The position numbers were made by a program, and so were the translations under genes. Under the pieces are notes generated by a model. The model saw only the letters and a program-made list of their open reading frames with translations, was not told the DNA's origin and ran no database searches. A stretch of DNA of 64,000 nt from Phormidium sp. FACHB-1136 (GTDB lineage: Bacteria > Cyanobacteriota > Cyanobacteriia > Phormidesmidales > Phormidesmidaceae), in the NCBI RefSeq assembly GCF_014697375.1, contig NZ_JACJRS010000001.1, positions 62,001-126,000 of the forward strand, given 5' to 3'. Positions 1 to 64,000 of this stretch are shown here, piece after piece (positions within the stretch are counted from its first letter, which is position 1; each line of letters begins with the position of its first letter).

Positions 1-465
1 CATGCTGTGGCCCTGAGTGCCGATGGCCAATCCCTCATCAGCGCCAGCCATGATGGTACGGTGCGCTCTTGGAATTTGCCCCAGGGCCGGAGCCTGGGTC
101 TGTGGTCGCCGCCGGAGGGCCATTGGGTACACAGCGTCACCTTTGATGCCAGCGGCACATCCCTGGCCATCACCAGCCACACCACCGATGTCGCCGTTTG
201 GGAGGTGTCTACTAACCGCCTGCGCCACACCCTACGAGGGCATAGCCAACCCCTGTGGACGGCCCTGGTGAGCCCCGACCGGGAGCATCTCGTGACGACT
301 AGCCAAGACTCGGAAATTCGTCTGTGGAATCTCACCCTCGGCAGCCTCCAACAGAGCTTCCACCCCGACCGCCCCTACGCCGGAGTCAATATCCGAGGAG
401 CTACGGGCCTCTCTGCCTCCGAAGGGGCCATGCTGAAGTCCCTTGGGGCCATCGTGAGTTATTGA
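1..465 (+). CDS. WD40-repeat protein, C-terminal part (partial)
   Basis: The reading frame is open from the first base, so the gene begins upstream of the window; the first in-frame GTG (position 7) is inside a repeat and is not the start. About three WD40 blades are visible, with the typical DGTVRSWN, TDVAVWEV and DSEIRLWN ends. A WD40 propeller is a protein-protein interaction scaffold. The last ~30 residues, with a GATGLS...LKSLGA motif, resemble the tail seen after WD40 repeats in many large cyanobacterial proteins, some of which carry an N-terminal NB-ARC/ATPase domain. The N-terminal effector is outside the window, so the function stays open. Confidence 0.85.
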   Translation, partial: HAVALSADGQSLISASHDGTVRSWNLPQGRSLGLWSPPEGHWVHSVTFDASGTSLAITSHTTDVAVWEVSTNRLRHTLRGHSQPLWTALVSPDREHLVTTSQDSEIRLWNLTLGSLQQSFHPDRPYAGVNIRGATGLSASEGAMLKSLGAIVSY

Positions 466-478
466 TGAGGGCTCCGGA

Positions 479-1336
479 TCAGTGATGGAAACCCATGGCC
501 AGCAAGGGCAGCAGGGCCGGGGTAACCCCCAGAATAACTAGGCCCAGCGGGCTGTCGTCCGTCTCAGGGATGGGTTTTAGGAGGGCGTCTACCCGTTGCT
601 CTAGGCGATCCAGTTCATCGGGGCCACTAAAGCCCACCAGCGACGCAGGAACAGCGGATTGACCTAGTGCCGCTTGGCGAGCAATCCTGACCAGCAGTTC
701 CGCCACCGCCAGGGGGTGAGCCTGCTGAACAGCCCAGCGATCCGCCCGAATTTCCCGCAACAGCAACAGTTCTTGCCAGAGGGCTTGGGTGTTGGGAAGC
801 CAGATCGTCAGCCGTCGCACCAGACCCAGCAGCCAAAAACACAGGGGATCGTGATAGTGGGCGTGGGCCTGTTCGTGGGCTAAAATCACCGCCTGTTCCT
901 GACTGGAGAGCTGATCGAACCAGCCACGACTGACCATCAGGACGGGTCGCCAAAAGCCCACCTGGGCGGCTAGGGGTGTTTCGGTATCAATGAACCGAGC
1001 CGGGACGCCTTGGGGGAGATCCACCCAGGGATATCGCTGCCAAAACCAAGTGGCCCATCCCGCCTGGAGTAAGCCTTGGAGGCCAATCAGCAGTGCCCCA
1101 GCGAGGCCCATTTGGCTGATGCGACAGCCCAGCGGCCCCACCGCCCAGCCCAGCATAGTGCCGTGGTGCCCCATACTCAAAATGGCGATGGCCGTGGAAA
1201 CCAGCAACAGAAGGGGGCCAGTGAGCACCAGCACCGCCCGCCACCAGCGTTGCCACCAGGATCCAACTCCCGGTTTCCACCCCCAGCGCACCGCCGCCGC
1301 TACAACCACCGCCCCCGCAATCAACCCTAGATGCAT
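479..1336 (-). CDS. petP: M56 (BlaR1-type) membrane metalloprotease, PetP candidate
   Basis: A 285-residue membrane protein with hydrophobic segments near residues 2-16, 34-56 and 75-92 and a C-terminal one. A zinc-protease core HEQAH lies at about 154-158, with a downstream ExxAD (about 195-199) supplying the third ligand. BlaR1-type proteases cut their cognate BlaI repressor after sensing a signal. The gene overlaps the BlaI gene by 10 bases, so they form an operon, and the pair is divergent from cytochrome c6. In Synechocystis this arrangement is the copper-responsive PetP/PetR pair, which degrades PetR and switches petJ and petE. The family call is firm; the PetP assignment is inferred from context. 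The start ATG lies within the repressor's last codons. Confidence 0.85.
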   Translation of the reverse strand: MHLGLIAGAVVVAAAVRWGWKPGVGSWWQRWWRAVLVLTGPLLLLVSTAIAILSMGHHGTMLGWAVGPLGCRISQMGLAGALLIGLQGLLQAGWATWFWQRYPWVDLPQGVPARFIDTETPLAAQVGFWRPVLMVSRGWFDQLSSQEQAVILAHEQAHAHYHDPLCFWLLGLVRRLTIWLPNTQALWQELLLLREIRADRWAVQQAHPLAVAELLVRIARQAALGQSAVPASLVGFSGPDELDRLEQRVDALLKPIPETDDSPLGLVILGVTPALLPLLAMGFHH

Positions 1337-1782
1337 GGATCGTCTCCCCCTTGGGCATCGCGCATTGATCGAATCCGACGAGCAATGGCGTCTAGGCGAT
1401 CTAGGGCACTGGTATCGAGGCTGTCAGCAAAGGCGGCAACAATCTCCGGGTTGCTAATCGCCAAAAACTCCTCAAGTTGGCGGTGGGATTGCAGCATGGT
1501 CGCTTCCTGTTGGTTTACCTGGGGGTGCCACACATAGCCCTTACGCCCCTTGCCCAGCCGAGCTACCCCCATCGGTTCGCGCCGCACCCAGCCTTTGTTG
1601 GCCAGCCGTTGCAATACGGTCGTCACCGTGGCCTGACTCAGATCCCGGTCGGGATCGGCCAGAATCTCATCCAGAAGTTCCTTCACCGTGGCCGATCCCC
1701 GCTGCCAGAGCATCGCGAGGATTTCCTGCTCTAGGGGGCCAAGGGCAAGCTGACGGGGACGATAGCGGGGTAGGGGAGCCAT
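1327..1782 (-). CDS. petR: BlaI/MecI/CopY-family repressor, PetR candidate
   Basis: A 151-residue winged-helix repressor. The N-terminal half has the BlaI pattern (LGPLEQEIL, VKELLDEI, then ATVTTVLQRLANKGWV as recognition region), and the C-terminal half is the dimerisation and protease-cleavage part. The frame stays open upstream to 2007, but I chose the ATG at 1782 because family similarity begins just after it. It is the first gene of an operon with the M56 protease. With the neighbouring petJ, the likely role is PetR: activating or repressing cytochrome c6 and plastocyanin genes according to copper. That role is known for the Synechocystis pair and is inferred here. Confidence 0.85.
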   Translation of the reverse strand: MAPLPRYRPRQLALGPLEQEILAMLWQRGSATVKELLDEILADPDRDLSQATVTTVLQRLANKGWVRREPMGVARLGKGRKGYVWHPQVNQQEATMLQSHRQLEEFLAISNPEIVAAFADSLDTSALDRLDAIARRIRSMRDAQGGDDPCI

Positions 1783-2106
1783 AGCGGATCGAGGGGCAAG
1801 GGAGATAGGGAGAACTGCACGGACAAGATACCCCCAGTCTAGCGAACGGTGACACCCCTCAGAACCGCCCCAGGGGCCAACCGAGACCATGACCTGACGG
1901 AGAGCGGTCAAGCTGTCTCGCGGATCTGCCCCCCTGCACCCGCCTGAACCGAAGGAGAGCATCGGTTGGGCCTGGGCCTGGGCTGATCGGCCTGTAACCG
2001 TTTGCAATAGTTGACGAACTGTCGTTTGATCCGCCCTTGGGTGATCGCCATAATGCCCACAGCGCGTTTTTTTGCGGGTAACAACTTTTTGCGGGTAACA
2101 ACATTC
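1783..2106. promoter_or_regulatory. Divergent intergenic region between petR and petJ
   Basis: This 324-base gap must hold the promoters of the repressor-protease operon (leftward) and of petJ (rightward). I see no gene in it. A short imperfect dyad AGTTGACGAACT lies at about 2010-2021 and could be an operator, but it is weak. The clearest structure is the tandem repeat next to the petJ start, listed separately. No convincing -35/-10 pair could be fixed by eye. Confidence 0.5.
2069..2102 (+). repeat. 17-bp perfect tandem repeat in the petJ leader
   Basis: The unit TTTTTGCGGGTAACAAC occurs twice back to back (2069-2085 and 2086-2102) and ends four bases before the petJ ATG. It takes the place where a Shine-Dalgarno sequence would be expected; no GGAG-type site is present. 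It may be a duplicated operator half, an unusual leader, or a simple slippage duplication. Confidence 0.85.
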
Positions 2107-2436
2107 ATGAAACGGACAGTTCTTAGCTTGGCCCTAGCCCTATTGGCCCTAGTGGTGTGGGTCGCCCCGGCCCTAGCGGCAGATGTGGGACACGGCCAGC
2201 AGGTGTTTTCAGCAAACTGTGTGGCCTGTCACATTGGGGGCGGCAACGTGGTGAACGGGGCCAAAACCCTGAAGAAGGCTGACCTCGATCAGTACGATAT
2301 GGCCTCTGTGGAAGCCATTACTCGCCAAGTCACCCAGGGCAAAGCGGCCATGCCCGCCTTCAAAGGTCGCCTCACCGATGACGATATTGCCGACGTGGCC
2401 GCCTATGTGCTGAGCCAAGCCGAGCAGGGGTGGTAG
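2107..2436 (+). CDS. petJ: Cytochrome c6, soluble lumenal electron carrier
   Basis: A 109-residue precursor. Residues 1-24 form a signal peptide (basic start, hydrophobic core, APALA cleavage site) for export to the thylakoid lumen. The mature protein has the heme-binding CVACH motif (Cys38, Cys41, His42) and a conserved methionine ligand in AAMPAF. It carries electrons from cytochrome b6f to PSI or to the terminal oxidase, replacing plastocyanin when copper is scarce. The start was set at the ATG that begins the signal peptide, although the frame is open further upstream. It lies divergent from the M56/BlaI pair and is followed by a strong terminator. Confidence 0.95.
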
Positions 2437-2489
2437 GCCGTTTTAGACGGTTTATCCCACCAATGTAAGTTTTATCTCCAGTTCGATGT

Positions 2490-2524
2490 CCCTTGATCCC
2501 CCCTGGCGATCAAGGGATTTTTTT
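2490..2524 (+). terminator. Rho-independent terminator of petJ
   Basis: The arms CCCTTGATC (2490-2498) and GATCAAGGG (2508-2516) pair perfectly across a 9-base loop. A run of T residues follows. It lies 54 bases after the petJ stop. Confidence 0.92.
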
Positions 2525-2531
2525 AGGCTTT

Positions 2532-2589
2532 AGATGAGTCATCAATGGAGGTTTGTTAACAGATGAGCCATCGATGGAGGTTTGTTAAC
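2532..2589. repeat. 29-bp tandem repeat downstream of petJ
   Basis: Two adjacent 29-base units (2532-2560 and 2561-2589) differ at only two positions. Each has an ATGAG(T/C)CATC(A/G)ATGG core and ends in GTTTGTTAAC. No gene covers them. The rest of the gap up to the next gene at 2815 shows no feature I can support. Confidence 0.85.
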
Positions 2590-2814
2590 AAGTGTTTTAG
2601 GACATATCACAGCCCTATCGTTCCGTGGCATGGTCAGGGGGTGGCCAGCCCTGCCTGGGTTGGTTACGGTTGACCTAATCCTAAATCCAGCTTGAGAACC
2701 GTCAGAATCTACAGGCGAGGAAATCTCGTCCCTAGGGCTGGCGGGGTTAAGCATCGAGGGTTGACGATTGGGATTGGGTCTGCCACTGTGTTTGCCCCTA
2801 ACAAGGAGATGATT

Positions 2815-3444
2815 ATGCGTCAGACTCGCTGGCTCAAGGGATTTATCCCGTTGGTGCTGGGCTTGCTGCTGTGGGTGAATGGCTGTGCGACGGCCCCCTC
2901 AAAGTACGACCAGGTGCAGCAAGACACCACCGGATTTGGCACCCCTTCGGCGGTGGATCGCAAAGCGGAACAGGGCGGTACCTTCAACCAGTTTTTCCCC
3001 GATAGCCAGGGGGATTACCAGGTGATTCCCTACCAAGAAAAGAAGGGTTTTGCGGAATACAAACTGCAACGGGGCGACCAAACCCTAGCCATGCTCAGCA
3101 TTAGCGACACCACCAGCCTGCCCGCCGCCGCCGATAAATATAACGACGCGACGGATACAATTGCTGGCTTTCCGGCGGTCAACCAGGGCACCACTGCCAC
3201 CGGGCTGTTGGTGAACGGGCGTTATCAGGTGAAGGTGCTATCGCGGGATGCCTCCTTTACCCAGGCTGACCGAGTAGACTGGCTACAAAAGTTTGATCTC
3301 CAAGGGCTGGCCCAACTGCGGGGAGCCCTCAAGCCATCCCAAAAGGCGGCGAAGGCGGTGGAGTCTCCAATCACCCCCACCTCGCCCTTGGCCCCCAGCC
3401 GTCCAGCCCTAAGTCCGGAGCTTGTTCCCAGTCCGGCATCCTAG
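2815..3444 (+). CDS. Conserved lipoprotein of unknown function
   Basis: A 209-residue protein with a lipoprotein signal: MRQTRW, a hydrophobic stretch, and a lipobox ending VNGC, with Cys24 as the predicted lipidated residue. The mature part lacks a recognisable catalytic motif. It contains a globular region of about 140 residues (roughly 45-180) that resembles the small PsbP-like or membrane-anchored proteins of cyanobacteria, then a Pro/Ser-rich tail. I chose the ATG at 2815 because AAGGAG (2803-2808) sits six bases before it; the ATG at 2809 would directly abut that site. The function is not known from sequence. Confidence 0.8.
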   Translation: MRQTRWLKGFIPLVLGLLLWVNGCATAPSKYDQVQQDTTGFGTPSAVDRKAEQGGTFNQFFPDSQGDYQVIPYQEKKGFAEYKLQRGDQTLAMLSISDTTSLPAAADKYNDATDTIAGFPAVNQGTTATGLLVNGRYQVKVLSRDASFTQADRVDWLQKFDLQGLAQLRGALKPSQKAAKAVESPITPTSPLAPSRPALSPELVPSPAS

Positions 3445-3499
3445 CCTGTGATGGATCGGCCATTGGCCCCCTAACCGATAGTATTTTCAGGAGAAACCT

Positions 3500-4384
3500 G
3501 TGAGTAAGAAAATCTACAAGCTAGTTGACGACCTGCCCACGGGCGGGCTCACCGTGCGGGCGCTGAAGACCCTAGATATTTTCGTTCCTGGCCAGTGGAA
3601 CAACCTGGTAGGGTTTGACAACACCATCAAAACCGTAACGGGCGAAACCGATGAGGCCATGATTCAGGCCATTGCCGAGCGGGCCATTACCCTATTTAAC
3701 GACAAGCGGGAAGGCTACCAAACCGCCCTCTGGCTCTACCAAACCGTGGATTCCGCCTCTGGAATGTTGGGCACAGCGGCCCTAGCCAACCGCATCGGTC
3801 AAGATACGTTTCTAGGGTTCCTCAAGGGTATGACCCCCAAACCCGAAAAGGCCCAAACGATTGACCTGGCGGTGAAACTGGTGACCGAAGTGGTAGCCTT
3901 CTGCAAAATTAGCGGCATCCCCGGCGACAGCCTCGGCGACTTTCTCACCGCCCTGGGCGACTACGGCAGCGAGTCCCTGATTCGGATGACGGCTCTAGTC
4001 TGCTTCGATGGCATCATTCCCCTGGGGCCGGAGTTCTCCCTCAAAGCCCTCAACGCCATCAAGGGCATGGGGCCATCGGATATTGACGACAACCCCACCT
4101 TTAAGGGCATCAAAAACGAAATCCCCGGCAAGGATAGCAAAGGCAAACTCGCCTTTATGACCGAGAGTTTTGAATCGACCCAGGGCTGGATGGATCGGTT
4201 CGTGGCGGAGAAGGGCATCACCCAAAGCCGTCTGCTAGACAATATTGGCGGTTTTATCGAAGGCTCTAAAACCAAGCTGGACTACCTGGGGGCGTTCCTC
4301 GATGTGTCCGTGAACTACTACGAGCACACGGGCATCCAAACCCTCGCCCGCCGCTTGATTGAACGGGCCGTCGCCGAAATCTAG
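3500..4384 (+). CDS. Conserved hypothetical protein, mostly helical
   Basis: A 294-residue soluble protein with no signal peptide or membrane segment. It looks helical, with blocks such as FVPGQWNNLVGFD, KREGYQTALWLYQT and IPGDSLGDFLTALGDYG. AGGAG lies about 6 bases before the ATG. I recognise the type as widely conserved in cyanobacteria but have no function to give. The gene stands alone on the plus strand between a lipoprotein and rsmE. Confidence 0.8.
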   Translation: MSKKIYKLVDDLPTGGLTVRALKTLDIFVPGQWNNLVGFDNTIKTVTGETDEAMIQAIAERAITLFNDKREGYQTALWLYQTVDSASGMLGTAALANRIGQDTFLGFLKGMTPKPEKAQTIDLAVKLVTEVVAFCKISGIPGDSLGDFLTALGDYGSESLIRMTALVCFDGIIPLGPEFSLKALNAIKGMGPSDIDDNPTFKGIKNEIPGKDSKGKLAFMTESFESTQGWMDRFVAEKGITQSRLLDNIGGFIEGSKTKLDYLGAFLDVSVNYYEHTGIQTLARRLIERAVAEI

Positions 4385-4553
4385 CGCCTAGGGATGGTCT
4401 TGCCTTGGCAGCGCGTCCAGCGAGATCATCCCCTAGAAGCCCTACGCCCCTCTCCCACGAGGATTTCCTTCCTATGGGTGAATACTGGCGTCATCCAAAA
4501 TGGCAAGCATCTCAGAGCCCATGCAACGGTTGGGAGATTTCCTTCGACAAGCC

Positions 4554-5309
4554 ATGCAGCGAATCATTATTCACCCCGACCAAATTCAGGGGCATCACCT
4601 GACCCTCCTGGCCGACCAGCAGCACTACCTCTATCGAGTGCTGCGGCTGGCGACGGGGGATCGGTTTATCGCCCTGGATGGCCAAGGCCAGCGGTGGATG
4701 GCCACCTTGGCAGAGAAGGCTGGTCTGGCCCACCTCGACCCGTTAGAGGCGGTCTCCATGGGTTTGCCGAACGTCACCCTAGCCATTGCGATCCCCAAAG
4801 GCAGTGGATTCGATGACATCGTGCGCCAAACCACCGAACTGGGGGTGGCCTGCCTGCAACCCTTGGTGACCCAGCGCACCCTCCACCAGCCCAACCCCAA
4901 AAAGCCAGAACGCTGGCAACGCATCGCCGCCGAAGCCACAGAGCAATGCGAGCGGCCCAACCTCCCCCAGATCCAGCCAACCGTGACCTGGGCCGATTAT
5001 CTGCGCCAAGACCTCCCCCCCCAGCGTTGGATCGGCCTCGCCCGTGGCGATGCGCTACCCCTGCTGACGGTGGCCCAAGCCGCCGATCCCACCCTAGACA
5101 CCGTGATCGCCACCGGGCCAGAGGGGGGCTGGACGGAAACCGAAATCGCCGCCGCCCTTGCCGCCGGATTTCAGCCCGTTTCCTTGGGGCCAACTATCCT
5201 CCGGGCTGTTACGGCTCCCTTGGTGGCCCTCACCCTGGCCCTGGCGGGCCTTGGGGCCATCCCCTCAATCAACCCAGAACTCAGGCAATCGATCAACGGT
5301 GGTCGTTGA
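4554..5309 (+). CDS. rsmE: 16S rRNA m3U1498 methyltransferase
   Basis: A 251-residue SPOUT-class RNA methyltransferase that modifies U1498 of 16S rRNA. Typical blocks are HYLYRVLRL near the N-terminus (PUA-like domain), then the knotted SAM-binding fold with QRTLHQPN, AAEATEQCERP, GPEGGWTETE and LGPTILRAVTAP. I set the start at the ATG of MQRIIIHP because family members begin there; an in-frame ATG at 4500 would add 18 residues. No operon partner is obvious. Confidence 0.92.
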   Translation: MQRIIIHPDQIQGHHLTLLADQQHYLYRVLRLATGDRFIALDGQGQRWMATLAEKAGLAHLDPLEAVSMGLPNVTLAIAIPKGSGFDDIVRQTTELGVACLQPLVTQRTLHQPNPKKPERWQRIAAEATEQCERPNLPQIQPTVTWADYLRQDLPPQRWIGLARGDALPLLTVAQAADPTLDTVIATGPEGGWTETEIAAALAAGFQPVSLGPTILRAVTAPLVALTLALAGLGAIPSINPELRQSINGGR

Positions 5310-5427
5310 GTGCAGGGCCAGCAGCGCGACATCCGCCGTTAGCCGCGATCTCTCGACTTACATCAGTTCATTAAGAAATAGCAATACTTATTTTTCATAG
5401 GATTGATGCTATTCCATCTTCGGAGTG

Positions 5428-5490
5428 ATTCTCAATAAGCGAAAACTATTGCAAATTCGCCCCTAGGTTCGTTACTATTCTCATTAAGCG
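5428..5490 (+). promoter_or_regulatory. Two direct-repeat operator candidates upstream of the Fur-family gene
   Basis: ATTCTCAATAAGCG (5428-5441) and ATTCTCATTAAGCG (5477-5490) match at 13 of 14 bases and lie 36-98 bases before the fur-like ATG, in an AT-rich tract. Read on the other strand, each contains TGAGAAT, a half-site common in Fur and Zur boxes. The gene they precede is a Fur-family regulator, so autoregulation is plausible. This is inference from spacing and motif. Confidence 0.5.
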
Positions 5491-5525
5491 GATGTTAATG
5501 AAATTCTCTGGGGAGGGGTTGGGCG

Positions 5526-5981
5526 ATGGCGGCATACACTCCATCGGCGCTAAAGGCCGAACTGAACGAGCGCGGCTGGCGTATGACTCCCCAGCGAGAA
5601 ACCATGCTTAAGACCTTCCAAAATCTGCCGGAGGGTACCCACCTCAGCGCCGAAGATCTCTGTGATTTGCTGGAGAAGGCGGGGGAGCCGATTAGCCTCT
5701 CCACCATCTACCGCAACCTGAAGCTGATGGCGCGGATGGGGATTTTGCGAGAGCTAGAACTAGCCGAGGGCCAAAAGCGCTACGAGATTAACCAGCCCGC
5801 CCCCCATCACCACCACCACCTGATCTGTGTGCGCTGCAATAAAACCATTGAGTTCAAAAATGACTCTGTCCTCAAGGTGGGGGCCAAAACCGCCGACCGT
5901 TCTGGCTACCATCTGCTGGATTGCCAACTGCTAATCCACGGCATCTGCCCCCCCTGCCAGCGATCCATCGTGCCGATCTAA
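5526..5981 (+). CDS. Fur-family metalloregulator, closest to FurB/Zur type
   Basis: A 151-residue Fur protein. The N-terminal winged helix has RGWRMTPQRE and ISLSTIYRNLKLMARMGI as recognition helix. It is followed by the metal-binding HHHHHLICVRCN segment (about residues 96-107) and a second Cys pair, CPPCQ, near the C-terminus. The CxxC...CxxC pattern gives a structural zinc site. Both pairs plus overall resemblance favour the cyanobacterial FurB/Zur group over FurA or PerR. The family is certain, the subgroup less so. The AT-rich upstream region carries two candidate boxes. Confidence 0.9.
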   Translation: MAAYTPSALKAELNERGWRMTPQRETMLKTFQNLPEGTHLSAEDLCDLLEKAGEPISLSTIYRNLKLMARMGILRELELAEGQKRYEINQPAPHHHHHLICVRCNKTIEFKNDSVLKVGAKTADRSGYHLLDCQLLIHGICPPCQRSIVPI

Positions 5982-6000
5982 CACCGATCTGGCAGGATGA

Positions 6001-6480
6001 CTACAGCACCTCGTGGGTGTATTTGTGCTGTTTCACGTTGTCGTTGCGCGACACCTTATTTTTGGGGTTGAGGATGCGCTTGTGGGCGGTGGAGTAGTTG
6101 AGATCTTGACGGCAGGTACCCACCGGAACAGCGGCGGCGGCCTGGGGGCGATTTTGGTAAGTACGGGCAGCGGCCAGGGTGCGCTGTTCAAAATCCGCGC
6201 AGCGTTGGGCCTTGGCCCCATCGTCTAGGGTAAGGCTGACGGGGTCGAAGGCAAGAGCCGCCTCTAGGGTACTGCCCCAAATCTGACGATAGGCGGTGGG
6301 AGCCCCTTGAATTAAGGTCTCTGAATAGGCCGAAGGAATCGGCTCTACCACCTCCACGGCTAGGGTTTCGCCCTCCTGGCGCACATAGCAGGTGGCCACG
6401 CCCATCAGCACATAGCTATGGGGGGCGAGGTCGGTGGAGGTAGCTTGGGGGATCGTAGCTGGGGGGATCACTGAACTCAT
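6001..6480 (-). CDS. Conserved hypothetical cyanobacterial protein
   Basis: A 159-residue soluble protein without signal peptide. The N-terminal half, with PHSYVLMGVATCYVRQEG and EVVEPIPSAYSETL, suggests a small beta-rich domain. The C-terminal third, with YSTAHKRILNPKNKVSRND, is basic and conserved-looking. I believe it is a cyanobacteria-specific family but know no function. It is convergent with the Fur-family gene, with only 19 bases between stops, and stands alone on its strand. Confidence 0.7.
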   Translation of the reverse strand: MSSVIPPATIPQATSTDLAPHSYVLMGVATCYVRQEGETLAVEVVEPIPSAYSETLIQGAPTAYRQIWGSTLEAALAFDPVSLTLDDGAKAQRCADFEQRTLAAARTYQNRPQAAAAVPVGTCRQDLNYSTAHKRILNPKNKVSRNDNVKQHKYTHEVL

Positions 6481-6720
6481 AGGACTGGGAAGGGGTGAGA
6501 GAGGACTGACGGCTTAAATTCTAGCCCCCTCGCCCTGGCCCACGGAGCCAAACGGAGGAACTGTCACAAAACACAACCCTGATTGACGAGACTCAACGAT
6601 GGCAAGCTGAATGGGATAATGATGACCTGTTTCACCGACGCTCCTGCCGAGAAGGGATTGGCTTCATCCAGGAATCTGGCAAGAAAATTGGGAAAGAACG
6701 TTGTTTAGGAGCCCTTTGTG

Positions 6721-7011
6721 ATGACCTTACCCGATGCCCCACCACCCGACCGTCTGCCCCAGGGGATCAGTCCTGAAAAGTATGCTCGGCTGCGGGCGGA
6801 GGCAAAGGCTCCCTACCGAGGGTTGCGCCAGGTGGTGTACCTGACAGCGGGGGCATCGGCGGCCATTGGGGCATTCATTATGATTACCCAAGGGTTGGCA
6901 GGTCGGGCCACGGATGATCTCCTGCCCAATTTGCTAATTCAGTTTGGGGTATTGGGCACGGTGGGGCTGCTGTTGTGGCTAGAGAACCGGGGTCGGAGCA
7001 AGGCACGATGA
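6721..7011 (+). CDS. DUF3493 membrane protein, LPA1/Rep27-related
   Basis: A 96-residue protein with a conserved N-terminal stretch (SPEKYARLRAEAKAPYRGLR) and two membrane segments near residues 38-56 and 70-86. DUF3493 is the domain shared with plant and algal LPA1/Rep27, which help assemble or repair Photosystem II; a similar thylakoid role is inferred here. AGGAG is present at 6707-6711. The GTG just before the ATG could also serve as start. Its stop overlaps the next start as ATGA, so it is probably translationally coupled to the Tab2-like gene. Confidence 0.8.
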   Translation: MTLPDAPPPDRLPQGISPEKYARLRAEAKAPYRGLRQVVYLTAGASAAIGAFIMITQGLAGRATDDLLPNLLIQFGVLGTVGLLLWLENRGRSKAR

Positions 7012-7844
7012 CCCTTTGGCAAGCCGATTTACACCGTCCTCCCCTAACCGATGCCGAGGGTGAACCGCTGTGGGAATTGTTAGTTTGCGACGCCAGCCTA
7101 GCATTTCGTTACGAAGCCCAGACGCCCCAGGGGGCCGTGAATGTGGGTTGGGTAACGGCTCAATTGCAGGCGGCGATGGCCCAATCGGGGGATACTCCAG
7201 CCCACATTCAGGTGTTTCGGCCCCAGGCGTTGTCACTGTTGACCCTGGCGGCAGAACGGCTCGATGTGGCCATCGCCCCCACCCGTCAGACGCCAGCCCT
7301 ACACCAGTGGTTACGCCAGAAGGCCCAAGCCTATCCCACGCTGGCCAACTTTACTGGGATAGCCTACGACCCCCTACACCTTGACTCGCCGCCGCCTCTG
7401 CCGCTGTCGGAAAACCTGTGGGGGGATCGCTGGGGCTTTGTCACCCTAGCAGCGGGGGATTTTGAGCGCACGTTTCCCCACGAACCGATCCCGATAATCC
7501 AGTTGCCGCCGGAATGGCTGCCCTCGCAACTAGGACTGGCCAGCACCACACCGCTACCGGGCATTGTGATCGACGGCGGACGACAAGCGATGGCGTTAGC
7601 TCAGTGGGTGCAGTCCGTAGGGCCAGCGGCATTGCGCTACATGGCCGGGGATCCCGACGGGCTAATTTTGGATGCAGGGCTGTGGGATCGCTGGGTGATG
7701 ACGACCTTTGCCGATGCCACCATGGCCGAGGCGGGACACCTGTTTGAACAGCGCAAGGTTGCCAGTCAGGGGATTCATTTTCTCCTGGTGCGTCCAGATG
7801 ATTCTGGCATGACCTATACCGGACTGTGGCTGCTGCGAGGTTGA
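7008..7844 (+). CDS. Tab2/Atab2-family RNA-binding protein
   Basis: A 278-residue protein starting MTLWQADL, matching the Tab2/Atab2 (DUF1092) family. Blocks include the WELLVCD region, a central PHIQVFRPQALSLL-like stretch, LPLSENLWGDRWGF, and the C-terminal LILDAGLWDRWVM and LWLLRG ends. In Chlamydomonas Tab2 binds the psaB leader and promotes its translation, and Arabidopsis ATAB2 acts on PSI and PSII mRNAs. The ATG lies in an ATGA overlap with the DUF3493 stop, which pairs two photosystem biogenesis genes. The cyanobacterial target RNA is unknown. Confidence 0.88.
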   Translation: MTLWQADLHRPPLTDAEGEPLWELLVCDASLAFRYEAQTPQGAVNVGWVTAQLQAAMAQSGDTPAHIQVFRPQALSLLTLAAERLDVAIAPTRQTPALHQWLRQKAQAYPTLANFTGIAYDPLHLDSPPPLPLSENLWGDRWGFVTLAAGDFERTFPHEPIPIIQLPPEWLPSQLGLASTTPLPGIVIDGGRQAMALAQWVQSVGPAALRYMAGDPDGLILDAGLWDRWVMTTFADATMAEAGHLFEQRKVASQGIHFLLVRPDDSGMTYTGLWLLRG

Positions 7845-7904
7845 GGCGCAGGGAGAACATCCTAAACAAGGAGGCGGGCTAAAAGGGCTCTGGACTCGCC
7901 TGGG

Positions 7905-9212
7905 CTAGGGCACCCAGGTGGATTTGGGCATTAGGCAGTGAATATGATAGGCACCCGGTTCCCTGGGGCCAATGCGGGCATCCAGGGCCAAGCTAGCCAA
8001 GGCATAGGCATCTAGCGCCGACAGTTCCTTCTCCTCTTGGATTCGATCAATCAGCGCTAGGGCCGACTGATTCATAGCTTCCATCGCATCAGCATTCACC
8101 GCGTGGGTCACGAAATCCGTGCGGGTATCGGCTATGGGTAAAGCCTCCAACGCCGGAACCGCCTGCTTAGGCAACATGCAGTAGACGCCCTTCACCCGAT
8201 TCACCACCTCCGCGACGCGGATATCGCCGTGGGTGATCAGATATTGATGGGCATCGTGGCTGTTGAGCTCTTTCCACTCCGCCAGGAACTTCAGGGTTTC
8301 CTCTTCCATAATGCGGAGAGCAGTGTTCATGTCCTCGTCGTAACCTACGGTGATCCAGTGGGTATCGGATTCAATCCGGGGCCAAGACAGCGGCTTGTTC
8401 TTCAGCACCTCTACCGTGAGGTTGAGTTCGTTAAAGGCCGACTCCACCGCCGTTAGGTTAATCTCGCCATTGCCCTGCACCGCGTGGGAATCCCCCGACC
8501 ACAGCAGCGCCCCCTCCACAAACACCGGGAGATACACCGTGGTACCCTCCACCATTTCCCGGCAATCTAGGTTGCCGCCAAAGGGGCCGGGGGGAACGGT
8601 GCTGTAGGGGCCACTCTCCGCCCTTGCCACCGCCAAAACACCGGGGAAGGGCCGCACAGGCAACTCAATGCCGGGGAGAAATTCCGTCACGCCACGGGCT
8701 AGATCCAGGTAAAAATGCTTCACCTGGGGCTCTGGGAAGTGATCTGGAAACTGGCCTGTGCCCATTTCTCCGGGCAAATTCCAGTTACAGCCATAGGTAC
8801 GCGGGACGATCCGGTTAATTTTCACCTTCAGCACATCGCCCGGTTCCGCCCCTTCCACAAACACAGGCCCGGTAATGCTGTGGAATCCGCCCCCAGGGTT
8901 ATCCCGCCGCAGTTGGGTAATCGCCTCCATGGCAACGCCCGGTAACACCTGATTCCGGGCCGCCATCATGGTTTCCAAAATGATAGTATCCCCCGATTGA
9001 ATCCGCGCCCTGGGTGGTTCGGCGTTGTTGAACCAGCCCCACTGCACCGTTTCATCCGTGGCGGGCAGCAGGTAAACACCCCCCTGATACTGCCCCACAA
9101 AGCCCTGTTGTAACGCCCGCATTTCCTCCCGTTTGGTGGGCGCGTTAGCCTTAGCCGCAGACGACCATGTAGCGGCGTCCTCAAATGCAGAATCCTGAGC
9201 CTTGGTCATCAC
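7905..9212 (-). CDS. Acetamidase/formamidase-family amidohydrolase
   Basis: A 435-residue protein of the FmdA/AmdA family, which hydrolyses formamide or short amides to ammonia and acid. Diagnostic blocks are SGDTIILET, ITGPVFVEGAEPGDVL, a GGNLDCREM segment and LWSGDSHAVQGNGE, which carries likely metal and active-site residues. It lacks a signal peptide, so it is cytoplasmic. The length is near that of the family. The start has two adjacent ATG codons, of which either may be used. A small membrane-protein gene lies 15 bases upstream on the same strand and may be cotranscribed. The natural substrate cannot be told from sequence. Confidence 0.9.
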   Translation of the reverse strand: MMTKAQDSAFEDAATWSSAAKANAPTKREEMRALQQGFVGQYQGGVYLLPATDETVQWGWFNNAEPPRARIQSGDTIILETMMAARNQVLPGVAMEAITQLRRDNPGGGFHSITGPVFVEGAEPGDVLKVKINRIVPRTYGCNWNLPGEMGTGQFPDHFPEPQVKHFYLDLARGVTEFLPGIELPVRPFPGVLAVARAESGPYSTVPPGPFGGNLDCREMVEGTTVYLPVFVEGALLWSGDSHAVQGNGEINLTAVESAFNELNLTVEVLKNKPLSWPRIESDTHWITVGYDEDMNTALRIMEEETLKFLAEWKELNSHDAHQYLITHGDIRVAEVVNRVKGVYCMLPKQAVPALEALPIADTRTDFVTHAVNADAMEAMNQSALALIDRIQEEKELSALDAYALASLALDARIGPREPGAYHIHCLMPKSTWVP

Positions 9213-9227
9213 GAAACTCCCAGGCGT

Positions 9228-9488
9228 CTACTTACCATCAAAATACTGATACCATACCCAGTTCCCTACCAAGGTTAGCCCCAACGCCGCCCCGCCCCCG
9301 ATCCAGCCTAGGTTGGGGTTATAACCACCTCGGCTGAGGTTGGTCATCCAGAGGTGGGTGCGGTCGTTGCCAAAGAGAACATCGGCGATGGCTGGAAATA
9401 GGTACATCATCGCCGCACCCACGATAAGCCAACCCGCCATAGAAACGAGCAGGAAGATGGTTTTGGCGGTGGATTGTTGTCCGATCAT
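9228..9488 (-). CDS. Small two-helix membrane protein of unknown function
   Basis: An 86-residue protein with membrane segments near residues 9-30 and 60-80, joined by a polar stretch (NDRTHLWMTNLSRGGYNP). It lies directly upstream of the formamidase-like gene on the same strand, 15 bases apart, so a shared transcript is likely. I do not recognise the family. One possibility is an accessory membrane protein; no substrate is implied by the sequence. Confidence 0.6.
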   Translation of the reverse strand: MIGQQSTAKTIFLLVSMAGWLIVGAAMMYLFPAIADVLFGNDRTHLWMTNLSRGGYNPNLGWIGGGAALGLTLVGNWVWYQYFDGK

Positions 9489-9570
9489 GGGGTTAGGTTT
9501 CGGTGAAGTAGGGTTCGGTATAGAAATAGAGGTCGGGTATTACCCACCCTCTATTTCCAAAGGTAGCGTA

Positions 9571-9597
9571 GGGTGCATTCGCGAAGCAATGCACCAC
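9571..9597. repeat. Isolated hairpin copy of the interspersed repeat
   Basis: GGTGCATT and AATGCACC arms flank a CGCGAAGC loop. This is the same hairpin that opens the longer repeat copy at 12964, with one base different in the loop. It lies between the small membrane gene and the psbT terminator. Confidence 0.75.
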
Positions 9598-9617
9598 ATC
9601 CAAGCATGTCCATGAAC

Positions 9618-9656
9618 ACAAAAAACGCCCAGATCTCCTAGGAGAAACTGGACGTT
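9618..9656 (-). terminator. Rho-independent terminator of psbB-psbT
   Basis: On the minus strand AACGTCCAG pairs with CTGGGCGTT (one G-T mismatch). The palindrome TCTCCTAGGAGA sits in the loop, and a T-run follows. It lies about 65 bases past the psbT stop. Confidence 0.88.
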
Positions 9657-9677
9657 CTTAAAGCCGTTATTCCTGAC

Positions 9678-9706
9678 CATTCAGGATTTGGCTTAATCCT
9701 GGAATG
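9678..9706 (-). other. Stem-loop just after psbT
   Basis: CATTCAGGAT and ATCCTGGAATG pair with one bulged base. The stem lies between the psbT stop and the terminator. It may stabilise the 3' end of the psbB-psbT mRNA. Confidence 0.5.
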
Positions 9707-9721
9707 AGTCCTTGGAAATCA

Positions 9722-9820
9722 TTAGTCTTTGGAAATGCGGGGGGGTTCGCGGAAGGCGATGGCAAAGAACAGAGTGCCAATGATGCAGGCGAAAATGAAG
9801 ATGTAAGCGACAGCTTCCAT
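9722..9820 (-). CDS. psbT: Photosystem II protein PsbT
   Basis: A 32-residue single-span membrane protein beginning MEAVAYIFIFACIIGT and ending with the typical REPPRISKD tail. PsbT is a small subunit at the PSII dimer interface, near the D1/D2 acceptor side, and aids recovery from photoinhibition. The gene is too short for usual ORF cut-offs but matches the family along its whole length. It lies 153 bases downstream of psbB on the same strand, the usual cyanobacterial order, and ahead of a terminator. An AGGAG is present about 13 bases before the ATG. Confidence 0.97.
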   Translation of the reverse strand: MEAVAYIFIFACIIGTLFFAIAFREPPRISKD

Positions 9821-9973
9821 GGTTAAAGAGCTCCTACTCTATCTATGGATAGTTTACAAGGATTTCAATGGGGTCTATGCCCCGATCACTGGAAAAGCCC
9901 GACTGATTTTGCAAGACGCTCACCAGTCGGGCCATGGGCTAACCCTGCGGATTAGGCAAGGCTAGGGATGTCA

Positions 9974-11506
9974 CTAGACGCGCTCTTCGTTGCGGGTGCT
10001 GGTGTCGCCCACTTTTTGGAAGAAGCCCCACTCCACCTGTTCGGGGGAGAGGTCGGGGTCGATCCCGGCGAACACATCGCGGAACAGGGTACGAGACCCG
10101 TGCCAGATGTGGCCGAAGAAGAACAGCAACGCGAAGACCGCATGACCGTAGGTGAACCAACCACGGGTGCTGGTGCGGAACACACCGTCAGAACCGAGGG
10201 TTTCGAGATCGAACTCGAAGGGTTCGCCCAGTTGAGCCTTACGGGCATAGCGCTTCAGCAGGGTGGGATCGGTGATGGTTTGACCATCCAGTTCGCCACC
10301 GTAGAAGGTGGCGGTTACGCCAGTTTGCTCGAAGCTGTACTTAGATTCCGCCCGACGGAAGGGGATGTCGGCGCGGACGATGCCGTCCTTATCCACCAGA
10401 ACCACAGGGAAGGTTTCAAAGAAGTTGGGCAGACGACGAACGGTGAGTTCGCGGCCTTCGCCATCCTTGAAGACGGGGTGCCCCAGCCAGCCCTGAGCCA
10501 GACCATCGCCTTGGTTCATGGGGCCAACCCGGAACAGACCACCCTTAGCAGGGCTGTTGCCGACATAGTCGTAGAAAGCCAGTTTTTCGGGAATTTGAGC
10601 GTAGGCCGTAGCTAGGGTTCCGCCAGCATTCACTTCAGCCTGAACCCGACGCTGAATTTCTTGCTGGAAGTAGTTGCTATCCCACTGATAGCGGGTGGGG
10701 CCAAACAGCTCGATGGGGGTAGCGGCGCTGCCGTACCACATGGTGCCCGCTACCACGAAGGCGGCGAAGAACACAGCGGCGATACTGCTAGACAGCACGG
10801 TTTCGATGTTCCCCATCCGCAGAGCCTTGTACAGACGCTGGGGAGGACGCACGGTGAGGTGGAACAGACCAGCAATAATCCCGACGATGCCAGCCGCAAT
10901 GTGGTGGGCCACAATGCCGCCCGGATTGAAGGGGTTAAAGCCCGCCGCGCCCCACTCAGGGGCAACGCCCTGAACGTGGCCCGTCAGACCGTAGGGGTCA
11001 GACACCCACATCCCAGGCCCCCAGAGGCCAGTGAGGTGGAACGCGCCAAAGCCGAAGCAGAGAAGACCAGACAGGAATAGGTGAATCCCAAACATCTTGG
11101 GCAGATCCAGGGCCGGTTCCCCGGTGCGGGGGTCGCGGAACAGATCGAGATCCCAGAACACCCAGTGCCAGCAGGCGGCCAGGAACAGTAGACCAGACAG
11201 CACGATGTGAGCCGCCGCCACGCCTTCAAAAGACCAGAAGCCGGGGTTCACAGCGGTTTCGCCCGTGACGCTCCAGCCGCCCCAGGATTGGGTGACGCCG
11301 AGACGCGCCATGAAGGGCAGCACGAACATGCCCTGCCGCCACATGGGGTTAAGAACGGGATCGCTTGGATCAAAGGTAGCTAGCTCGAACAAAGCCATCG
11401 AGCCAGCCCAACCAGCCACAAGGGCCGTATGCATTAGGTGTACAGCAATCAGTCGCCCGGGATCATTGATGACGACGGTGTGTACCCGGTACCAGGGTAG
11501 TCCCAT
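9974..11506 (-). CDS. psbB: Photosystem II CP47 chlorophyll-binding core antenna
   Basis: A full-length 510-residue CP47 starting [19 protein letters not shown]. It has six membrane spans with paired histidines for chlorophyll, for example [32 protein letters not shown] and HIWHGSRT. The large lumenal loop before the last span contains PTRYQWD and the [12 protein letters not shown] region. CP47 funnels excitation energy to the PSII reaction centre and is needed for its assembly. A GGAGGAG Shine-Dalgarno lies about 7 bases before the ATG. It is cotranscribed with psbT and divergent from a ferredoxin gene. Confidence 0.99.
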
Positions 11507-11862
11507 TGACTACTCTCCTCCTCTAGGTAAAACAGTGAATGTTTTGGAAGTTGTCTTAACCATGCCAGATACTGATAAGCCTATCAGATAGGGCTACCAG
11601 ATCCCTCACAGCATCCCCATCTCAGCGCCGATCCCTGGACTTGGCCAGGGCGACTGGGGGATAGAAATTCATTTGGTACAGATCAGATGTAACAATGAAA
11701 TTGCTTAAAGAAGTGTAACTACTTCAAATGCCCCCCGCAAGCTCATTTGACGGCCATCTCGGTCGGGCATGGAGCCGAAAACGGCTGGGCTAAGCCGCCT
11801 AAAGCCCGGAAAACATAAGCTTTAGTCAAACATCGGACGCCAACGTGAAGGAGTGTGACCCA
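11507..11862. promoter_or_regulatory. Divergent promoter region between psbB and the ferredoxin gene
   Basis: This 356-base gap has no gene and must contain both promoters. It holds a perfect dyad, CTGATA-AGCC-TATCAG (11572-11587), about 66 bases upstream of psbB, and a second short dyad, GAAGT...ACTTC (11710-11725), nearer the middle. Either could be an operator, or the first could form a hairpin in the psbB 5' leader. No promoter hexamers could be placed with confidence. Confidence 0.55.
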
Positions 11863-12165
11863 ATGGCTACTATTAAGTTTCTTAACGAAGACCAAGAGAT
11901 CATCGTGGCCAATGGGGCGAACCTGCGGTTCAAGGCGCTGGAGAATCGTATTGATCTATACACCTTCAGCGGCAAGCTGATGAACTGTGGCGGCTATGGC
12001 CAGTGCGGCACCTGCATTGTGGATGTGGTGGAGGGGGGCGAGAACCTGTCCCCCCGGACAGCGGTGGAGGAGCGCAAGCTGAAGAAGTGGCCCAGCACCT
12101 GCCGTTTGGCCTGCCAAGCCACGGTGAACGGCCCCGTCACCGTCGTCACCAAGCCCAAACGTTAG
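11863..12165 (+). CDS. 2Fe-2S ferredoxin
   Basis: A 100-residue ferredoxin fold protein starting [11 protein letters not shown]. The cluster ligands are in [10 protein letters not shown] (a C-x5-C-x2-C spacing) plus a distal Cys in CRLACQ. The x5 spacing differs from photosynthetic PetF (x4) and is like adrenodoxin-type proteins, so it is probably not the main PSI acceptor. AAGGAG lies nine bases before the ATG. It is divergent from psbB; I recall this type of ferredoxin near psbB in other cyanobacteria. The redox partner is unknown. Confidence 0.9.
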
Positions 12166-12166
12166 A

Positions 12167-12199
12167 GCCAGTAGGAGCGAGGTCGCCTCGTCCGCTGGC
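12167..12199 (+). terminator. Stem-loop after the ferredoxin gene
   Basis: GCCAG and CTGGC form outer arms, and GCGAGG/CCTCGT inner arms, directly after the ferredoxin stop. No T-run follows, so it is either a Rho-dependent end or a 3' stabilising hairpin. Confidence 0.45.
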
Positions 12200-12299
12200 A
12201 CTGGGGGCAACCCACCAGATTTACTACCAGCTTTGAGAACCGATAGTCTCTGGAATTCACCCCCACCCCTTCCTGGTGCAGCGTCGCTCAGGTGAGCGG

Positions 12300-12365
12300 G
12301 GCATTGCGGCAAAGCGGTTTTACCGCAGGAGCAAAAGAGGGTGCCGCCTCGCATACCCCATCGCT
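12300..12365. repeat. Degenerate right-half copy of the interspersed repeat (copy C)
   Basis: From GCATTGCGGCAAAG through the TTTTACCGCAGGAGC segment to CGCATACCCC, this stretch aligns with the right half of the copy at 13665. It lies just upstream of the first DUF4160 gene. The left hairpin is missing. Confidence 0.65.
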
Positions 12366-12413
12366 ACATCACCAGAGGATAGGATAAAGGGGTCGCCGCC
12401 CAAGATTCGGACT

Positions 12414-12683
12414 ATGCCTGTCATCTCGATGTTCTATGGGGTAATCGTACTGATGTATTTCTTCGATAACCGGAAGCATCATCAGCCCCATATTCATGGG
12501 AAATACCAGGGCGAAGAAGCCGTGATCTCAATTCCAGATGGCTTGGTCTTGGAGGGGAAGCTACGCAGTTCTAAACTAAAGCTGGTACTGGCTTGGGTTG
12601 AGATTCATCAAGACGAGTTGATGGCAAACTGGGAATTAGCGATTGCAGGCGAGCAAATTTTCAAAATTGAGCCGTTGCGATAG
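12414..12683 (+). CDS. DUF4160 protein, pair 1
   Basis: An 89-residue protein with the DUF4160 signature: PVISMFYG, then an HHQPHIHGKYQGEEA histidine block, and a C-terminal helix with EIHQDELMANWELA. DUF4160 genes are nearly always followed by DUF2442, and the pair has been suggested to be a toxin-antitoxin-like module, without firm proof. The start was set at MPVISM because the open frame upstream is repeat DNA. The partner gene follows after 10 bases. Confidence 0.85.
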   Translation: MPVISMFYGVIVLMYFFDNRKHHQPHIHGKYQGEEAVISIPDGLVLEGKLRSSKLKLVLAWVEIHQDELMANWELAIAGEQIFKIEPLR

Positions 12684-12693
12684 GAGTAGAAAT

Positions 12694-12954
12694 ATGATGT
12701 CTCCTAAAGTGATTAAGGTAGAAGCCCTAGAAAATAGCTGTCTACGATTATTTTTTGAAAACGGCGAGACTCGAATTTTTGATGCTTCTACCTATCTAGA
12801 CAGGGGATTTTTTAAGGAGTTACAAAATAGTCACTACTTCAAGCAGGCTAAACCTTTCTTTGGCGGTGTGCAGTGGCCTCACGAGCAAGATTTTGGCCCA
12901 GATACTCTATTCCTAGAAAGCACCCTAGAAAGCGTTTGGGATGTAGCAGGATAA
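12694..12954 (+). CDS. DUF2442 protein, pair 1
   Basis: An 86-residue DUF2442 protein with KVIKVEALENSCLRLFFENGE, then FDASTYLDRG and GGVQWPHEQDFGPDTLF. AGGAG lies just before two adjacent ATGs, of which the first was chosen. It forms a two-gene unit with the DUF4160 gene. The base composition is AT-richer than most of the window, which suggests acquisition. The biochemical role is unknown; a DNA- or protein-binding partner for DUF4160 is the usual guess. Confidence 0.85.
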   Translation: MMSPKVIKVEALENSCLRLFFENGETRIFDASTYLDRGFFKELQNSHYFKQAKPFFGGVQWPHEQDFGPDTLFLESTLESVWDVAG

Positions 12955-12963
12955 TGAACTGTG

Positions 12964-13116
12964 GGGTGCATTCGCAAAGCAATGCACCAAAGCCCACATA
13001 AAAAGAAATTCGTAGCGGGTGGGGTGTTGGTGGCCGAGAGGGTGGTGCATTGCGGCAAAAGGGGGTTTTCTCTCAGGGCCTAAGGATTGTGGTGCTGCGA
13101 ATGCAGCCTACGAATT
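12964..13116. repeat. Interspersed ~150-bp repeat, copy A
   Basis: It begins with the hairpin GGTGCATT-CGCAAAGC-AATGCACC and runs through AAAGAAATTCGT, a GGTGGGGTG tract, GGTGCATTGC and GGATTGTGGTGC to CCTACGAA. It aligns with copy B at 13665-13819 in the same orientation over nearly its full length. It separates the two DUF4160/DUF2442 pairs. Confidence 0.85.
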
Positions 13117-13390
13117 ATGGGTAGGATTTAAGGCTAGATTGGAGTGGAAATTGTTCTGGATGTTGGATGATTTCTAGGGAAAGATCAACATCGAGATCGG
13201 GCCAGTAGAGGTGACCAGGATGGGGTTCCTCTACATTGAAGATATGTTTGATAGGGGCATCCTGAAACCAAGGAAACTGGTCATAGGGCAAGAAGTATTC
13301 TTGATCATCATGGATTAACCATAGGCCATGTTTTGAGATATTGCTAACTTCCAGGTTTGAAATGGTTATTCCAGGCATTTTTGAAGTCAT
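13115..13390 (-). CDS. DUF2442 protein, pair 2
   Basis: A 91-residue DUF2442-like protein with ITISNLEVSNISKHGLWL, EYFLPYDQFPWFQDAP and HLYWPDLDVDLSLE blocks. I chose the ATG at 13390 because a GAGGAG site lies seven bases upstream of it. The gene overlaps the end of its DUF4160 partner by 47 bases, so the two are tightly coupled. It is distinct in sequence from the pair 1 protein, so this looks like an independent second acquisition and not a fresh duplication. Confidence 0.82.
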   Translation of the reverse strand: MTSKMPGITISNLEVSNISKHGLWLIHDDQEYFLPYDQFPWFQDAPIKHIFNVEEPHPGHLYWPDLDVDLSLEIIQHPEQFPLQSSLKSYP

Positions 13391-13586
13391 CACAATACTC
13401 CTCAATGAGTTGCTCAATTTGCTTAAGCTGCATTCTAGAAAGCTTGTAGTTTGTGGCTAACTCGATATCGGGTTCTAGCCAAAATTTTGCTTCTCCATCG
13501 GCACAGGAAACATGAATGTGAACTCGGCTTTCTTCTCTAGAGAAGAAATAAAACCGATAGGGGCCAATTTTTAGGATGGTTGGCAT
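13344..13586 (-). CDS. DUF4160 protein, pair 2
   Basis: An 80-residue DUF4160 protein: PTILKIGPYRFYFFSREE, then the VHIHVSCADGEAKFWLEP histidine block, and a C-terminal helix with QLKQIEQLIEEYCDDF. It is the first gene of the minus-strand pair. Similarity to the pair 1 DUF4160 is limited to the family signature. The role is unknown, as for pair 1. The AT-rich composition sets it apart from the flanking GC-rich genes. Confidence 0.85.
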   Translation of the reverse strand: MPTILKIGPYRFYFFSREESRVHIHVSCADGEAKFWLEPDIELATNYKLSRMQLKQIEQLIEEYCDDFKNAWNNHFKPGS

Positions 13587-13664
13587 ACGTTCGACGGAAA
13601 AAATTTTACTCGCTGGTCTCGCGAGTGATGTCTTTATCCTAGCTTTCTGTCCCTCAACCGTCTA

Positions 13665-13819
13665 GGGTTGGCTAACGCCAACGCGAAGCAATGCACCAAA
13701 GCCCAGACAAAGAGAAATTCGTGATGGGTGGGGTGGTGGCCGAGGTGGCGGTGCATTGCAGCAAAAGAGGTTTTTACCGCAGGGGCGAAGGATTGTGGTG
13801 CCGCGAATACGCCCTACGG
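13665..13819. repeat. Interspersed ~150-bp repeat, copy B
   Basis: It aligns with copy A (12964-13116) from the GCGAAGCAATGCACCAAAG segment to the end near CCTACGG, with scattered substitutions and a few indels. The left arm of the opening hairpin is altered. It lies between the second DUF4160 gene and the kinase-GUN4 gene. Confidence 0.85.
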
Positions 13820-13836
13820 ACTGAAGTGCTTATTTG

Positions 13837-15174
13837 CTAAAGGTTACAAGTTTCTGTGCGAGAGAAGAGAAGTATGTCTCCCCCCACTCTCCCCCCTCCC
13901 CATCCCGGAAATTCTCCGATGGGGGAAAAGTAAGGGTTTGCTTTTAGGTCTTCGTAGTGCAGGTAAGAATCACCCTTGCGCCAACCGACGCGATTACAAA
14001 ACTCATGCCAGACTTGATCACCTGGATACTTTCCATTCAGTTCGGCACCAGATTTTACATAAATTTGCTTTTGTACGCTAAAGCCAAACTTGCCTTGGCT
14101 GTATTGCATCCACAGCCCATCAATGGTGCGTAAATCGGTACAGGGAAAGTTCAGCAATTCATCTCTGGTAAACCACTCGCCAGACTTTTTGCCCACAGCA
14201 CGAATCATTACCTCATAGGTTTCTTTATCGGCAGCACGCCACTTTCCAACTTTAAGGAGGTTGCGTAGGCGCGTGTAGTTAATACCTTTGTCGGAACGGA
14301 GGTCATCTAGATCTGCCACCGCTCTCCCTACTACAAACGGAACTAGCACCTTTTCCAAGGCTTGCAAGGCGTCTTTACCACTAGCATAACGACGGCCATA
14401 GCGACCACACACCATGTTGTTCAGCACATTTGCCAATGCATCACTGACTTTCACCCCTTTGCGCCACACCACATCCAGGGTGTTGGGATCGAAATCTAAA
14501 TCACAGGCATAACGGCCTGTTAGGGCTTCAATGGCGACCATTCCTAGGGCATAAACATCACTCGCGGGGCAAGGTTTTCCTCGGATTTGCTCAAAGGGGG
14601 TATAGCCTTCGGTGCCAATGCTGACAGTGGTAGCCATGAGCCTAGATTGGGGCTGGGCCATGAGTCCAAGCTGTTGGGCGGAAAATTCTTTTACAATGCC
14701 AAAATCAATCAGGCACAGCACTCCATCCTGGCGGCGGATCAGGTTTTCGGGTTTGATGTCGCGGTGGATGACGCCTTGCTGATGCACATAGCTCAGCACC
14801 GTTAGCCCCTGGTGTAGTAGGGTGATGACTTCGTTTTCGGGCAAGCGATTTACGGACTGAAGTTCGTCGCGGAGGGTGCGGCCTTCAATGAAGTCTTGGA
14901 CGATGTAGAAGTTGCCGTTTTCTTCCAAATGCGCTAGCAGCAGCGGAATTTGGTCATGGCGACCGAGGCGTTCTAGGATGGCGGCTTCTTGGTCAAACAG
15001 GCGGCGGGCGACCTGCCACCCATCGGCGGAAAACTTACGCTGGGGCTGGAGTTGCTTGACCACGCAGCGGGGTTGTCCAGGGCGGCGCAGGTCTTTGGCG
15101 AGATAGGTGATGCCAAATCCCCCGGAACTGAGGGGTTTGATGACTTCGTAGCGCCCGTCGATGAGTTGGGTCAT
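13837..15174 (-). CDS. Serine/threonine protein kinase fused to a GUN4 domain
   Basis: A 445-residue protein. Residues about 8-270 are a Hanks-type kinase: glycine loop LSSGGFGITY, Lys40, HRDIKPEN (139 as catalytic Asp), DFG at 157-159, and GTEGYTPFEQ in the activation segment. Residues about 290-445 are a GUN4 domain, with YTRLRNLLKVGKWRAADKET, FPCTDLRTIDGLW and KFGFSVQKQIY. Free GUN4 binds protoporphyrins and stimulates magnesium chelatase. The fusion suggests that tetrapyrrole binding or a GUN4-like fold regulates the kinase. No transmembrane segment is seen. The target protein is unknown. Confidence 0.92.
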   Translation of the reverse strand: MTQLIDGRYEVIKPLSSGGFGITYLAKDLRRPGQPRCVVKQLQPQRKFSADGWQVARRLFDQEAAILERLGRHDQIPLLLAHLEENGNFYIVQDFIEGRTLRDELQSVNRLPENEVITLLHQGLTVLSYVHQQGVIHRDIKPENLIRRQDGVLCLIDFGIVKEFSAQQLGLMAQPQSRLMATTVSIGTEGYTPFEQIRGKPCPASDVYALGMVAIEALTGRYACDLDFDPNTLDVVWRKGVKVSDALANVLNNMVCGRYGRRYASGKDALQALEKVLVPFVVGRAVADLDDLRSDKGINYTRLRNLLKVGKWRAADKETYEVMIRAVGKKSGEWFTRDELLNFPCTDLRTIDGLWMQYSQGKFGFSVQKQIYVKSGAELNGKYPGDQVWHEFCNRVGWRKGDSYLHYEDLKANPYFSPIGEFPGWGGGRVGGDILLFSRTETCNL

Positions 15175-15438
15175 GGCCGTGCTGGGGAAAGCATTGGGGG
15201 AGATATGGTTTTAGCTTACCCAGTCTGTCCAGGGAAATCACGGGGGTAGGGGTGCGGCTTCTGGGGCAAGGGGGCTGGGGGCGGTTGTCCAGGGTGCTGA
15301 ATGTGGGTGAGGACGACCGGGATCGAGCGGTTGTCGGCGTATCCCTATTTTTCCTGGCAGGGAGAGTGATATTCTAAAGGCGTTATAGATGATCGCCTGG
15401 TCGAGCATCCTTTTGGTTGAGAGTAGAGGCAAGCGCTC

Positions 15439-15549
15439 ATGGAAGTTAACAAGCTCGGTTTTGTGGCCAGCATTCTTTTTGTGTTGGTGCCCACGGTGTT
15501 CCTGCTAATTCTGTATATCCAAACCTCCAGTAAGCAAACCGGGGCCTAG
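15439..15549 (+). CDS. psbM: Photosystem II protein PsbM
   Basis: A 36-residue single-span protein beginning [16 protein letters not shown], with the [10 protein letters not shown] core and a short polar tail. PsbM sits at the PSII dimer interface next to PsbT and helps stabilise the dimer. The whole length matches the family, including the invariant VPT motif. The gene is monocistronic, with a terminator 67 bases downstream. The upstream 264-base gap to the kinase gene holds its promoter and nothing else I can support. Confidence 0.95.
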
Positions 15550-15615
15550 CCTTGGTTTTCGGTGGATGGATTGAATAGATCGCCAAAATCAGGTTATCCG
15601 GTGATAGTACAAAGG

Positions 15616-15642
15616 GCGCTGGCAATTGTCAGCGCTTTTTTA
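15616..15642 (+). terminator. Rho-independent terminator of psbM
   Basis: GCGCTG and CAGCGC pair across a GCAATTGT loop, followed by TTTTTT. It ends 26 bases before the next gene. Confidence 0.9.
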
Positions 15643-15667
15643 AGGAGTACGGACTATCGTAGGTGCT

Positions 15668-16447
15668 ATGACGTATTGCTTAGGGATATTGGCCCAGTCG
15701 GGGCTGGTGCTGGCGGCGGATTCTCGCACCAATGCCGGAGTAGACTACATTTCCTCCTACCGCAAGCTGTTTGATTTCTCGCTGCCGGGGGAGCGGGTGA
15801 TCCTGCTTTGCACCTCAGGCAACCTCTCCGTGACCCAGGGGGTTGTTCACACCCTCAGCCAGGATATCAAGGCCAACCAAGCCGCCAACCTGCACACATT
15901 GCCCACTATGTACGACGTGGCCCGCTATGTCGGGAAGCAAATTCGGGCTATGCAGGAAGTGGATCGGGCCTGGTTAGAGAAGGATCGCATTGATTTTCAG
16001 TGCAGCTTTTTGGTGGGGGGGCAGATTATGGGAGAAGAACCCGCCCTGTTTTTGGTCTACAGCCAGGGCAACTGCATCCAGGCCACCCCAGAAACGCCCT
16101 TTTTGCAAATTGGCGAAACCAAATACGGCAAGCCCATCCTAGACCGCACCATTCGCTTCGATGCACCCCTGGATGCCATCGCCAAGTGCGCCCTACTGTC
16201 CTTGGATAGCACCATGCGGTCGAACCTGTCCGTGGGGCCACCGATCAACATGACGATGTACCAGGCAGATAGCTTTGCGGTCAAGCACCGCGCCCAGTTC
16301 CATGCTGGCGATCCCTACCTGCTAAAAATGCGGAAACATTGGGAAGTCTCCCTGCGGGAAGCCTCCGCCAGTATGCCCGACATCGACTGGAATCAATCCG
16401 AAGATAGTTCGATCCCCACCGAAACCGCCGACTTGGAGAAGAACTAG
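15668..16447 (+). CDS. Anbu, proteasome-like N-terminal threonine hydrolase
   Basis: A 259-residue protein that begins MTYCLGIL, so removal of Met exposes Thr as the nucleophile. The conserved AADSRTNAGVD stretch and a later Lys33 fit the Thr/Asp/Lys catalytic set of proteasome-type Ntn hydrolases. Anbu proteins form open or stacked ring assemblies related to HslV. They are often encoded with a transglutaminase-like protein, an alpha-E protein and an ATP-grasp protein; none of these is next to it here. The neighbours are psbM and a phosphopantetheinyl transferase. Substrates and an ATPase partner are not known. Confidence 0.92.
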   Translation: MTYCLGILAQSGLVLAADSRTNAGVDYISSYRKLFDFSLPGERVILLCTSGNLSVTQGVVHTLSQDIKANQAANLHTLPTMYDVARYVGKQIRAMQEVDRAWLEKDRIDFQCSFLVGGQIMGEEPALFLVYSQGNCIQATPETPFLQIGETKYGKPILDRTIRFDAPLDAIAKCALLSLDSTMRSNLSVGPPINMTMYQADSFAVKHRAQFHAGDPYLLKMRKHWEVSLREASASMPDIDWNQSEDSSIPTETADLEKN

Positions 16448-16542
16448 CGCGTCAGTTCAGAAACCCATGTTCAGGCACCCAGCTTCTGCCCTGGTTGAGC
16501 CAAAATCTGGTACGCTTCTCAAAAACCGGGTTGCTAGTCGTT

Positions 16543-17295
16543 CTACCTTTCATCCTTCAAGGCGAGGGCGGCAACATAGCCCGCTGTGGGTTGCCACTGG
16601 TAGATCTGCCAGCCCGGTTCTAGTCCCTGAGTCGCTTCAATCCACTGAGGTTCTGTGGACTGAGGGTTCGCCAGAGTCAGATTTATAGTCTTGAGGGGAA
16701 TCGTTAGCCCTACCCCAAGCCCTTTCACGTAGGCTTCCCTGCACGTCCAATACCGTAGAAATTGGGTTTGAGCTTGATCCTGCGACAAGGACAACACGGT
16801 AGAAGATTCGTGTTCACTGAGATAGCGGTGGCAGAGTTGAGATAACCGCTGACGGGGCTGAATCGGCTCGATGTCAATCCCGACGGCGTGGCGATCCCTG
16901 AGGGCAATCATCAGCCAGTCGCCGCCGTGGGAGAGGTTGAACTGAAGGCTGGGATCTTCCACCAAAAACGGTTTACCATGGGGGCCAGTGCCAAGGGTGA
17001 GACGCTTGGCAGGTTGCCCCGTGACCTGGCTCAGCCATTGCCGCAGCAGGGTGCGGCTCGCTAAAAACGTATGCCGCCGCTGTTGGTGATGAATACGATC
17101 AGCCTGGGCTTGCTCCGCTGGGCTGAGCAGATTTGGCCTGGGATCGACAGCCGTAAGGGGTACGGCCATCACCGCGCTATCCGCCACCTGCCAAACTTGC
17201 GCCGATGGATCGGGGGATCGCGGAAACAGCCTATCGGAGTGGGAACTACGGGATAAGGCATATCCACGTTGTCCGTAGGGATCGTGATGGGGCAT
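16543..17295 (-). CDS. 4'-phosphopantetheinyl transferase (Sfp/HetI type)
   Basis: A 250-residue protein with the two PPTase motifs: VGIDIEPI (metal-binding Asp and Glu) and WTCREAYVKGLGVGL. A KPFLVEDPSLQFNLSHGGDW stretch precedes them. It transfers phosphopantetheine from CoA to carrier proteins of fatty-acid, polyketide or peptide synthesis; in cyanobacteria one broad-range Sfp/HetI enzyme usually serves all. No biosynthetic cluster is adjacent. The N-terminal ~40 residues are poorly conserved, so the true start may be an inner Met. Confidence 0.9.
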   Translation of the reverse strand: MPHHDPYGQRGYALSRSSHSDRLFPRSPDPSAQVWQVADSAVMAVPLTAVDPRPNLLSPAEQAQADRIHHQQRRHTFLASRTLLRQWLSQVTGQPAKRLTLGTGPHGKPFLVEDPSLQFNLSHGGDWLMIALRDRHAVGIDIEPIQPRQRLSQLCHRYLSEHESSTVLSLSQDQAQTQFLRYWTCREAYVKGLGVGLTIPLKTINLTLANPQSTEPQWIEATQGLEPGWQIYQWQPTAGYVAALALKDER

Positions 17296-17374
17296 CGGTC
17301 GAATTTCGGCATTACTACGGAGTTAGGATAGAGGGAGTGTTCTGCATTTTCTATTCCTGAATCAGGGTATCGCC

Positions 17375-18601
17375 TTGCCCGCGTCATCGTCGTCGTCCTC
17401 CCCTGCCGATCCCCATCTCCCCCAGCCCCACGTTTGCATTGTGGGCGGCGGGTTTGGCGGGCTCTACTGTGCCCTGGCCCTCCAGCGTTACCAGCGGCGG
17501 TCGGCCCCGACCTTTCGGATTACCCTCGTAGAGCCGAGGGAACGTTTTTTATTTACGCCCTTGCTCTACGAGGTGTTGACCGACGAGTTGAAGCCCTGGG
17601 AAATTGCCCCCAGCTACCACGAGTTGCTCCGTCCCTACGCCATTCATCACTGCCAAGACTGGGTAGAACAGATTGACGTTCACCATCAGCACGTTACCCT
17701 GCGGCGAGGTGAACCGCTATCCTACGACTATCTTGTGGTGGCCACAGGCAGCCGTCTGAAACCTCCGGTCACAGAGGGCAGTCACCATGCGCTCCCCTTC
17801 AACACCCTAGAGGATACCTGGGCGCTAGAAAAACGACTGGCGGAACTCGAACCCACCGCCACAGAAGCCAATCCCATCCATATTGTGGTGACAGGGGCGG
17901 GGCCAAGCGGGGTAGAACTCGCCTGTAAATTGGCGGATCGCCTAGGACGGCGGGGCCACATCACGGTGCTAGATCGGCGGGCGGTGATTTTGCGATCCCA
18001 CTCCCTGGCCATTCAGCGGGTAGCCTCTAAGGCGATGGCGAAGCGGGGCATTGAGGTGTTTACCGACGTCGCCCTTGAAGCAGTGAAGGCGGATCAGGTG
18101 ATCTACCATCACGCTGACCGCGCTCACCATTGCCCTGCCGATATTGTGGTGTGGACGGTGGGCACCATTCCGCAGCCCTGGCTAGGGGTAGAGATTCCCA
18201 AGCAGTCCCCTTTGGCCCAATGCCTGGTCAAACCGACCCTGCAACTGCTGGACTACGAGAACGTCTTTGTGCTGGGTGATATCGCCGAAATGCCTGGGCC
18301 AAAAAAGAGCCGCGCCCCGATGACGGCCCAAGCCGCCTATCAGGCCGCTCCCATTGTGGCCCATAATCTTTGGGCCAGTGTCCACCGTCGTCCCCTGCGA
18401 CCCTTCCACTATCACCACCTGGGCAATATGCTCACCCTGGGCAAGGGCGAAGCCGTGGTGCATGGTTTCGGAATTTGCCTCACCGGACGAGTGGGGGCTA
18501 TCGCCCGTCGCTGGGGCTATTGGCTGAGGTTGCCCACCTTCCACCATCGCTGGCAAGTGTTCAAGCACTGGCTAGGATGGAAGGGACGGCGAAAAACCTA
18601 A
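17375..18601 (+). CDS. Type-2 NAD(P)H dehydrogenase (NDH-2 family)
   Basis: A 408-residue flavoprotein with two Rossmann sites, VCIVGGGFGGLYCA (FAD) and IVVTGAGPSGVELA (NAD(P)H), plus the NDH-2 blocks FTPLLYEVL, YDYLVVATGS and FVLGDIAE near the C-terminus. NDH-2 oxidises NAD(P)H and reduces quinone without pumping protons. One cyanobacterial branch (NdbB/NDC1) reduces demethylphylloquinone, and this could be that branch, but I cannot decide. No ATG precedes the conserved region, so a TTG at 17375 is the best start; this is unusual and uncertain. Confidence 0.88.
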   Translation: MPASSSSSSPADPHLPQPHVCIVGGGFGGLYCALALQRYQRRSAPTFRITLVEPRERFLFTPLLYEVLTDELKPWEIAPSYHELLRPYAIHHCQDWVEQIDVHHQHVTLRRGEPLSYDYLVVATGSRLKPPVTEGSHHALPFNTLEDTWALEKRLAELEPTATEANPIHIVVTGAGPSGVELACKLADRLGRRGHITVLDRRAVILRSHSLAIQRVASKAMAKRGIEVFTDVALEAVKADQVIYHHADRAHHCPADIVVWTVGTIPQPWLGVEIPKQSPLAQCLVKPTLQLLDYENVFVLGDIAEMPGPKKSRAPMTAQAAYQAAPIVAHNLWASVHRRPLRPFHYHHLGNMLTLGKGEAVVHGFGICLTGRVGAIARRWGYWLRLPTFHHRWQVFKHWLGWKGRRKT

Positions 18602-19147
18602 TTATTTTTTATCGGTGGTTTCAAACTTGTAGGCATGGTCTTGCAGGAGGCTGCTGACCTGGTTGAGAACACTGTCGTCCGCTTTCTTTTGGATGGTTTG
18701 ACGTTCGGGAAAGAATTCGGGTTTATCGAGGTTGCGAGCGATGGCTTGGCGCACTTGCTCGGCAATCAGATCGGCCAGTTCCCCACGGGCGGTATCTCGC
18801 TGGAAGTTGGCCCCTTCCTCGGTGGTGGCGTAGAGGGGGGGCAGGCGGTTGAGGGCGTAGGCGGCAATATCACCCAAATCTAGGGTCGTATCCGAGGCCG
18901 CTTCAATTTCGGCCACCCGCGAGATGGCCTCCGTCAGCACCAGTTCTTCCATCACGTTGATGAACTGTTTGCGCGGTACAGCCACCACTTCCCCCGTCAG
19001 CAGGGCACCCATGAGACGGTCGAGGGCCATGTATTCTTCGATGGAAAGCTCAGAGGCCGTATCACAAATGCGGCCCACCTCGGCTTCCATGGCGGGAGTT
19101 AAGTAGCCATCTTGCAGGGCCTGCTCAACGATTTTTTCAATAGTCAT
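18602..19147 (-). CDS. ComFB-family protein, likely cyclic-dinucleotide receptor
   Basis: A 181-residue soluble protein. The core (about 40-140), with MALDRLMGALLTGEVV, INVMEELVLTEAI, DIAAYALNRLPPLYATTEEG and FQRDTARGELADLIAEQVR, is the ComFB (late competence) fold. Cyanobacterial ComFB-type proteins have been reported to bind c-di-GMP or c-di-AMP; transfer of that property to this one is inference. The stop directly abuts the NDH-2 stop (convergent). hfq lies upstream on the same strand, 157 bases away. No DNA-binding domain is visible. Confidence 0.85.
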   Translation of the reverse strand: MTIEKIVEQALQDGYLTPAMEAEVGRICDTASELSIEEYMALDRLMGALLTGEVVAVPRKQFINVMEELVLTEAISRVAEIEAASDTTLDLGDIAAYALNRLPPLYATTEEGANFQRDTARGELADLIAEQVRQAIARNLDKPEFFPERQTIQKKADDSVLNQVSSLLQDHAYKFETTDKK

Positions 19148-19249
19148 TTGGCCAAACGCTCCATTACTTTGTGAGGGTGAGCAGCGGAGGCTGCTGGGAA
19201 ACTGGCGAGATCATTGCCGGGGGTATCTACGGAGGATAGTGTGCCCTAA

Positions 19250-19300
19250 TTGCCTAGGGGGGGCAACCAGAAACTGCCATGATTTACATCCCCTAGGCAA
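19250..19300 (-). repeat. 11-bp perfect inverted repeat downstream of hfq
   Basis: TTGCCTAGGGG (19250-19260) and CCCCTAGGCAA (19290-19300) are perfect reverse complements separated by 29 bases, starting four bases past the hfq stop. No T-run follows in the hfq direction. It may be the transcript end of hfq or a relic of a small element. Confidence 0.65.
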
Positions 19301-19303
19301 CCA

Positions 19304-19513
19304 TCAATACTTCATAAAGCCAATGGCTTGTTTCCAAATCTGGTGTTTCCCTTGATTCTCCACCTCTAGACAAATGCAGTGGGGATCTTGCCAAATCACC
19401 CGCCCAGAGATCAAATCCCCCGTCAAAAGTTTAACCTCAACGGGTTTCTTATCGCGAATGAGGGTTTGAACTTGGCGAACACTTGGAAATCCAGTCGCGA
19501 ACTCTTGGGACAT
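19304..19513 (-). CDS. hfq: Hfq (cyanobacterial Sm-like protein)
   Basis: A 69-residue Sm-like protein. The Sm1 part has PVEVKLLTGDLISGRVIWQDPHCICLEV and the Sm2 part IWKQAIGFMKY, matching the short cyanobacterial Hfq type, which has a divergent RNA-binding surface. In Synechocystis Hfq is needed for type IV pilus motility through interaction with PilB1. Its usual neighbour dapF lies divergently upstream, as here. The start was set at MSQEF; an upstream ATG at 19534 would add seven residues. Confidence 0.92.
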   Translation of the reverse strand: MSQEFATGFPSVRQVQTLIRDKKPVEVKLLTGDLISGRVIWQDPHCICLEVENQGKHQIWKQAIGFMKY

Positions 19514-19706
19514 GGTAGCGGAGACCATCGACATCGACTGACTTTACGTTACCCCGAACTCGCCCGTTCGGCGTGATTGGGTGGCAAATTGTTAAAAAGC
19601 GTTGGGCGTCCTGACATAGGGGGGATGGGCGCAGGGGGGAGGGTTGAGATTCATGGATATTCGTTAATAATTAAAGAATTCATTTTTATAGCATGGGCGG
19701 CAGGCA

Positions 19707-20555
19707 ATGGACTTTAGCAAGTATCACGGGCTGGGGAACGACTTTATTTTGGTGGACAATCGCCATCAATCGGAACCGCTGATTCCCCCGGAAACCGCCG
19801 CCACCTGGTGTGATCGCCACGTTGGTATTGGGGCCGATGGGGTGATTTTTGCCCTGCCAGGTCAAAACGGCACCGACTACACCATGCGCATCTACAATTC
19901 CGATGGATCGGAGCCAGAGATGTGCGGCAACGGCATTCGCTGTTTGGCCAAGTTCCTCGAAGCCCTAGAAATCGCTGATGGTAAAGCACTTCAGGCTCCC
20001 CACACCTACCGCATCCACACCCTAGCTGGGGTGATCTCTCCCACCCTGCAAGCCGATGGCCAAGTGACCGTGGATATGGGCACGCCGATCCTGCTGGCGA
20101 AGGATATTCCGACCACGCTAGGAACCCCCGATGACAAGGTGGTTGGCCTACCCCTCGCCGTGGCGGATCAGGACTGGGCCGTCACCTGTGTGAGCATGGG
20201 CAACCCCCACTGCATCACCTTTGTGGAGGATGTCGCCGCCATTGACCTCGAAAAAATTGGCCCCCAGTTTGAGCATCACCCTGCCTTTCCCCAGCGCATC
20301 AACACCGAGTTTATCCAGGTGGTGCGGCCCGATTACCTGAAAATGCGGGTGTGGGAACGGGGGGCTGGCATTACCCTGGCCTGTGGAACGGGGGCTTGTG
20401 CTTCTCTGGTGGCGGGGGTACTAAATGGCCGTTGTGATCGAGCGGCGACGGTGGAACTGCCCGGTGGCCCCCTCAAAATTGAGTGGTCGGCGGCGGATGA
20501 TCGCATTTATATGACTGGCCCTGCCCAATTGGTCTTTCGCGGCGTTGTCGCCTAA
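19707..20555 (+). CDS. dapF: Diaminopimelate epimerase
   Basis: A 282-residue epimerase converting LL- to meso-diaminopimelate for lysine and peptidoglycan synthesis. The two catalytic Cys are in [12 protein letters not shown] and [10 protein letters not shown]. It begins [18 protein letters not shown], a family hallmark, so the start is firm. It is divergent from hfq, a conserved cyanobacterial arrangement. The length is normal. Confidence 0.97.
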
Positions 20556-20730
20556 GCAGGTTGTGCTGGGTGGTGGGTAGGGCCACCCTAGGCTAGGAGA
20601 CTCGCGCAACGTGGTATTCGTCGGAAATTTCTTAACCTAAGAACTGGCTGCACCATATCGGTCGCACAGCGGTAGACTGACAGGCTGGAGTTACCCCCCT
20701 GGGCGTCTGTTTCCGCCTAGGCGTCTGTTT

Positions 20731-21654
20731 ATGACTGAGGGCGCATATCAACGTCGTACCAGCTATCGCCTGCTGCTAGCGACCCTTTGGGCTACGCTGC
20801 TGCTGCTGGCGGTGGAGGTAATTGGGGGATGGGCGACCGGATCCCTGACCCTATTGGCGGAGTCGTTGCATACCCTGATTGATGGCTTCAGCACGATTCT
20901 GAGCCTGGTGGCCGTGACTTCGCCCCAACGCCAAATGGGCCGAGAGGTGTGGGGCCACGGACGGGGAGAAGTGGCGGCCACGCTGATTCTGTGCGCCTTT
21001 TTGGGATTTACGGGCATCAGCCTGCTGTTCATTGCCCTCCGTCATCTGTGGGACGGGCTGAATGGCATCGCCGATCCTTTCCCGGTTACCCTCGATACCC
21101 AGGTTCTACGGCTAACGGCATTGATGGTGATTGTGAACGTGGCTCTGGGAGTCTACGCCAATTATCAGGCCCGCAGCCTTAATAGTCTGGCCTTGCGGCT
21201 GAATACTCAGCATTTTCTGACCGATGTCTGGCTGAGCTTGGTGATGGTGGCGGTGCTGTTGGCCATTCACTACAACCAGCACTGGCTCGATCCCGTCTTT
21301 GCCCTGGGGTTGTTGTCCTTGGTGGCCAGAAGCCTGTGGCGAGTACTCAACGAACAGCTACCGATGCTCTTGCGACCCACGGCCATTGCCCCGGAGGCCA
21401 TCGCCCACCTCGTTACCCAGGTGGAAGGCGTCACCCGCTGCCAGCGAATTCGGTCGCGGGGCATGGTGGGCCGTCAGGTGTGGGTAGAACTGCACCTGGC
21501 CCTGCACCCTGAATATATGGAGCTGGCCGATGACATTGGCGAACAGATCGAAGCCCTGCTGCGTCGTCAGTATGGCCCCCTGCGCACCCAAATTTGGGTG
21601 GAACCCACCCGCCGCCAAGAGCAATACTGGGATCCGGGGTTGTCTGGGTATTAA
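20731..21654 (+). CDS. CDF-family divalent metal cation exporter
   Basis: A 307-residue protein with six membrane spans. Metal-site motifs are HTLID in span 2 and HFLTD in span 5 (HxxxD in each), a pattern fitting zinc. The C-terminal cytoplasmic domain (about 215-295), with VEGVTRCQRIRSRG and VELHLALHP, is the usual ferredoxin-like dimer domain. It exports Zn or a similar metal in exchange for protons. An 11-base direct repeat (GGCGTCTGTTT, 20702-20712 and 20720-20730) lies just before the ATG in place of a clear Shine-Dalgarno. Its stop overlaps the stop of the converging helicase by four bases. Confidence 0.9.
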   Translation: MTEGAYQRRTSYRLLLATLWATLLLLAVEVIGGWATGSLTLLAESLHTLIDGFSTILSLVAVTSPQRQMGREVWGHGRGEVAATLILCAFLGFTGISLLFIALRHLWDGLNGIADPFPVTLDTQVLRLTALMVIVNVALGVYANYQARSLNSLALRLNTQHFLTDVWLSLVMVAVLLAIHYNQHWLDPVFALGLLSLVARSLWRVLNEQLPMLLRPTAIAPEAIAHLVTQVEGVTRCQRIRSRGMVGRQVWVELHLALHPEYMELADDIGEQIEALLRRQYGPLRTQIWVEPTRRQEQYWDPGLSGY

Positions 21655-24107
21655 TCCATAACGCTAGACAGGGCCGCGAGGAACTGGCTGGGATCCTTGG
21701 GTCGGCCATAGTCATCCTCCCGAAAACTGGAGAGATAGAGGGACTGTTTGGCACGGGTGAGGGCGACGTAGAACAGGTGCTTTTCCTGCTCTAGTTCCCT
21801 AGTGCCGAGGCTGCGGAAATCGGGGAATTCCCCCTCCACCAGTCCGGCGATGAACACATGGTCAAATTCCAAGCCCTTGGACTGATGGGCGGTGATCACC
21901 AGCACTTGGTTGTCCTCGGCGGAGAGGCGGTCGAGGTTTCTCGTTAGGGCGGTAAACTCTAACAGGGTTCTCAGGGCCAGATCGGGCGGCAGGGCAGGAT
22001 CGTCTTGGCTGGCCAATATCGTCACCATTTGTGCCAGGTTTTGAACCCGCTGGGGATCGCGGCGGTAGTGGTGACGGAGACCAGAGGTTTGTAACACCTG
22101 GCTCAGCAACTCGGCGGGGCGCAGGCGATGGCTGAGGGTTTTCCATTGGGTAATGGTCTCAGCTAGGGGTTCAAAGGTCTCGCCGTAGCGGTAATACAGG
22201 GCGGTACGGTCGGCGGCGGTGGTTTCTAACTTGGGGATCAAGTAGGCCAAAAGCTGCACAGTCGTCTCCACATCGGCCAGGGCGTTGTGGGTGGGGGTGG
22301 TGGCTAGGTTTAAGACCTGGGCCAAGTGCCCTAGGCGGTAGTTTTCGACTTTCAGGAATCGTCGGGCCAGGTTCAGGGTATCGGCCCAGGCCCAATGGGG
22401 GGCAGACATCCCCAGCCGTTGAGCCTGGGTGGTCACCATGCCAATATCAAAGCCCACGTTATGGCCCACGATGAAGGCATCCCCTGCAAACTGGAAAAAC
22501 TGTTCTAGGACGCGACGTCCGGGCTGGCCCCGTTGACGCAAAAACTCGTTGCTGTAGCCATGAATCGCTTCGGAATCGCCTACATCGGCGACATCGCTGA
22601 TGTAAGCCTGGAAGGTCTCAGTCGTCTGGCCATGCACCAGTTTTTGGGCGGCAATTTCCACCACCTCATCCTCGATGGCAACGCCCGTGGTTTCCACATC
22701 AAACACCACCAGGGTGCCGTGGCGATAGGCGTCTATCACCGCACCGAGGGGATCGTCGTTGACCAAGGGTTGCGGCAGGGCCATATCCGTCAGCCACAGG
22801 CCACAGCGATCCCCCTCTCCGTAGATCTGGCGCAGGGTTTCTATCCCGATCCCCCGACTGGGCACACTCAGCAGACGCTTAAATGCTCCGGTGTCAAAGG
22901 GATTCACCAAAAAGCGCAGATAGGCCAGGGCGTCTTTAATTTCCTGGCGCATAAAAAACTGGTAGCGCTCCACGGTAAGGCAGGGGATGTTCTGCCGTTG
23001 CAACCCCTGGGCAATGGTATCGGTGCGCCGATTGGTGCGGGTTAGCACCGCCACACGGTTATAGGCAAAGTTCGGCTGGTGTTGGGCCAGGGATTTGATC
23101 CGCTGGGCGATCCAGGCGGCTTCCTCGTCCGGGTCATCGGCCTGGTGAACCACGGTGGGCGTTCCGGGGAGGCTGGTGGCGGGAATGGTGATGCGGGTGT
23201 AGCGGTCGGTAAAGGCGTTGGCAAAGGCATCGGCGGTTTGGAGCAGGCTACGGGTGGCCCGATAATTCTCCGATAGGCTGTACTCCGTGGGGGCAAACTC
23301 CGCCCGAAACTGCGCTAGCACCACCTCCGGCTCCGACCCCCTCCAGGCGTAGATGGTTTGGTCGAGGTCGCCAATCATCGCCAGGTTGCCGCATTTTTGG
23401 GCCAGGTGACGCACCACCTCATACTCGCCCAGGTGGGTGTCCTGCACCTCATCCACCTGAATGAGGTCATAGCGGTTGGCCCAATAGTCCGCCGCCTCCG
23501 GCACCAGCCGCAGCAGGGATCGGGTGAAGAAAATCAAGTCGTCAAAATCCAGGGCTTGGCGTCGCTGCAATTCGGCCTGATACAGTACCGCCCACCGCTG
23601 CTCCTGGGGATCAAAGGCCGCAAACAACCCCTCCAAACTTAGATCGAGGGTGAGATCCTTAGGGCTGGCTTTGGCCTTGGCCTCGCTGATCGCCGCTTTC
23701 ACCTCCTTCACCCGATCTTCCAGGCGATCCTTCCCTTGCTGCCGCATCAAGCCCTTGAGAATATCGGCGCTGTCTTCGGCGTCGTAGATAACAAAATCCG
23801 ACGGTAGCCCCATGGCCTCGGCCCCCATCCGCAAAATCCGCACACAGAGGCCGTGGAAGGTTTTGATCGTGACATGCTGCCCCCCCTGCCCTTGGGTAAG
23901 GCGATCTTTCATTTCCTGCGCCGCTCGATTGGTAAAGGTAAGGCACAGGATCCGGCTTGGATCCAATCCCTGAGTCACCGCCCTATCCACCCGTGCCGAC
24001 AATACCGAGGTCTTGCCTGTGCCCACCGGAGCCAGCACCAGCAAGATCCCTTGGAGGTGCTGGATAACGCGCTGTTGTTCGTGGTTGAAGGGAAGGGGGG
24101 AAGACAT
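21651..24107 (-). CDS. UvrD/Rep-type helicase with embedded DEDDh exonuclease domain
   Basis: An 818-residue superfamily 1 helicase. Motif I is APVGTGKTS (about 26-34), motif II QVDEVQDT, motif III GDLDQTIYAWRG, and motif VI VALTRAKQ near the C-terminus. Inserted at about 465-630 is a DnaQ-like 3'-5' exonuclease with FDVETTG (Exo I), HNVGFD (Exo II) and HNALADVETT (Exo III). The protein thus likely unwinds DNA and trims 3' ends, in repair or fork processing. The insertion lies where a 2B-type subdomain would be. Its start has ATG before SSPLPFNHEQQ. The gene ends 4 bases inside the CDF gene. Confidence 0.9.
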   Translation of the reverse strand: MSSPLPFNHEQQRVIQHLQGILLVLAPVGTGKTSVLSARVDRAVTQGLDPSRILCLTFTNRAAQEMKDRLTQGQGGQHVTIKTFHGLCVRILRMGAEAMGLPSDFVIYDAEDSADILKGLMRQQGKDRLEDRVKEVKAAISEAKAKASPKDLTLDLSLEGLFAAFDPQEQRWAVLYQAELQRRQALDFDDLIFFTRSLLRLVPEAADYWANRYDLIQVDEVQDTHLGEYEVVRHLAQKCGNLAMIGDLDQTIYAWRGSEPEVVLAQFRAEFAPTEYSLSENYRATRSLLQTADAFANAFTDRYTRITIPATSLPGTPTVVHQADDPDEEAAWIAQRIKSLAQHQPNFAYNRVAVLTRTNRRTDTIAQGLQRQNIPCLTVERYQFFMRQEIKDALAYLRFLVNPFDTGAFKRLLSVPSRGIGIETLRQIYGEGDRCGLWLTDMALPQPLVNDDPLGAVIDAYRHGTLVVFDVETTGVAIEDEVVEIAAQKLVHGQTTETFQAYISDVADVGDSEAIHGYSNEFLRQRGQPGRRVLEQFFQFAGDAFIVGHNVGFDIGMVTTQAQRLGMSAPHWAWADTLNLARRFLKVENYRLGHLAQVLNLATTPTHNALADVETTVQLLAYLIPKLETTAADRTALYYRYGETFEPLAETITQWKTLSHRLRPAELLSQVLQTSGLRHHYRRDPQRVQNLAQMVTILASQDDPALPPDLALRTLLEFTALTRNLDRLSAEDNQVLVITAHQSKGLEFDHVFIAGLVEGEFPDFRSLGTRELEQEKHLFYVALTRAKQSLYLSSFREDDYGRPKDPSQFLAALSSVMD

Positions 24108-24391
24108 CTTGGGGTTCTGGGAGGTTGCTGATACTTGGGCTTTAGAGGTTCCTGAACGTTAAGCGTGATGGGCTGTTGAGGGTTTCTGACCGTTGAGAAT
24201 TACGGGCTGTTGAGGGTCACAGGATCTTGGGAGTCGTTGGAGGTGGGGCAATCACTACACAATATGACAGCCTGACCCAGCGGCTAGGGCGTGGATGGTA
24301 GGATAACGGCCAGTGTGGGTGGGAGCCTAGGCTCAAGTTACCCAAAATTCAGGATTTCTACCGCTTTTTACTGATTTCTTTGAGGCTTGCC

Positions 24392-25030
24392 ATGCGACCC
24401 AACCTCCTACGCTCTGTGGCCATTGGAATTGCCACGACACTCTCCCTAGGCTCGTTATCAATAGCCCCAAGTTGGGGACAAGAGGCCCAGTCCACGGTGC
24501 AAGGGCTGTATGAGAACCCCAGCTACATTCGTAGTTGTCGTCAGTTGAACCGAGGGGTTGAGGTGTTTGACAACACGAACCTAGGCCCTGCCGCCAACCG
24601 CATCGGCACCCTAAATGCAGGAACGCAGGTGAGGCTCACGGGGGTTTTGGCCAGCGGTCGGGCACAAATCTATCTGCAAGGCCAAACCCTGTCCTCGACG
24701 CAGCCCGTGGGTTGGATTACCGCCTCGGCCCTGACCAACTGCGGCAGCACGCCCCCGCCCCCGGTCAACAAAGCCTGTTTTCGGGCCAATATCGCCTTGA
24801 ATGTGCGATCTGCGGCCTCCTCCAACGCGGCTCTAATCACCGCCTTCCCCGCTGGCAGCACCCTGGTAGCCACCACCAATCCGCCCACCCAACAAACTTC
24901 ACCCAATGTCGCCCCCGACTATGGCCGGGTTTGGTTGGCCATCACCCTCAACAGTGGCGGGACGGGCTGGGTAGCTCGCACGGGCACCTATGGCCAGGGC
25001 AGCAATGTCACGTCGATTCCCTGCCCCTAG
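24392..25030 (+). CDS. Secreted protein with two SH3-like domains
   Basis: A 212-residue protein. Residues about 1-30 form a signal peptide. Two bacterial SH3-like segments follow: one around residues 45-115 (EVFDNTNLGPAANRIGTL) and one around 130-200 (ANIALNVRSAASSNAALI ending GGTGWVAR), separated by a Pro-rich linker. Such modules bind cell-wall peptides or other proteins in the periplasm. A TTG four codons upstream is in frame, but the ATG at 24392 starts the signal peptide naturally. Its stop overlaps the stop of the convergent methyltransferase. The 284-base gap upstream shows no other gene. Confidence 0.8.
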   Translation: MRPNLLRSVAIGIATTLSLGSLSIAPSWGQEAQSTVQGLYENPSYIRSCRQLNRGVEVFDNTNLGPAANRIGTLNAGTQVRLTGVLASGRAQIYLQGQTLSSTQPVGWITASALTNCGSTPPPPVNKACFRANIALNVRSAASSNAALITAFPAGSTLVATTNPPTQQTSPNVAPDYGRVWLAITLNSGGTGWVARTGTYGQGSNVTSIPCP

Positions 25031-25923
25031 GCGGGTTGAGGCGTAAATCCACCATTCCACTCCGCCGCTGGGGAATTCTCCTGGTTGGCGGAGTGGTTTT
25101 TGGAGGCGCTGGGGGCGTCGCTGACGGGCAAGGGTTTGCGGCCATAGCTGAGCTGGTTCAGCCAAAACACGTCCTCCGAACGCACCGTTTCAAAGCCAGC
25201 CCAGCCCAGCCATGCCTCCACATTGCCCTGGGCGTAGTCGCGGATGAAGGGTTCTTCAAAAATTTGGTTGAGCCAGTCCGTGGCCCGCAGGGTGCGCTGG
25301 TTGCCGTCCAAAATGAGCACCTGCCCACCGGGGCTCAGCAGCCGAAAGCTCTCCTGCAAAATGGCCTTAGCGACGGCGGGGGGCGTTTCGTGGAACAGCA
25401 GCGTCATACACACCACGTCAAAGGAAGCCTCCGGCAATCCAGTTTCGGCGGCGTTGCCGTGGCGGAAGGCAATCTCTAGCCGAGCAGACTTGGCCTTGTC
25501 GGCGGCCATCACCAGCATTTGCGGGGACAGATCCAGCCCGATCACCTCCGCCTGGGGAAAGCGACGCTTCAGCAGCAGGGTGGTGCTGCCCGTGCCGCAG
25601 CCTAAGTCTAAAATGCGGCGGGGTTGGCCCTGAATCGCCTTCACCAAGCTCTCCCGCACCCAGGTTTCGCCCGGTGGCAGCACATACTGGGTGATGGGGT
25701 CGTAGGTGATGGCGGCATCGATATTCAGGTAGCCGTTTTTCACCCCATGAAAGTTGTGGGTCGTGTAGTAGTCGGGGTAGGCCACCTGAGGATTGGTGAA
25801 ACGGGGCAGTTCAGTGTCCCAATTAATGCGCTGACGTAGGCGAATAATAGCCTCACGGTCAATCAGCCGCTCGAAGATGGGCATCAAAAACTGATCAAAC
25901 AGGGGCTTGGAAGAGGTCGCCAT
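25027..25923 (-). CDS. Class I SAM-dependent methyltransferase
   Basis: A 298-residue protein with SAM motif I ILDLGCGTGSTT (around residue 105), acidic VIGLDLSPQML after strand 2, and FDVVCMTLLFHE as motif IV. The length and N-terminal region (LRQRINWDTELPRF, DYYTTHNFHGVKNGYLN) resemble UbiE-like methyltransferases widely found in cyanobacteria, but the substrate is unknown. The start was placed at MATSSK; an ATG 4 codons upstream is possible. It is not adjacent to a pathway gene that would name a substrate. Confidence 0.85.
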   Translation of the reverse strand: MATSSKPLFDQFLMPIFERLIDREAIIRLRQRINWDTELPRFTNPQVAYPDYYTTHNFHGVKNGYLNIDAAITYDPITQYVLPPGETWVRESLVKAIQGQPRRILDLGCGTGSTTLLLKRRFPQAEVIGLDLSPQMLVMAADKAKSARLEIAFRHGNAAETGLPEASFDVVCMTLLFHETPPAVAKAILQESFRLLSPGGQVLILDGNQRTLRATDWLNQIFEEPFIRDYAQGNVEAWLGWAGFETVRSEDVFWLNQLSYGRKPLPVSDAPSASKNHSANQENSPAAEWNGGFTPQPA

Positions 25924-25994
25924 GGGCGGTATCACGGGTGAAGGGCAACTGCGTTTAGCCTAGCAAGCCCCAGGCGCAATGACTAGATTTAGCG

Positions 25995-27692
25995 CTACTC
26001 AGAGGAAATTTGGGCGGATACCGGGGCCGACCGCTGCCATTGGTTGCCCTGCACCAGGGTGTGGGCCTGCCATGCGGGGTCGGTGTTGGGATAGTCGCTC
26101 CGGTAGTGGCCCCCTCGGCTTTCGGTACGGAAGCGGGCGCTGTTCAGCACCAGCCAAGCTATGTCGTACAGATTACGCAGTTCGCCCCAGGCCCGCAGTA
26201 CTGGCAGGCTGATCTGGTCGGGTAACTCCTGCGGTTGCTCGGGGGTGAGGTTCTGGAGCGTTTGGTTGAGGGCCGATTGTTCGGCTTCTTTGCGCCAGTC
26301 GGCCAGGGTGGCGATGGCGGTTTCTAGCCCGGTTTGGTGGCGGCTAATGGCGGCGTAGTCCCACATCAGTTGGGTTAATTGCTGCCGTTGCTGTTCGAGA
26401 ACCGCGAGGCGGGGATCAGGATGGGACTCGGCTTCCGGGGATTGCGGCGGCAGCGGGGTCGGAAGGTCTGATTTCACTAAGCCCTCTTGCAGCGGTAGGT
26501 TAGCCAACTCTGCTCCGTAGACCAGGCATTCCAACAGGGAGTTACTGGCTAGGCGATTGGCCCCATGGACGCCTGTGCTGGAATTTTCGCCCACGGCATA
26601 GAGGCCGGGAATTTGGGTTTGGCTGTGGCAGTTGGTGGGAATGCCCCCCATCCAGTAGTGGGCGGCGGGGGCCACGGGCACGGGTTGAGTCAGCGGATCG
26701 CAGCCCCAGGTGCGGCACACTCGAATGATATTGGGGAAGCGGTAATTCAGGTGGTCGGCGGGGATGGGCCGCATATCCAGCCACACTTGCCGATCCCCGG
26801 TTTTTTGCAGGTGATGGAAAATCGCCCGACTGACCACATCGCGGGGGGCGAGTTCTCCGTCGGGGTGGTAGTCGTAGGCAAACCGTCGGCCCTCTTTATC
26901 CACCAAGTGCGCCCCCTCACCGCGCACAGCTTCGCTAATTAAAAAGGGCGGTGCCCCCGCCTGGGAGAGGGACGTGGGGTGAAATTGGAAAAATTCTAAG
27001 TCCCGCAGCTGCCCCCCGGCTCGCCACACCATCGCGACGCCATCCCCGGTGCTGGCGGCGGGGTTGGTGGTTTGGGCATAGACCTGGCCGCCGCCCCCCG
27101 TAGCCAACACCGTGGCCTGAGCCGAGATCCAGCGTAGGGTGTGGCCCTGCACCAGGGAAATGCCCCGACAGTGGCCGTCCTCCAGCCATAGATCGAGGGC
27201 AAAGGCCGACTCGTAGACGATGATGTTGGGCCGTTGCAGCACTGTCTCCGCCAGGATAGAGACAATGGCGCGTCCGGTGGTGTCGGCGGCGTGGAGGACT
27301 CGTTTGCGAGAGTGGGCCGCCTCTAGGGTCATGGCTAAGTCGGGGCCGCTGCGGTCAAAGGCCACGCCCAGATCCACTAGGCGATGGATGCAGGTTGCGG
27401 CATGGGTAACCAAATGCTCCACCGCATCGAGTTCGCACAGGCCAGCCCCGGCCCGCAGGGTGTCGGCCACATGGAGGCTGGTAGAATCGTCTGACCCTAG
27501 GGCGGCGGCAATGCCCCCCTGCGCCCAATCGCTCGCCGAGAGGGAGAGATTATCTTTGGTAATCAGCCCCACCCGCCACCGTTCAGGAATAGAGAGGGCG
27601 GCATAAAGCCCAGCGGCTCCACCTCCCACAACGAGGACATCAAAATCCCAGGGTGGGTTTGCCACTGCCGGAGAAGGGATAGGCTGGGCCAA
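25995..27692 (-). CDS. nadB: L-aspartate oxidase
   Basis: A 565-residue FAD enzyme catalysing the first step of de novo NAD synthesis, oxidation of L-aspartate to iminoaspartate. It has the FAD motif VVGGGAAGLYAA, the SDWAQGGIAAA block, ATGGGGQVYAQTTNP, FHPTSL, and GGIPTNCHSQTQIPGLYAVGE. The length and C-terminal helical domain are normal. NadA or NadC is not adjacent. The gene is alone on its transcript, between a methyltransferase and psbU. Confidence 0.95.
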   Translation of the reverse strand: MAQPIPSPAVANPPWDFDVLVVGGGAAGLYAALSIPERWRVGLITKDNLSLSASDWAQGGIAAALGSDDSTSLHVADTLRAGAGLCELDAVEHLVTHAATCIHRLVDLGVAFDRSGPDLAMTLEAAHSRKRVLHAADTTGRAIVSILAETVLQRPNIIVYESAFALDLWLEDGHCRGISLVQGHTLRWISAQATVLATGGGGQVYAQTTNPAASTGDGVAMVWRAGGQLRDLEFFQFHPTSLSQAGAPPFLISEAVRGEGAHLVDKEGRRFAYDYHPDGELAPRDVVSRAIFHHLQKTGDRQVWLDMRPIPADHLNYRFPNIIRVCRTWGCDPLTQPVPVAPAAHYWMGGIPTNCHSQTQIPGLYAVGENSSTGVHGANRLASNSLLECLVYGAELANLPLQEGLVKSDLPTPLPPQSPEAESHPDPRLAVLEQQRQQLTQLMWDYAAISRHQTGLETAIATLADWRKEAEQSALNQTLQNLTPEQPQELPDQISLPVLRAWGELRNLYDIAWLVLNSARFRTESRGGHYRSDYPNTDPAWQAHTLVQGNQWQRSAPVSAQISSE

Positions 27693-27782
27693 AGGGTGCT
27701 CCTGTGGGTACTAAATGTGACGCTGAAAAATCCTAGGCGATGGTCATTCTGGATCGTTGTCATCCTGAACGGTAGATGTGAG

Positions 27783-27832
27783 AAAGCCCCTGTCAACACA
27801 TCCACCGTAGAGTGGCTACCGACAAGGGCTTC
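27783..27832 (-). terminator. Putative terminator of psbU
   Basis: On the minus strand AAGCCCTTGTC pairs with GACAGGGGCTT (one G-T pair) across a 28-base loop. A weak T-rich stretch follows. It lies about 77 bases after the psbU stop. Confidence 0.6.
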
Positions 27833-27908
27833 GTCTCTGTTCTAGAACCGTCTTTCTGAAACCGTCAAGGGGCGAGCGAGGGGATTTCCCTCTCGCCTAG
27901 ACCTTGAC

Positions 27909-28328
27909 CTACTTGTAGACGCCGTTGTTAAAGCGGTCGGCCCCTTCCACCAGAGCGGGGTCGGGCACGGTGACGGTGAAGTTATCCAAATTGGCCTTCA
28001 GAATGTCGATTTGTTGCTCGGTTAGACCGGGCATATCTAGCACGTCTTCCACGGCATCGAAGGGGGCATTCTGGACAATTTTGCCTGCCAGGGTGGGATA
28101 GAGGCCGGGATACTTGCGGAAGCTTTGAACGTTGGTGTTGTTGAGGTCGAGCTTAGCGCCATACTCGGTGCTTAGCTTGGCATCCACAGCGTTGACCAGC
28201 GGACGCTCGGCCAGCAGGGCGAAGGCACTAGACCCATTTGCGGCCAGGGCCGGTTGCGCCATGCCAAACCCACCAAACCAACCAACTAGCACTCCAATTG
28301 CAATCAGCAGGCCAACCAGTCGTTTCAT
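27909..28328 (-). CDS. psbU: Photosystem II extrinsic 12 kDa protein PsbU
   Basis: A 139-residue precursor. Residues about 1-29 are a lumen-targeting signal peptide ending PALA. The mature part has the PsbU pattern: [23 protein letters not shown] and [20 protein letters not shown], a helix-hairpin-helix-like fold. PsbU stabilises the oxygen-evolving Mn cluster with PsbO and PsbV on the lumenal face of PSII. It has its own terminator and is not adjacent to other PSII genes. Confidence 0.97.
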
Positions 28329-28490
28329 ATCCCCTTTTCCTCTCCTACAAAATTAAGAACTACACAGCGTTTCTAAGAGACTACCATTTTCCATCGCCCT
28401 TGGGGTGGCCTCGATTTACTCAGGGACTTCACTGGGAATCCGCTGGGAATTCCCTGGAAATGTGGCCAAACATCGTCCTAGAACCGGGGC

Positions 28491-28904
28491 CTACTCCTTC
28501 ACCACATGCTCTAGTTCTTCGGCGTAGGCTTCGCCAATGTCCTGCCCCCGCATCAAAATCGGCTCGTGGCGAATGGTGGCCTGCACCGCCACTGGTTGGC
28601 CTATTTCTGGGGGGGTGGCCTTCGTCTGTACCCAAATGGCCCCTGATGAATCGGTGACTTGGTACAGAGTGCCATCCAGCAGGGGCAAATGTCGCGTGAC
28701 CTGGCCCTCAAAGGAAGCGGTGCCGCCTCGGTGTTGACCCAGATCGGCAATGGGGGTGGCGGGGCTAAGCCAGCCGAGTCCTGGTAGATTCCCCAACTGT
28801 TCCCGCAGGAGAAACCCCAATCCAGGATTGGCCCTCGCACCGCCCAGGCTTAACGAAATTAGGATTAACCCCAGCAGACTGGGGTAGGCAAGCCGTTTTA
28901 GCAT
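28491..28904 (-). CDS. Secreted OB-fold-like protein of unknown function
   Basis: A 137-residue protein with a signal peptide (MLKRLAYPSLLGLILI core, ARA cleavage). The mature part has a segment with ASFEGQVTRHLPLLDGTLYQVTDSSGAIWVQT and a later PVAVQATIRHEPI, typical of a small OB-fold (nucleic-acid or protein binding). I recognise the shape, not a function. The frame is open further upstream to 28943, but the signal peptide fits the ATG at 28904. It is oriented away from folD; the 281-base gap to folD has no gene. Confidence 0.65.
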   Translation of the reverse strand: MLKRLAYPSLLGLILISLSLGGARANPGLGFLLREQLGNLPGLGWLSPATPIADLGQHRGGTASFEGQVTRHLPLLDGTLYQVTDSSGAIWVQTKATPPEIGQPVAVQATIRHEPILMRGQDIGEAYAEELEHVVKE

Positions 28905-29185
28905 GGCAGGGAGCAGGAAAAACGAGGACACAACGCCAGCCAACCTAAGATCAGGAACCTAGGGGAACCTAGACGTGCCGCTGCCGCGAAATGGGCAAAA
29001 TCTGAGACACTGGGAAAGACTCTAGGCCAGCCTGTCCTATCCTAGCTTTGCGGCCCCAGCTTGGGACAGGATTCTGCCCTTTGGCCAGAATTCCCTAGGC
29101 GTTGTCCACGGACTCGTGTCGATGGGAAACCAGACCTGTCCGGCGTCCGCCATTTTCTTTCCCTTGTTTAGCAGTCGTCTGTGCC

Positions 29186-30052
29186 ATGACTCAGATTCTT
29201 GACGGTAAAGCTCTTGCAGCTCAAGTGCAGAGCGAACTCGCCCAGCAGGTGCAAGCCCTCACCGCCCAGGGCCATCGTCCCCCTGGTTTGGCGGTGATCA
29301 TGGTGGGCGACAACCCCGCTAGTGCCGCCTACGTGCGCAACAAGGAACGGGCCTCCGGTAAGGTGGGCATTGCTTCCCAGGTGCATCACCTTCCGGCCAC
29401 GGTGCCCCAAGCTGAAGTGATGGCCCTGATTCAGCACCTCAACCAGGATGCCAATGTGGACGGCATTTTGGTGCAGTTGCCCCTGCCCGATGGCCTGGAT
29501 GCGGTGGCCCTGCTCAACACCATCGACCCCGACAAGGACGTGGACGGGCTGCATCCCATTAACCTCGGTCGTCTGCTGCGGGGGGAACAGGGCCTAAGAA
29601 GCTGCACCCCCTACGGTGTGATGCGGCTGATGGCGGCCCATACTATCGACCTCACGGGGCAGCAGGCGGTGGTGGTGGGGCGCAGTATTTTGGTGGGCAA
29701 ACCTATGGCCATCATGCTGCTGGAGGCCAACGCCACCGTCACCGTGGCCCACGCCCGCACCGTCGATCTGCCAGCCCTGACCCGCCAAGCTGATATTCTA
29801 GTGGCGGCAGTGGGTCGCCCCAATATGATTACCGCCGACTGGGTGAAACCCGGTGCCGTGGTGATCGACGTGGGCATTAACCGGGTGGAAAGCCCCGATG
29901 GTAAGGCCCAACTGGTGGGGGATGTGGACTATGACGCCGTGGCCCCTATTGCCAGCGCCATTACCCCGGTGCCTGGTGGCATCGGCCCCATGACTGTGGC
30001 CATGCTGCTGGAAAATACCGTCACCAGCTACCGTCAACGCCTTCAAATTTGA
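29186..30052 (+). CDS. folD: Bifunctional methylenetetrahydrofolate dehydrogenase/cyclohydrolase
   Basis: A 288-residue FolD interconverting methylene-, methenyl- and formyl-tetrahydrofolate with NADP. Signatures: [14 protein letters not shown] (catalytic Lys), [23 protein letters not shown] and [11 protein letters not shown], with C-terminal [15 protein letters not shown]. The start was set at [11 protein letters not shown], where the family begins; the open frame upstream is non-coding. It is followed by crtE and a DUF212 gene, which I recall as a common order in cyanobacteria. Confidence 0.96.
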
Positions 30053-30188
30053 GGGTGTCCCAATACCCTAGGTCGTCCTCGCCTGACGCCCCTAGGCTGT
30101 CCTAACTTGAGGACAGGTCATCTCAAAAATCCCATCACCCTGGTTCATCTTCCTGTCCTTCATTCTGTCCAGACCCGTTTTTGCCGCT

Positions 30189-31109
30189 ATGGTGTCCGCA
30201 AACTCCCTCGACCCGAATCTGACCGAATTTGACCTGTCGGCCTACTTGGAGGAGCGTCGTCCCCAGGTGGAGGCGGCTCTCGATGCGGCGGTGCCCATGC
30301 AGTACCCCGAAACCCTCTACGAATCTATGCGCTATTCGCTGCTGGCGGGGGGAAAGCGGCTGCGGCCCATTCTGTGCTTGGCCTCCTGCGAACTGGTGGG
30401 TGGTAATCCTGCGGTGGCCATGCCCACGGCCTGCGCCCTGGAGATGATCCACACCATGTCGCTGATCCACGACGACCTACCCGCCATGGACAACGACGAC
30501 TATCGGCGCGGACGACTGACCAATCACAAGGTCTACGGCGACGATGTGGCGATTTTGGCCGGAGATGCCCTGCTCACCTACGCCTTTGAACACGTCGCCA
30601 CCGCCACCCAGGGGGTTCCGGCGGATCGGGTGCTGCGGGTGATTGCGGGGCTGGGCAAGGCCGTCGGCGGCGAAGGTCTGGTGGGTGGCCAAATCGTGGA
30701 TCTCGCCAGCGAAGGCAATCCCGACACCACCCTGGAAACCCTCAACTACATCCACAACCACAAAACGGCGGCGCTGCTAGAAATTGCCGTCACCTCCGGG
30801 GCCATCCTAGCCGGGGCCACCGACGATCAAGTCCAACATCTGCGGGACTACGCCCAGCGCATCGGCCTCGCCTTCCAAATTGTGGACGATATTTTGGATA
30901 TCACCTCCACCGCCGAAACCCTCGGCAAATCCATCGGTAAGGACGTAGCGGCTCAAAAGGCCACCTACCCCAGCCTGTGGGGTCTGGAGGAATCGCGACG
31001 ACAGGCCGATAAACTGATTGATGAGGCCAAGGCCGCCCTAGACAGCTTTGGGCCAGCCAGCCAGCCCCTCCGGGCCATCGCCGACTATATTGTTGCCCGC
31101 ACCTACTAG
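30189..31109 (+). CDS. crtE: Geranylgeranyl diphosphate synthase
   Basis: A 306-residue trans-prenyltransferase making GGPP for carotenoids, phytyl chains of chlorophyll, and quinones. The two Asp-rich motifs are [10 protein letters not shown] (substrate binding) and [15 protein letters not shown] and [11 protein letters not shown] are also typical. The cyanobacterial CrtE call is supported by the short-chain motif spacing and by the folD and DUF212 neighbours. The downstream gene starts after nine bases, suggesting cotranscription. Confidence 0.93.
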
Positions 31110-31118
31110 GGATTAGCC

Positions 31119-31589
31119 ATGCCGACGATGGAAAATTTTAGCGACATCCTCAATAACTACGTTCTACTGGTGGCCTTGGTGGCCTGTGTCACGGCCCAAA
31201 TTCTCAAGGCCATCATCGAACTGGTGCGCCACCGCAAGCTCAACCTCAAGGTGATGGTGGAAACCGGGGGCATGCCCAGCGCCCACTCGGCCCTAGTCAC
31301 CGCCCTCGCCTGTGGCGTCGGCCAAACCGTTGGCTGGGCCAGCCCCTTCTTTGCCGCCACCTGCGTCTTTGCCATTATCGTTATGTACGACGCCGCTGGG
31401 GTGCGCCAAGCCGCTGGCAAGCAGGCCCGTGTCTTGAACCAAATCATCGACGAACTCTTCCAAGAAAAGCCCGAATTTAACGAAGATCGCCTCAAGGAAC
31501 TTCTGGGCCACACCCCCTTCCAGGTCATCGCCGGATCCATTCTGGGCGTATTTATTTCCTGGCTCGCCGCCCCTGCCTACGGCTTCTAG
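31119..31589 (+). CDS. Divergent PAP2 (DUF212) membrane protein
   Basis: A 156-residue membrane protein with three or four spans. The GGMPSAHSALVTALA stretch matches the PAP2 phosphatase active-site block PSxH, and a second MYDAAGVRQAAGKQARVLN is typical of DUF212. It could act on isoprenoid or lipid diphosphates, which would make sense after crtE, but no enzyme activity is proved. It lies nine bases downstream of crtE, so it is likely in the same operon. Confidence 0.88.
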   Translation: MPTMENFSDILNNYVLLVALVACVTAQILKAIIELVRHRKLNLKVMVETGGMPSAHSALVTALACGVGQTVGWASPFFAATCVFAIIVMYDAAGVRQAAGKQARVLNQIIDELFQEKPEFNEDRLKELLGHTPFQVIAGSILGVFISWLAAPAYGF

Positions 31590-31646
31590 ATTCGCCGCTG
31601 AGCAACGTCCAATGGCGATCCCCGTAGATTGCATTTGGACGATCTC

Positions 31647-32498
31647 CTACTCTGATAACGCTACCGCTGGAGTTAGCATCACCACCTCACGGCTATCCAC
31701 AATAAAGCCAGAGATGCCGTAGCCCCCTAGTACCTGGAGAGTCGTGGCGGCTCCTTCCAGATTGGGGCTATAGGCAATCAACAGGTAGGGCCGCTGACGA
31801 TAGACCGCCAAGCCCACCGCCTGCCCAATTTGGCGCTGCACCGACCGGGCCGTTTCTGGCTGATATTGATAGTCCACCAACACCGCAAACCCCGTATTGA
31901 GGGGCTGGGGCGCATAGGCAATGGGCGTTGGGGTTCCGGGTGTGGACGATGTCGGCGTTGAGGTCGTGGTTGAGGGGGTTGACGGGTTAGCCGTTGAGGG
32001 ATTAGTCGTTGAGGGGCTGGTGGGCGGAACCGCCGGATTGGTGTTTGGCGTTGGGGAGGTCGCTGGAGGACTCGTCGCCGGGGGATTGGTCGTTGCCGGG
32101 GGATTGGTAGCGGTGGCGGCGGCTGGTCGGGCCACAAAGGCTTGCAGACCTTCCACCTCGGTCATGTACTGCGCCCAGGCATTGGCGTTTTCTAGGCTGG
32201 TGAACCCCCCAGCCCGCACCACCGTATCACTCAGGTAGTTGCAAACCATCACCGTGCTGCTAGAGGGCAGCAGGTCTTGGACGCGATCCCGCTCGGCCTC
32301 GGTATTGCCCCGCACCAGCAGCAGATACTCGTTGGTTTGGGGCGGTGGACAGGCGGGAAACGCCACTTGAGCCGAGGCGACACCCATCCAGGGAGCCATC
32401 AGTGCCCCCAGTGTTGCCAGCGTGAACGTCCGCCATCCCCCTCGCCCTAGGGGACGATAGGAATTCGCTGCTATGGATAGCCCAAACCAGTTACTCAT
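31647..32498 (-). CDS. Secreted two-lobed protein with Thr/Pro linker
   Basis: A 283-residue protein. After a signal region (about 1-44, with the hydrophobic ATLGALMAPWMGVASA core) come two globular lobes. Lobe 1 (about 50-125) has ECxPP-like Cys residues and NEYLLLVRGN. Lobe 2 (about 200-280) has FAVLVDYQYQPETAR and PYLLIAYSP. Both look like small SPOR-type folds. A low-complexity linker of NPPAT, SPPAT and NPST repeats joins them. No function is established; an envelope or surface role is likely. The repeated linker makes the DNA prone to slippage. Confidence 0.7.
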   Translation of the reverse strand: MSNWFGLSIAANSYRPLGRGGWRTFTLATLGALMAPWMGVASAQVAFPACPPPQTNEYLLLVRGNTEAERDRVQDLLPSSSTVMVCNYLSDTVVRAGGFTSLENANAWAQYMTEVEGLQAFVARPAAATATNPPATTNPPATSPPATSPTPNTNPAVPPTSPSTTNPSTANPSTPSTTTSTPTSSTPGTPTPIAYAPQPLNTGFAVLVDYQYQPETARSVQRQIGQAVGLAVYRQRPYLLIAYSPNLEGAATTLQVLGGYGISGFIVDSREVVMLTPAVALSE

Positions 32499-32672
32499 TG
32501 CCCTTATATCTGCCTTGCTAGAGGTGCGCCGCTGAAGGGCGCGGTCGGTATACTACAATCTGCCAGCGATTCTAGCCCAAGCTGGCCCGGTTAGACCGTA
32601 GGTTACCGAGACCGTAACCCTTAACTCTCAAGGTGAAGCCCTGTCTGAAAACTAGCCCCACCTTGAGAACCA

Positions 32673-33005
32673 TTAGGCGGAGACCGCTTCTGCCGAGGCG
32701 AGGGGATCGGGGATGGTGGCGGAGGGAGCCTCAAATTCCCCGGTGGCCACATACTCTAGACGCAGCTTCAGCCAAGTGATGAAGGTTTTGTTGGTGGAAA
32801 CCACCGCTACGGCGGGTTGAGGACAGATTGCCTTCACCGAGGCCAATTCAGGGGAATTCAGGAAAGCGGGAGCTTTGACCAGCCAAAAGTCAAGGGCTTG
32901 CTCCTGCTCCTGGTAGTAGCGGCGACGCTCCTTCAGCACTTCCTCGAAGGGCTCTTCCTCTAGCAAAAATTTTTCACTGGCAACAGCGTAGTAGTAGGTT
33001 GTCAT
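32673..33005 (-). CDS. ycf54: Ycf54, Mg-protoporphyrin monomethyl ester cyclase factor
   Basis: A 110-residue protein starting MTTYYYAVASEKFLLEEEPFEEVL, with FWLVKAPAFLNSPEL, CPQPAVAVVSTNKTFITWLKLRLEYV and a short variable tail. It matches Ycf54 along its length. Ycf54 associates with the aerobic cyclase (AcsF/CycI) that forms the isocyclic ring of chlorophyll, and its loss in Synechocystis reduces chlorophyll. It is a single gene here, not next to other chlorophyll genes. Confidence 0.95.
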   Translation of the reverse strand: MTTYYYAVASEKFLLEEEPFEEVLKERRRYYQEQEQALDFWLVKAPAFLNSPELASVKAICPQPAVAVVSTNKTFITWLKLRLEYVATGEFEAPSATIPDPLASAEAVSA

Positions 33006-33232
33006 CGGGTTCTCCTAAATATCTCTAACCGTGGGTCTAGCGTGACAGAAATGGAAAGGCTTGGATCAGTTCAGAGCCGATCCCTAGCGAGCGATCCATC
33101 CTGCGATCCGTCCTAAAAATTCGTGGGCACCGTGGTTTGCCCAGGGGGAAAATTTCCCCTAGCATCATCACATTTTAGCCCTAGCCTTGTCCCCCACAGG
33201 AGAAAAACGGTTGGAGAGGCTGCAAAGTGAGG

Positions 33233-33280
33233 GGGGATTGCCAGGACTAGAGTAAAGGGGATTGTCAGGACTAAAGACTG
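33233..33280. repeat. 24-bp tandem repeat at the pdxJ end
   Basis: GGGGATTG(C/T)CAGGACTA(G/A)AG is present twice, at 33233-33256 and 33257-33280, with a few differences. The second copy overlaps the last codons of pdxJ. It may be a slippage duplication. The rest of the 265-base gap to ycf54 shows nothing I can support. Confidence 0.7.
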
Positions 33281-34020
33281 AGCGGAACTCCGCAGATCAC
33301 CTGCTTCATCTCTCGCACCGCCCGTTCTAGGCCCACCAACACCGCCCGACTGATGATGCTATGGCCGATGTTGAGTTCCTCCATGCCGGGGATGCAGGCC
33401 ACGGGGTAGGTATTCCAGTAGGTAAGACCGTGCCCTGCATTGACCCGCAGCCCTAGTTCGAGAGCCTGGGCCGTGCCCTTTTGCAGAATAGCTAACTGAT
33501 GCGCCTGGGCTTCCACCCCCTTAGCTTCGGCGTAGGGGCCAGTGTGGAGTTCAATAAACTTGGCTTTTACCTGGGCCGAGGCTTTAATTTGGGCGGTATC
33601 GGCATCAATGAACAAGCTCACGGGGATGTGGGCCGATTGCAGAGCCTCCACCACTTGGCCCATGCGGTCTAGCTGTCCGGCGACATCCAGCCCGCCTTCG
33701 GTGGTGACTTCCTCCCGCCGTTCGGGCACCAGGGTAACGTAGTCTGGCTTTACATCCAGGGCAATGGCGACCATCTCATCGGTGGCGGCCATTTCCAAAT
33801 TGAGGTGGGTGCGTACCGTTTGGCGCAACAGCCGCACATCCCGATCTTGCATGTGGCGGCGATCCTCCCGCAGGTGGACGGTAATGCCATCGGCTCCGGC
33901 CAATTCTGTGAGCACCGCCGCCGCCACCGGATCGGGCTCCACCGTGCGGCGGGCCTGACGAAGGGTGGCTACGTGATCAATGTTGACTCCTAGGGTCGGC
34001 AATCGAGTCGCTCCCGACAT
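33271..34020 (-). CDS. pdxJ: Pyridoxine 5'-phosphate synthase
   Basis: A 249-residue enzyme that condenses 1-deoxyxylulose phosphate with 3-amino-2-oxopropyl phosphate to make vitamin B6. Blocks [34 protein letters not shown] and [10 protein letters not shown] are diagnostic. The length is standard. It lies 52 bases downstream of the Wzc-like gene on the same strand, so it may be on the tail of that operon, although the functions are unrelated. Confidence 0.97.
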
Positions 34021-34072
34021 TTCAAGACAGTTTCTCCTTAGATCCTATCGCAAACCCAGAGCCAAACAATGG

Positions 34073-36277
34073 TTAAAAGAAGTCGATGGATGAGGGACGA
34101 GCAGGTTCTGGCGTTGCAGCGGCGGTTTCCAAATCGGCGGGATAGGCCGGAGGGGGGCCAACCTCAACGGGCATGGGGGTGCTTTCTCGGGCCGCATTCA
34201 CCACTGCCCCCAGCACCACGATGTCCTCCATCTCCAACAGTTCCTCCAAGATGGCTTCCAGTACCACCTTCTCCGTGTAGTCCGTCCGACTCACCAGTAC
34301 CAGACCATCGGCTTCGGCGGCTAGGGTTAGGGCATTGTTGTTGCGGCTGAGGGGCGGTGCATCCAGCAACACCAGATCAAAGCGGGCACGGGCTGAGGTT
34401 AAAAACTGATGCATTTCGCTGGATTCTAGGATTGCCGCCGACTGGGACTGGGGGCCGGGGGCCGGGGCCATGTACAGATTTTCCACCTGGGGCACCATTT
34501 GCACAGGATCACTGGGATAGCCCGCATAGTAGCGGCGGGGAGAAGATACAGCCTCTGGGGGAGGCTTAACCCCCAGAGCCGTGCCGTGGGAGGGATACAG
34601 GAGATCGCATTCGACAATCAGCACCCGTCGTCCTGCCCGTGCCGCTGCAATGCCTAGGTTCATCACCGTCGTGGTCTTGCCCTCCTGGTCGCGGCTACTG
34701 GTCACCAGCACGACCTTGATGGGCTGACTGCTGTCTGGGCGGTTAGGGCTACGACGCAGGTTGGTGCGCAGATCTTCGTAGCTAGCGAGGTGGGAAGACT
34801 GGGTCGCCAAGGTCAAGACGGGATGACGCTGGTGGGACGCTTTAGGCAGGGGCGGAATTACCCCCAGCACAGGAATATCCTGATCGCGGAAGATGGCCTC
34901 TAGGGCGTCAGCGGTGCGCACCGTACCATCGAGTAAATCCAGCAGAAACACCACCGCTCCGGCCACCAGCGTCCCCATCACGACACCCAGCGCTAACACC
35001 ACCACGGGGCTCGTGGTGTCCTGGGGCTGAAGAACCGTGGCCGGGGGTTGGGCGATGGTCAAGCTGCTAACGGTTTCGGCTTCGGCGGCTTCGGCGTCAA
35101 TGCGTCTGATCTGAATTTGGTCGTAGAGGGACTGGGTGCGGGCCACTTGCTGGGCCAAGCGTTCGCGCTCTAGCTGCTTATTGGGCAAACTGGAGTATTG
35201 CTGCCGCAGTTGGCCATCGGCCTGGGCCAAAATCTGTTGCTGCCGTAGCAGGGCTTCTCGCTCATTGGATAAGAGCACCAACTGGTTGGCTAGGGCAGAT
35301 CGAGCGGGGTCTAGGGCACTGCGTTGGCGCACCTCACTGACGTTGGGTAAGGCCGCGAGGTCTTCTCCCCCGATCACCTCGGAGGCGCGTTCAGCCAGCA
35401 GCCGATTGTAGGCCGCGAGGTTAGTCCGCAGCTCTTGCATGGTGGGGTGCACCTCCCGCAGGGTGGGGGCCAACAGTTGAATTTGGGTCTCGGTCTGGAG
35501 AATCTGAGCCCGCAGTTGGGCAATAATCGGGTCGGCGCTGAGGGCGGAGGCGGTGAGGGCTTCGCCAGGGTTCAGCCCTAACTGCCGCTGAAGACTCTGA
35601 ATTTGGGACTCTAGGCCCGCCAGGGTGAGCTGGTTTTGACGCTGCTGTTGTTGCCCGCCGGAAATGGCCCCTAGCAAACTGCCATCCAGGGCGGCCTGAA
35701 TAGCAGGGCCTTCCTGACGGTCATAGGTCTCTAGGGCTTGCTCGGCAGTTCTCAGGTCAGCCTCCACCGCTGGCAACCGATCATCGAGGGCGGTAATAAT
35801 GGCCCTCAGGCGAGATCGGTTCGTCACCCGGCTGAGTTCCACCATGCCTTCCAACAGCAGATCCAAAACGGCCTGGGCCTGATCCGCCGTTGGCCCCTGA
35901 AACGCCACGCCCACCTGCTGCACTGTGTCATCCTCACCGTCCAACCGAATGGTGGTGGCCTCGCGAATGGCCTGGGGAGACAGCGGCATATTCCGATTGG
36001 CCAATTCCTGGGACACTTGCTCTAGGAGTACATCCGCTAACAGAAATTCCCTAGAGATGATGCCCTGTCCCCGTTGTTGCACCTCCGGGCCAGTGGTCGT
36101 CAGCGCCACCACAGGCGCATTGATCACTAATATCCCCTCAGATCGGTAACTGGGCGGTGGCGGCGGTTGCAGGGCTACCACCGTTGACAAGCCAATCACC
36201 CCCAACCAACTGGCTAGGGCTGGCCATTTGTAACGATCCAGGGCAAGCAGGTAGCGGCGGATCAAAGAAGAGGGCAT
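34073..36277 (-). CDS. Wzc/GumC-type polysaccharide chain-length and tyrosine-kinase-like protein
   Basis: A 734-residue protein. The N-terminal Wzz-type region has membrane spans near residues 15-35 and about 430-450 with a coiled-coil periplasmic part between them. The cytoplasmic CpsD-type ATPase (about 515-700) has Walker A SSRDQEGKTTT (a variant of the usual PGEGKS), VLIVECDL as Walker A', and DLVLLDAPP as Walker B. BY-kinases usually end in a Tyr-rich cluster; only one Tyr is seen in the last 25 residues here. It likely controls exopolysaccharide length with the Wza-like partner. Confidence 0.88.
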   Translation of the reverse strand: MPSSLIRRYLLALDRYKWPALASWLGVIGLSTVVALQPPPPPSYRSEGILVINAPVVALTTTGPEVQQRGQGIISREFLLADVLLEQVSQELANRNMPLSPQAIREATTIRLDGEDDTVQQVGVAFQGPTADQAQAVLDLLLEGMVELSRVTNRSRLRAIITALDDRLPAVEADLRTAEQALETYDRQEGPAIQAALDGSLLGAISGGQQQQRQNQLTLAGLESQIQSLQRQLGLNPGEALTASALSADPIIAQLRAQILQTETQIQLLAPTLREVHPTMQELRTNLAAYNRLLAERASEVIGGEDLAALPNVSEVRQRSALDPARSALANQLVLLSNEREALLRQQQILAQADGQLRQQYSSLPNKQLERERLAQQVARTQSLYDQIQIRRIDAEAAEAETVSSLTIAQPPATVLQPQDTTSPVVVLALGVVMGTLVAGAVVFLLDLLDGTVRTADALEAIFRDQDIPVLGVIPPLPKASHQRHPVLTLATQSSHLASYEDLRTNLRRSPNRPDSSQPIKVVLVTSSRDQEGKTTTVMNLGIAAARAGRRVLIVECDLLYPSHGTALGVKPPPEAVSSPRRYYAGYPSDPVQMVPQVENLYMAPAPGPQSQSAAILESSEMHQFLTSARARFDLVLLDAPPLSRNNNALTLAAEADGLVLVSRTDYTEKVVLEAILEELLEMEDIVVLGAVVNAARESTPMPVEVGPPPAYPADLETAAATPEPARPSSIDFF

Positions 36278-36378
36278 TGACGCAGATCAGAAACAGGGAC
36301 ACGGAAACGGTCGAGCAGATGATCAATCAGAGAGTTAGTTGGAGGTTCAATCACCCGTAGGCCGCTAGGAGCAGCTTC

Positions 36379-37701
36379 CTAAGGTCGAAACAGAGAGTCG
36401 GCGGCATTGGAGAGGGAATCAAAGAAGAGCAGGAAGCCTAACACATCTCGAAAGGGTTGGGTAAAGGTGTTGAGGGCATAGGTAACACTCGCTAACAAAT
36501 TACGATCTACCACAATCACATCATTTTCCTGGAGGGGGATATTCTGGCTGAGATCGCCCCCCACTGCCGCCCTAGCATCCACCATCAGGGTATCAGCGGA
36601 TCCCTTTTCGGGATTAAACCGCAGAACAGCAATGCGGTGGTAAGCAGCTAAATCAGGGTTCACCCCAGCCTGGGCGAGGGCATCTAAGAAGCGGCTACCG
36701 CTGCGCAGGGTAATGGCCCCAAATCGAGCTTCAGTACCCCGTGCCCCAGAGGCCCGATTTAAGACACGCACCACCATCTCTGGCTTAGCCAACGTCGAAC
36801 TAGCGACCAGATTCCGGTCGTACTCGTCGAGGCGGCTAGGATCGAGGCGGGCTACAGACACCACATCGCCACTTTGCAGTTGCAGATCGGGAATAGGCTG
36901 CCCTAAACGCAGGGGCGTAAACAAATCCACGGTTCGGGTCAGCACCTGTCCATCGGCCAGGGTGCGCCGCACCTCAATGGTGCGGAGATCCGCTAGGGCA
37001 GAGGCTCCCCCCGCCACCACTAGGGCAACCGAGAGTTGGGGGGCTGGTAGCGGGTAAAATCCCGGCCTCGGCACCTCGCCTACAATGGTCACTTCTACAG
37101 GTCTTTGGGCCACCAGGGTCAGGGAAACCTGGGGATTGACCACGTACTGGTCGTACTGCTGTCGAATCTCTTCCTGGGCCTGGTCGAGGGTAAGCCCCGT
37201 GAGATTCAGGGTGCCCGCCAAAGGCAAAACAATATTGCCCTGGATATCTAACGTGGCCTGAAAACTCAGGTCGGAGAACCGCTGTACCCCCACAAAAACG
37301 CTATCCCCAGGCCCTAAACGATAGAGATCAAAGACGGGCTCGGATCGGGAGGGAAAGCCGTCGGGGCGAGGGGCAACAGGCCGAACAGGTTCAACCGCAC
37401 TAGGCCGAAGCGGAATGCTAGGGGCTGGGGGCATATCGGTAGTATCGCCAGGATTGCCCTCCTGGGTATCGACAGCATCGCCCTCCTGGGGTCGGGGCAC
37501 ATTCCTGGCGGGATCTAGGGGTGCATCCAGGGGCAGATCCAAAGGCAGATCCAGAGGCAGAGACGCCTGGGCAAAACTAGGGCCAGCCGTTAGGACGAGT
37601 ATTCCCCCCAGCACGCCGCCAAACCATGGCCTTCGCGGCCCTCGCCGAGCCATCCCTAGGCCCACCCTACTTATCCTACGCCGCATGATTCCTGGGGTCA
37701 T
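36379..37701 (-). CDS. Wza-like polysaccharide export protein with SLBB domains
   Basis: A 440-residue secreted protein. After a signal peptide (about 20-45) lies an LPLD-type repeat (four copies near residues 48-62) and a Pro-rich part. The polysaccharide-export domain (about 125-210) has YRLGPGDSVFVGV and ITGLTLDQAQEEI-like sequence, followed by SLBB domains with VTIVGEVPRPGFYPL and ADLRTIEVRR. The C-terminus is hydrophobic. It forms the outer-membrane export channel for exopolysaccharide. It lies upstream of the Wzc-like gene in one operon; the preceding small secreted gene ends 3 bases before it. Confidence 0.9.
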   Translation of the reverse strand: MTPGIMRRRISRVGLGMARRGPRRPWFGGVLGGILVLTAGPSFAQASLPLDLPLDLPLDAPLDPARNVPRPQEGDAVDTQEGNPGDTTDMPPAPSIPLRPSAVEPVRPVAPRPDGFPSRSEPVFDLYRLGPGDSVFVGVQRFSDLSFQATLDIQGNIVLPLAGTLNLTGLTLDQAQEEIRQQYDQYVVNPQVSLTLVAQRPVEVTIVGEVPRPGFYPLPAPQLSVALVVAGGASALADLRTIEVRRTLADGQVLTRTVDLFTPLRLGQPIPDLQLQSGDVVSVARLDPSRLDEYDRNLVASSTLAKPEMVVRVLNRASGARGTEARFGAITLRSGSRFLDALAQAGVNPDLAAYHRIAVLRFNPEKGSADTLMVDARAAVGGDLSQNIPLQENDVIVVDRNLLASVTYALNTFTQPFRDVLGFLLFFDSLSNAADSLFRP

Positions 37702-37704
37702 GGC

Positions 37705-38190
37705 CTAATCCACCTGAAACTTGATTTGATAGTGAACGCGACCCTGTTGTCCCACCTGTTGCCGCACCGTGGTGTCTGGGTTATCAAAGGCGACGATAAT
37801 CCCAGCCTGGGATGGAGTATAGCCCCCCTCCAGCATCACCTCCGTTTGTCCGGCAGCTAAAACCGCTCTAAGATCTAAGGCAATGCCCTCCGAGGCGACT
37901 TGTTGTTCTACCACACCATTGATCGCCAGGGTACCGCGAAAGGTTACCCCCTCTGGCACCTGTACCGACAACCACTGCGGCCTCGCCAATGCCTCCGACT
38001 GAAGACTAATCAAGTTCGTTTGAGGCTGATAGGATCCTACGACGGTCTTGATGGCATGGTCAGACAGCAACGTCCCGAGGGCTGGGTGGGAAATCTGAAA
38101 CGGTTGCCGCTGCGACGAGGAAGAATCCACCATCGTCGTGGTTGCCAGCAAAACCAGGAACGCAACACCAAGGGCAGAGGGATTAACCAT
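37705..38190 (-). CDS. Hypothetical secreted protein, exopolysaccharide operon
   Basis: A 161-residue protein, start at MVNPSALGVAFLVLL, with a hydrophobic N-terminal segment (signal peptide or anchor). The mature part is beta-rich, with ISLQSEALARPQWLSVQVPEG and VMLEGGYTPSQAGIIVAFDN. It ends three bases before the Wza-like gene, so it is the first gene of that operon. A longer open frame reaches 38361, but that upstream part lacks family-like sequence. It is not recognised; a role in surface polysaccharide is inferred only from context. Confidence 0.6.
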   Translation of the reverse strand: MVNPSALGVAFLVLLATTTMVDSSSSQRQPFQISHPALGTLLSDHAIKTVVGSYQPQTNLISLQSEALARPQWLSVQVPEGVTFRGTLAINGVVEQQVASEGIALDLRAVLAAGQTEVMLEGGYTPSQAGIIVAFDNPDTTVRQQVGQQGRVHYQIKFQVD

Positions 38191-38499
38191 AGGGATGAGG
38201 TTCAAGGGTAGCGGATTCAGAACGGCGACACAACGGAACAGGATTTCCCTAGGCTGATCAGGTTCGGGGTCGTTCTTAGGGGGATCACCCTCGGAAATAA
38301 CACCTAGAAAGTAGCGCGAATGGGCCATGGCGCAACGATGGTGTGACCCTTGCACAACCATGACGTCAATAGGCCAAGGGCCGATGGCCCCAGACTAGCC
38401 TCCGTTGACGCCTATGGTAGCAACCGAGTTCCGATTCGTCTCTGCCCTCAGACCGTCTCGCTAGGCAAACGATCCGAATCGTAACGTTCTGGAAACCAT

Positions 38500-38524
38500 A
38501 AAAAAAGGAGAGCCAAGGCTCTCC
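38500..38524 (-). terminator. Rho-independent terminator for the small basic-protein gene
   Basis: On the minus strand GGAGAGCC pairs perfectly with GGCTCTCC across two bases, followed by seven T. The annotated open frame of the basic protein runs through this hairpin unless a frameshift occurs. Confidence 0.92.
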
Positions 38525-38539
38525 CCTAAACGTGGATGA

Positions 38540-38700
38540 TTAGAACTGGATGGGTTGGCGGTTGAGGAGTCCCCCCGTAGGCGATTACGCAACCCCTGGC
38601 TACGTTTTCGGATCTGCCGTTGGCGGGCACTTCCACCCCGCCCCTTATCGTTGCGACCAGAGCGACGGGGGGATTCCCATCGCTTTAGTTGTTGTGCCAT
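38540..38700 (-). CDS. Small basic protein, reading frame apparently shifted at a G6 tract
   Basis: The start is firm: GGGAGG five bases before an ATG at 38700, then MAQQLKRWESPRRSGRND and an Arg/Gln-rich stretch. In the literal frame the protein is 79 residues, but its last third is encoded by a terminator hairpin and runs to 38461. If one G is added at the six-G tract (plus-strand C at 38571-38576), the frame becomes ...RGGLLNRQPIQF with a stop at 38540-38542, 15 bases before the hairpin. That gives a compact protein of about 53 residues. I therefore mark the shorter form; a sequencing slip, true mutation or programmed frameshift are all possible. Function is unknown; the basic character suggests RNA or DNA binding. 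Confidence 0.5.
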
Positions 38701-38836
38701 GATGACCTCCCAAGGCTCACCAGTGGATAAACCGCCGCTGTGGTTGCGGTGGGGTTCCGCCTCTACGCTAGCGAGTTGGATCGAGGTTCGTCAAGGTGGA
38801 AATTGGGGCTAGCGCCTTGGCCCCAACTCGACCACG

Positions 38837-38869
38837 AAAAAAGCCCCCCATGAGGCCATGGAGAGCTTC
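38837..38869 (-). terminator. Rho-independent terminator of the rplKAJL operon
   Basis: AAGC-TCT-CCATG and CATGG-GGG-GCTT form an interrupted stem across GCCT on the minus strand, followed by a T-run. It lies 42 bases after the rplL stop. Confidence 0.9.
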
Positions 38870-38910
38870 TAAACCCTTGAGGGTAAACGTGAAGCCAAGG
38901 CTGGTTAAGC

Positions 38911-39321
38911 CTACTTGACGGTCACCTTAGCGCCAGCTTCTTCAAGTTCTTTCTTGGCAGCTTCGGCATCATCCTTGGTCACGCCTTCCTTAACGGCCTT
39001 GGGAGCAGCTTCCACCATTTCCTTGGCTTCCTTCAGACCCAGGCCAGTCAGACCACGCACCACTTTCAGGATGGCGATCTTCTTGTCGGCGGGCACATCT
39101 TCGAGAATCACGTCGAATTCGGTCTTCTCTTCTTCAGGCTCAGCCGCAGCGGCACCCGCGCCACCGCCCATCATGCCGGGGGCCATCATCATCATGCCGC
39201 CGCCAGCGGAGGCAGAGGCATCCACACCGAAGGCTTCTTCAATTTGCTTGACCAGCTCAGAAGCTTCCAGCAGGGAAAGAGATTTTAACTGTTCGAGAAT
39301 TTCGTCGGTTTTAGCAGACAT
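38911..39321 (-). CDS. rplL: 50S ribosomal protein L7/L12
   Basis: A 136-residue protein. The N-terminal dimer domain has [21 protein letters not shown], then an Ala/Gly/Met-rich hinge, and the C-terminal domain has [17 protein letters not shown] and [12 protein letters not shown]. It forms the stalk that recruits translation GTPases. It is the last gene of the rpl operon and is followed by a terminator. Confidence 0.98.
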
Positions 39322-39399
39322 CGTTAAGACTTAACTCCTGTGTACAAAAAACAAAGTTGGTTGTCGGACTTGTTGGCAAACTGAGGCAGACCAGGGCTT

Positions 39400-39966
39400 T
39401 TAGGCCGCATCTTGGCCCTGCTCGGAGACCGCCTTGAGGGCACGAGACAGCGAAGCCGGAACTTCGTTGATACCCACCGCCAGTTTGGTCGGCACCGCTT
39501 TGACGCCCACGGCCACGCGGGTCGGCATCGCCTTGATGGCACCAGCCAAACGGGCCATCAGTTGTTCCTTGGTCGGCAGTTCCGTGATCGCTTTAACCTG
39601 ATCTTCGGTCAGTGCCTGACCCTCCATCACCCCACCCCGCAGGGTGGTTTTCTTGGATTCTTTCTGGAAGGCTTGGTATTCCTTGATTGCACCGCCAAAG
39701 TCCTCCTTCACCAGCACAAAGGCTGACGAATCACTGAGGAACTCGGTCATGGCTTCCCAGTTGCTGTCCCCTTCAACGGCAATCCGCATCAGGGTATTTT
39801 TGGTGATTTTGCACACCGCACCCTTGGGCCGCAAGCGGTTCCGCAGGTTGGTAATTTCAGCAACGCTAAGACCTTTGTAGTCGATCACAAAGGCGAGTTG
39901 AGCTTCCTTCAGTAAGTCCTGAATTTCGCCCACAATCTCTTTTTTATTCGCTAGGGTTCTCCCCAT
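39400..39966 (-). CDS. rplJ: 50S ribosomal protein L10
   Basis: A 188-residue protein starting MGRTLANKKEIVGEIQDLL, with VIDYKGLSVAEITNLR and SDSSAFVLVKED. It anchors the L7/L12 stalk. GGAGGTGA lies six bases before the ATG, which overrules the longer open frame to 40059. An L10 leader with an attenuator-like hairpin precedes it, so L10 likely represses its own operon by binding this RNA. Confidence 0.97.
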   Translation of the reverse strand: MGRTLANKKEIVGEIQDLLKEAQLAFVIDYKGLSVAEITNLRNRLRPKGAVCKITKNTLMRIAVEGDSNWEAMTEFLSDSSAFVLVKEDFGGAIKEYQAFQKESKKTTLRGGVMEGQALTEDQVKAITELPTKEQLMARLAGAIKAMPTRVAVGVKAVPTKLAVGINEVPASLSRALKAVSEQGQDAA

Positions 39967-40052
39967 ATCAATCTCACCTCCTTTATAGCGGGGATAGAAA
40001 ACGTGATGCTCACGGACGGATGGCCACCATTCGTTATTTGCCAATTCTTCCC

Positions 40053-40190
40053 AAAACAAAGCCCCGACCAGATAGCCGGGGCAGACTCACGCTTGCCAAT
40101 CTCCAGAGCAGAACTGGAAACCTACATCGCAACGTCAACCTCGGCAGGATTTATGCAGAAAAAACGCACCTGCTGTCTACGGTCGTTTAT
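40053..40190 (-). ncRNA. L10 ribosomal-protein leader with attenuator hairpin
   Basis: On the minus strand the leader has GACAGCAGGTGC (40166-40177), then CCTGCCGAGGTTGACG (around 40133-40148), the conserved core of the L10 leader family. A downstream hairpin, GCCCCG...CGGGGC (40061-40082), is followed by TTTGTTTT, which looks like a transcription attenuator. The L10-L12 complex binds such leaders to control rplJL. It fills the 292-base gap between rplA and rplJ. Confidence 0.85.
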
Positions 40191-40258
40191 GCAGTTGTGA
40201 GGGACTAGGGCAATCGCGACTCCTTCGTGAAAATTTGAAGCTTGGACGCTAGCAGAAC

Positions 40259-40975
40259 CTAGGCTGCTTCGGGTAGCTTATAGTCCCGCAGAGCGTTCAC
40301 ATCCAAACGGATGGCTGGCCCCATGGTGGAGGCAATGGCCACCGTACGCCAGTAGCGCCCCTTAGCCCCGGAAGGACGATTGCGGTCAATGCACTCCTGG
40401 AGCGCTTTTAGGTTGACCAGCAGATCCTCGGCACTAAAATCGGCCTTTCCAAACATAACATGGACGATACCTGTTTTGTCGGCCCGGAACTCTAGTTTCC
40501 CCGCTTTAAATTCGGTGATAGCCTGGGGTAGATCAAAGGTAACGGTGCCACCCTTGGGAGAGGGCATCAAGCCACGGGGGCCAAGTTGCCGACCGAGTTT
40601 GGCGACCTGGGGCATGACGTCAGGGGTGGCAATCAGAACGTCAAAGTCCATCATGCCTTTTTGGATATCCTCAATCAGGTCTTCAGACCCAACGATATCC
40701 GCTCCAGCGGCAGTGGCCTCAGCCACTTTTTCGCCCTTAGCAATGACGGCCACGCGGATGGTTTGCCCAGTGCCTTTGGGCAGAATCACCGTGGTTCGCA
40801 GTTGTTGGTCGGTGTACTTCGGATCGATCCCTAGGCGAATGTGAGCTTCTACGGATTCCGTAAACTTGGCCGTAGCGGTTTCCTTCAGCAGTTCAAGTGC
40901 CTCTTGGGGCTCGTACAGACGATCTTCAACTTTGGCGCGGGCGTCTCTCAGACGCTTAGATACTTTGGTGGACAT
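40259..40975 (-). CDS. rplA: 50S ribosomal protein L1
   Basis: A 238-residue protein with [20 protein letters not shown]-like N-terminus, [27 protein letters not shown] (the family signature), and C-terminal [12 protein letters not shown]1 forms the mobile L1 stalk and aids E-site tRNA release; it often represses the L11 operon. AAGGAG lies seven bases before the ATG. It lies between rplK and rplJ in the conserved order. Confidence 0.98.
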
Positions 40976-41064
40976 AGTTTACTCCTTGGGGTGCTGGCGA
41001 AGGGTGACTTCTCCCCCGTAATAGATAACAAAGACAAATCAACTGAACAGTGACTAGGACTGTC

Positions 41065-41490
41065 CTAATCCGCCACGGTCACACCCATGTTACGGGCGGT
41101 ACCTTCCACAATTTTCATCGCCGCTTCTACGTCGTTGGCGTTAAGGTCGGGCAGTTTAGTTTCGGCAATTTCCCGGAGTTGGGCACGGCTGATGGAACCC
41201 ACTTTTTTGGTGCGAGGTTCGCCGGAACCTCGCTCAATGCCAGCCGCTTTCTTAATCAACACCGAGGCGGGAGGGGTTTTGAGGATAAAGGTGAAGCTCC
41301 GATCTTCAAAGACCGAGATCTCCACAGGTACCACCAGACCTACCTTGTCCTGGGTTCTGGCGTTGTACTCTTTGCAGAACGCCATGATGTTCACCCCGTG
41401 CTGACCCAGGGCAGGGCCAATGGGGGGAGCAGGATTAGCTTTGCCAGCCGGAATGGCTAGCTTAATCAACGCAACAACTTTTTTGGCCAT
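41065..41490 (-). CDS. rplK: 50S ribosomal protein L11
   Basis: A 141-residue protein, [20 protein letters not shown] start, with the family signature [22 protein letters not shown]. It binds the GTPase-associated region of 23S rRNA. The start follows the nusG stop after three bases, so the two are cotranscribed. Confidence 0.98.
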
Positions 41491-41493
41491 CGA

Positions 41494-42213
41494 TTAACTC
41501 TCTTTTTCCACTTGATTAAACTCCAGTTCTACCGGAGTATCGCGCCCAAAAATAGACAGCAATGCTTTTAGCTTGCTCCGTTCGGGGCTGACCTCCACTA
41601 CCTCACCCTCAAAATCCTTGAAGGGACCGGAGAGGACGGTAATCTTGTCCCCAGGAGCCATGTCGATCTTGATAACAGGCTTTTGCTCCTCAGTGCGTTT
41701 AAAGATGCGTTTCACCTCACCTTCGCTGAGGGGCATGGGCTTGACGTGGCCTCGGCCTCGGCCATAGGCTCGCCGCTGCTCAGCACCAACAAAGTTGATG
41801 ACATGGGGAGTGTTTTTAACCACCAACCAAGCATCCTCTGGGACTTTCCATTCTTTGATCAGATCGTCCCACTTTTGACGAATTTGCAGCAGCACGTAGC
41901 CAGGAAATACCTTTTCTTCGGCACTCTGGTGACTACCGTCTTTTTTGAGCTTGCGAATGGGGGTCTGAGGAATCTCAATCTTGAGGATGTGATCCGCTCC
42001 ATCCAGGGTTTGACGACGCTGCTCCAGGTTAGTCTTCACCTTTTTCTCACAACCCGACGCCACCTGAACGGCGTACCATCGAGCGTGGTGGCGAGACGCC
42101 CCCGCAGACTCATCATCGGCGGCCTCGGCGTCTACACCACGAGGGAGATCGGCATCTTCGTCCCCATCGAAGGAGGACCTCTCGTCGTTAAAGTCGTCTG
42201 AGGTCAACGCCAT
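41494..42213 (-). CDS. nusG: Transcription elongation/antitermination factor NusG
   Basis: A 239-residue NusG with an acidic, disordered N-terminal extension (about 40 residues), then the NGN domain with RWYAVQVASGCEKKVKTNLEQR and VFPGYVLL, and a KOW domain with PGDKITVLSGPFKDFEGEV. NusG links RNA polymerase with ribosomes and Rho. The start was placed at MALTSDDF; its A is in the secE stop region as TAATG. The acidic extension is longer than in E. coli NusG. Confidence 0.95.
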   Translation of the reverse strand: MALTSDDFNDERSSFDGDEDADLPRGVDAEAADDESAGASRHHARWYAVQVASGCEKKVKTNLEQRRQTLDGADHILKIEIPQTPIRKLKKDGSHQSAEEKVFPGYVLLQIRQKWDDLIKEWKVPEDAWLVVKNTPHVINFVGAEQRRAYGRGRGHVKPMPLSEGEVKRIFKRTEEQKPVIKIDMAPGDKITVLSGPFKDFEGEVVEVSPERSKLKALLSIFGRDTPVELEFNQVEKES

Positions 42214-42458
42214 TAAAACACCTGCTGTGAAACCCATCGAAAGAGTTTATCAACCAAATAAATGAGGGTGGCTGAAAGGCTAACCATGAGGATGACCGCT
42301 GCCGACTCGCTGATCAACTGCTGACGACTGGGCCACACCACCTTGCTCAGTTCTTCTTTTGTTCCCTTAAAGAAATCAGCCACGCTGAAGCTACCCTCAG
42401 ATCCGGTGGCCACCGTTCCTTTGCCCTTTAATTCGACTGCCGCGTCTTTTTTTGCCAC
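42213..42458 (-). CDS. secE: Preprotein translocase subunit SecE
   Basis: An 81-residue single-span protein with FFKGTKEELSKVVWPSRQQL and a membrane segment near the C-terminus. SecE clamps SecY in the Sec translocase. I set the start at a GTG (42458) because AAGGAG lies nine bases before it; a longer frame from 42512 has no such site. It precedes nusG with a one-base overlap. Confidence 0.92.
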   Translation of the reverse strand: MAKKDAAVELKGKGTVATGSEGSFSVADFFKGTKEELSKVVWPSRQQLISESAAVILMVSLSATLIYLVDKLFRWVSQQVF

Positions 42459-42623
42459 TGGTACTAGCTCCTTCTGGATATCTGGCCAGAACTGGGATAC
42501 CATCCGGTGCAATGAGCCAAATCAATTAACGGCACAGAGTGAAATCAGTAGAAGTGCTCCTGGCATTGTCCCAGAATGCTCCGGCAACAATACCATTGGA
42601 CACTCGCTATCTGGGTTACTCAG

Positions 42624-42696
42624 CGCGCCCTGGAGGACTCGAACCCCCGACATCGGGTTTTGGAGACCCGCGTTCTACCAACTGAACTAAGGACGC
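42624..42696 (-). tRNA. tRNA-Trp (CCA)
   Basis: A 73-base cloverleaf: acceptor GCGTCCT pairs with AGGGCGC (one G-T), anticodon stem CGGGT/ACCCG with loop CTCCAAA giving anticodon CCA, and T-loop GGTTCGAGTC. The 3' CCA is not encoded. It lies between rplS and secE, the usual cyanobacterial place. Confidence 0.97.
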
Positions 42697-42747
42697 ATGG
42701 GGCCGCCAATCGCTGGCCTATGGCTGGATGGCCGCTCTATACCCAGC

Positions 42748-43113
42748 TTACTTGATTGGGCGGTCAAACCGCTGCTTGAGTCGGGTCGCTTTACCGACGC
42801 GGTCACGCAGATAGTACAGCTTAGCACGACGGGCCTTACCACGACGTAAGACCTTAATATCGGCCAGCTTGGGAGCATGGAGCAAGAACACCCGCTCTAC
42901 ACCAACCCCTTGAAAAACCTTGCGAACCGTAATAGAACGGTTGATGCCGCCGTTCCGCATGGCAATCACGGTGCCCTCGTAGGGCTGGATCCGCTCTTTG
43001 CCGCCTTCCTGGATCCGAACGCCGACGCGGACGGTGTCGCCGACATAGATCTCAGGCAGGTCTGTCTTTAGCTGCTCCGCTTCAATTGAGCGGATGATTT
43101 CCTCTGCGTTCAT
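42748..43113 (-). CDS. rplS: 50S ribosomal protein L19
   Basis: A 121-residue protein beginning [16 protein letters not shown], with [20 protein letters not shown] and [21 protein letters not shown]; the C-terminal [19 protein letters not shown] is typical. L19 lies at the 30S-50S interface. The upstream extension to 43152 is not family-like, so the inner ATG was used. It precedes the tRNA-Trp/secE/nusG/rpl cluster. Confidence 0.97.
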
Positions 43114-43289
43114 AGAGCCTGCGAATGTGCACGGTCTATGATTATAGACCATAAAGGGGCGTTATGATTACCTTTGAGGAAATCAAAGCGCCCTTCTTCA
43201 AGGGTTGGCGTTTAGTTTGAGGTTGAGGCGTCGCAAAATCACTCAAGCTGCGTCTATCAAAACCCCGTTCCTAGCTGGGGTCACCAGGG

Positions 43290-43670
43290 TTAGGACTGGT
43301 TGGCCTTGAGGGTTTCGATGGCTTGGCGAACGTCGGCGAGTTCTTGGGTGAGGGCCGCTAGGTCGCTCTGCACGGTGGGATCGGCAATGGGGGTGGCCAC
43401 GGTGTCCACGGTGGGTGGGGAACTGGCACTGTCGGAGAAGGGATTGGGCATTGGGCCGAACAGACTATCGACGAACTGGCGGGCCTCCCGTTCGGTGACT
43501 TCGCCCTTGGTCTCTAGGGTTTCGGCTAGGCGGCTAACGTCGCTGCCGAGGGCCGAAAACCGCTCACTGGAGGACTGGGGATCTTGGATGGCCTCCAGCA
43601 GGGTGGCCGTTGCGCCTAGGGTAACGCGGAAGCCCTTTTGGATGGTTGTGGTCACGGTGTCGGGGGTCAT
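43290..43670 (-). CDS. Hypothetical protein with coiled-coil segments
   Basis: A 126-residue soluble protein. The N-terminal half (TTTIQKGFRVTLGATATLLE to REARQFVDSLFG) is amphipathic and vaguely resembles phasin-like granule proteins. A Pro-rich linker and a C-terminal coiled coil (LAALTQELADVRQAIETLK) follow. No function is known. It stands alone on its strand between rplS and another small unknown. Confidence 0.65.
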   Translation of the reverse strand: MTPDTVTTTIQKGFRVTLGATATLLEAIQDPQSSSERFSALGSDVSRLAETLETKGEVTEREARQFVDSLFGPMPNPFSDSASSPPTVDTVATPIADPTVQSDLAALTQELADVRQAIETLKANQS

Positions 43671-43858
43671 GGTGCAGTCCTTGCTATGGAGCTTGATTGA
43701 TAGCGATCATAAGGAAACATCGGGCCGGAGAGTGGGGACGGTGGGCGTCAAGATAGCAGACTGAGCCAGTGCGATGGGGTTCTCGGTGGACACCCAGACC
43801 GGGAATGCCCTGATTTTAGCCTGAACGTTGGTGATTGACGGGTCAGTTCAGGGGGCGA

Positions 43859-44200
43859 CTAGATGACTTGGTCGAGGTAGGTGGTGAGGTCGTCGTAGAG
43901 TTGGGAAAGTCCGGTTTCGGTGGTGATCCGCATCCGATCATCGCGCAGGGTGAGGAGAACTCTAGCGGCGAAGGGGCTGGGCCAGAGATTGGGGTTGCAA
44001 AAGACTTCTAGGAATACGTCGCCGCTATGGCGATGCTCCGTGGGGGACAGGGGGGCACGACGGGGTGTTCCGGCGGCAGTGGCGGCTTTCATTTGGCTGA
44101 TGAGGACATCCAGATCCGCCTTGAGGGCTTGGGCGGCGGCGGCGGAAAAGCTGAACTGGATGGATCCATCGGAAAGGTTGATGGTGATGGACTGGGACAT
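43859..44200 (-). CDS. Conserved hypothetical cyanobacterial protein
   Basis: A 113-residue protein with ITINLSDGSIQFSFSAAAAQALKADLDVLI at the start and LLTLRDDRMRITTETGLSQLYDDLTTYL at the end, suggesting a small mixed fold. It has no signal or membrane segment. I know no function. The start was placed at MSQSIT; an ATG 2 codons upstream is possible. Confidence 0.6.
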   Translation of the reverse strand: MSQSITINLSDGSIQFSFSAAAAQALKADLDVLISQMKAATAAGTPRRAPLSPTEHRHSGDVFLEVFCNPNLWPSPFAARVLLTLRDDRMRITTETGLSQLYDDLTTYLDQVI

Positions 44201-44206
44201 GGGCAA

Positions 44207-44688
44207 GGTCTGGGAAGGAACGCTGTCATTCTGGCATCTTCTCCGACCGCTGCGGCAATCCGGACTGGATTCGCTGTGCCTAGATGGGCGAGAAGCCAGG
44301 GGTGTCGGGAAATCCGGTATCTATGAATACGAAATGTAGCAAAGGGTAACGGACTATTAAGCGAAGAGAGGAAAAAGGTCGAGTTTGGGGGAGTTCACCC
44401 CCTCGAATTCCGAAGAAATTCCTAAAGCTGGGTTGATTTCTGGGCTGTCCTCTCTAAAGTGATAAGCAATCAATGTGCTGCGTTGGCTAGGCATGGATCA
44501 GGCGATGAAACCAATGACTGAAGACCGTGGGAGGGAAGGCGTCAGCGATTGAGGCCGTCACTCTCACATTTATGAAGCAAATCTTAAGACGGCGATTTCG
44601 ACGCCTCACCATGGGTTCCCTAAGTTGATTTTCAAGTTGATTTCCCTCATTTAAGACCCGTTTGTTTAGATCAATATCGATAAACGCC
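44207..44688. other. Intergenic region upstream of ctaA, no gene seen
   Basis: This gap of about 480 bases separates a leftward small gene from rightward ctaA and must hold both promoters. It is AT-richer than its neighbours from about 44338 on. I see no tRNA, repeat or clear dyad, and the open frames in it look random. Confidence 0.6.
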
Positions 44689-45672
44689 ATGGCAACCAAC
44701 CTTACTTCCCTTTCCTCCGTTCCAGGGGTGCATGGCCACTTTCCTGGCTGGCGACAGGCTACCTCAGCGGAACCGACCGACCGCATTCGGCGGCTGGTGT
44801 GGAAAATTGCCCTCGCCACCCTGGCCCTAATGGCGGTGGGCAGCGCCACTAGGGTGATGAATGCGGGCTTGGCCTGCCCCGATTGGCCTCTGTGCTATGG
44901 CCAACTGGTGCCCCAAAGCCAGATGAATCTCCAGGTGTTTTTAGAGTGGTTCCATCGGCTGGATGCCGCCCTAATCGGCCTAAGTACCCTGTGGCTGGTG
45001 GCCCTCAGTTGGTGGCATCGGCGGCAGGTGCCGGGGTGGCTGCCATGGGCAACGGTGGTAGCCCTCGCCCTGATTGGCTTCCAGGGCGTTCTGGGCGGGC
45101 TGACCGTGACCCAACTGCTGCGGTTTGACATTGTTACCGCTCACTTGGGGGCGGCCCTCCTGTTTTTCAGCACCATGCTGATCATCGGCACCAGTTTGCT
45201 ACCCTGCGCTAACACGGGGACGGTGGGGCGATTGCCCTGGCTGGGCTTGGGATCCACGGTTCTGGTCTATGGTCAATGCCTGCTGGGCGGACTGGTAGGG
45301 TCTCGTTGGGCGGCGCACCAGTGCTTTGGCCTGGGAGAACTCTGTCAGGTGATGAATAGCCACCTGGTGGGCATTCTCCCCGCTACCGTGTCGGTTTTGC
45401 TCCTCACCCAGGCGGTGTGGCGCACCCCCGCCCTCAGTTATCCCCTGCGCCAGTTGGGGAATTTGGCCAGTGTGCTGCTGGCGTTTCAACTGGTGATGGG
45501 CATTGCCACCTTTCGCCTCCACCTCCAGGTGGAACCGTTGACCGTGATTCACCACACCCTCGGCGCGGCCTTGGTGGGCACCCTGGTTTGCTTTACCACC
45601 CTGGCCCTGCGGGAATATCGGGCGGCTAGGGCTACTGGGACAGATCCCATCAGTCCGGGGACTCCAGCCTAG
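44689..45672 (+). CDS. ctaA: Heme A synthase (CtaA/COX15)
   Basis: A 327-residue protein with eight membrane spans. Heme-ligand histidines are in FHRLDA, TAHLG, NSHLVG and HHTLGA. CtaA oxidises heme O to heme A for the cytochrome c oxidase of the respiratory chain. The signature AGLACPDWPLCYGQ is clear. Start at MATNLTSL; an upstream ATG 9 codons earlier is less likely. ctaB follows after 64 bases in one operon. Confidence 0.95.
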   Translation: MATNLTSLSSVPGVHGHFPGWRQATSAEPTDRIRRLVWKIALATLALMAVGSATRVMNAGLACPDWPLCYGQLVPQSQMNLQVFLEWFHRLDAALIGLSTLWLVALSWWHRRQVPGWLPWATVVALALIGFQGVLGGLTVTQLLRFDIVTAHLGAALLFFSTMLIIGTSLLPCANTGTVGRLPWLGLGSTVLVYGQCLLGGLVGSRWAAHQCFGLGELCQVMNSHLVGILPATVSVLLLTQAVWRTPALSYPLRQLGNLASVLLAFQLVMGIATFRLHLQVEPLTVIHHTLGAALVGTLVCFTTLALREYRAARATGTDPISPGTPA

Positions 45673-45736
45673 GCAAACGGCCTAGTTCCCCACCCACGTC
45701 CACTCAATCCCATTCCTTCGGAAGGATTTCCTCTGC

Positions 45737-46726
45737 ATGACTCAAACCACGACTTGGAACGAGGCCACCCGGCACCACGATTCCATCGGATCTGTGATCC
45801 GCAGCTATGTGCAGCTCACCAAGCCCCGGATTATCCCCCTGCTGCTGATTGAAACGGCGGCGGCGATGTGGGTGGCAGGCCACGGCGAAGTCAACGTTTG
45901 GCTGGTGCTGACGACGCTGCTGAGCGGGACCCTGGCGGCGGCGTCCGCCCAGACGATTAACTGCGTCTACGACCGCGATATCGACTTTGATATGGAGCGC
46001 ACCCGCCATCGTCCCATCCCCTCCGGGAGGATTCAGGTGCGGGACGCCCTAGTGTTTGCGGGTGTCCTAGCGGCCCTGGCCTTCGGGCTTCAGGCTTGGG
46101 TGGCTAACCTGCTCAGTGCCTTCCTGGCCATGGTGGGGATCGCCATTTATGTGGGGGTCTATACCACCTGGCTGAAGCGGTCTTCGCCCCAGAACATTGT
46201 GATTGGTGGAGCCGCCGGAGCGGTTCCGCCCCTGGTAGGTTGGGCCGCTGTCACCGGGGAACTCAGCCTCGCGGCTTGGCTATTCTTCTTCATTGTGTTC
46301 ATCTGGACGCCGCCTCACTTCTGGGGATTGGCCATGCTGATTCAAGATGACTACGCCAAGGTGAACGTGCCGATGATGCCCGTGATTGTGGGCGATGAAG
46401 CCACCGCTCGCCAAATTTGGTACTACACCCTAGTTTTGGTGCCCCTCACCCTGATGATGAGCTATCCCCTGGGTGCAACCGGGGCGGTCTATGCCTTGGT
46501 GGCCCTGGCCCTGGGGGCCAAATTCATCCAAAAAGCCTGGGCCTTGCTGAAGGCACCCAGCGACCGGGATTTAGCCAAGGGTCTGTTTAAGTATTCCATT
46601 CTGTACATGATGCTGCTGTCAGCGGGGATGGTGGTGGATAGCTGGCCCATCACCCAAAGCTGGACGGCACAATTATCGGGACAATTGGCGGGTCAACTGG
46701 CCCCTTTCGTGAGTCTGCTACCTTAG
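45737..46726 (+). CDS. ctaB: Protoheme IX farnesyltransferase (heme O synthase)
   Basis: A 329-residue UbiA-type prenyltransferase with nine or so spans. Metal-binding motifs are NCVYDRDIDFDMERT and DDYAKVNVPMMPVI; VQLTKPRIIPLLLIE and RHRPIPSG are family marks. It attaches farnesyl to heme B to make heme O, the substrate of CtaA. It is in an operon with ctaA. In many cyanobacteria ABC exporter genes follow directly, but here about 1.8 kb of other DNA intervenes. A decayed partial copy of it lies at about 48180. Confidence 0.97.
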   Translation: MTQTTTWNEATRHHDSIGSVIRSYVQLTKPRIIPLLLIETAAAMWVAGHGEVNVWLVLTTLLSGTLAAASAQTINCVYDRDIDFDMERTRHRPIPSGRIQVRDALVFAGVLAALAFGLQAWVANLLSAFLAMVGIAIYVGVYTTWLKRSSPQNIVIGGAAGAVPPLVGWAAVTGELSLAAWLFFFIVFIWTPPHFWGLAMLIQDDYAKVNVPMMPVIVGDEATARQIWYYTLVLVPLTLMMSYPLGATGAVYALVALALGAKFIQKAWALLKAPSDRDLAKGLFKYSILYMMLLSAGMVVDSWPITQSWTAQLSGQLAGQLAPFVSLLP

Positions 46727-46730
46727 ACCA

Positions 46731-47282
46731 CTACCTCAACTGAACGGAGTCATGGACCCGCAGGATGGTGGCTTCGGCGTATTGGTTCTGGCGGCTGTAG
46801 TAGCTGGCAATGGTAAACACCTCTCTATCCTCCAGGGGAATGTAGGTGATCAAAACATTGGGAAAGGCCCAGCCCGAACTGCCCTCCCACACCCGCACTG
46901 CCAGCCGCCCGTTGACCACCACTTCTTCAATGCGTCTGGCCCGTCCAGGCTGATCTCGGTAGATCTGAAGCGCCTCGCTGAGGGACGTGTTTTGAAGGGA
47001 TACGTCGGTTTTGATCAGGTAGGGCGGGGCCGTTTCACTGTAAACCCCCGAAGTCCATTGGTTGTAGATAATCACGTAATCCCGCTGGTTGTTGGAATAC
47101 TCAAACCAATGATCGGGATAGGTGACGGTAAAGCGTGGGGTGATAGAAACACCCTTGGTCATAGCGACCAAGTCGGCTTGGGGTTGGGGATCGGCGATCT
47201 GGCTAACCTGGCCTGACATCAGAGATGCTGGGGCGAGGGGCACCAGAGAAAGGCTGAACGTGAGGGCAAGGTAAGACCACAT
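46731..47282 (-). CDS. Secreted PsbP-like hypothetical protein
   Basis: A 183-residue protein with a signal peptide (MWSYLALTFSLSLVPLAPAS, about 1-25). The mature part, with FTVTYPDHWFEYSNNQRDYVIIYNQW, KTDVSLQNTSLSEAL and VFTIASYYSRQNQYAEATI, has the layout of PsbP/Mog1p-type folds. Cyanobacterial members sit in the lumen or periplasm, often with unknown roles. Its 3' end is partly duplicated at about 48260-48340. It is convergent with ctaB. Confidence 0.75.
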   Translation of the reverse strand: MWSYLALTFSLSLVPLAPASLMSGQVSQIADPQPQADLVAMTKGVSITPRFTVTYPDHWFEYSNNQRDYVIIYNQWTSGVYSETAPPYLIKTDVSLQNTSLSEALQIYRDQPGRARRIEEVVVNGRLAVRVWEGSSGWAFPNVLITYIPLEDREVFTIASYYSRQNQYAEATILRVHDSVQLR

Positions 47283-47386
47283 GGCAGCGCGGGGTTGACG
47301 ACTGGTTGAGGAGAGGTCGATGACTTAGGCATCCTAAAACAAGACGTTTCACCTAAAATAACCTCGCGTCAGTCGCAAAACCCAAC

Positions 47387-47857
47387 CTACGAAATGGGAG
47401 GGAACCAGGTTTCATCTAGAATTTGATGAAGGGACACCAGCGGCTTCTCAGGGAAAATACTTAAAGGACTTTGGGATCTGAGAGCCGCAATTTCTCGCCC
47501 ATCTTGATAACAGTCTTGGTAAATATCCTCAAGGTATCTCTTTAAACTCGGGCTGTCTTCTAGTTCGTCCAGAATTTGCTTACGGAAATTTGTAATTTCA
47601 GCCTTCCAGTGAGCGCAGTTGCGCTCGCGTTCCGCCTGCCAGTAAGCGAGTTTCAACACATGCTCAACCAAATTTCTGAGTAAGCTCTTGAGCCGTTTTT
47701 TGTCTCGCCGCCCCAAGTCCGCTACCTCCTCAATCAAGTTTTCCCAGTCCAGCGACTCCATATCCCTCTGCTGCAATGACCTTACAGTTTCAAGAATCCA
47801 GAGGTGATAATCCCTGTCATATAAGGCTTTTGTATTTTGCTTTAACTCTGCTGACAT
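47387..47857 (-). CDS. DUF29-family protein
   Basis: A 156-residue protein with the DUF29 pattern: YDRDYHLWILETVRSLQQRD, WENLIEEVADLGRRDKKRL, LLRNLVEHVLKLAYW and a C-terminal DETWFP. DUF29 genes are multicopy in cyanobacteria and often occur near mobile DNA; function is unknown. A MITE-like element lies 85 bases upstream. It is AT-richer than the neighbours. Confidence 0.88.
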   Translation of the reverse strand: MSAELKQNTKALYDRDYHLWILETVRSLQQRDMESLDWENLIEEVADLGRRDKKRLKSLLRNLVEHVLKLAYWQAERERNCAHWKAEITNFRKQILDELEDSPSLKRYLEDIYQDCYQDGREIAALRSQSPLSIFPEKPLVSLHQILDETWFPPIS

Positions 47858-47941
47858 GGGCTAAATTCCTTAGCGGGGTCTAATATTGGGGCCGAAAGAT
47901 AGTGATAGATCAGTCTTTTCAATAGGTTAAAGGAACTCAAC

Positions 47942-48037
47942 TATAGCGGTTCCTAATCGAATGAAGTAGAGCAGGAGCCTTGCTGGATAAGGGTTACAGG
48001 TCTCTGGATGTACCTCGTGCTAACGAGAACCGCTATA
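47942..48037. mobile_element. MITE-like element with 11-bp terminal inverted repeats
   Basis: Ends TATAGCGGTTC (47942-47952) and GAACCGCTATA (48027-48037) are perfect reverse complements, and the 96-base element has no coding capacity. The outer TA at each end would fit a TA target duplicated by an IS630/Tc1-mariner-type transposase. No transposase is present in the window, so it would depend on one elsewhere. Confidence 0.7.
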
Positions 48038-48179
48038 TCATAACTAACCCACCTGACACCCTTCAAAGAGCGAAAGACGCTTATACCTAGTTTGAGTAGA
48101 ATCTAACGCAAATCCTTCGGCATCGAATTTCAGCACATCGCCGTAGGCACTGGAATGCCACCTCCACCCGCTCTCAGAT

Positions 48180-48340
48180 AGGGAACTTAGCCTTGCCGCC
48201 AGGTTCTTCTTCATTGTGTTCATCTGGACGCCGTCCTACTTTTGGGGATTGGCGATTAGGTGGACAGGTCATATCCGTCGCAGGATGGCGACTTCGGTGT
48301 ATTGGTTCGGGTGACTGTCGTTGCTGGTGATGGTCAATGG
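48180..48340 (+). pseudogene. Decayed duplicated fragment of ctaB and of the adjacent PsbP-like gene
   Basis: The stretch 48182-48263 aligns with ctaB positions about 46257-46340, still translating as ELSLAARFFFIVFIWTPS. It then joins directly to 48260-48340, which aligns with about 46747-46822, the 3' end of the 46731 gene, in the same orientation. The ~400 bases between the two source segments are missing in the copy. Substitutions are scattered, so this is an old, internally deleted duplicate with no function expected. The surrounding gap (47858-48510) otherwise holds only the MITE and the start of the next gene's leader. Confidence 0.75.
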
Positions 48341-48510
48341 GGAATCCCGGCCTGGGGGCGGCGAATTCTGTACAATGGGTTTACGGTTATCAACAGATCG
48401 TTACAAACCCTGGGCTGTTCCAAGGGTTTGTGGCGAGTCCTAGGGAATAACCAACGGCCTAGGGCCAATGCGTTTGACCACACGGATGTTTCTGGGGCGA
48501 GATGGGCGAC

Positions 48511-49536
48511 ATGGATGCCGCTGTTACCATTGAAAATCTGAAAAAGTCCTACGGTTCCGTGCAGGCGGTGCGGGGGGTATCTCTCACGATTCAGCCGGGG
48601 AAAATTTTTGGTCTGCTGGGGCCAAACGGGGCGGGTAAAACCACGACGATTCGCTGCCTCTGCACCTTGGCCATTCCAGACGAAGGACGGCTGGAGGTGA
48701 TGGGGATTTCCGTCGTCGATCAGCCCCGGCGGGTGCGCCAGCGGTTGGGCTACATTGCCCAGGAAATCGCCCTAGATAAGGTGTTGACCGGGCGGGAACT
48801 GCTGCAACTGCAAGCGGACTTGTACCACATGCCTAAGGGGGTGGCTCGTCAGCGCATTGACCAAATGATTGCCCTGCTGGAACTGGGGGACTGGGCCGAC
48901 CGCAAAACGGGCACCTATTCCGGCGGTTTGCGGAAACGGCTGGATTTGGCCCTGGGGTTGCTGCACCAGCCCGATGTATTGGTGCTGGATGAACCCACCG
49001 TGGGCCTAGATATCGAAACCCGTTCGGCGGTGTGGGACTTTTTGCGGCAGCTACGGGCGGCGGGGACGACGGTGCTGATCACCAGCCACTATTTAGAGGA
49101 AGTGGACGCCCTAGCGGATCGGGTGGCGATTATCGACCAGGGTCAGGTGATTGCGGCGGGATCGCCCAGCGACCTGAAGGATAAGCTCGGCGGGGATCGC
49201 ATTACCCTGCGGGTGCGCGAGTTTACCCCCGACGACGAGGCCAGCCAGGTGAAAGCCATGCTGCTGGATCTGCCTTTTGTGCAGGGGGTAATCCTCAATG
49301 CGGCCCAGGGCAATTCCCTAAATTTAGTGGTAGAACGGGATCCGGGAGCCTTAACCGCCGTCCAAACCACCATAGAAAAGGCAGGATTGCCAATTTTTGG
49401 CATTTCCCAATCGCGGCCCAGTCTGGATGATGTGTATCTGGCCGCCACGGGCCGCACCCTGATGGATGCCGAACTGGCCGCCGTGGGGCAGCGTGATTTG
49501 AAAAAAGAAAAGAAACAGGCGATGAAGGGAGGCTAA
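48511..49536 (+). CDS. ABC transporter ATP-binding protein (DrrA/CcmA type)
   Basis: A 341-residue ATPase with Walker A GPNGAGKTTT, signature YSGGLRKRLDLA, Walker B VLVLDEPTVGLD and the H-loop TSHY. The C-terminal ~110 residues form an extra domain seen in DrrA-type exporters. Start at MDAAVTIENL. It lies 9 bases before the permease gene, so they form an ABC-2 exporter of unknown substrate; in cyanobacteria this pair commonly follows ctaB. Confidence 0.93.
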   Translation: MDAAVTIENLKKSYGSVQAVRGVSLTIQPGKIFGLLGPNGAGKTTTIRCLCTLAIPDEGRLEVMGISVVDQPRRVRQRLGYIAQEIALDKVLTGRELLQLQADLYHMPKGVARQRIDQMIALLELGDWADRKTGTYSGGLRKRLDLALGLLHQPDVLVLDEPTVGLDIETRSAVWDFLRQLRAAGTTVLITSHYLEEVDALADRVAIIDQGQVIAAGSPSDLKDKLGGDRITLRVREFTPDDEASQVKAMLLDLPFVQGVILNAAQGNSLNLVVERDPGALTAVQTTIEKAGLPIFGISQSRPSLDDVYLAATGRTLMDAELAAVGQRDLKKEKKQAMKGG

Positions 49537-49545
49537 GCACCACCA

Positions 49546-50472
49546 ATGAGCACCACCTTACCGAACCGTTCCACCGCCCTCAATGGCTCCAAGCCCCTGG
49601 GCAACGACGATCTGCAAGCCTGGAAAGACCGTCAGGCCAAAGCGGACGCCGACCCCGGCATTTTGTCTGGAGCCTTTGTGCAGGAAACCCTGGCCATGGC
49701 CCGCCGCCTGTTCCTCCAACTCCAGCGTCGCCCCTCTACCCTGGTGGCCGGGGTGATTCAGCCCTTGATTTGGCTGGTGCTGTTTGGGGCCTTGTTCCAG
49801 AACGTGCCCGCTGGCCTGTTTGGGGAAAGCCGCAACTACGGCCAATTTCTAGGGGCCGGGATCCTCGTCTTTACGGCCTTTGGCGGTGCCCTCAATGCTG
49901 GGTTGCCCGTCATGTTTGACCGGGAGTTTGGCTTTTTGAACCGCTTTCTGGTGGCTCCCCTGGCCTCTCGTTATTCCATTGTGCTGGCCTCGGCTATCTT
50001 CATTGCCGCCCTCAGCCTGGTGCAAACCGCCGCGATTTTGGGCCTCAGCGCTGTCCTAGGGGCCGGATTACCCCAGGGGTTGGGCCTTGTCCTGGTGCTA
50101 CTGATCGTGATGACCCTTGTGCTGGGCGTCACCGCCCTCAGTCTGGGCCTCACCTTTGCCCTGCCTGGACACATTGAACTGCTGGCCGTCATTTTCGTTA
50201 CCAACCTGCCCCTGCTGTTTTCCAGCACTGCCCTGGTACCGCTGGATTTTATGCCCTCTTGGCTCCAAGTTGTGGCCAGCCTAAATCCCCTCACCTACGC
50301 CATCGAACCGATCCGGTACATTTACCTTCACCCGAATTGGAACCTAGGCAGCACGGTGCTGAAAACGCCGTTTTGGGATGTCTCCATGGGGCTGGCCCTG
50401 GTGGTGCTGCTAGCCTTCTGTGGATTGGCCCTAGGATTGATCCAACCCCTCCTGCGCCGCCGCATGGCCTAG
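49546..50472 (+). CDS. ABC-2 type exporter permease
   Basis: A 308-residue protein with a ~60-residue cytoplasmic N-terminus and six membrane spans. Family marks are QRRPSTLVAGVIQPLIWLVLFG and the LPLLFSSTALVPLDFMPSWLQ segment before the last spans, followed by NPLTYAIEPIRYI. It pairs with the ATPase directly upstream. The substrate is unknown. Confidence 0.92.
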   Translation: MSTTLPNRSTALNGSKPLGNDDLQAWKDRQAKADADPGILSGAFVQETLAMARRLFLQLQRRPSTLVAGVIQPLIWLVLFGALFQNVPAGLFGESRNYGQFLGAGILVFTAFGGALNAGLPVMFDREFGFLNRFLVAPLASRYSIVLASAIFIAALSLVQTAAILGLSAVLGAGLPQGLGLVLVLLIVMTLVLGVTALSLGLTFALPGHIELLAVIFVTNLPLLFSSTALVPLDFMPSWLQVVASLNPLTYAIEPIRYIYLHPNWNLGSTVLKTPFWDVSMGLALVVLLAFCGLALGLIQPLLRRRMA

Positions 50473-50593
50473 GTCTGGGCTACCACATCTATCAGCGGTC
50501 TGATGCATCCTAGGAGAGATTTGTTATAGTTTGGAACAGACGAGAGCCTAGGTTCGTCTAATGGTTACACCGATGGTGTTAAGGAGGCTTTCT

Positions 50594-50977
50594 ATGGCTA
50601 ATCAACATGTTTTGGCCGCTGGCATGGGCCTAGTTGCTGTTCTGATGGCGGCTCCCAGTGCCTTGGCCCAATCCCCCATCCCCACCAGCGACCCCACCGC
50701 GCCCGTGGTCGTGAATCCCAATGAAGGCTTTGGCACCAATGAAAGCAGTGACAATCCCTTTGGTGGCAATACCAATTCTCCCTTTGACCTGATTCATCGG
50801 GCGGTGTTGATGAATGAAATGAGCCTGTCCGACTTCAGCCGGATGCACCAAAACCGCATGAGCACCGAGGCCGCTAACTTTCGCGCCCTGCAACAGGAAG
50901 CCATCCGACAGCAGCAGGCTGGCCTAGAATCCGCAGAACAGGAGGCTACCCCTCCTGTACCCAGCGCCGACAATTAG
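50594..50977 (+). CDS. Small secreted hypothetical protein
   Basis: A 127-residue protein. Residues about 1-25 are a signal peptide (AVLMAAPSALA). The mature part is Asn/Gly/Ser-rich, followed by a helical segment (HRAVLMNEMSLSDFSRMHQNRMSTEAANFRAL as a block). AAGGAGG lies seven bases before the chosen ATG; the ORF is open upstream to 50561 without such a site. It is followed by a stem-loop. No function is recognised. Confidence 0.7.
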   Translation: MANQHVLAAGMGLVAVLMAAPSALAQSPIPTSDPTAPVVVNPNEGFGTNESSDNPFGGNTNSPFDLIHRAVLMNEMSLSDFSRMHQNRMSTEAANFRALQQEAIRQQQAGLESAEQEATPPVPSADN

Positions 50978-51072
50978 GCTCAGCACCAACCCCATTCAAG
51001 GGTGGGCCGAATCAATCGTTAACCGGATTTCATTGCCCTCAAAGGATTTCGGGTGATTCCAATCTTCTTTTC

Positions 51073-51108
51073 CACCGCTTAGGGTATTTCCCTGGGCGGT
51101 GTTGCTTT
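51073..51108 (+). terminator. Stem-loop terminator candidate downstream of the secreted protein gene
   Basis: CACCGC and GCGGTG form the outer stem, AGGG and CCCT the inner one. TTGCTTT follows, a weak T-run. It lies about 96 bases after the stop. The remaining part of the 286-base gap up to 51264 has no gene. Confidence 0.6.
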
Positions 51109-51263
51109 AGGGGATATCTTCAGCATTTACTCAATATGGCATAAATTTTTCGCCATTCCCTAGGCTTCTGGCCTGTCGGGTAAACTCCGTCGATACCCTG
51201 AGAAGGGAAAACAGTTACAAATCGTGAACAGTTATCGCCTGATCAAGGTATAGGGCATCCACT

Positions 51264-52082
51264 ATGGTTGAAACGCTGCGATCCTTGGTTGGCTCCTATT
51301 GGCCAAATTTTTCCTGGGGGATCTATACCTACTTCGTCAGCGCCAGACTGGTGACCCTAACGCTCGGTGTTTTGATCCTTGTTGCCCTGTTTACGGGAGG
51401 GCGACGCTATCGACGACGGCTCGTGACCACGGGGTTGGGTCTGCTCGGAGCCTACTGGCTGATGATTTCGCCCTTGTTCTCTGTGCCCGCCACCGCCCTG
51501 CTAACCCAATTTGTGCCAGCGGATACAGGCCAGTCTGCCGATGCCATTGTGGTTTTGGCGCGTCCCCGTGAAGCTGAGGGGGATCGCTACGGCATCGCCA
51601 CTACCATGCTGTCGGCAGGGCGTGCCCCTCAGCTATTAGTGATGGGAGGCCAGAAAGCAACGCAGGTGTGGAGACACCTTCAGCAAGGGCAGCACCCTGT
51701 CGATTCGCTGACAGGAGTGCTCTGTGTGCGAACCACGAAACATGAGGCTGAGGCGGCCACCGCTTTCTTGGCCAGCCAGGGTATTCAGCGCATTATTTTA
51801 ATTACCGACAAGCCCCACATGTTGCGATCCTTCCTGCTCTTCCAAGGCTATGGATTTGAGGTGATTCCCCACATGGCGTCTTGGGCAGACTGGGTGCCCC
51901 ACCACGAGCGATCTTTTCTGGCCATTCGGGAATATCTGGGGTTAGTGAGCTATGCCCTGCTGGGGCGATTTCGGCAACCCTCACCGGAACAGTTCCCGGA
52001 ACTGGTGGCGGAAACTGTTGAACGATTTCCTTTAGATCGATGCTTTTGGAGCGCTGAGCAAATTCAATCGCATCAGTCTTGA
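51264..52082 (+). CDS. YdcF/SanA-family membrane-associated protein
   Basis: A 272-residue protein. Two N-terminal membrane spans (about 25-45 and 55-75) precede the DUF218/YdcF domain, with ADAIVVLARPREAEGDRYG, LLVMGGQKAT and VCVRTTKHEAEAATAFL. Proteins of this type are linked to envelope permeability in E. coli (SanA), but the enzyme activity is unproved. No operon partner is obvious; glgX follows after 79 bases. Confidence 0.88.
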   Translation: MVETLRSLVGSYWPNFSWGIYTYFVSARLVTLTLGVLILVALFTGGRRYRRRLVTTGLGLLGAYWLMISPLFSVPATALLTQFVPADTGQSADAIVVLARPREAEGDRYGIATTMLSAGRAPQLLVMGGQKATQVWRHLQQGQHPVDSLTGVLCVRTTKHEAEAATAFLASQGIQRIILITDKPHMLRSFLLFQGYGFEVIPHMASWADWVPHHERSFLAIREYLGLVSYALLGRFRQPSPEQFPELVAETVERFPLDRCFWSAEQIQSHQS

Positions 52083-52161
52083 TCGGCCTTCGACCATCTT
52101 GACTGGCCAGATTGGGGAAGCCTGTTAAGCTGAACGTAGCTGTTTATCCCGCTGTGGCACC

Positions 52162-54309
52162 ATGACCATGACAGTCTGGCCTGGGCGTCCCCATCCCCTC
52201 GGCGCAACCTGGGACGGGCAAGGAACCAATTTTGCGCTATTTTCTGAGAATGCCACCGCCGTTGAACTGTGTTTGTTTGATGTCGGGGGGCATGAAACCC
52301 GCGTTGCTTTAACGGAAGTCGAAAACTACGTGTGGCATGGCTATGTGCCAGGAATCCAGCCCGGTCAACGCTACGGCTATCGGGTGCATGGCCCCTACGA
52401 TCCTGAGACGGGCCATCGCTTCAACGCCCACAAGCTGCTGATCGACCCCTACGCCCGTGCCCTGGATGGCGATGTGCAAATGCATCCGGCCACCTTTGGC
52501 TACAACATGGCGGAAATTGCCGAGGAAGACACGGATCTCTCCTTTTCCGAAACAGATAGCGCCGCCTACATGCCCAAAGGGATTGTGATTGACCCTAGTT
52601 TCGACTGGGGTGATGACTGCCATCCTGACACCCCCTGGCACCGCACCGTCATCTACGAAACCCATGTGAAGGGCATTACCCAGCGGCATCCCGATCTGCC
52701 GGAGGAACTGCGCGGCACCTATGCGGGGCTGGCCCATCCGGTGATGATCGACTACCTGAAGTCCCTGGGCATCACCGCCATTGAGCTACTTCCGGTGCAC
52801 CATTTCCATGCCTTTCCGGGGCACCTGGCCGGAACGGGGCTACGAAACTACTGGGGCTACGATTCCCTCAATTACTTTTCCCCCTACACGGGCTATAGCG
52901 CCACCGGGACGGCGGGCCAGCAGGTGAACGAGTTTAAGCGCATGGTGAAAGCGCTGCACCGGGCCGGAATTGAGGTCATTCTCGACGTGGTCTACAACCA
53001 CACAGGGGAGGGCAGCCACCTGGGGCCAACCCTGACCCTGCGCGGCATCGACAACGCCGCCTACTACCGCCTGGTCGAGGACGATCCCCGCTACTACATG
53101 GACTTCACGGGCTGCGGCAATTCTCTAAACGTGCGCCATCCCCAGGTGCTGAAGCTGATTATGGACAGCCTGCGCTACTGGGTGCAGGAGATGCACGTCG
53201 ATGGCTTCCGGTTTGACCTGGCCTCTGCCTTGGCGCGGGAACTCTACGAAGTGGACAGCCTCGCCGCCTTTTTCGACATCATTCACCAAGATCCCGTCCT
53301 CTCCACCACCAAACTCATTGCCGAACCTTGGGACATTGGCGAGGGCGGCTACCAAGTGGGCAACTTTCCGCTCCTGTGGTCGGAATGGAACGGTAAATAT
53401 CGCGACTCTTTGCGAGACTTTTGGCGCGATCACGACTGCCGTTTAGGGGAATTTGCCTTTCGGATCACGGGCAGTTCCGACCTCTACCAGGCCAACGGCA
53501 AGCGCCCCCACGCCAGTATCAACTTCATCACCTGCCACGACGGCTTTACCCTGCGAGACTTGGTGAGCTACAACGAAAAGCATAACGAAGCCAACCAAGA
53601 GGACAGTCGCGACGGCGAAAGCTACAACCGATCCTGGAACTGTGGCGAAGAGGGTGACACCGACGATCCGGAAATTCTCACCTTGCGGCAGCGGCAACAG
53701 CGCAACTTTTTGGTGACGCTCCTCCTTTCCCAAGGCGTACCCATGCTGTTGGGCGGCGACGAACTGGGCCGCAGCCAAGGCGGCAACAACAATTCCTACT
53801 GCCAAGACAGCGACATTTCCTGGTACAACTGGCACCTGACGCCCGAAAATCAGCAGCTTCTAGACTTCACCCGCCGCCTGATTCAGCTTCGCCGCCAGCA
53901 CCCCAACCTCTCCCGCCGCCACTGGTTCCAGGGCCGAGAAATTCACGGTTCCGGCATCCACGACATCGGCTGGTATAACCCCAGCGGCCAGGAAATTACC
54001 GAAGACCAATGGCATGACGAATCCGCCAAGGCCATCGGCGTCTTCTTCAACGGAGCCGAACTGATGGCCCCCAACCCCCAGGGGGAACGGGTACTGGACG
54101 ACAGCTTTTTGCTGATGTTCAACGCCCAGCCCATTCCTCAGGAATTCCACATTCCCCCCACCCTCAAACAGCGGGCCTGGACGCTGGTACTCGACACCCA
54201 AAAGGACACAGGCTTTGTGGCGGATCCCCACAGCTACATCCCCGATGAAGTGATCACCCTGGCAGATTTTTCTATCGTTGTGCTGCGCTGCCAGCAGTGC
54301 TTCCAGTAG
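52162..54309 (+). CDS. glgX: Glycogen debranching enzyme (isoamylase type)
   Basis: A 715-residue GH13 enzyme that cleaves alpha-1,6 branches of glycogen. An N-terminal CBM48-like region (GTNFALFSENATAVELCLFD) precedes the barrel. Catalytic residues are in VDGFRFDLA (nucleophile Asp), LIAEPWDIG (acid/base Glu) and ITCHDGFTL (stabilising Asp). The GGDELGRSQGGNNN segment is typical of the GlgX group. It works with glycogen phosphorylase in night-time glycogen breakdown. The start was chosen at MTMTVWPGRPHPLG. Confidence 0.95.
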   Translation: MTMTVWPGRPHPLGATWDGQGTNFALFSENATAVELCLFDVGGHETRVALTEVENYVWHGYVPGIQPGQRYGYRVHGPYDPETGHRFNAHKLLIDPYARALDGDVQMHPATFGYNMAEIAEEDTDLSFSETDSAAYMPKGIVIDPSFDWGDDCHPDTPWHRTVIYETHVKGITQRHPDLPEELRGTYAGLAHPVMIDYLKSLGITAIELLPVHHFHAFPGHLAGTGLRNYWGYDSLNYFSPYTGYSATGTAGQQVNEFKRMVKALHRAGIEVILDVVYNHTGEGSHLGPTLTLRGIDNAAYYRLVEDDPRYYMDFTGCGNSLNVRHPQVLKLIMDSLRYWVQEMHVDGFRFDLASALARELYEVDSLAAFFDIIHQDPVLSTTKLIAEPWDIGEGGYQVGNFPLLWSEWNGKYRDSLRDFWRDHDCRLGEFAFRITGSSDLYQANGKRPHASINFITCHDGFTLRDLVSYNEKHNEANQEDSRDGESYNRSWNCGEEGDTDDPEILTLRQRQQRNFLVTLLLSQGVPMLLGGDELGRSQGGNNNSYCQDSDISWYNWHLTPENQQLLDFTRRLIQLRRQHPNLSRRHWFQGREIHGSGIHDIGWYNPSGQEITEDQWHDESAKAIGVFFNGAELMAPNPQGERVLDDSFLLMFNAQPIPQEFHIPPTLKQRAWTLVLDTQKDTGFVADPHSYIPDEVITLADFSIVVLRCQQCFQ

Positions 54310-54339
54310 CCTATTGGGCAAAGAACGTCGGTTCAGAAG

Positions 54340-54402
54340 CCCGGTTTTTATCTGAGTAACGCCCCAATCTCGTCGGCTACCTGATGAAGAAACCGGGGTT
54401 TT
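54340..54402 (+). terminator. Long-loop stem-loop after glgX
   Basis: CCCGGTTT (54340-54347) and AAACCGGG (54390-54397) are perfect inverted arms with a 42-base loop, followed by GTTTTA. It may end the glgX transcript. The GGTTT/AAACC pieces resemble short motifs scattered elsewhere in this window. Confidence 0.5.
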
Positions 54403-54462
54403 AGCCATGCTGCATCGATGCCCTAGTGAGTGTAGTTTTTTCGGTAAGAAGGATTTCCAAAG

Positions 54463-54840
54463 GTGCTAACCTACGAGCGCATTTATGCCATCGTGCGGCA
54501 AATTCCCCCTGGACAGGTCGCGACCTATGGCCAAGTGGCGGAACTGGCGGGACTCTTCGGCAAGCCGCGTCTGGTGGGCTATGCCCTCTATCGGGTGGAT
54601 ATGGACAAGGACGATGTGCCCTGGCAACGGGTGATCAACGCCAAGGGGGAGGTCTCCGAGTCGCCCTTTCGCAATGGCACGGACTACCTTCAGCGGCACA
54701 TCCTAGAGGACGAGGGCATTGAGTTTGATGCCAAAGGCCGCATTGACCTGAAGCGCTATCGCTGGCAACCCTCCATGGAGGTCATCGACGCCGCCCTGGC
54801 CCCCATAGCCTCTGCCGAATCCGCCGATTTCCGAGCATAG
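54463..54840 (+). CDS. Alkyltransferase-like protein (ATL, MGMT-related)
   Basis: A 125-residue protein of the MGMT C-terminal domain family: IPPGQVATYGQVAELAG (helix-turn-helix), then the active-site loop reads PWQRVINAKG where MGMT has PCHRV. The Cys acceptor is replaced by Trp, so it cannot take the alkyl group itself. ATL proteins bind O6-alkylguanine and hand it to nucleotide excision repair. The start is GTG, with AAGGA upstream. It is a single gene, not linked to uvr genes here. Confidence 0.9.
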   Translation: MLTYERIYAIVRQIPPGQVATYGQVAELAGLFGKPRLVGYALYRVDMDKDDVPWQRVINAKGEVSESPFRNGTDYLQRHILEDEGIEFDAKGRIDLKRYRWQPSMEVIDAALAPIASAESADFRA

Positions 54841-54923
54841 GAATATGGAGTCACTTAGCAACGACAGTCACCGTGGTCATGATTTTGGGACAATAGAAGG
54901 GGCGTGACAGGGAGGGGCTTGGG

Positions 54924-55697
54924 ATGGACATTCATCAACTGCGGGCGTTTCAGGATAACTATATTTTTGTGCTCCATGATCCGGCGACCAACCAAGCTGC
55001 CGTGGTCGATCCAGGGGATGCGACCCCAGTGTTGCATTGGTTAGATCAGCAGAGCGCAACCCTTGTGGCGATTTTTAACACCCACCACCACAGCGATCAT
55101 GTAGGCGGCAATCAGCGGTTGTTGAGCCGTTTTCCAGAAGCAGCGGTTTACGGTGGATCTGAGGATCGGGGCAGAATTCCAGGCCAAACAGTCTTTTTAC
55201 AGGAGGGAGATTGGGTATCTTTCGGAGGCCGCAGTGGAGAAGTTCTGTTTGTCCCTGGGCACACTCGCGCTCACATTGCCTACTATTTTCCGCCCGATCA
55301 AACTGAGGATTGGGGGGAACTATTCTGTGGCGATACGCTATTCGCCGGGGGCTGTGGTCGTTTGTTTGAAGGCACCCCTGCCCAAATGGTGAATTCCCTA
55401 ACCAAACTGCGCCAATTACCGGACACTACCAGAGTTTGGTGCGCCCACGAATATACCCTCAATAATCTACGATTTGCCATTACTGTCGATACCCAAAATC
55501 CTGTCCTAAGTCAACGTTTACAACAGGTAGAAATTGCCCGTCAGCGAAATCAAGAAACGGTACCATCAGAACTAGGATTAGAAAAACAAACCAATCCTTT
55601 CCTACGGTGGGATAATTCAGCAATTCAAGCTGAAATGCAGAGTCAGGATTCGACCAAGACTTTTGCTCGACTACGTGGCAGAAAGGATCTATTCTAG
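54924..55697 (+). CDS. gloB: Hydroxyacylglutathione hydrolase (glyoxalase II)
   Basis: A 257-residue metallo-beta-lactamase fold enzyme. The metal motif is THHHSDH, then [28 protein letters not shown] and HEYTLNN, all typical. It hydrolyses S-lactoylglutathione, ending methylglyoxal detoxification. The 3' part of the gene is noticeably AT-richer than the 5' part. It is followed by an AT-rich methyltransferase-like gene. Confidence 0.95.
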
Positions 55698-55810
55698 CGG
55701 ATTAATTCTCCTAGAGATTGCTCAGTTTTTTTTCGGCGGCTGATTACAGTGGCGAAATAGTTGAATTTGGGTTTAGGATCAGGTAATTGTTGTCAACGGT
55801 TCATCCAAAA

Positions 55811-56497
55811 ATGGAACATCAAACAGTCGATAATGGCAAATATTCTTCCGTAGAGGCATTAGTAAAGCTAGGGCAGCTAAATCTGGGATATATTCCCTGG
55901 ACGGCATCGGCGATGACACCGCAGTCTATCGTCTATATTCTCAATGAAATTATCATTAACCAACGTCGCCGAATTCTAGAGCTTGGAATGGGAATTTCGA
56001 CCCTTTTCAGCGCTAAGCTGATGCAGGAAATTCCAGATCTTCAGTTAATCTCGGTTGATCACGATCAAGGGTGGATTGATATTTGTAGCTCTCAACTCCA
56101 ATCTAAAGGCTTAAATACGGATAGACATCAAATTGTTCATGCCTCCTTAAAAGAAATAGCGCAACCTATTTCGGAGCTTTCTGAACATAACAAGATCGCA
56201 TACTACGATAGGGATGCGCTCAGCATAGGCCAAACTTTTAAACCCGATTTGGTGATTATTGATGGCCCCCCAGCTTGGCGAGAAGATATTTCAGAGGCCA
56301 GGGTTCCAGCCTACGATCTGCTTTTACCGATCCTCAGCGAAGATACAACGCTCTTTATTGACGATTATCAAAGGAAAGGTGAATCAAAGCTGGTGAGTCG
56401 CTTTCTAGCCAACCCAAGCTGGACGTTGTCTCTGAGCGATCCTGAGGCTAATGTTGCTATTCTCAGAAATAGTTCAGGGCACTACAACATTATCTAG
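55811..56497 (+). CDS. SAM-methyltransferase-like protein, AT-rich
   Basis: A 228-residue Rossmann-like protein: ILELGMGISTLFSAKL (SAM motif I type), LISVDHDQGWIDI after strand 2, and DLVIIDGPPAW as motif IV. No membrane segment or signal is seen. The start was taken at MEHQTVDNGK; a TTG 8 codons upstream is in frame. The gene is AT-rich relative to the flanking glycogen and transporter genes, so horizontal origin is possible. Substrate unknown; similar proteins occur near glycosyltransferase or surface genes elsewhere. Confidence 0.7.
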   Translation: MEHQTVDNGKYSSVEALVKLGQLNLGYIPWTASAMTPQSIVYILNEIIINQRRRILELGMGISTLFSAKLMQEIPDLQLISVDHDQGWIDICSSQLQSKGLNTDRHQIVHASLKEIAQPISELSEHNKIAYYDRDALSIGQTFKPDLVIIDGPPAWREDISEARVPAYDLLLPILSEDTTLFIDDYQRKGESKLVSRFLANPSWTLSLSDPEANVAILRNSSGHYNII

Positions 56498-56553
56498 CCT
56501 TAATCTCCAACTATGCTTAGAGCCTAGGGGATCTAACGTGATCATGGCCTAGC

Positions 56554-57276
56554 CTACAGAACTTTTTCTAGGAACTGTTGGGCACGGTCGCTCTTGGGAC
56601 TGCTGAAAAAGACATCGGGCGGGGCATCTTCTACGAGATAGCCGCCATCCAAAAACAACACCCGGTCGGCCACTTCGCGGGCAAAGCCCATTTCGTGGGT
56701 GACGATGCACATGGTGATGCCCGTATCGGCCAGCCCCTTCATCACATCCAGCACCTCTTTCACCATTTCCGGGTCGAGGGCGCTGGTGGGTTCATCAAAC
56801 AGCATGGTGTTGGGCTGCATGGCCAGGGCGCGGGCAATGGCCACCCGTTGTTTTTGGCCCCCAGACAGGCGGGAGGGGTACTGATCCGCCTTTTCGGCAA
56901 GGCCCACTTTGGTGAGCAAATCCAGGGCAATTTTGCTGGCATCGGCCTTAGACAGTCCCTTTACTTTCATGGGCGCATAGGTGAGGTTGTCCATCACCGT
57001 TTTGTGGGGAAAGAGGTTGAAATGTTGGAACACCATGCCCACATTTTGGCGCACCTTGAGGATGTCGCATTTTGGAGAGGTGATATCGATTCCATCCACA
57101 AAAATGTGGCCAGCGGTGGGGGTTTCTAGTAGGTTAATGCAGCGCAAAAGGGTGGATTTCCCTGACCCAGAGGGGCCAATAATCGCCACCACTTGCCCCG
57201 TTTCGACCTCCGTGGAAATGTCTTTGAGGACTTCCAACGGCCCAAAGGATTTGACCAAATGTTCGATTCTAATCAC
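56554..57276 (-). CDS. Polar amino-acid ABC transporter ATP-binding protein (GlnQ type)
   Basis: A 240-residue ATPase: Walker [10 protein letters not shown], signature [15 protein letters not shown], Walker [13 protein letters not shown] and H-loop VTHEM. The start is a GTG at 57276 with GGAGGA nine bases upstream; it overlaps the permease stop by eight bases. It powers uptake of polar amino acids with the next two upstream genes. Confidence 0.94.
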
Positions 57277-57928
57277 TGCGGCGCATCCTCCGTTCCAACA
57301 CTTGGGCGGCCTGGGTGAGGCCCATAACCATGATGTAGTAGATAATGCCGACCACAATCAGCGGCTCGAAATAAAGGAAAGTTTGCCCCGCCACTACCTG
57401 TGCCCGTCGCATCAAATCCAGCACACCGATGGTAGACACCAGGGCCGAATCCTTCAGCAGGGCAATGCTTTCATTCACCATGGCAGGCAGGATGTTTTTG
57501 AACGCCTGGGGCAAAATGATGTCGAGCATCATTAGTTTATAGGGCACCCCCAAGGATAGGGCCGCCTCCCGCTGGCCTTTATCCACCGCCATGATGCCTG
57601 CCCGAATGGTCTCTGAACTGTAGGCGGCGGAGTTGAGGGCAAAGGTGAACACCCCGGCCTCGATGGGGCTAATCTTGTAGCCGATCAGTTGGGGCGTGGC
57701 AAAGTAGACCAGGGCCAACTGCAAAATCAACGGCGTGCCCCGAAAAATGGAGGTGTAAAACTCCGCGAACCACCGCAGGGGCTTAACAGAAGAAATCTTC
57801 AGCAACGACAGCAGTGTGCCCAGGGTGAACCCGAACAACGCCGACAGCAACGTAAACTGAAGCGTCACCAGAATGCCCTTGAGAATGAAGGGTAGGGACG
57901 GAACAATTTGGCCAAAATCTAAGTTCAT
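57269..57928 (-). CDS. Polar amino-acid ABC transporter permease
   Basis: A 219-residue permease with five membrane spans, [13 protein letters not shown], and the EAA-type loop [24 protein letters not shown], which contacts the ATPase. It is the middle gene of the operon. It begins 9 bases after the binding-protein stop. Confidence 0.94.
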
Positions 57929-57937
57929 GGTAATGGC

Positions 57938-58732
57938 CTAACCTTCCCCATCGCCAAACCACTTCAGAATCAAGTCTTCCATCAGGCCGCTGTCCTTCAT
58001 TTCCGCCAGCACCCGGTTAAAGTCCTCGACCCTATCAGACCCCTTCGGGAAGGCAATGGCCGACCCAGAGGCTTCTTCATCGGGGATTTCCACCGCTCGC
58101 AAATCGGGGTTGTTAGCCAAAAAGCCAGCCGCCACGGTGTCTTCGATGATGGCGGCATTCACCCGTCCCGACTTAAGCTCCTGCACAATCTCGTTAATGC
58201 GGTTGAGGGGGGAAAGCTTGATGTTGGGGTCGTCTGCGACCAATTTGTTACCTAGCTCTTCCTGAATGGAGCCTAGCTGAACGCCTAGGGTTTTGCCCGC
58301 CAAATCCGCTGGCCCGGTGATGTTTTCGCTGGCCGGAAACACTAGCATATTTTTGGCTTCGTAGTAGATTTCTGAGAAATCCACGTTCTGCTTGCGTTCT
58401 TCGGTGGGAGTCATCCCTGCCATCACAAAATCAGCCCGACCCGCTTGCAACGCCGGAATCAGGCCGTTAAAGTCCATATTGGTGATTTCCAGCTCGTAGC
58501 CTAGTTCAGTGGCAATATGGCGGGCAATATCCACATCAAAGCCGACAATTTCCTCAGTGCCGCCAGCGGTTTCCACAAATTCGTAGGGGGGATAGTCGGC
58601 GGAGGTGGCCATCACTAAAACCTGCGGCCCACTGTCCCCCGTTGAGGATTCGCCGCCCCCGCAGGCCGCAGTGAGACCAACTGTGAGACAAGCCACGGCA
58701 GCAGTGGAAGCCAAAAACCAGCGGCGTTTCAT
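57938..58732 (-). CDS. Polar amino-acid ABC transporter substrate-binding lipoprotein
   Basis: A 264-residue family 3 binding protein. Signal and lipobox: RRWFLASTAAVACLTVGL then TAACGGGE, with Cys24 lipidated. The mature part has DYPPYEFVE, IVGFDVDIARHIA and LQAGRADFVMAGMTPTEERK, the usual amino-acid-binding blocks. It is the first gene of the operon; its exact ligand (Glu, Gln, His or other) is not clear. Confidence 0.95.
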   Translation of the reverse strand: MKRRWFLASTAAVACLTVGLTAACGGGESSTGDSGPQVLVMATSADYPPYEFVETAGGTEEIVGFDVDIARHIATELGYELEITNMDFNGLIPALQAGRADFVMAGMTPTEERKQNVDFSEIYYEAKNMLVFPASENITGPADLAGKTLGVQLGSIQEELGNKLVADDPNIKLSPLNRINEIVQELKSGRVNAAIIEDTVAAGFLANNPDLRAVEIPDEEASGSAIAFPKGSDRVEDFNRVLAEMKDSGLMEDLILKWFGDGEG

Positions 58733-59093
58733 GCAAACTCCTTCACAACAGTTTCACAACGGGAATTCCTAGGGCATCGGTGCCGTATAGCGAACACACG
58801 GGTTACTAACATCGCCATTCTGACGACATCATCAGCCCTTGAGGCGATCAACCGGGTTTCTGGGTCACCGTTCTAGCCGCTAGGAAGATTAACCCCCGAA
58901 TATAGTTCATCAACCGGGCTTTTGCCATCCCTAGGCTAAGCATCCACGCTATCGAGTGCTGGCACGTAGATTACATTTTTTTAGTTTGGTACCTGTGCTG
59001 TCCACCGCCTCGGCTGTCCCAAGCGCCTAAATGCTCACCACAACACCCTGGACTACCCCAAGGGTGATATAAAGGAAGTACACCCCTATCCCT
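58733..59093. other. Intergenic region between binding protein and tRNA-Ser
   Basis: This 361-base gap should hold the promoter of the amino-acid importer (leftward) and of the tRNA. Two imperfect copies of an ATCAACCGGG(T/C)TT motif lie at about 58847 and 58911. No gene was found. Confidence 0.5.
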
Positions 59094-59178
59094 GGAGAGG
59101 TGGCAGAGTGGTCGAATGCGTCCGACTTGAAATCGGATGAGCCGCAAGGTTCCGTGGGTTCGAATCCCACCCTCTCCG
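59094..59178 (+). tRNA. tRNA-Ser (UGA)
   Basis: An 85-base tRNA: acceptor GGAGAGG/CCTCTCC, anticodon stem TCCGA/TCGGA with loop CTTGAAA giving anticodon UGA, a long variable arm GAGCCGCAAGGTTCC, and T-loop GGTTCGAATCC. The 3' CCA is not encoded. Confidence 0.97.
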
Positions 59179-59327
59179 TAGCTCCTCCGAGATCAGACGG
59201 TCGCAACCTCGAACCGTTTTATCGCTAATTCATCCCAATTATTGGCGGGTTCAACGGCCTCACTGTTACGTCCTTGATGGGAAAAATTAGCCCTTGATGA
59301 GATTCCGGTTCTCCGTGGCAGTGATCC

Positions 59328-59915
59328 ATGAGCATCTTTAATTTGTCATCCAAGAAACCCACCCCCGAAGACCTGGCCCACTGGTGTCGGTGGCTGGGAT
59401 GGACGGGTTTGGTACTGCAAGCCTTGCTAGGATTCATTCCGTTGTTGGTCATCACCACGCGCATCTTTACCAGCCAGCAGACAGGAGGATTTGGCTTGGG
59501 GCTTTGGCTGGCCATGGGATGTTTGCTGGTGCTGCTGTTCAGCATCTATTGGTGCTTCCGCTATACCCGTTTAGCCGCTCGCCTCATGCAGCCCGACCGA
59601 CGGCCCCCTAAGTCTGCCGTGAAGCGAGCCCTGAAGCTAGGTTTGCTGACCAATTTGGCCATTCTGAGTCTCGCCACCTCCATTGCGCTCTGGCAAGTCA
59701 GCGCCATGACCCTACGGTTGTTGTCGGTGCCCCAGGGAGCTACGGTGCTGGCTCCCAATGGGGTGGTCACCTCCGCAGCCCTGATTACGCCTTCCAATAT
59801 GATTACGATCTACGCCATGATCAGTACCATCGCGGCGGGTCTAGTAGGTCTTATCGTGGCGCTGCTATTGATCTATGTGGTGGGTCGCCATCGCCTTGCC
59901 CAGGACACTTTTTAG
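59328..59915 (+). CDS. DUF3611 membrane protein
   Basis: A 195-residue protein with four membrane spans (about 20-45, 58-80, 105-130, 160-185). The N-terminal EDLAHWCRWLGWTGLVLQAL and the middle LAARLMQPDRRPPKSAVKRALKLG blocks are DUF3611 marks. It is found in cyanobacteria and plastids; function is unknown. It is convergent with the Mrp genes. Confidence 0.85.
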   Translation: MSIFNLSSKKPTPEDLAHWCRWLGWTGLVLQALLGFIPLLVITTRIFTSQQTGGFGLGLWLAMGCLLVLLFSIYWCFRYTRLAARLMQPDRRPPKSAVKRALKLGLLTNLAILSLATSIALWQVSAMTLRLLSVPQGATVLAPNGVVTSAALITPSNMITIYAMISTIAAGLVGLIVALLLIYVVGRHRLAQDTF

Positions 59916-59943
59916 GGCGTTTTGGGCATCTGTGGAGTCCGGG

Positions 59944-60222
59944 TTAGTCCCCGGCCATGACGGTGCTCAGGCGCTTAAGAATGTGGGCCAATAGCATTAG
60001 AGCTGCATTGCCGACGCTGAGAATTAAAATTCCCACCACGCCGATCATCCAGTCGTCGCGCAGCACAGAAATCACGAGGATCATCACCGAAGTTTTGGTG
60101 GCAATGCTGGCGAAGGCCAACATCCGCTGCCAAATATCGTCATCGCGGAACGCTTCGATCATCGGGATCAGCAGAGCACCAATCATAGCAATCAACAGCA
60201 AAGCCATGGGTTGAATGATCAT
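59944..60222 (-). CDS. mrpF: Mrp antiporter subunit F (MnhF)
   Basis: A 92-residue protein with three spans and the MnhF pattern (RDDDIWQRMLAFASIATKTS, then ILILSVGNAALMLLA). It overlaps mrpE by four bases, so it belongs to the same operon and is its last gene here. Mrp complexes exchange Na+ for protons. Subunit G does not follow it. Confidence 0.8.
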   Translation of the reverse strand: MIIQPMALLLIAMIGALLIPMIEAFRDDDIWQRMLAFASIATKTSVMILVISVLRDDWMIGVVGILILSVGNAALMLLAHILKRLSTVMAGD

Positions 60223-60608
60223 GGGGAGGGTCTCCGGGTAATACGATGAACTTCGTACCAGCCCTGTTCTCGGTAGTGCTGGACGATAGTTTTGGGGGTA
60301 AAGGTAATCAGAAAAATATCAAGAAAAATAAGGCTAGGGGATCGCCGAGGTTTAGCCCGCTCCACGGTGACCACTTCATGGTTGTGGGGGCTAAACATGA
60401 TTTCAAAGGCTTCTATGTAGGCTTGGGGAATCGCCACCACCACTTCCCACAGCGTCCGCAGCCAGTCTTTGAGGCGACCAGGATTGGTGGTTCCCCTAGG
60501 CAACAGTAGGGCAACACTAACCCCAATTAAAATGTTGGGCCAACTAAGATCCGCTGTCAGCAGAAACCAGATGGCTAAGCGCAACAAAATGTTTAAATAT
60601 CCAGTCAT
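60219..60608 (-). CDS. mrpE: Mrp antiporter subunit E (MnhE)
   Basis: A 129-residue protein with one or two N-terminal spans and a cytoplasmic tail: LRLAIWFLLTADLSWPNILIGV, then FLITFTPKTIVQHYR. MnhE is small and needed for complex assembly. It overlaps mrpD2 and mrpF by four bases each, which indicates translational coupling. Confidence 0.88.
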   Translation of the reverse strand: MTGYLNILLRLAIWFLLTADLSWPNILIGVSVALLLPRGTTNPGRLKDWLRTLWEVVVAIPQAYIEAFEIMFSPHNHEVVTVERAKPRRSPSLIFLDIFLITFTPKTIVQHYREQGWYEVHRITRRPSP

Positions 60609-62044
60609 ACCAGCACCATTCCTAAAAGTCCTAAAATGGCTAGCGCCATAATGCCAATCAGATGCTCAAAATCTTCCAGCACACGGGGTAGCTTAATGGC
60701 TAGCCGACGAATGACAACTAGATATATCAACCAGCCCAAGAAAATTGTGGCCAGGGGTTTAATCACGTTATCCCAAGTGTAGGCTTCGTAATAGACTACA
60801 TTGGCCACCACTAGCCCCCCCAATAACAGAACCACTGCTGGCCAAAAGCCAGATTTAACCGCTTGGCTAGAATCAGATTTTTGGGGCAGAAAGATAAACT
60901 TGGCAAAGGAAATCGCTGTCCCTAGAGCTGCTAGGTTCATAGCTATCACTTGCCAATCCGCTAGGTTTTTCATGGTCAGCACCTTGGCCCCAAACCCCGA
61001 CAATAAAGGGAATCCAGAAATGGAGAAGCTGGCAATGACTAGGGCGATCCAAATGGGTCGATGAATGGGCTGATCATGCAAAACCTTAAAACTGCGACTT
61101 GGTAAGTTTCCAGCACAGAGAAACAAAGCAGCTTTCACAAATCCGTGGGTAAGGGCATAGAATCCACCCACCTCTGGGGCCGCTAATACAAACCCCATCT
61201 GGGAAATGGTGTGAAAGGCTAACATGCGCTTGGTGTCTTTTTCAAACATGGCATAGGCCACCCCAAAAAGGGCCGTAGCGACTCCAAATAGGCGCACCAG
61301 CGGGTCAAGTTCTCCGACTAGCAACGCCATGCGGGCCAGAGGGAAAACCCCAGCTTTTACCACCACCCCAGACAGCAGGGCCGAAACGGGACTTTCCGAC
61401 TCGGAATGGGTGAGGGGTAGCCATAGCCCCGATACAAAAATGCCGCCCTTGGTGAGCAGTCCTAATAGAATTAAAGCCTGGGCTTCGATAGGAGCACCCG
61501 CCAGCCCAGTAAAGGCAAAGGACTGGTGGGTTTGATAGAGCAAAATAGCCCCCACCAAATAGAACAGCATGGCCGTATTGCTAACAAATAGATAGCGCAA
61601 AGCGACCCATAGGGTTTTGTCGCTGCGAGGATAGGCAATCAGCAAAAAAGCAGCAATGCCAATCACCTCTAGGGCCACGTAGAGACTGATTAAATCGGCA
61701 CAAATAAAAGCAGCATTAACGCTGCCGTGCAAAATGATAGCCTGGGTATAGAAAAACGAGGTTTTTCCGCTGGGCCAACAGTAGAGAATTACCGCCGCCG
61801 TTACAAGAGCATTGGTCAGAATAAAAAAGGCACTGAGATCATCTACTAACAGCGTGACGCCAAAGCTATCGAGCAAGGTTAAACTTAGGGGAGCAGGCTG
61901 GGAAAAGACCACCATGGCGTAGGCCAAGGAAACCAGGGTAACCCCAAAGGCTAAAAGGCGAGCGGCCTGGGGAAGTAGATAAATGCTAAAGCCGATAAAA
62001 AACGGCAGTGTGACCCAAAGTAAAGAAATTAGCACCATCGCCAA
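60605..62044 (-). CDS. mrpD: Mrp antiporter subunit D, second copy
   Basis: A 479-residue protein with about 14 spans, homologous to NuoN/NuoM. It has SLYVALEVIGIAAFLLIAYPR, LTKGGIFVSGLWLPLTHSESESPVSALLSGVVVKAGVFPL, and FEKDTKRMLAFHTISQMGF, with the Lys/Glu residues typical of antiporter subunits. It is closely similar to the copy at 62097 along the whole length, so they are tandem duplicates. It conducts protons in the Mrp complex. Confidence 0.93.
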   Translation of the reverse strand: MAMVLISLLWVTLPFFIGFSIYLLPQAARLLAFGVTLVSLAYAMVVFSQPAPLSLTLLDSFGVTLLVDDLSAFFILTNALVTAAVILYCWPSGKTSFFYTQAIILHGSVNAAFICADLISLYVALEVIGIAAFLLIAYPRSDKTLWVALRYLFVSNTAMLFYLVGAILLYQTHQSFAFTGLAGAPIEAQALILLGLLTKGGIFVSGLWLPLTHSESESPVSALLSGVVVKAGVFPLARMALLVGELDPLVRLFGVATALFGVAYAMFEKDTKRMLAFHTISQMGFVLAAPEVGGFYALTHGFVKAALFLCAGNLPSRSFKVLHDQPIHRPIWIALVIASFSISGFPLLSGFGAKVLTMKNLADWQVIAMNLAALGTAISFAKFIFLPQKSDSSQAVKSGFWPAVVLLLGGLVVANVVYYEAYTWDNVIKPLATIFLGWLIYLVVIRRLAIKLPRVLEDFEHLIGIMALAILGLLGMVLV

Positions 62045-62096
62045 ATCCTTTCGGCCATGGATAAATCGAGTAATGAAAACATATCCGCAGCAGCCC

Positions 62097-63548
62097 TTAC
62101 CACGACCATGACCAAGCCATCCAAAATACGAGAACTAACATCACGCTCATAGCGCCAATGAGATGTTCAAAGTTTTCCATCACCCTGGGTATTCTTAACG
62201 GCATCGTTCGTATCCATTGCCCCCAGATTAACCAGCCTGCACCAATTACTCCCAAGGCTTTGAGAGCATTGAACCAGGTGAGTGTTTGCGGCAGGTAGGC
62301 AAAATTCAGACCCACTAAAGCCGTCAGCAGTAGCAACAGTGCCACTCCTAATCCAGGATTTTTGATGAAGGCTTGGGAGTCATGGCTACGGTGAGGTAAA
62401 AAGATGAATTTGGCATAGAGAATTGCGGTTCCCACGGCAGCGAGATTGAGCACCCAGCTTTGCCAGGGCAAAACCGCCTTGAGTGTTAACATTTTGGTGC
62501 TAAATCCAAGGAACAACGGAAACCCTGAAATCGAGAGACTAGCTAGGGTAATGGGGAGCCAAAGCCGAGTGTCGATGGGATTTTGGCGCAGGATGGGGAG
62601 GTCGCGACTAGGCAAGTTACCCACCCCAAGGAAGAGGGCCGCTTTACCAAGGCCATGGGCCAAGGCATAGGGGCCAGCCACGCTGGGAGCGACTAAAATC
62701 CAGCCCAACTGCGACAGGGTGCTACAAGCCAGCACGCGCTTGGTATCGCGGTCAAAGAGGGCATAGAGCACCCCCAGAAACGCCGCCGCCATGCCAAACA
62801 ACCTCACGAGGGGAAGCAACTCCTCCATCATGAGGGCACAGCGCACCAGGGGAAACACCCCGGCCTTGACGACCACCCCAGACAGCAGAGCTGATACCGG
62901 GCTTTCCGACTCCGCATGGGTGAGGGGGAGCCACAACCCCGACACAAAAATCCCCCCTTTGGCTAGCAGTCCCACCACAATCAAAACCAGCGCTTCAAGG
63001 GGGGCATTGAGCAGCCCAGAAAAGGCAAAGGACTGATTGGTTTGGTAGACCAAAATGGCTCCTACCAAGTAAAACAGCATAGCCGTATTGCTAATAAATA
63101 GGTAGCGTAGAGCCACCCATAGCGTGCGGTCTTGACGGGGGTAAGCTACCAGAAGAAAGGCGGCAATTCCAATCACCTCCAGAGCCACGTATAGGCTCAT
63201 AAAATCAGCACAGATAAAGGCCGAGTTTAGACTGCCGTGGAGGACAATAGCTTGGGTGTAGAAAAATGACGTTTTTGGGGTGCGCCAACAATAGAGAATA
63301 ACCGCCGCTGTAACCAGAGTATTTGTGAGAATAAAAAAGGCACTTAGGTTATCAACGAGAAGGAGTACGCCAAAGCTATCCAGCAAGCTTAAACTCAGGG
63401 AAACCGGATACAGAAACACCCCTAGGGTGTAGGCCAAAGAAACCAGCGTTACCCCCAAGGCTAGGACACGGTCGGCCTTGGGCAGCAGATAAATGCTAAA
63501 CCCAGCTAACAGGGGCAGGGTAATCCAGATAACGGTAAATATCGTCAT
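62097..63548 (-). CDS. mrpD: Mrp antiporter subunit D, first copy
   Basis: A 483-residue protein of the same type as the next copy, with SLYVALEVIGIAAFLLVAYPR, LLAKGGIFVSGLW and DRDTKRVLACSTLSQLG. The two copies are about equally long, with a ~50-base gap between them. In cyanobacteria Mrp operons often have two D subunits, perhaps standing in for the large A subunit. The start overlaps the mrpC stop by four bases. Confidence 0.93.
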   Translation of the reverse strand: MTIFTVIWITLPLLAGFSIYLLPKADRVLALGVTLVSLAYTLGVFLYPVSLSLSLLDSFGVLLLVDNLSAFFILTNTLVTAAVILYCWRTPKTSFFYTQAIVLHGSLNSAFICADFMSLYVALEVIGIAAFLLVAYPRQDRTLWVALRYLFISNTAMLFYLVGAILVYQTNQSFAFSGLLNAPLEALVLIVVGLLAKGGIFVSGLWLPLTHAESESPVSALLSGVVVKAGVFPLVRCALMMEELLPLVRLFGMAAAFLGVLYALFDRDTKRVLACSTLSQLGWILVAPSVAGPYALAHGLGKAALFLGVGNLPSRDLPILRQNPIDTRLWLPITLASLSISGFPLFLGFSTKMLTLKAVLPWQSWVLNLAAVGTAILYAKFIFLPHRSHDSQAFIKNPGLGVALLLLLTALVGLNFAYLPQTLTWFNALKALGVIGAGWLIWGQWIRTMPLRIPRVMENFEHLIGAMSVMLVLVFWMAWSWSW

Positions 63549-63901
63549 GGCTCGTACCCCTTTTCGATGACACGAGTTTCTAGGGTGGGGTTATCCCGCG
63601 CTAATTTCATTACCCCCACGAGCATCAAAGCCTGAATCGAAAAGCCGATCACAATGGCCGTTAAGATAACCGCCTGAGGTACCGGGTCAGCGTAGGAGGA
63701 CTTGGGCATTTCGGTAAGGATGGGGGTATACACTCCGGTTCTAGCTGCCACTAGGACAAATAGAGCGATGACCCCAGTGCTCATCACATCCATGGCGATA
63801 ATTTTCATCACCAGATTTTCTTTGAAGATGATGCCTAAGAAACCCATTAAAATGGTGGCATAGACACAGGCATAAAGTATAGTATCTCCCCCTAGTTGCA
63901 T
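63545..63901 (-). CDS. mrpC: Mrp antiporter subunit C (NuoK-like)
   Basis: A 118-residue protein with three spans: LYACVYATILMGFLGIIF, ENLVMKIIAMDVMSTGVIALFVLV and DPVPQAVILTAIVIGFSIQALML, as in MnhC/NuoK. It is upstream of two D copies. The 58-base gap before it is empty. Confidence 0.92.
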   Translation of the reverse strand: MQLGGDTILYACVYATILMGFLGIIFKENLVMKIIAMDVMSTGVIALFVLVAARTGVYTPILTEMPKSSYADPVPQAVILTAIVIGFSIQALMLVGVMKLARDNPTLETRVIEKGYEP

Positions 63902-63959
63902 GTTGGTTTAGCTTCCTTCAATTACGGCTTTGACAACGTCTAGATTACGGCTTGTCTTT

Positions 63960-64000
63960 TTAAGCTTGGGTAACAAGCCAGATTAACCCCGTAGCCATGA
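63960..64000 (-). CDS. Possible 3' end of another Mrp operon gene (partial)
   Basis: On the minus strand the last 41 bases read ...MATGLIWLVTQA and then a stop at 63960-63962. The hydrophobic end and the position upstream of mrpC would fit another Mrp subunit such as B, but only 12 codons are visible, so this is weak. Confidence 0.3.
   Translation of the reverse strand, partial: MATGLIWLVTQA

Follow-up and report, generated by a model that had tools for sequence, protein, structure and literature searches.

An accessory island between petF and psbM

The window analysed here is a stretch of 64,000 nucleotides from the 6.0-Mb draft genome (260 contigs) of Phormidium sp. FACHB-1136. Between petF and psbM, the latter assigned by eye, it carries two DUF4160/DUF2442 gene pairs, a kinase gene and three copies of one repeat family. 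The flanks of this stretch were aligned to G014, the closest relative, which lacks it. The alignments stop at window position 12196 and resume at 15331, and both edges correspond to position 1856 of the G014 locus (L112). The left and right alignments thus join at a single base of G014, which identifies 12197-15330 as an insertion of ~3.13 kb, and we estimate its edges to be good to ~15 nt. The petF proteins of both genomes are 98% identical. The stretch is a small accessory island of a Nodosilinea-group cyanobacterium and a clean insertion relative to G014. The first-pass annotation had drawn the unit too small; it extends over the whole of the insertion and includes the kinase gene.

The leftmost element is repeat C (12292-12359, plus strand), a right-half fragment of a REPIN-like element detected by profile match (27.3 bits). 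It is followed by pair 1 on the plus strand, which consists of T1 (12414-12683, 89 aa, DUF4160; PF13711, 5.7e-24), a DhiT-like toxin by analogy, and A1 (12694-12954, 86 aa, DUF2442; PF10387, 1.4e-10), an antitoxin by analogy. Repeat A (12955-13115, plus), a complete REPIN-like element, fills the whole interval between the stop codons of the two convergent pairs. Pair 2 lies on the minus strand with A2 (~13378 to 13115, ~87 aa, DUF2442; PF10387, 8.4e-15) and T2 (13586 to 13344, 80 aa, DUF4160; PF13711, 8.3e-17), again antitoxin and toxin by analogy. Repeat B (13658-13821, plus), a second complete element, lies upstream of T2 and past the 3' end of the kinase gene. Both complete copies were found by self-comparison and profile. 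The last gene (13837-15174, minus) encodes a Ser/Thr protein kinase with a C-terminal GUN4 domain (PF00069, 7.7e-31; PF05419, 5.2e-34). A single GTAG-REP of the same family (9567-9599, plus; pattern and profile) lies outside the island.

The two pairs that had been proposed, plus and then minus, are real, as all four proteins match PF13711 or PF10387. Their common gene order was also confirmed. The overlap style ascribed to both is not shared: a 10-nt gap separates the genes of pair 1 and those of pair 2 overlap by ~35 nt. Between repeat B and T2, a short palindrome at 13606-13628 scored as terminator-like on both strands in a scan with a total of 5 such sites, near the 3.8 expected by chance. 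Its position would suit an autoregulation operator, and by eye it is partly kept in G014. Speculatively, it may be the operator of pair 2.

In 21 of 22 same-genus loci read, a peptidase-like gene (window 15668) follows petF at a distance of 364-958 bp, and none of the 22 loci carried the pairs or the kinase at the petF site (tblastn, E 1e-4). G+C content is 42-47% over the pairs. Other 400-bp segments between 10000 and 17999 range from 51 to 63%, except for 47% at 14000-14399 in the kinase gene. No target-site duplication was seen by eye at the island ends, and the five main ORFs of 12197-15330 gave no transposase family match. Rfam at its gathering threshold returned no match within the island, and PADLOC, searched up to E 1 with the four pair proteins, gave no hit. 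Elsewhere in the window, a ribosomal protein L10 leader (40046-40200, minus; Rfam RF00557, 56.6 bits) was found as an expected known RNA.

The petF region is rearranged in the sister genome G021 (MAG Nodosilinea sp. BSH.14), where window 15272-21653 is inverted beside petF. Beyond the inverted end lies a piece that matches window 15162-15280 at 85% identity and comprises the start of the kinase gene with its upstream sequence, and a half REPIN follows ~0.24 kb further on. These remnants suggest that the island may be common to the window genome and G021 and missing in G014. Compared with window 12163-21653, the G021 contig (G021:C111, L234) shows an inversion of ~6.4 kb with one end at petF. 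The half REPIN a few hundred bases past the other inversion end suggests that REP or island DNA lay near the breakpoint.

Relation of the pairs to published toxin-antitoxin modules

Modules of this type have been studied by experiment in two other bacteria. In Dickeya dadantii, the account of dhiTA (PMC8198452), as far as accessible, states that the DUF4160 protein inhibits growth of D. dadantii and Escherichia coli, that co-expression of its partner abolishes the effect, and that the antitoxin and the toxin-antitoxin complex repress the promoter. According to the same text dhiTA brought no gain in plasmid maintenance in E. coli, where only ccdAB2 did so. For a Thermus plasmid, the accessible part of PMC12724237 reports that deletion of the DUF2442 ORF alone yielded no T. 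thermophilus transformants. There, the module raised plasmid persistence; in E. coli no effect of its ORFs was apparent. DUF4160/DUF2442 is moreover given as a predicted toxin-antitoxin pair in a survey table of a marine MAG (PMC12654330, in the part available). By analogy with these organisms, the toxin-antitoxin-like nature suggested by the first-pass annotation is supported as to type.

The arrangement of the window pairs was compared with that of other loci. The genome holds five DUF4160 genes, and DUF2442 lies beside all five. DUF2442 directly followed DUF4160 in 32/32 loci read by profile, of which three are from this genome and 29 from relatives; the latter were those listed among more matches and were read for ~1.5 kb on each side, some being ended by contig ends. 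Among 81 additional loci, taken from genome contigs (80) and a Thermus plasmid, 78 showed the same order. Of the remaining three, one did not extend far enough for a judgement, a second combined a DUF2442 match with a misplaced toxin match, and the third had no DUF2442. Both window pairs have the two domains in adjacent genes with the toxin gene first. A folded alignment was made from 28 of the 80 loci and the two window proteins, leaving out L318, L326 and L334 because of in-frame stop codons. Residues M1, P2, H26 and H28 of DUF4160, an MP start and an HxH motif, were invariant in 26 of 26 aligned proteins, both window proteins included. A nuclease reading of the HIH motif of the toxin is a guess.

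Similarity to the characterized modules is uneven. The NCBIfam DhiT equivalog NF048015 has a cut-off of 100 bits, and T1 reached 88.3 and T2 18.5 bits. Since both toxins fall below it, we use the label DhiTA-like and do not call them DhiT. Over 88 aa, T1 shares 42% identity with the DUF4160 protein of the Thermus plasmid NZ_AP025612.1 (from Murakami, Japan), where a DUF2442 gene follows the DUF4160 gene. This is probably the module tested in PMC12724237. T2 had no usable blastp similarity to the Thermus toxin (13.5 bits), and none was found by blastp between A1 and the Thermus antitoxin. A PDB sequence search gave best E values of 0.14 for T1 and 0.098 for A2. The AlphaFold model of T1 had a mean pLDDT of 90.3, with no Foldseek match better than E 0.5 and a best VIA-align Z of 4.5; these scores are too weak to show either a known or a new fold.

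Judged by domains and gene order, both pairs belong to the published type II toxin-antitoxin type of dhiTA and the Thermus persistence module, not to a new kind. As in D. dadantii 3937 and in the T. thermophilus plasmid, the DUF4160 toxin gene comes first and the DUF2442 antitoxin gene second (PMC8198452, PMC12724237; both as far as accessible). The Dickeya genes, in contrast, overlap by 3 nt, unlike the gap of pair 1 and the 35-nt overlap of pair 2, and the accessible text on Dickeya mentions no REP (PMC8198452). The Thermus module differs, according to the part of its description available, in being plasmid-borne, whereas the window pairs are chromosomal, and T2 and A1 have diverged too far from it for blastp.

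DUF2442 genes were also seen on their own. Three lie in tandem at G000:C79:48618-49555 (L139) with no DUF4160 match alongside, and contigs C217, C16 and C179 of the window genome carry more DUF2442 genes without DUF4160.

The repeat family and its neighbours

Repeats A and B share 80% of their bases across 92 nt and 86% across 58 nt. With a profile built solely from two copies elsewhere in the genome they scored 48.0 and 47.8 bits, respectively. As a control, 500 dinucleotide shuffles of the stretch 12197-12413 were scored, and these reached at most 1.4 bits. Repeat C scored 27.3 bits, or 7.0 when the window copies were left out of the profile, and 0/500 shuffles reached either value. Boundary repeats of one family had been proposed on all three sides of the pairs. 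This holds for A and B, which are complete and alike; C is real but only the right-half fragment.

Repeat A contains a 24-bp palindrome at 12965-12988. Genome-wide this core was found at 12 exact and six one-mismatch places, while the reversed control pattern gave 0. Among the 18 palindrome places, 17 distinct copies were read. In 14 of the 17, GTAG immediately adjoins one end only, which is the same end in each case, and no copy has it at both. Repeat A itself has GTGG at this position and hence lacks the exact tag. A short palindrome, GTAG at one end only and many copies are the marks of GTAG REPs. In the wider family, the palindrome (22 bases, at most one mismatch) was present in 26 of 60 genomes, including 21 of 23 of the same genus. 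Longer units of ~120-160 bp, near-complete by profile, are A, B and the copies on C10, C113, C33, C168 and C81; A, B, C10 and C113 had served to build the profile, and these four therefore match by construction. The units have two inverted REP ends, as seen by eye, and are capable of forming a hairpin, which is the structure of a REPIN. DNA folding of repeat A gave z -3.5, with 2/200 shuffles folding equally well, and RNA folding of repeat B gave z -1.9. The terminator-like scan found no site in repeat A or B.

On C113, a REPIN-like unit lies directly upstream of a gene for a 181-aa Y1 transposase with HVH and WYTAMCFN motifs. It matched Y1_Tnp with 54.6 bits and the NCBIfam RAYT model with 49 bits against a cut-off of 80, and is hence termed RAYT-like. 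No REP was seen downstream of it by eye or profile (L134). In this region (G000:C113:48408-49330), the RAYT-like gene stands between the REPIN and a 790-aa ORF. The GUN4-like end of the latter shares 47% identity across 223 aa with the C-terminal part of the window kinase, and its remainder is unmatched. In the window (13817-14116), repeat B joins the GUN4 end of the kinase gene directly, as if it were the C113 unit without the RAYT. Two direct repeats elsewhere in the window, 46283-46335 with 48204-48256 (53 nt, 91%) and 61331-61630 with 62841-63140 (300 nt, 78%), are probably duplicated genes.

REPINs with their RAYT are a miniature mobile DNA class of paired REPs. The present family differs from it in that some units of the window genome lie between toxin-antitoxin modules, and its mobility here is a candidate property. 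The GTAG-tagged REP superfamily is known from cyanobacteria, and its REPs mostly follow coding regions and lie between ORFs that are unidirectional or convergent (PMC3733652, accessible part). Its description there agrees with ours in the palindrome with GTAG at one end, the occurrence as singletons and dimers and the RAYT gene near copies; the window genome differs in its moderate copy number (~18 palindromes). The repeat is thus a GTAG-tagged REP, present singly or as a head-to-head, REPIN-like dimer. As this class is already published, like the toxin-antitoxin type, the idea of an undescribed modular system is not supported. A REP-bounded exchange of toxin-antitoxin modules was not found described, at the level of titles and abstract starts, among the papers listed from the open-licence PMC literature.

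The repeat in general is not linked to DUF4160 pairs. Three of the five pairs of this genome (C225, C100 and C48) have no close copy, with a weak match ~790 nt from the C225 pair. Among the 29 loci of relatives read from the matches listed, a copy is near two (in G021 and G014) and absent at 27, and the other two DUF4160 loci of G014 have no REP nearby. A genome search for the repeat, as had been suggested, found it scattered, and the neighbouring families among the matches listed are mostly metabolic or photosynthetic. Such scattering is one of the two outcomes that the first-pass annotation had named as speaking against its proposal.

Enrichment of toxin-antitoxin genes in general beside the repeat was considered and not accepted. 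Excluding repeats A-C and including the REP at 9567 and the RAYT site, 19 other copies were evaluated. Within 600 bp of at least 3/19 (47 ORFs), genes of this type were found, namely HepT with a nucleotidyltransferase, DUF2281 or HicB. As a control, 20 random intergenic stretches were drawn from contigs of known length, some of them overlapping, and one gapless stretch was dropped. The 19 control sites (45 ORFs) gave none among the matches listed. The difference is not significant (one-sided Fisher P 0.11, or 0.05 with DUF6883 included as a fourth case). The scans report families and not members, so that the assignment to sites was made by eye. The lists comprised the best 25 of 26 families for one case set and the best 25 of 79 and 25 of 31 families for two of the three control sets, so that the controls may hide a toxin-antitoxin match. 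Uma2 occurred in both case and control sets.

Turnover of modules and the part of the repeats

Besides the insertion relative to G014, the strain comparison for gain, loss or swap that the first-pass annotation had called for revealed each pair with a neighbouring repeat at another site in one sister genome. Window 12412-12994, comprising pair 1 with the first REP of repeat A, has a counterpart of 83% identity at G021 C96:4521-5100, flanked by a UPF0047 gene and a HicB gene. The corresponding site of the window genome, on C10, holds a complete REPIN and no pair. In G014 the order at the UPF0047 site is NAD synthase, MazE, a PemK/MazF-like gene, a half REPIN, a REPIN part, HicB and HicA; by eye, the half REPIN is accompanied by an apparent 5' fragment of a RAYT gene. 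Pfam gave no match for this RAYT-like fragment or for an antitoxin-like fragment (HigA-like by eye) in G021. The next 230 bases after UPF0047 were compared for 15 among 25 loci. In 12/12 other relatives inspected, the gene after UPF0047 is the same throughout (by eye, an Era-type GTPase), the other three loci being those of G021, G000 and G014. Window 13127-13804, with pair 2 and repeat B, is 83% identical to a block in G014, flanked by a gene with a sub-threshold HSDR_N match and a DUF2281-like gene (by eye). The counterpart of these flanks in the window genome, on C78, has no pair and holds a DUF2281-PemK module instead.

One site thus occurs with a REPIN alone, with pair 1 and a REP, or with MazEF and a RAYT-like fragment, and we conclude that the repeats mark junctions where toxin-antitoxin modules changed. 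The non-syntenic blocks, one in each of two sister genomes, would agree with an exchange of pair-plus-repeat blocks, in which the repeats were probably carried along with the pairs and not inserted later. The proposal of cassette-like capture or exchange is hence partly right, although the repeat is not generally tied to such pairs.

We favour, at a probability of roughly 75%, the reading that the island, formed by accessory turnover with repeats at the block edges, holds two diverged DhiTA-like modules and a kinase-GUN4 gene, separated by complete REPIN-like elements, as well as a REPIN-like fragment close to its left end. By analogy with the two tested relatives, the DUF4160 protein would inhibit growth, and the downstream, co-transcribed DUF2442 protein would neutralise it and repress the operon. 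A DhiTA-like module may favour its own retention. Such modules would come and go at few tolerated sites, and REPs would ride along and often mark the joints. The location of REPs between genes, in places that tolerate rearrangements, would explain why repeats occur close to or at the ends of exchanged blocks, and REPs might possibly also promote rearrangements. Accessory-gene turnover is the simplest account. Against this reading count the lack of blastp similarity of T2 and A1 to their Thermus partners and the scores of both toxins below the DhiT cut-off. The evidence on retention also conflicts, since the Thermus module raises persistence and Dickeya dhiTA does not (PMC12724237, PMC8198452), and E. 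coli showed no apparent response to the Thermus ORFs (PMC12724237; both sources as far as accessible).

Alternatively, the repeats could serve as 3'-end hairpins. Repeat A would then insulate or stabilise the two convergent operon transcripts, and the tie to moving modules would be a by-product of where REPs are located. Its position between both stop codons fits this, as do the preference of REPs for the downstream side of coding regions described in the accessible part of PMC3733652 and the DNA folding of repeat A. However, neither repeat A nor B has a terminator-like site. Repeat B precedes T2 (and follows the kinase gene), and its RNA folding reaches only z -1.9. We regard this explanation as somewhat unlikely.

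Pure hitch-hiking is unlikely. Here, the island would stem from one horizontal transfer, and the repeats would have been present in the donor DNA already or would be later random insertions. The lower G+C over the pairs speaks for it, as does the 89% identity between T1 and a protein from Leptolyngbya sp. PCC 6406 (G061), which belongs to another genus of the family. In contrast, the pairs differ in their nearest relatives, G021 for pair 1 and G014 for pair 2, at different sites, and the kinase 5' piece with its half REPIN is kept at the petF region of G021. Stepwise assembly therefore fits better than one event.

Another explanation would make the repeats active, with REP/REPIN elements bringing modules in and out through RAYT acting on REP-flanked single-stranded DNA or through REP-REP recombination. 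The pair-plus-repeat blocks at non-syntenic sites and the three forms of the UPF0047 site, in one of which MazE-PemK and the RAYT-like fragment stand beside HicB-HicA, support it. The four ends of the two homology blocks were compared with two blocks of this kind placed at random within the island: three lie within 15 nt of a repeat (P 0.038) and all four within 50 nt (P 0.015). At zero tolerance, however, two of the four are inside a repeat (P 0.13), the end at the T1 start being ~45 nt off, and these P values come from only two blocks by a test devised after they had been seen. Furthermore, such cassettes would be specific to this clade at best, as 27 of the 29 relatives' loci read from the matches listed have no copy although 21/23 same-genus genomes hold the palindrome, and the enrichment at other repeat sites was not significant. 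We consider this explanation improbable. In its widest form, with REPINs as exchange boundaries across which RAYT or REP recombination moves DhiTA, HicBA and MazEF among few chromosomal sites, a REP-based and integrase-free counterpart of a cassette array, it is very doubtful.

The preferred reading, accessory turnover, leaves an active role of REP or RAYT possible, on the basis of few events in one clade. The locus consists of mostly known parts in a mildly interesting arrangement. The six top genes with shared up-regulation under heavy metals and produced water in Synechococcus elongatus include a DUF4160 gene (PMC12727749, accessible part), and this may be a lead to a condition that induces such modules in cyanobacteria. 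If the repeats only mark tolerated sites, the island is a tidy case of accessory-gene turnover beside photosystem genes. If REPs do help to move modules, REP/RAYT systems would gain a role in cargo exchange, and small chromosomal toxin-antitoxin modules would have a conceivable means of spreading that needs neither integrons nor ordinary transposons. Such REP-driven exchange can be tested from the comparison of the three genomes at the UPF0047-HicB site.
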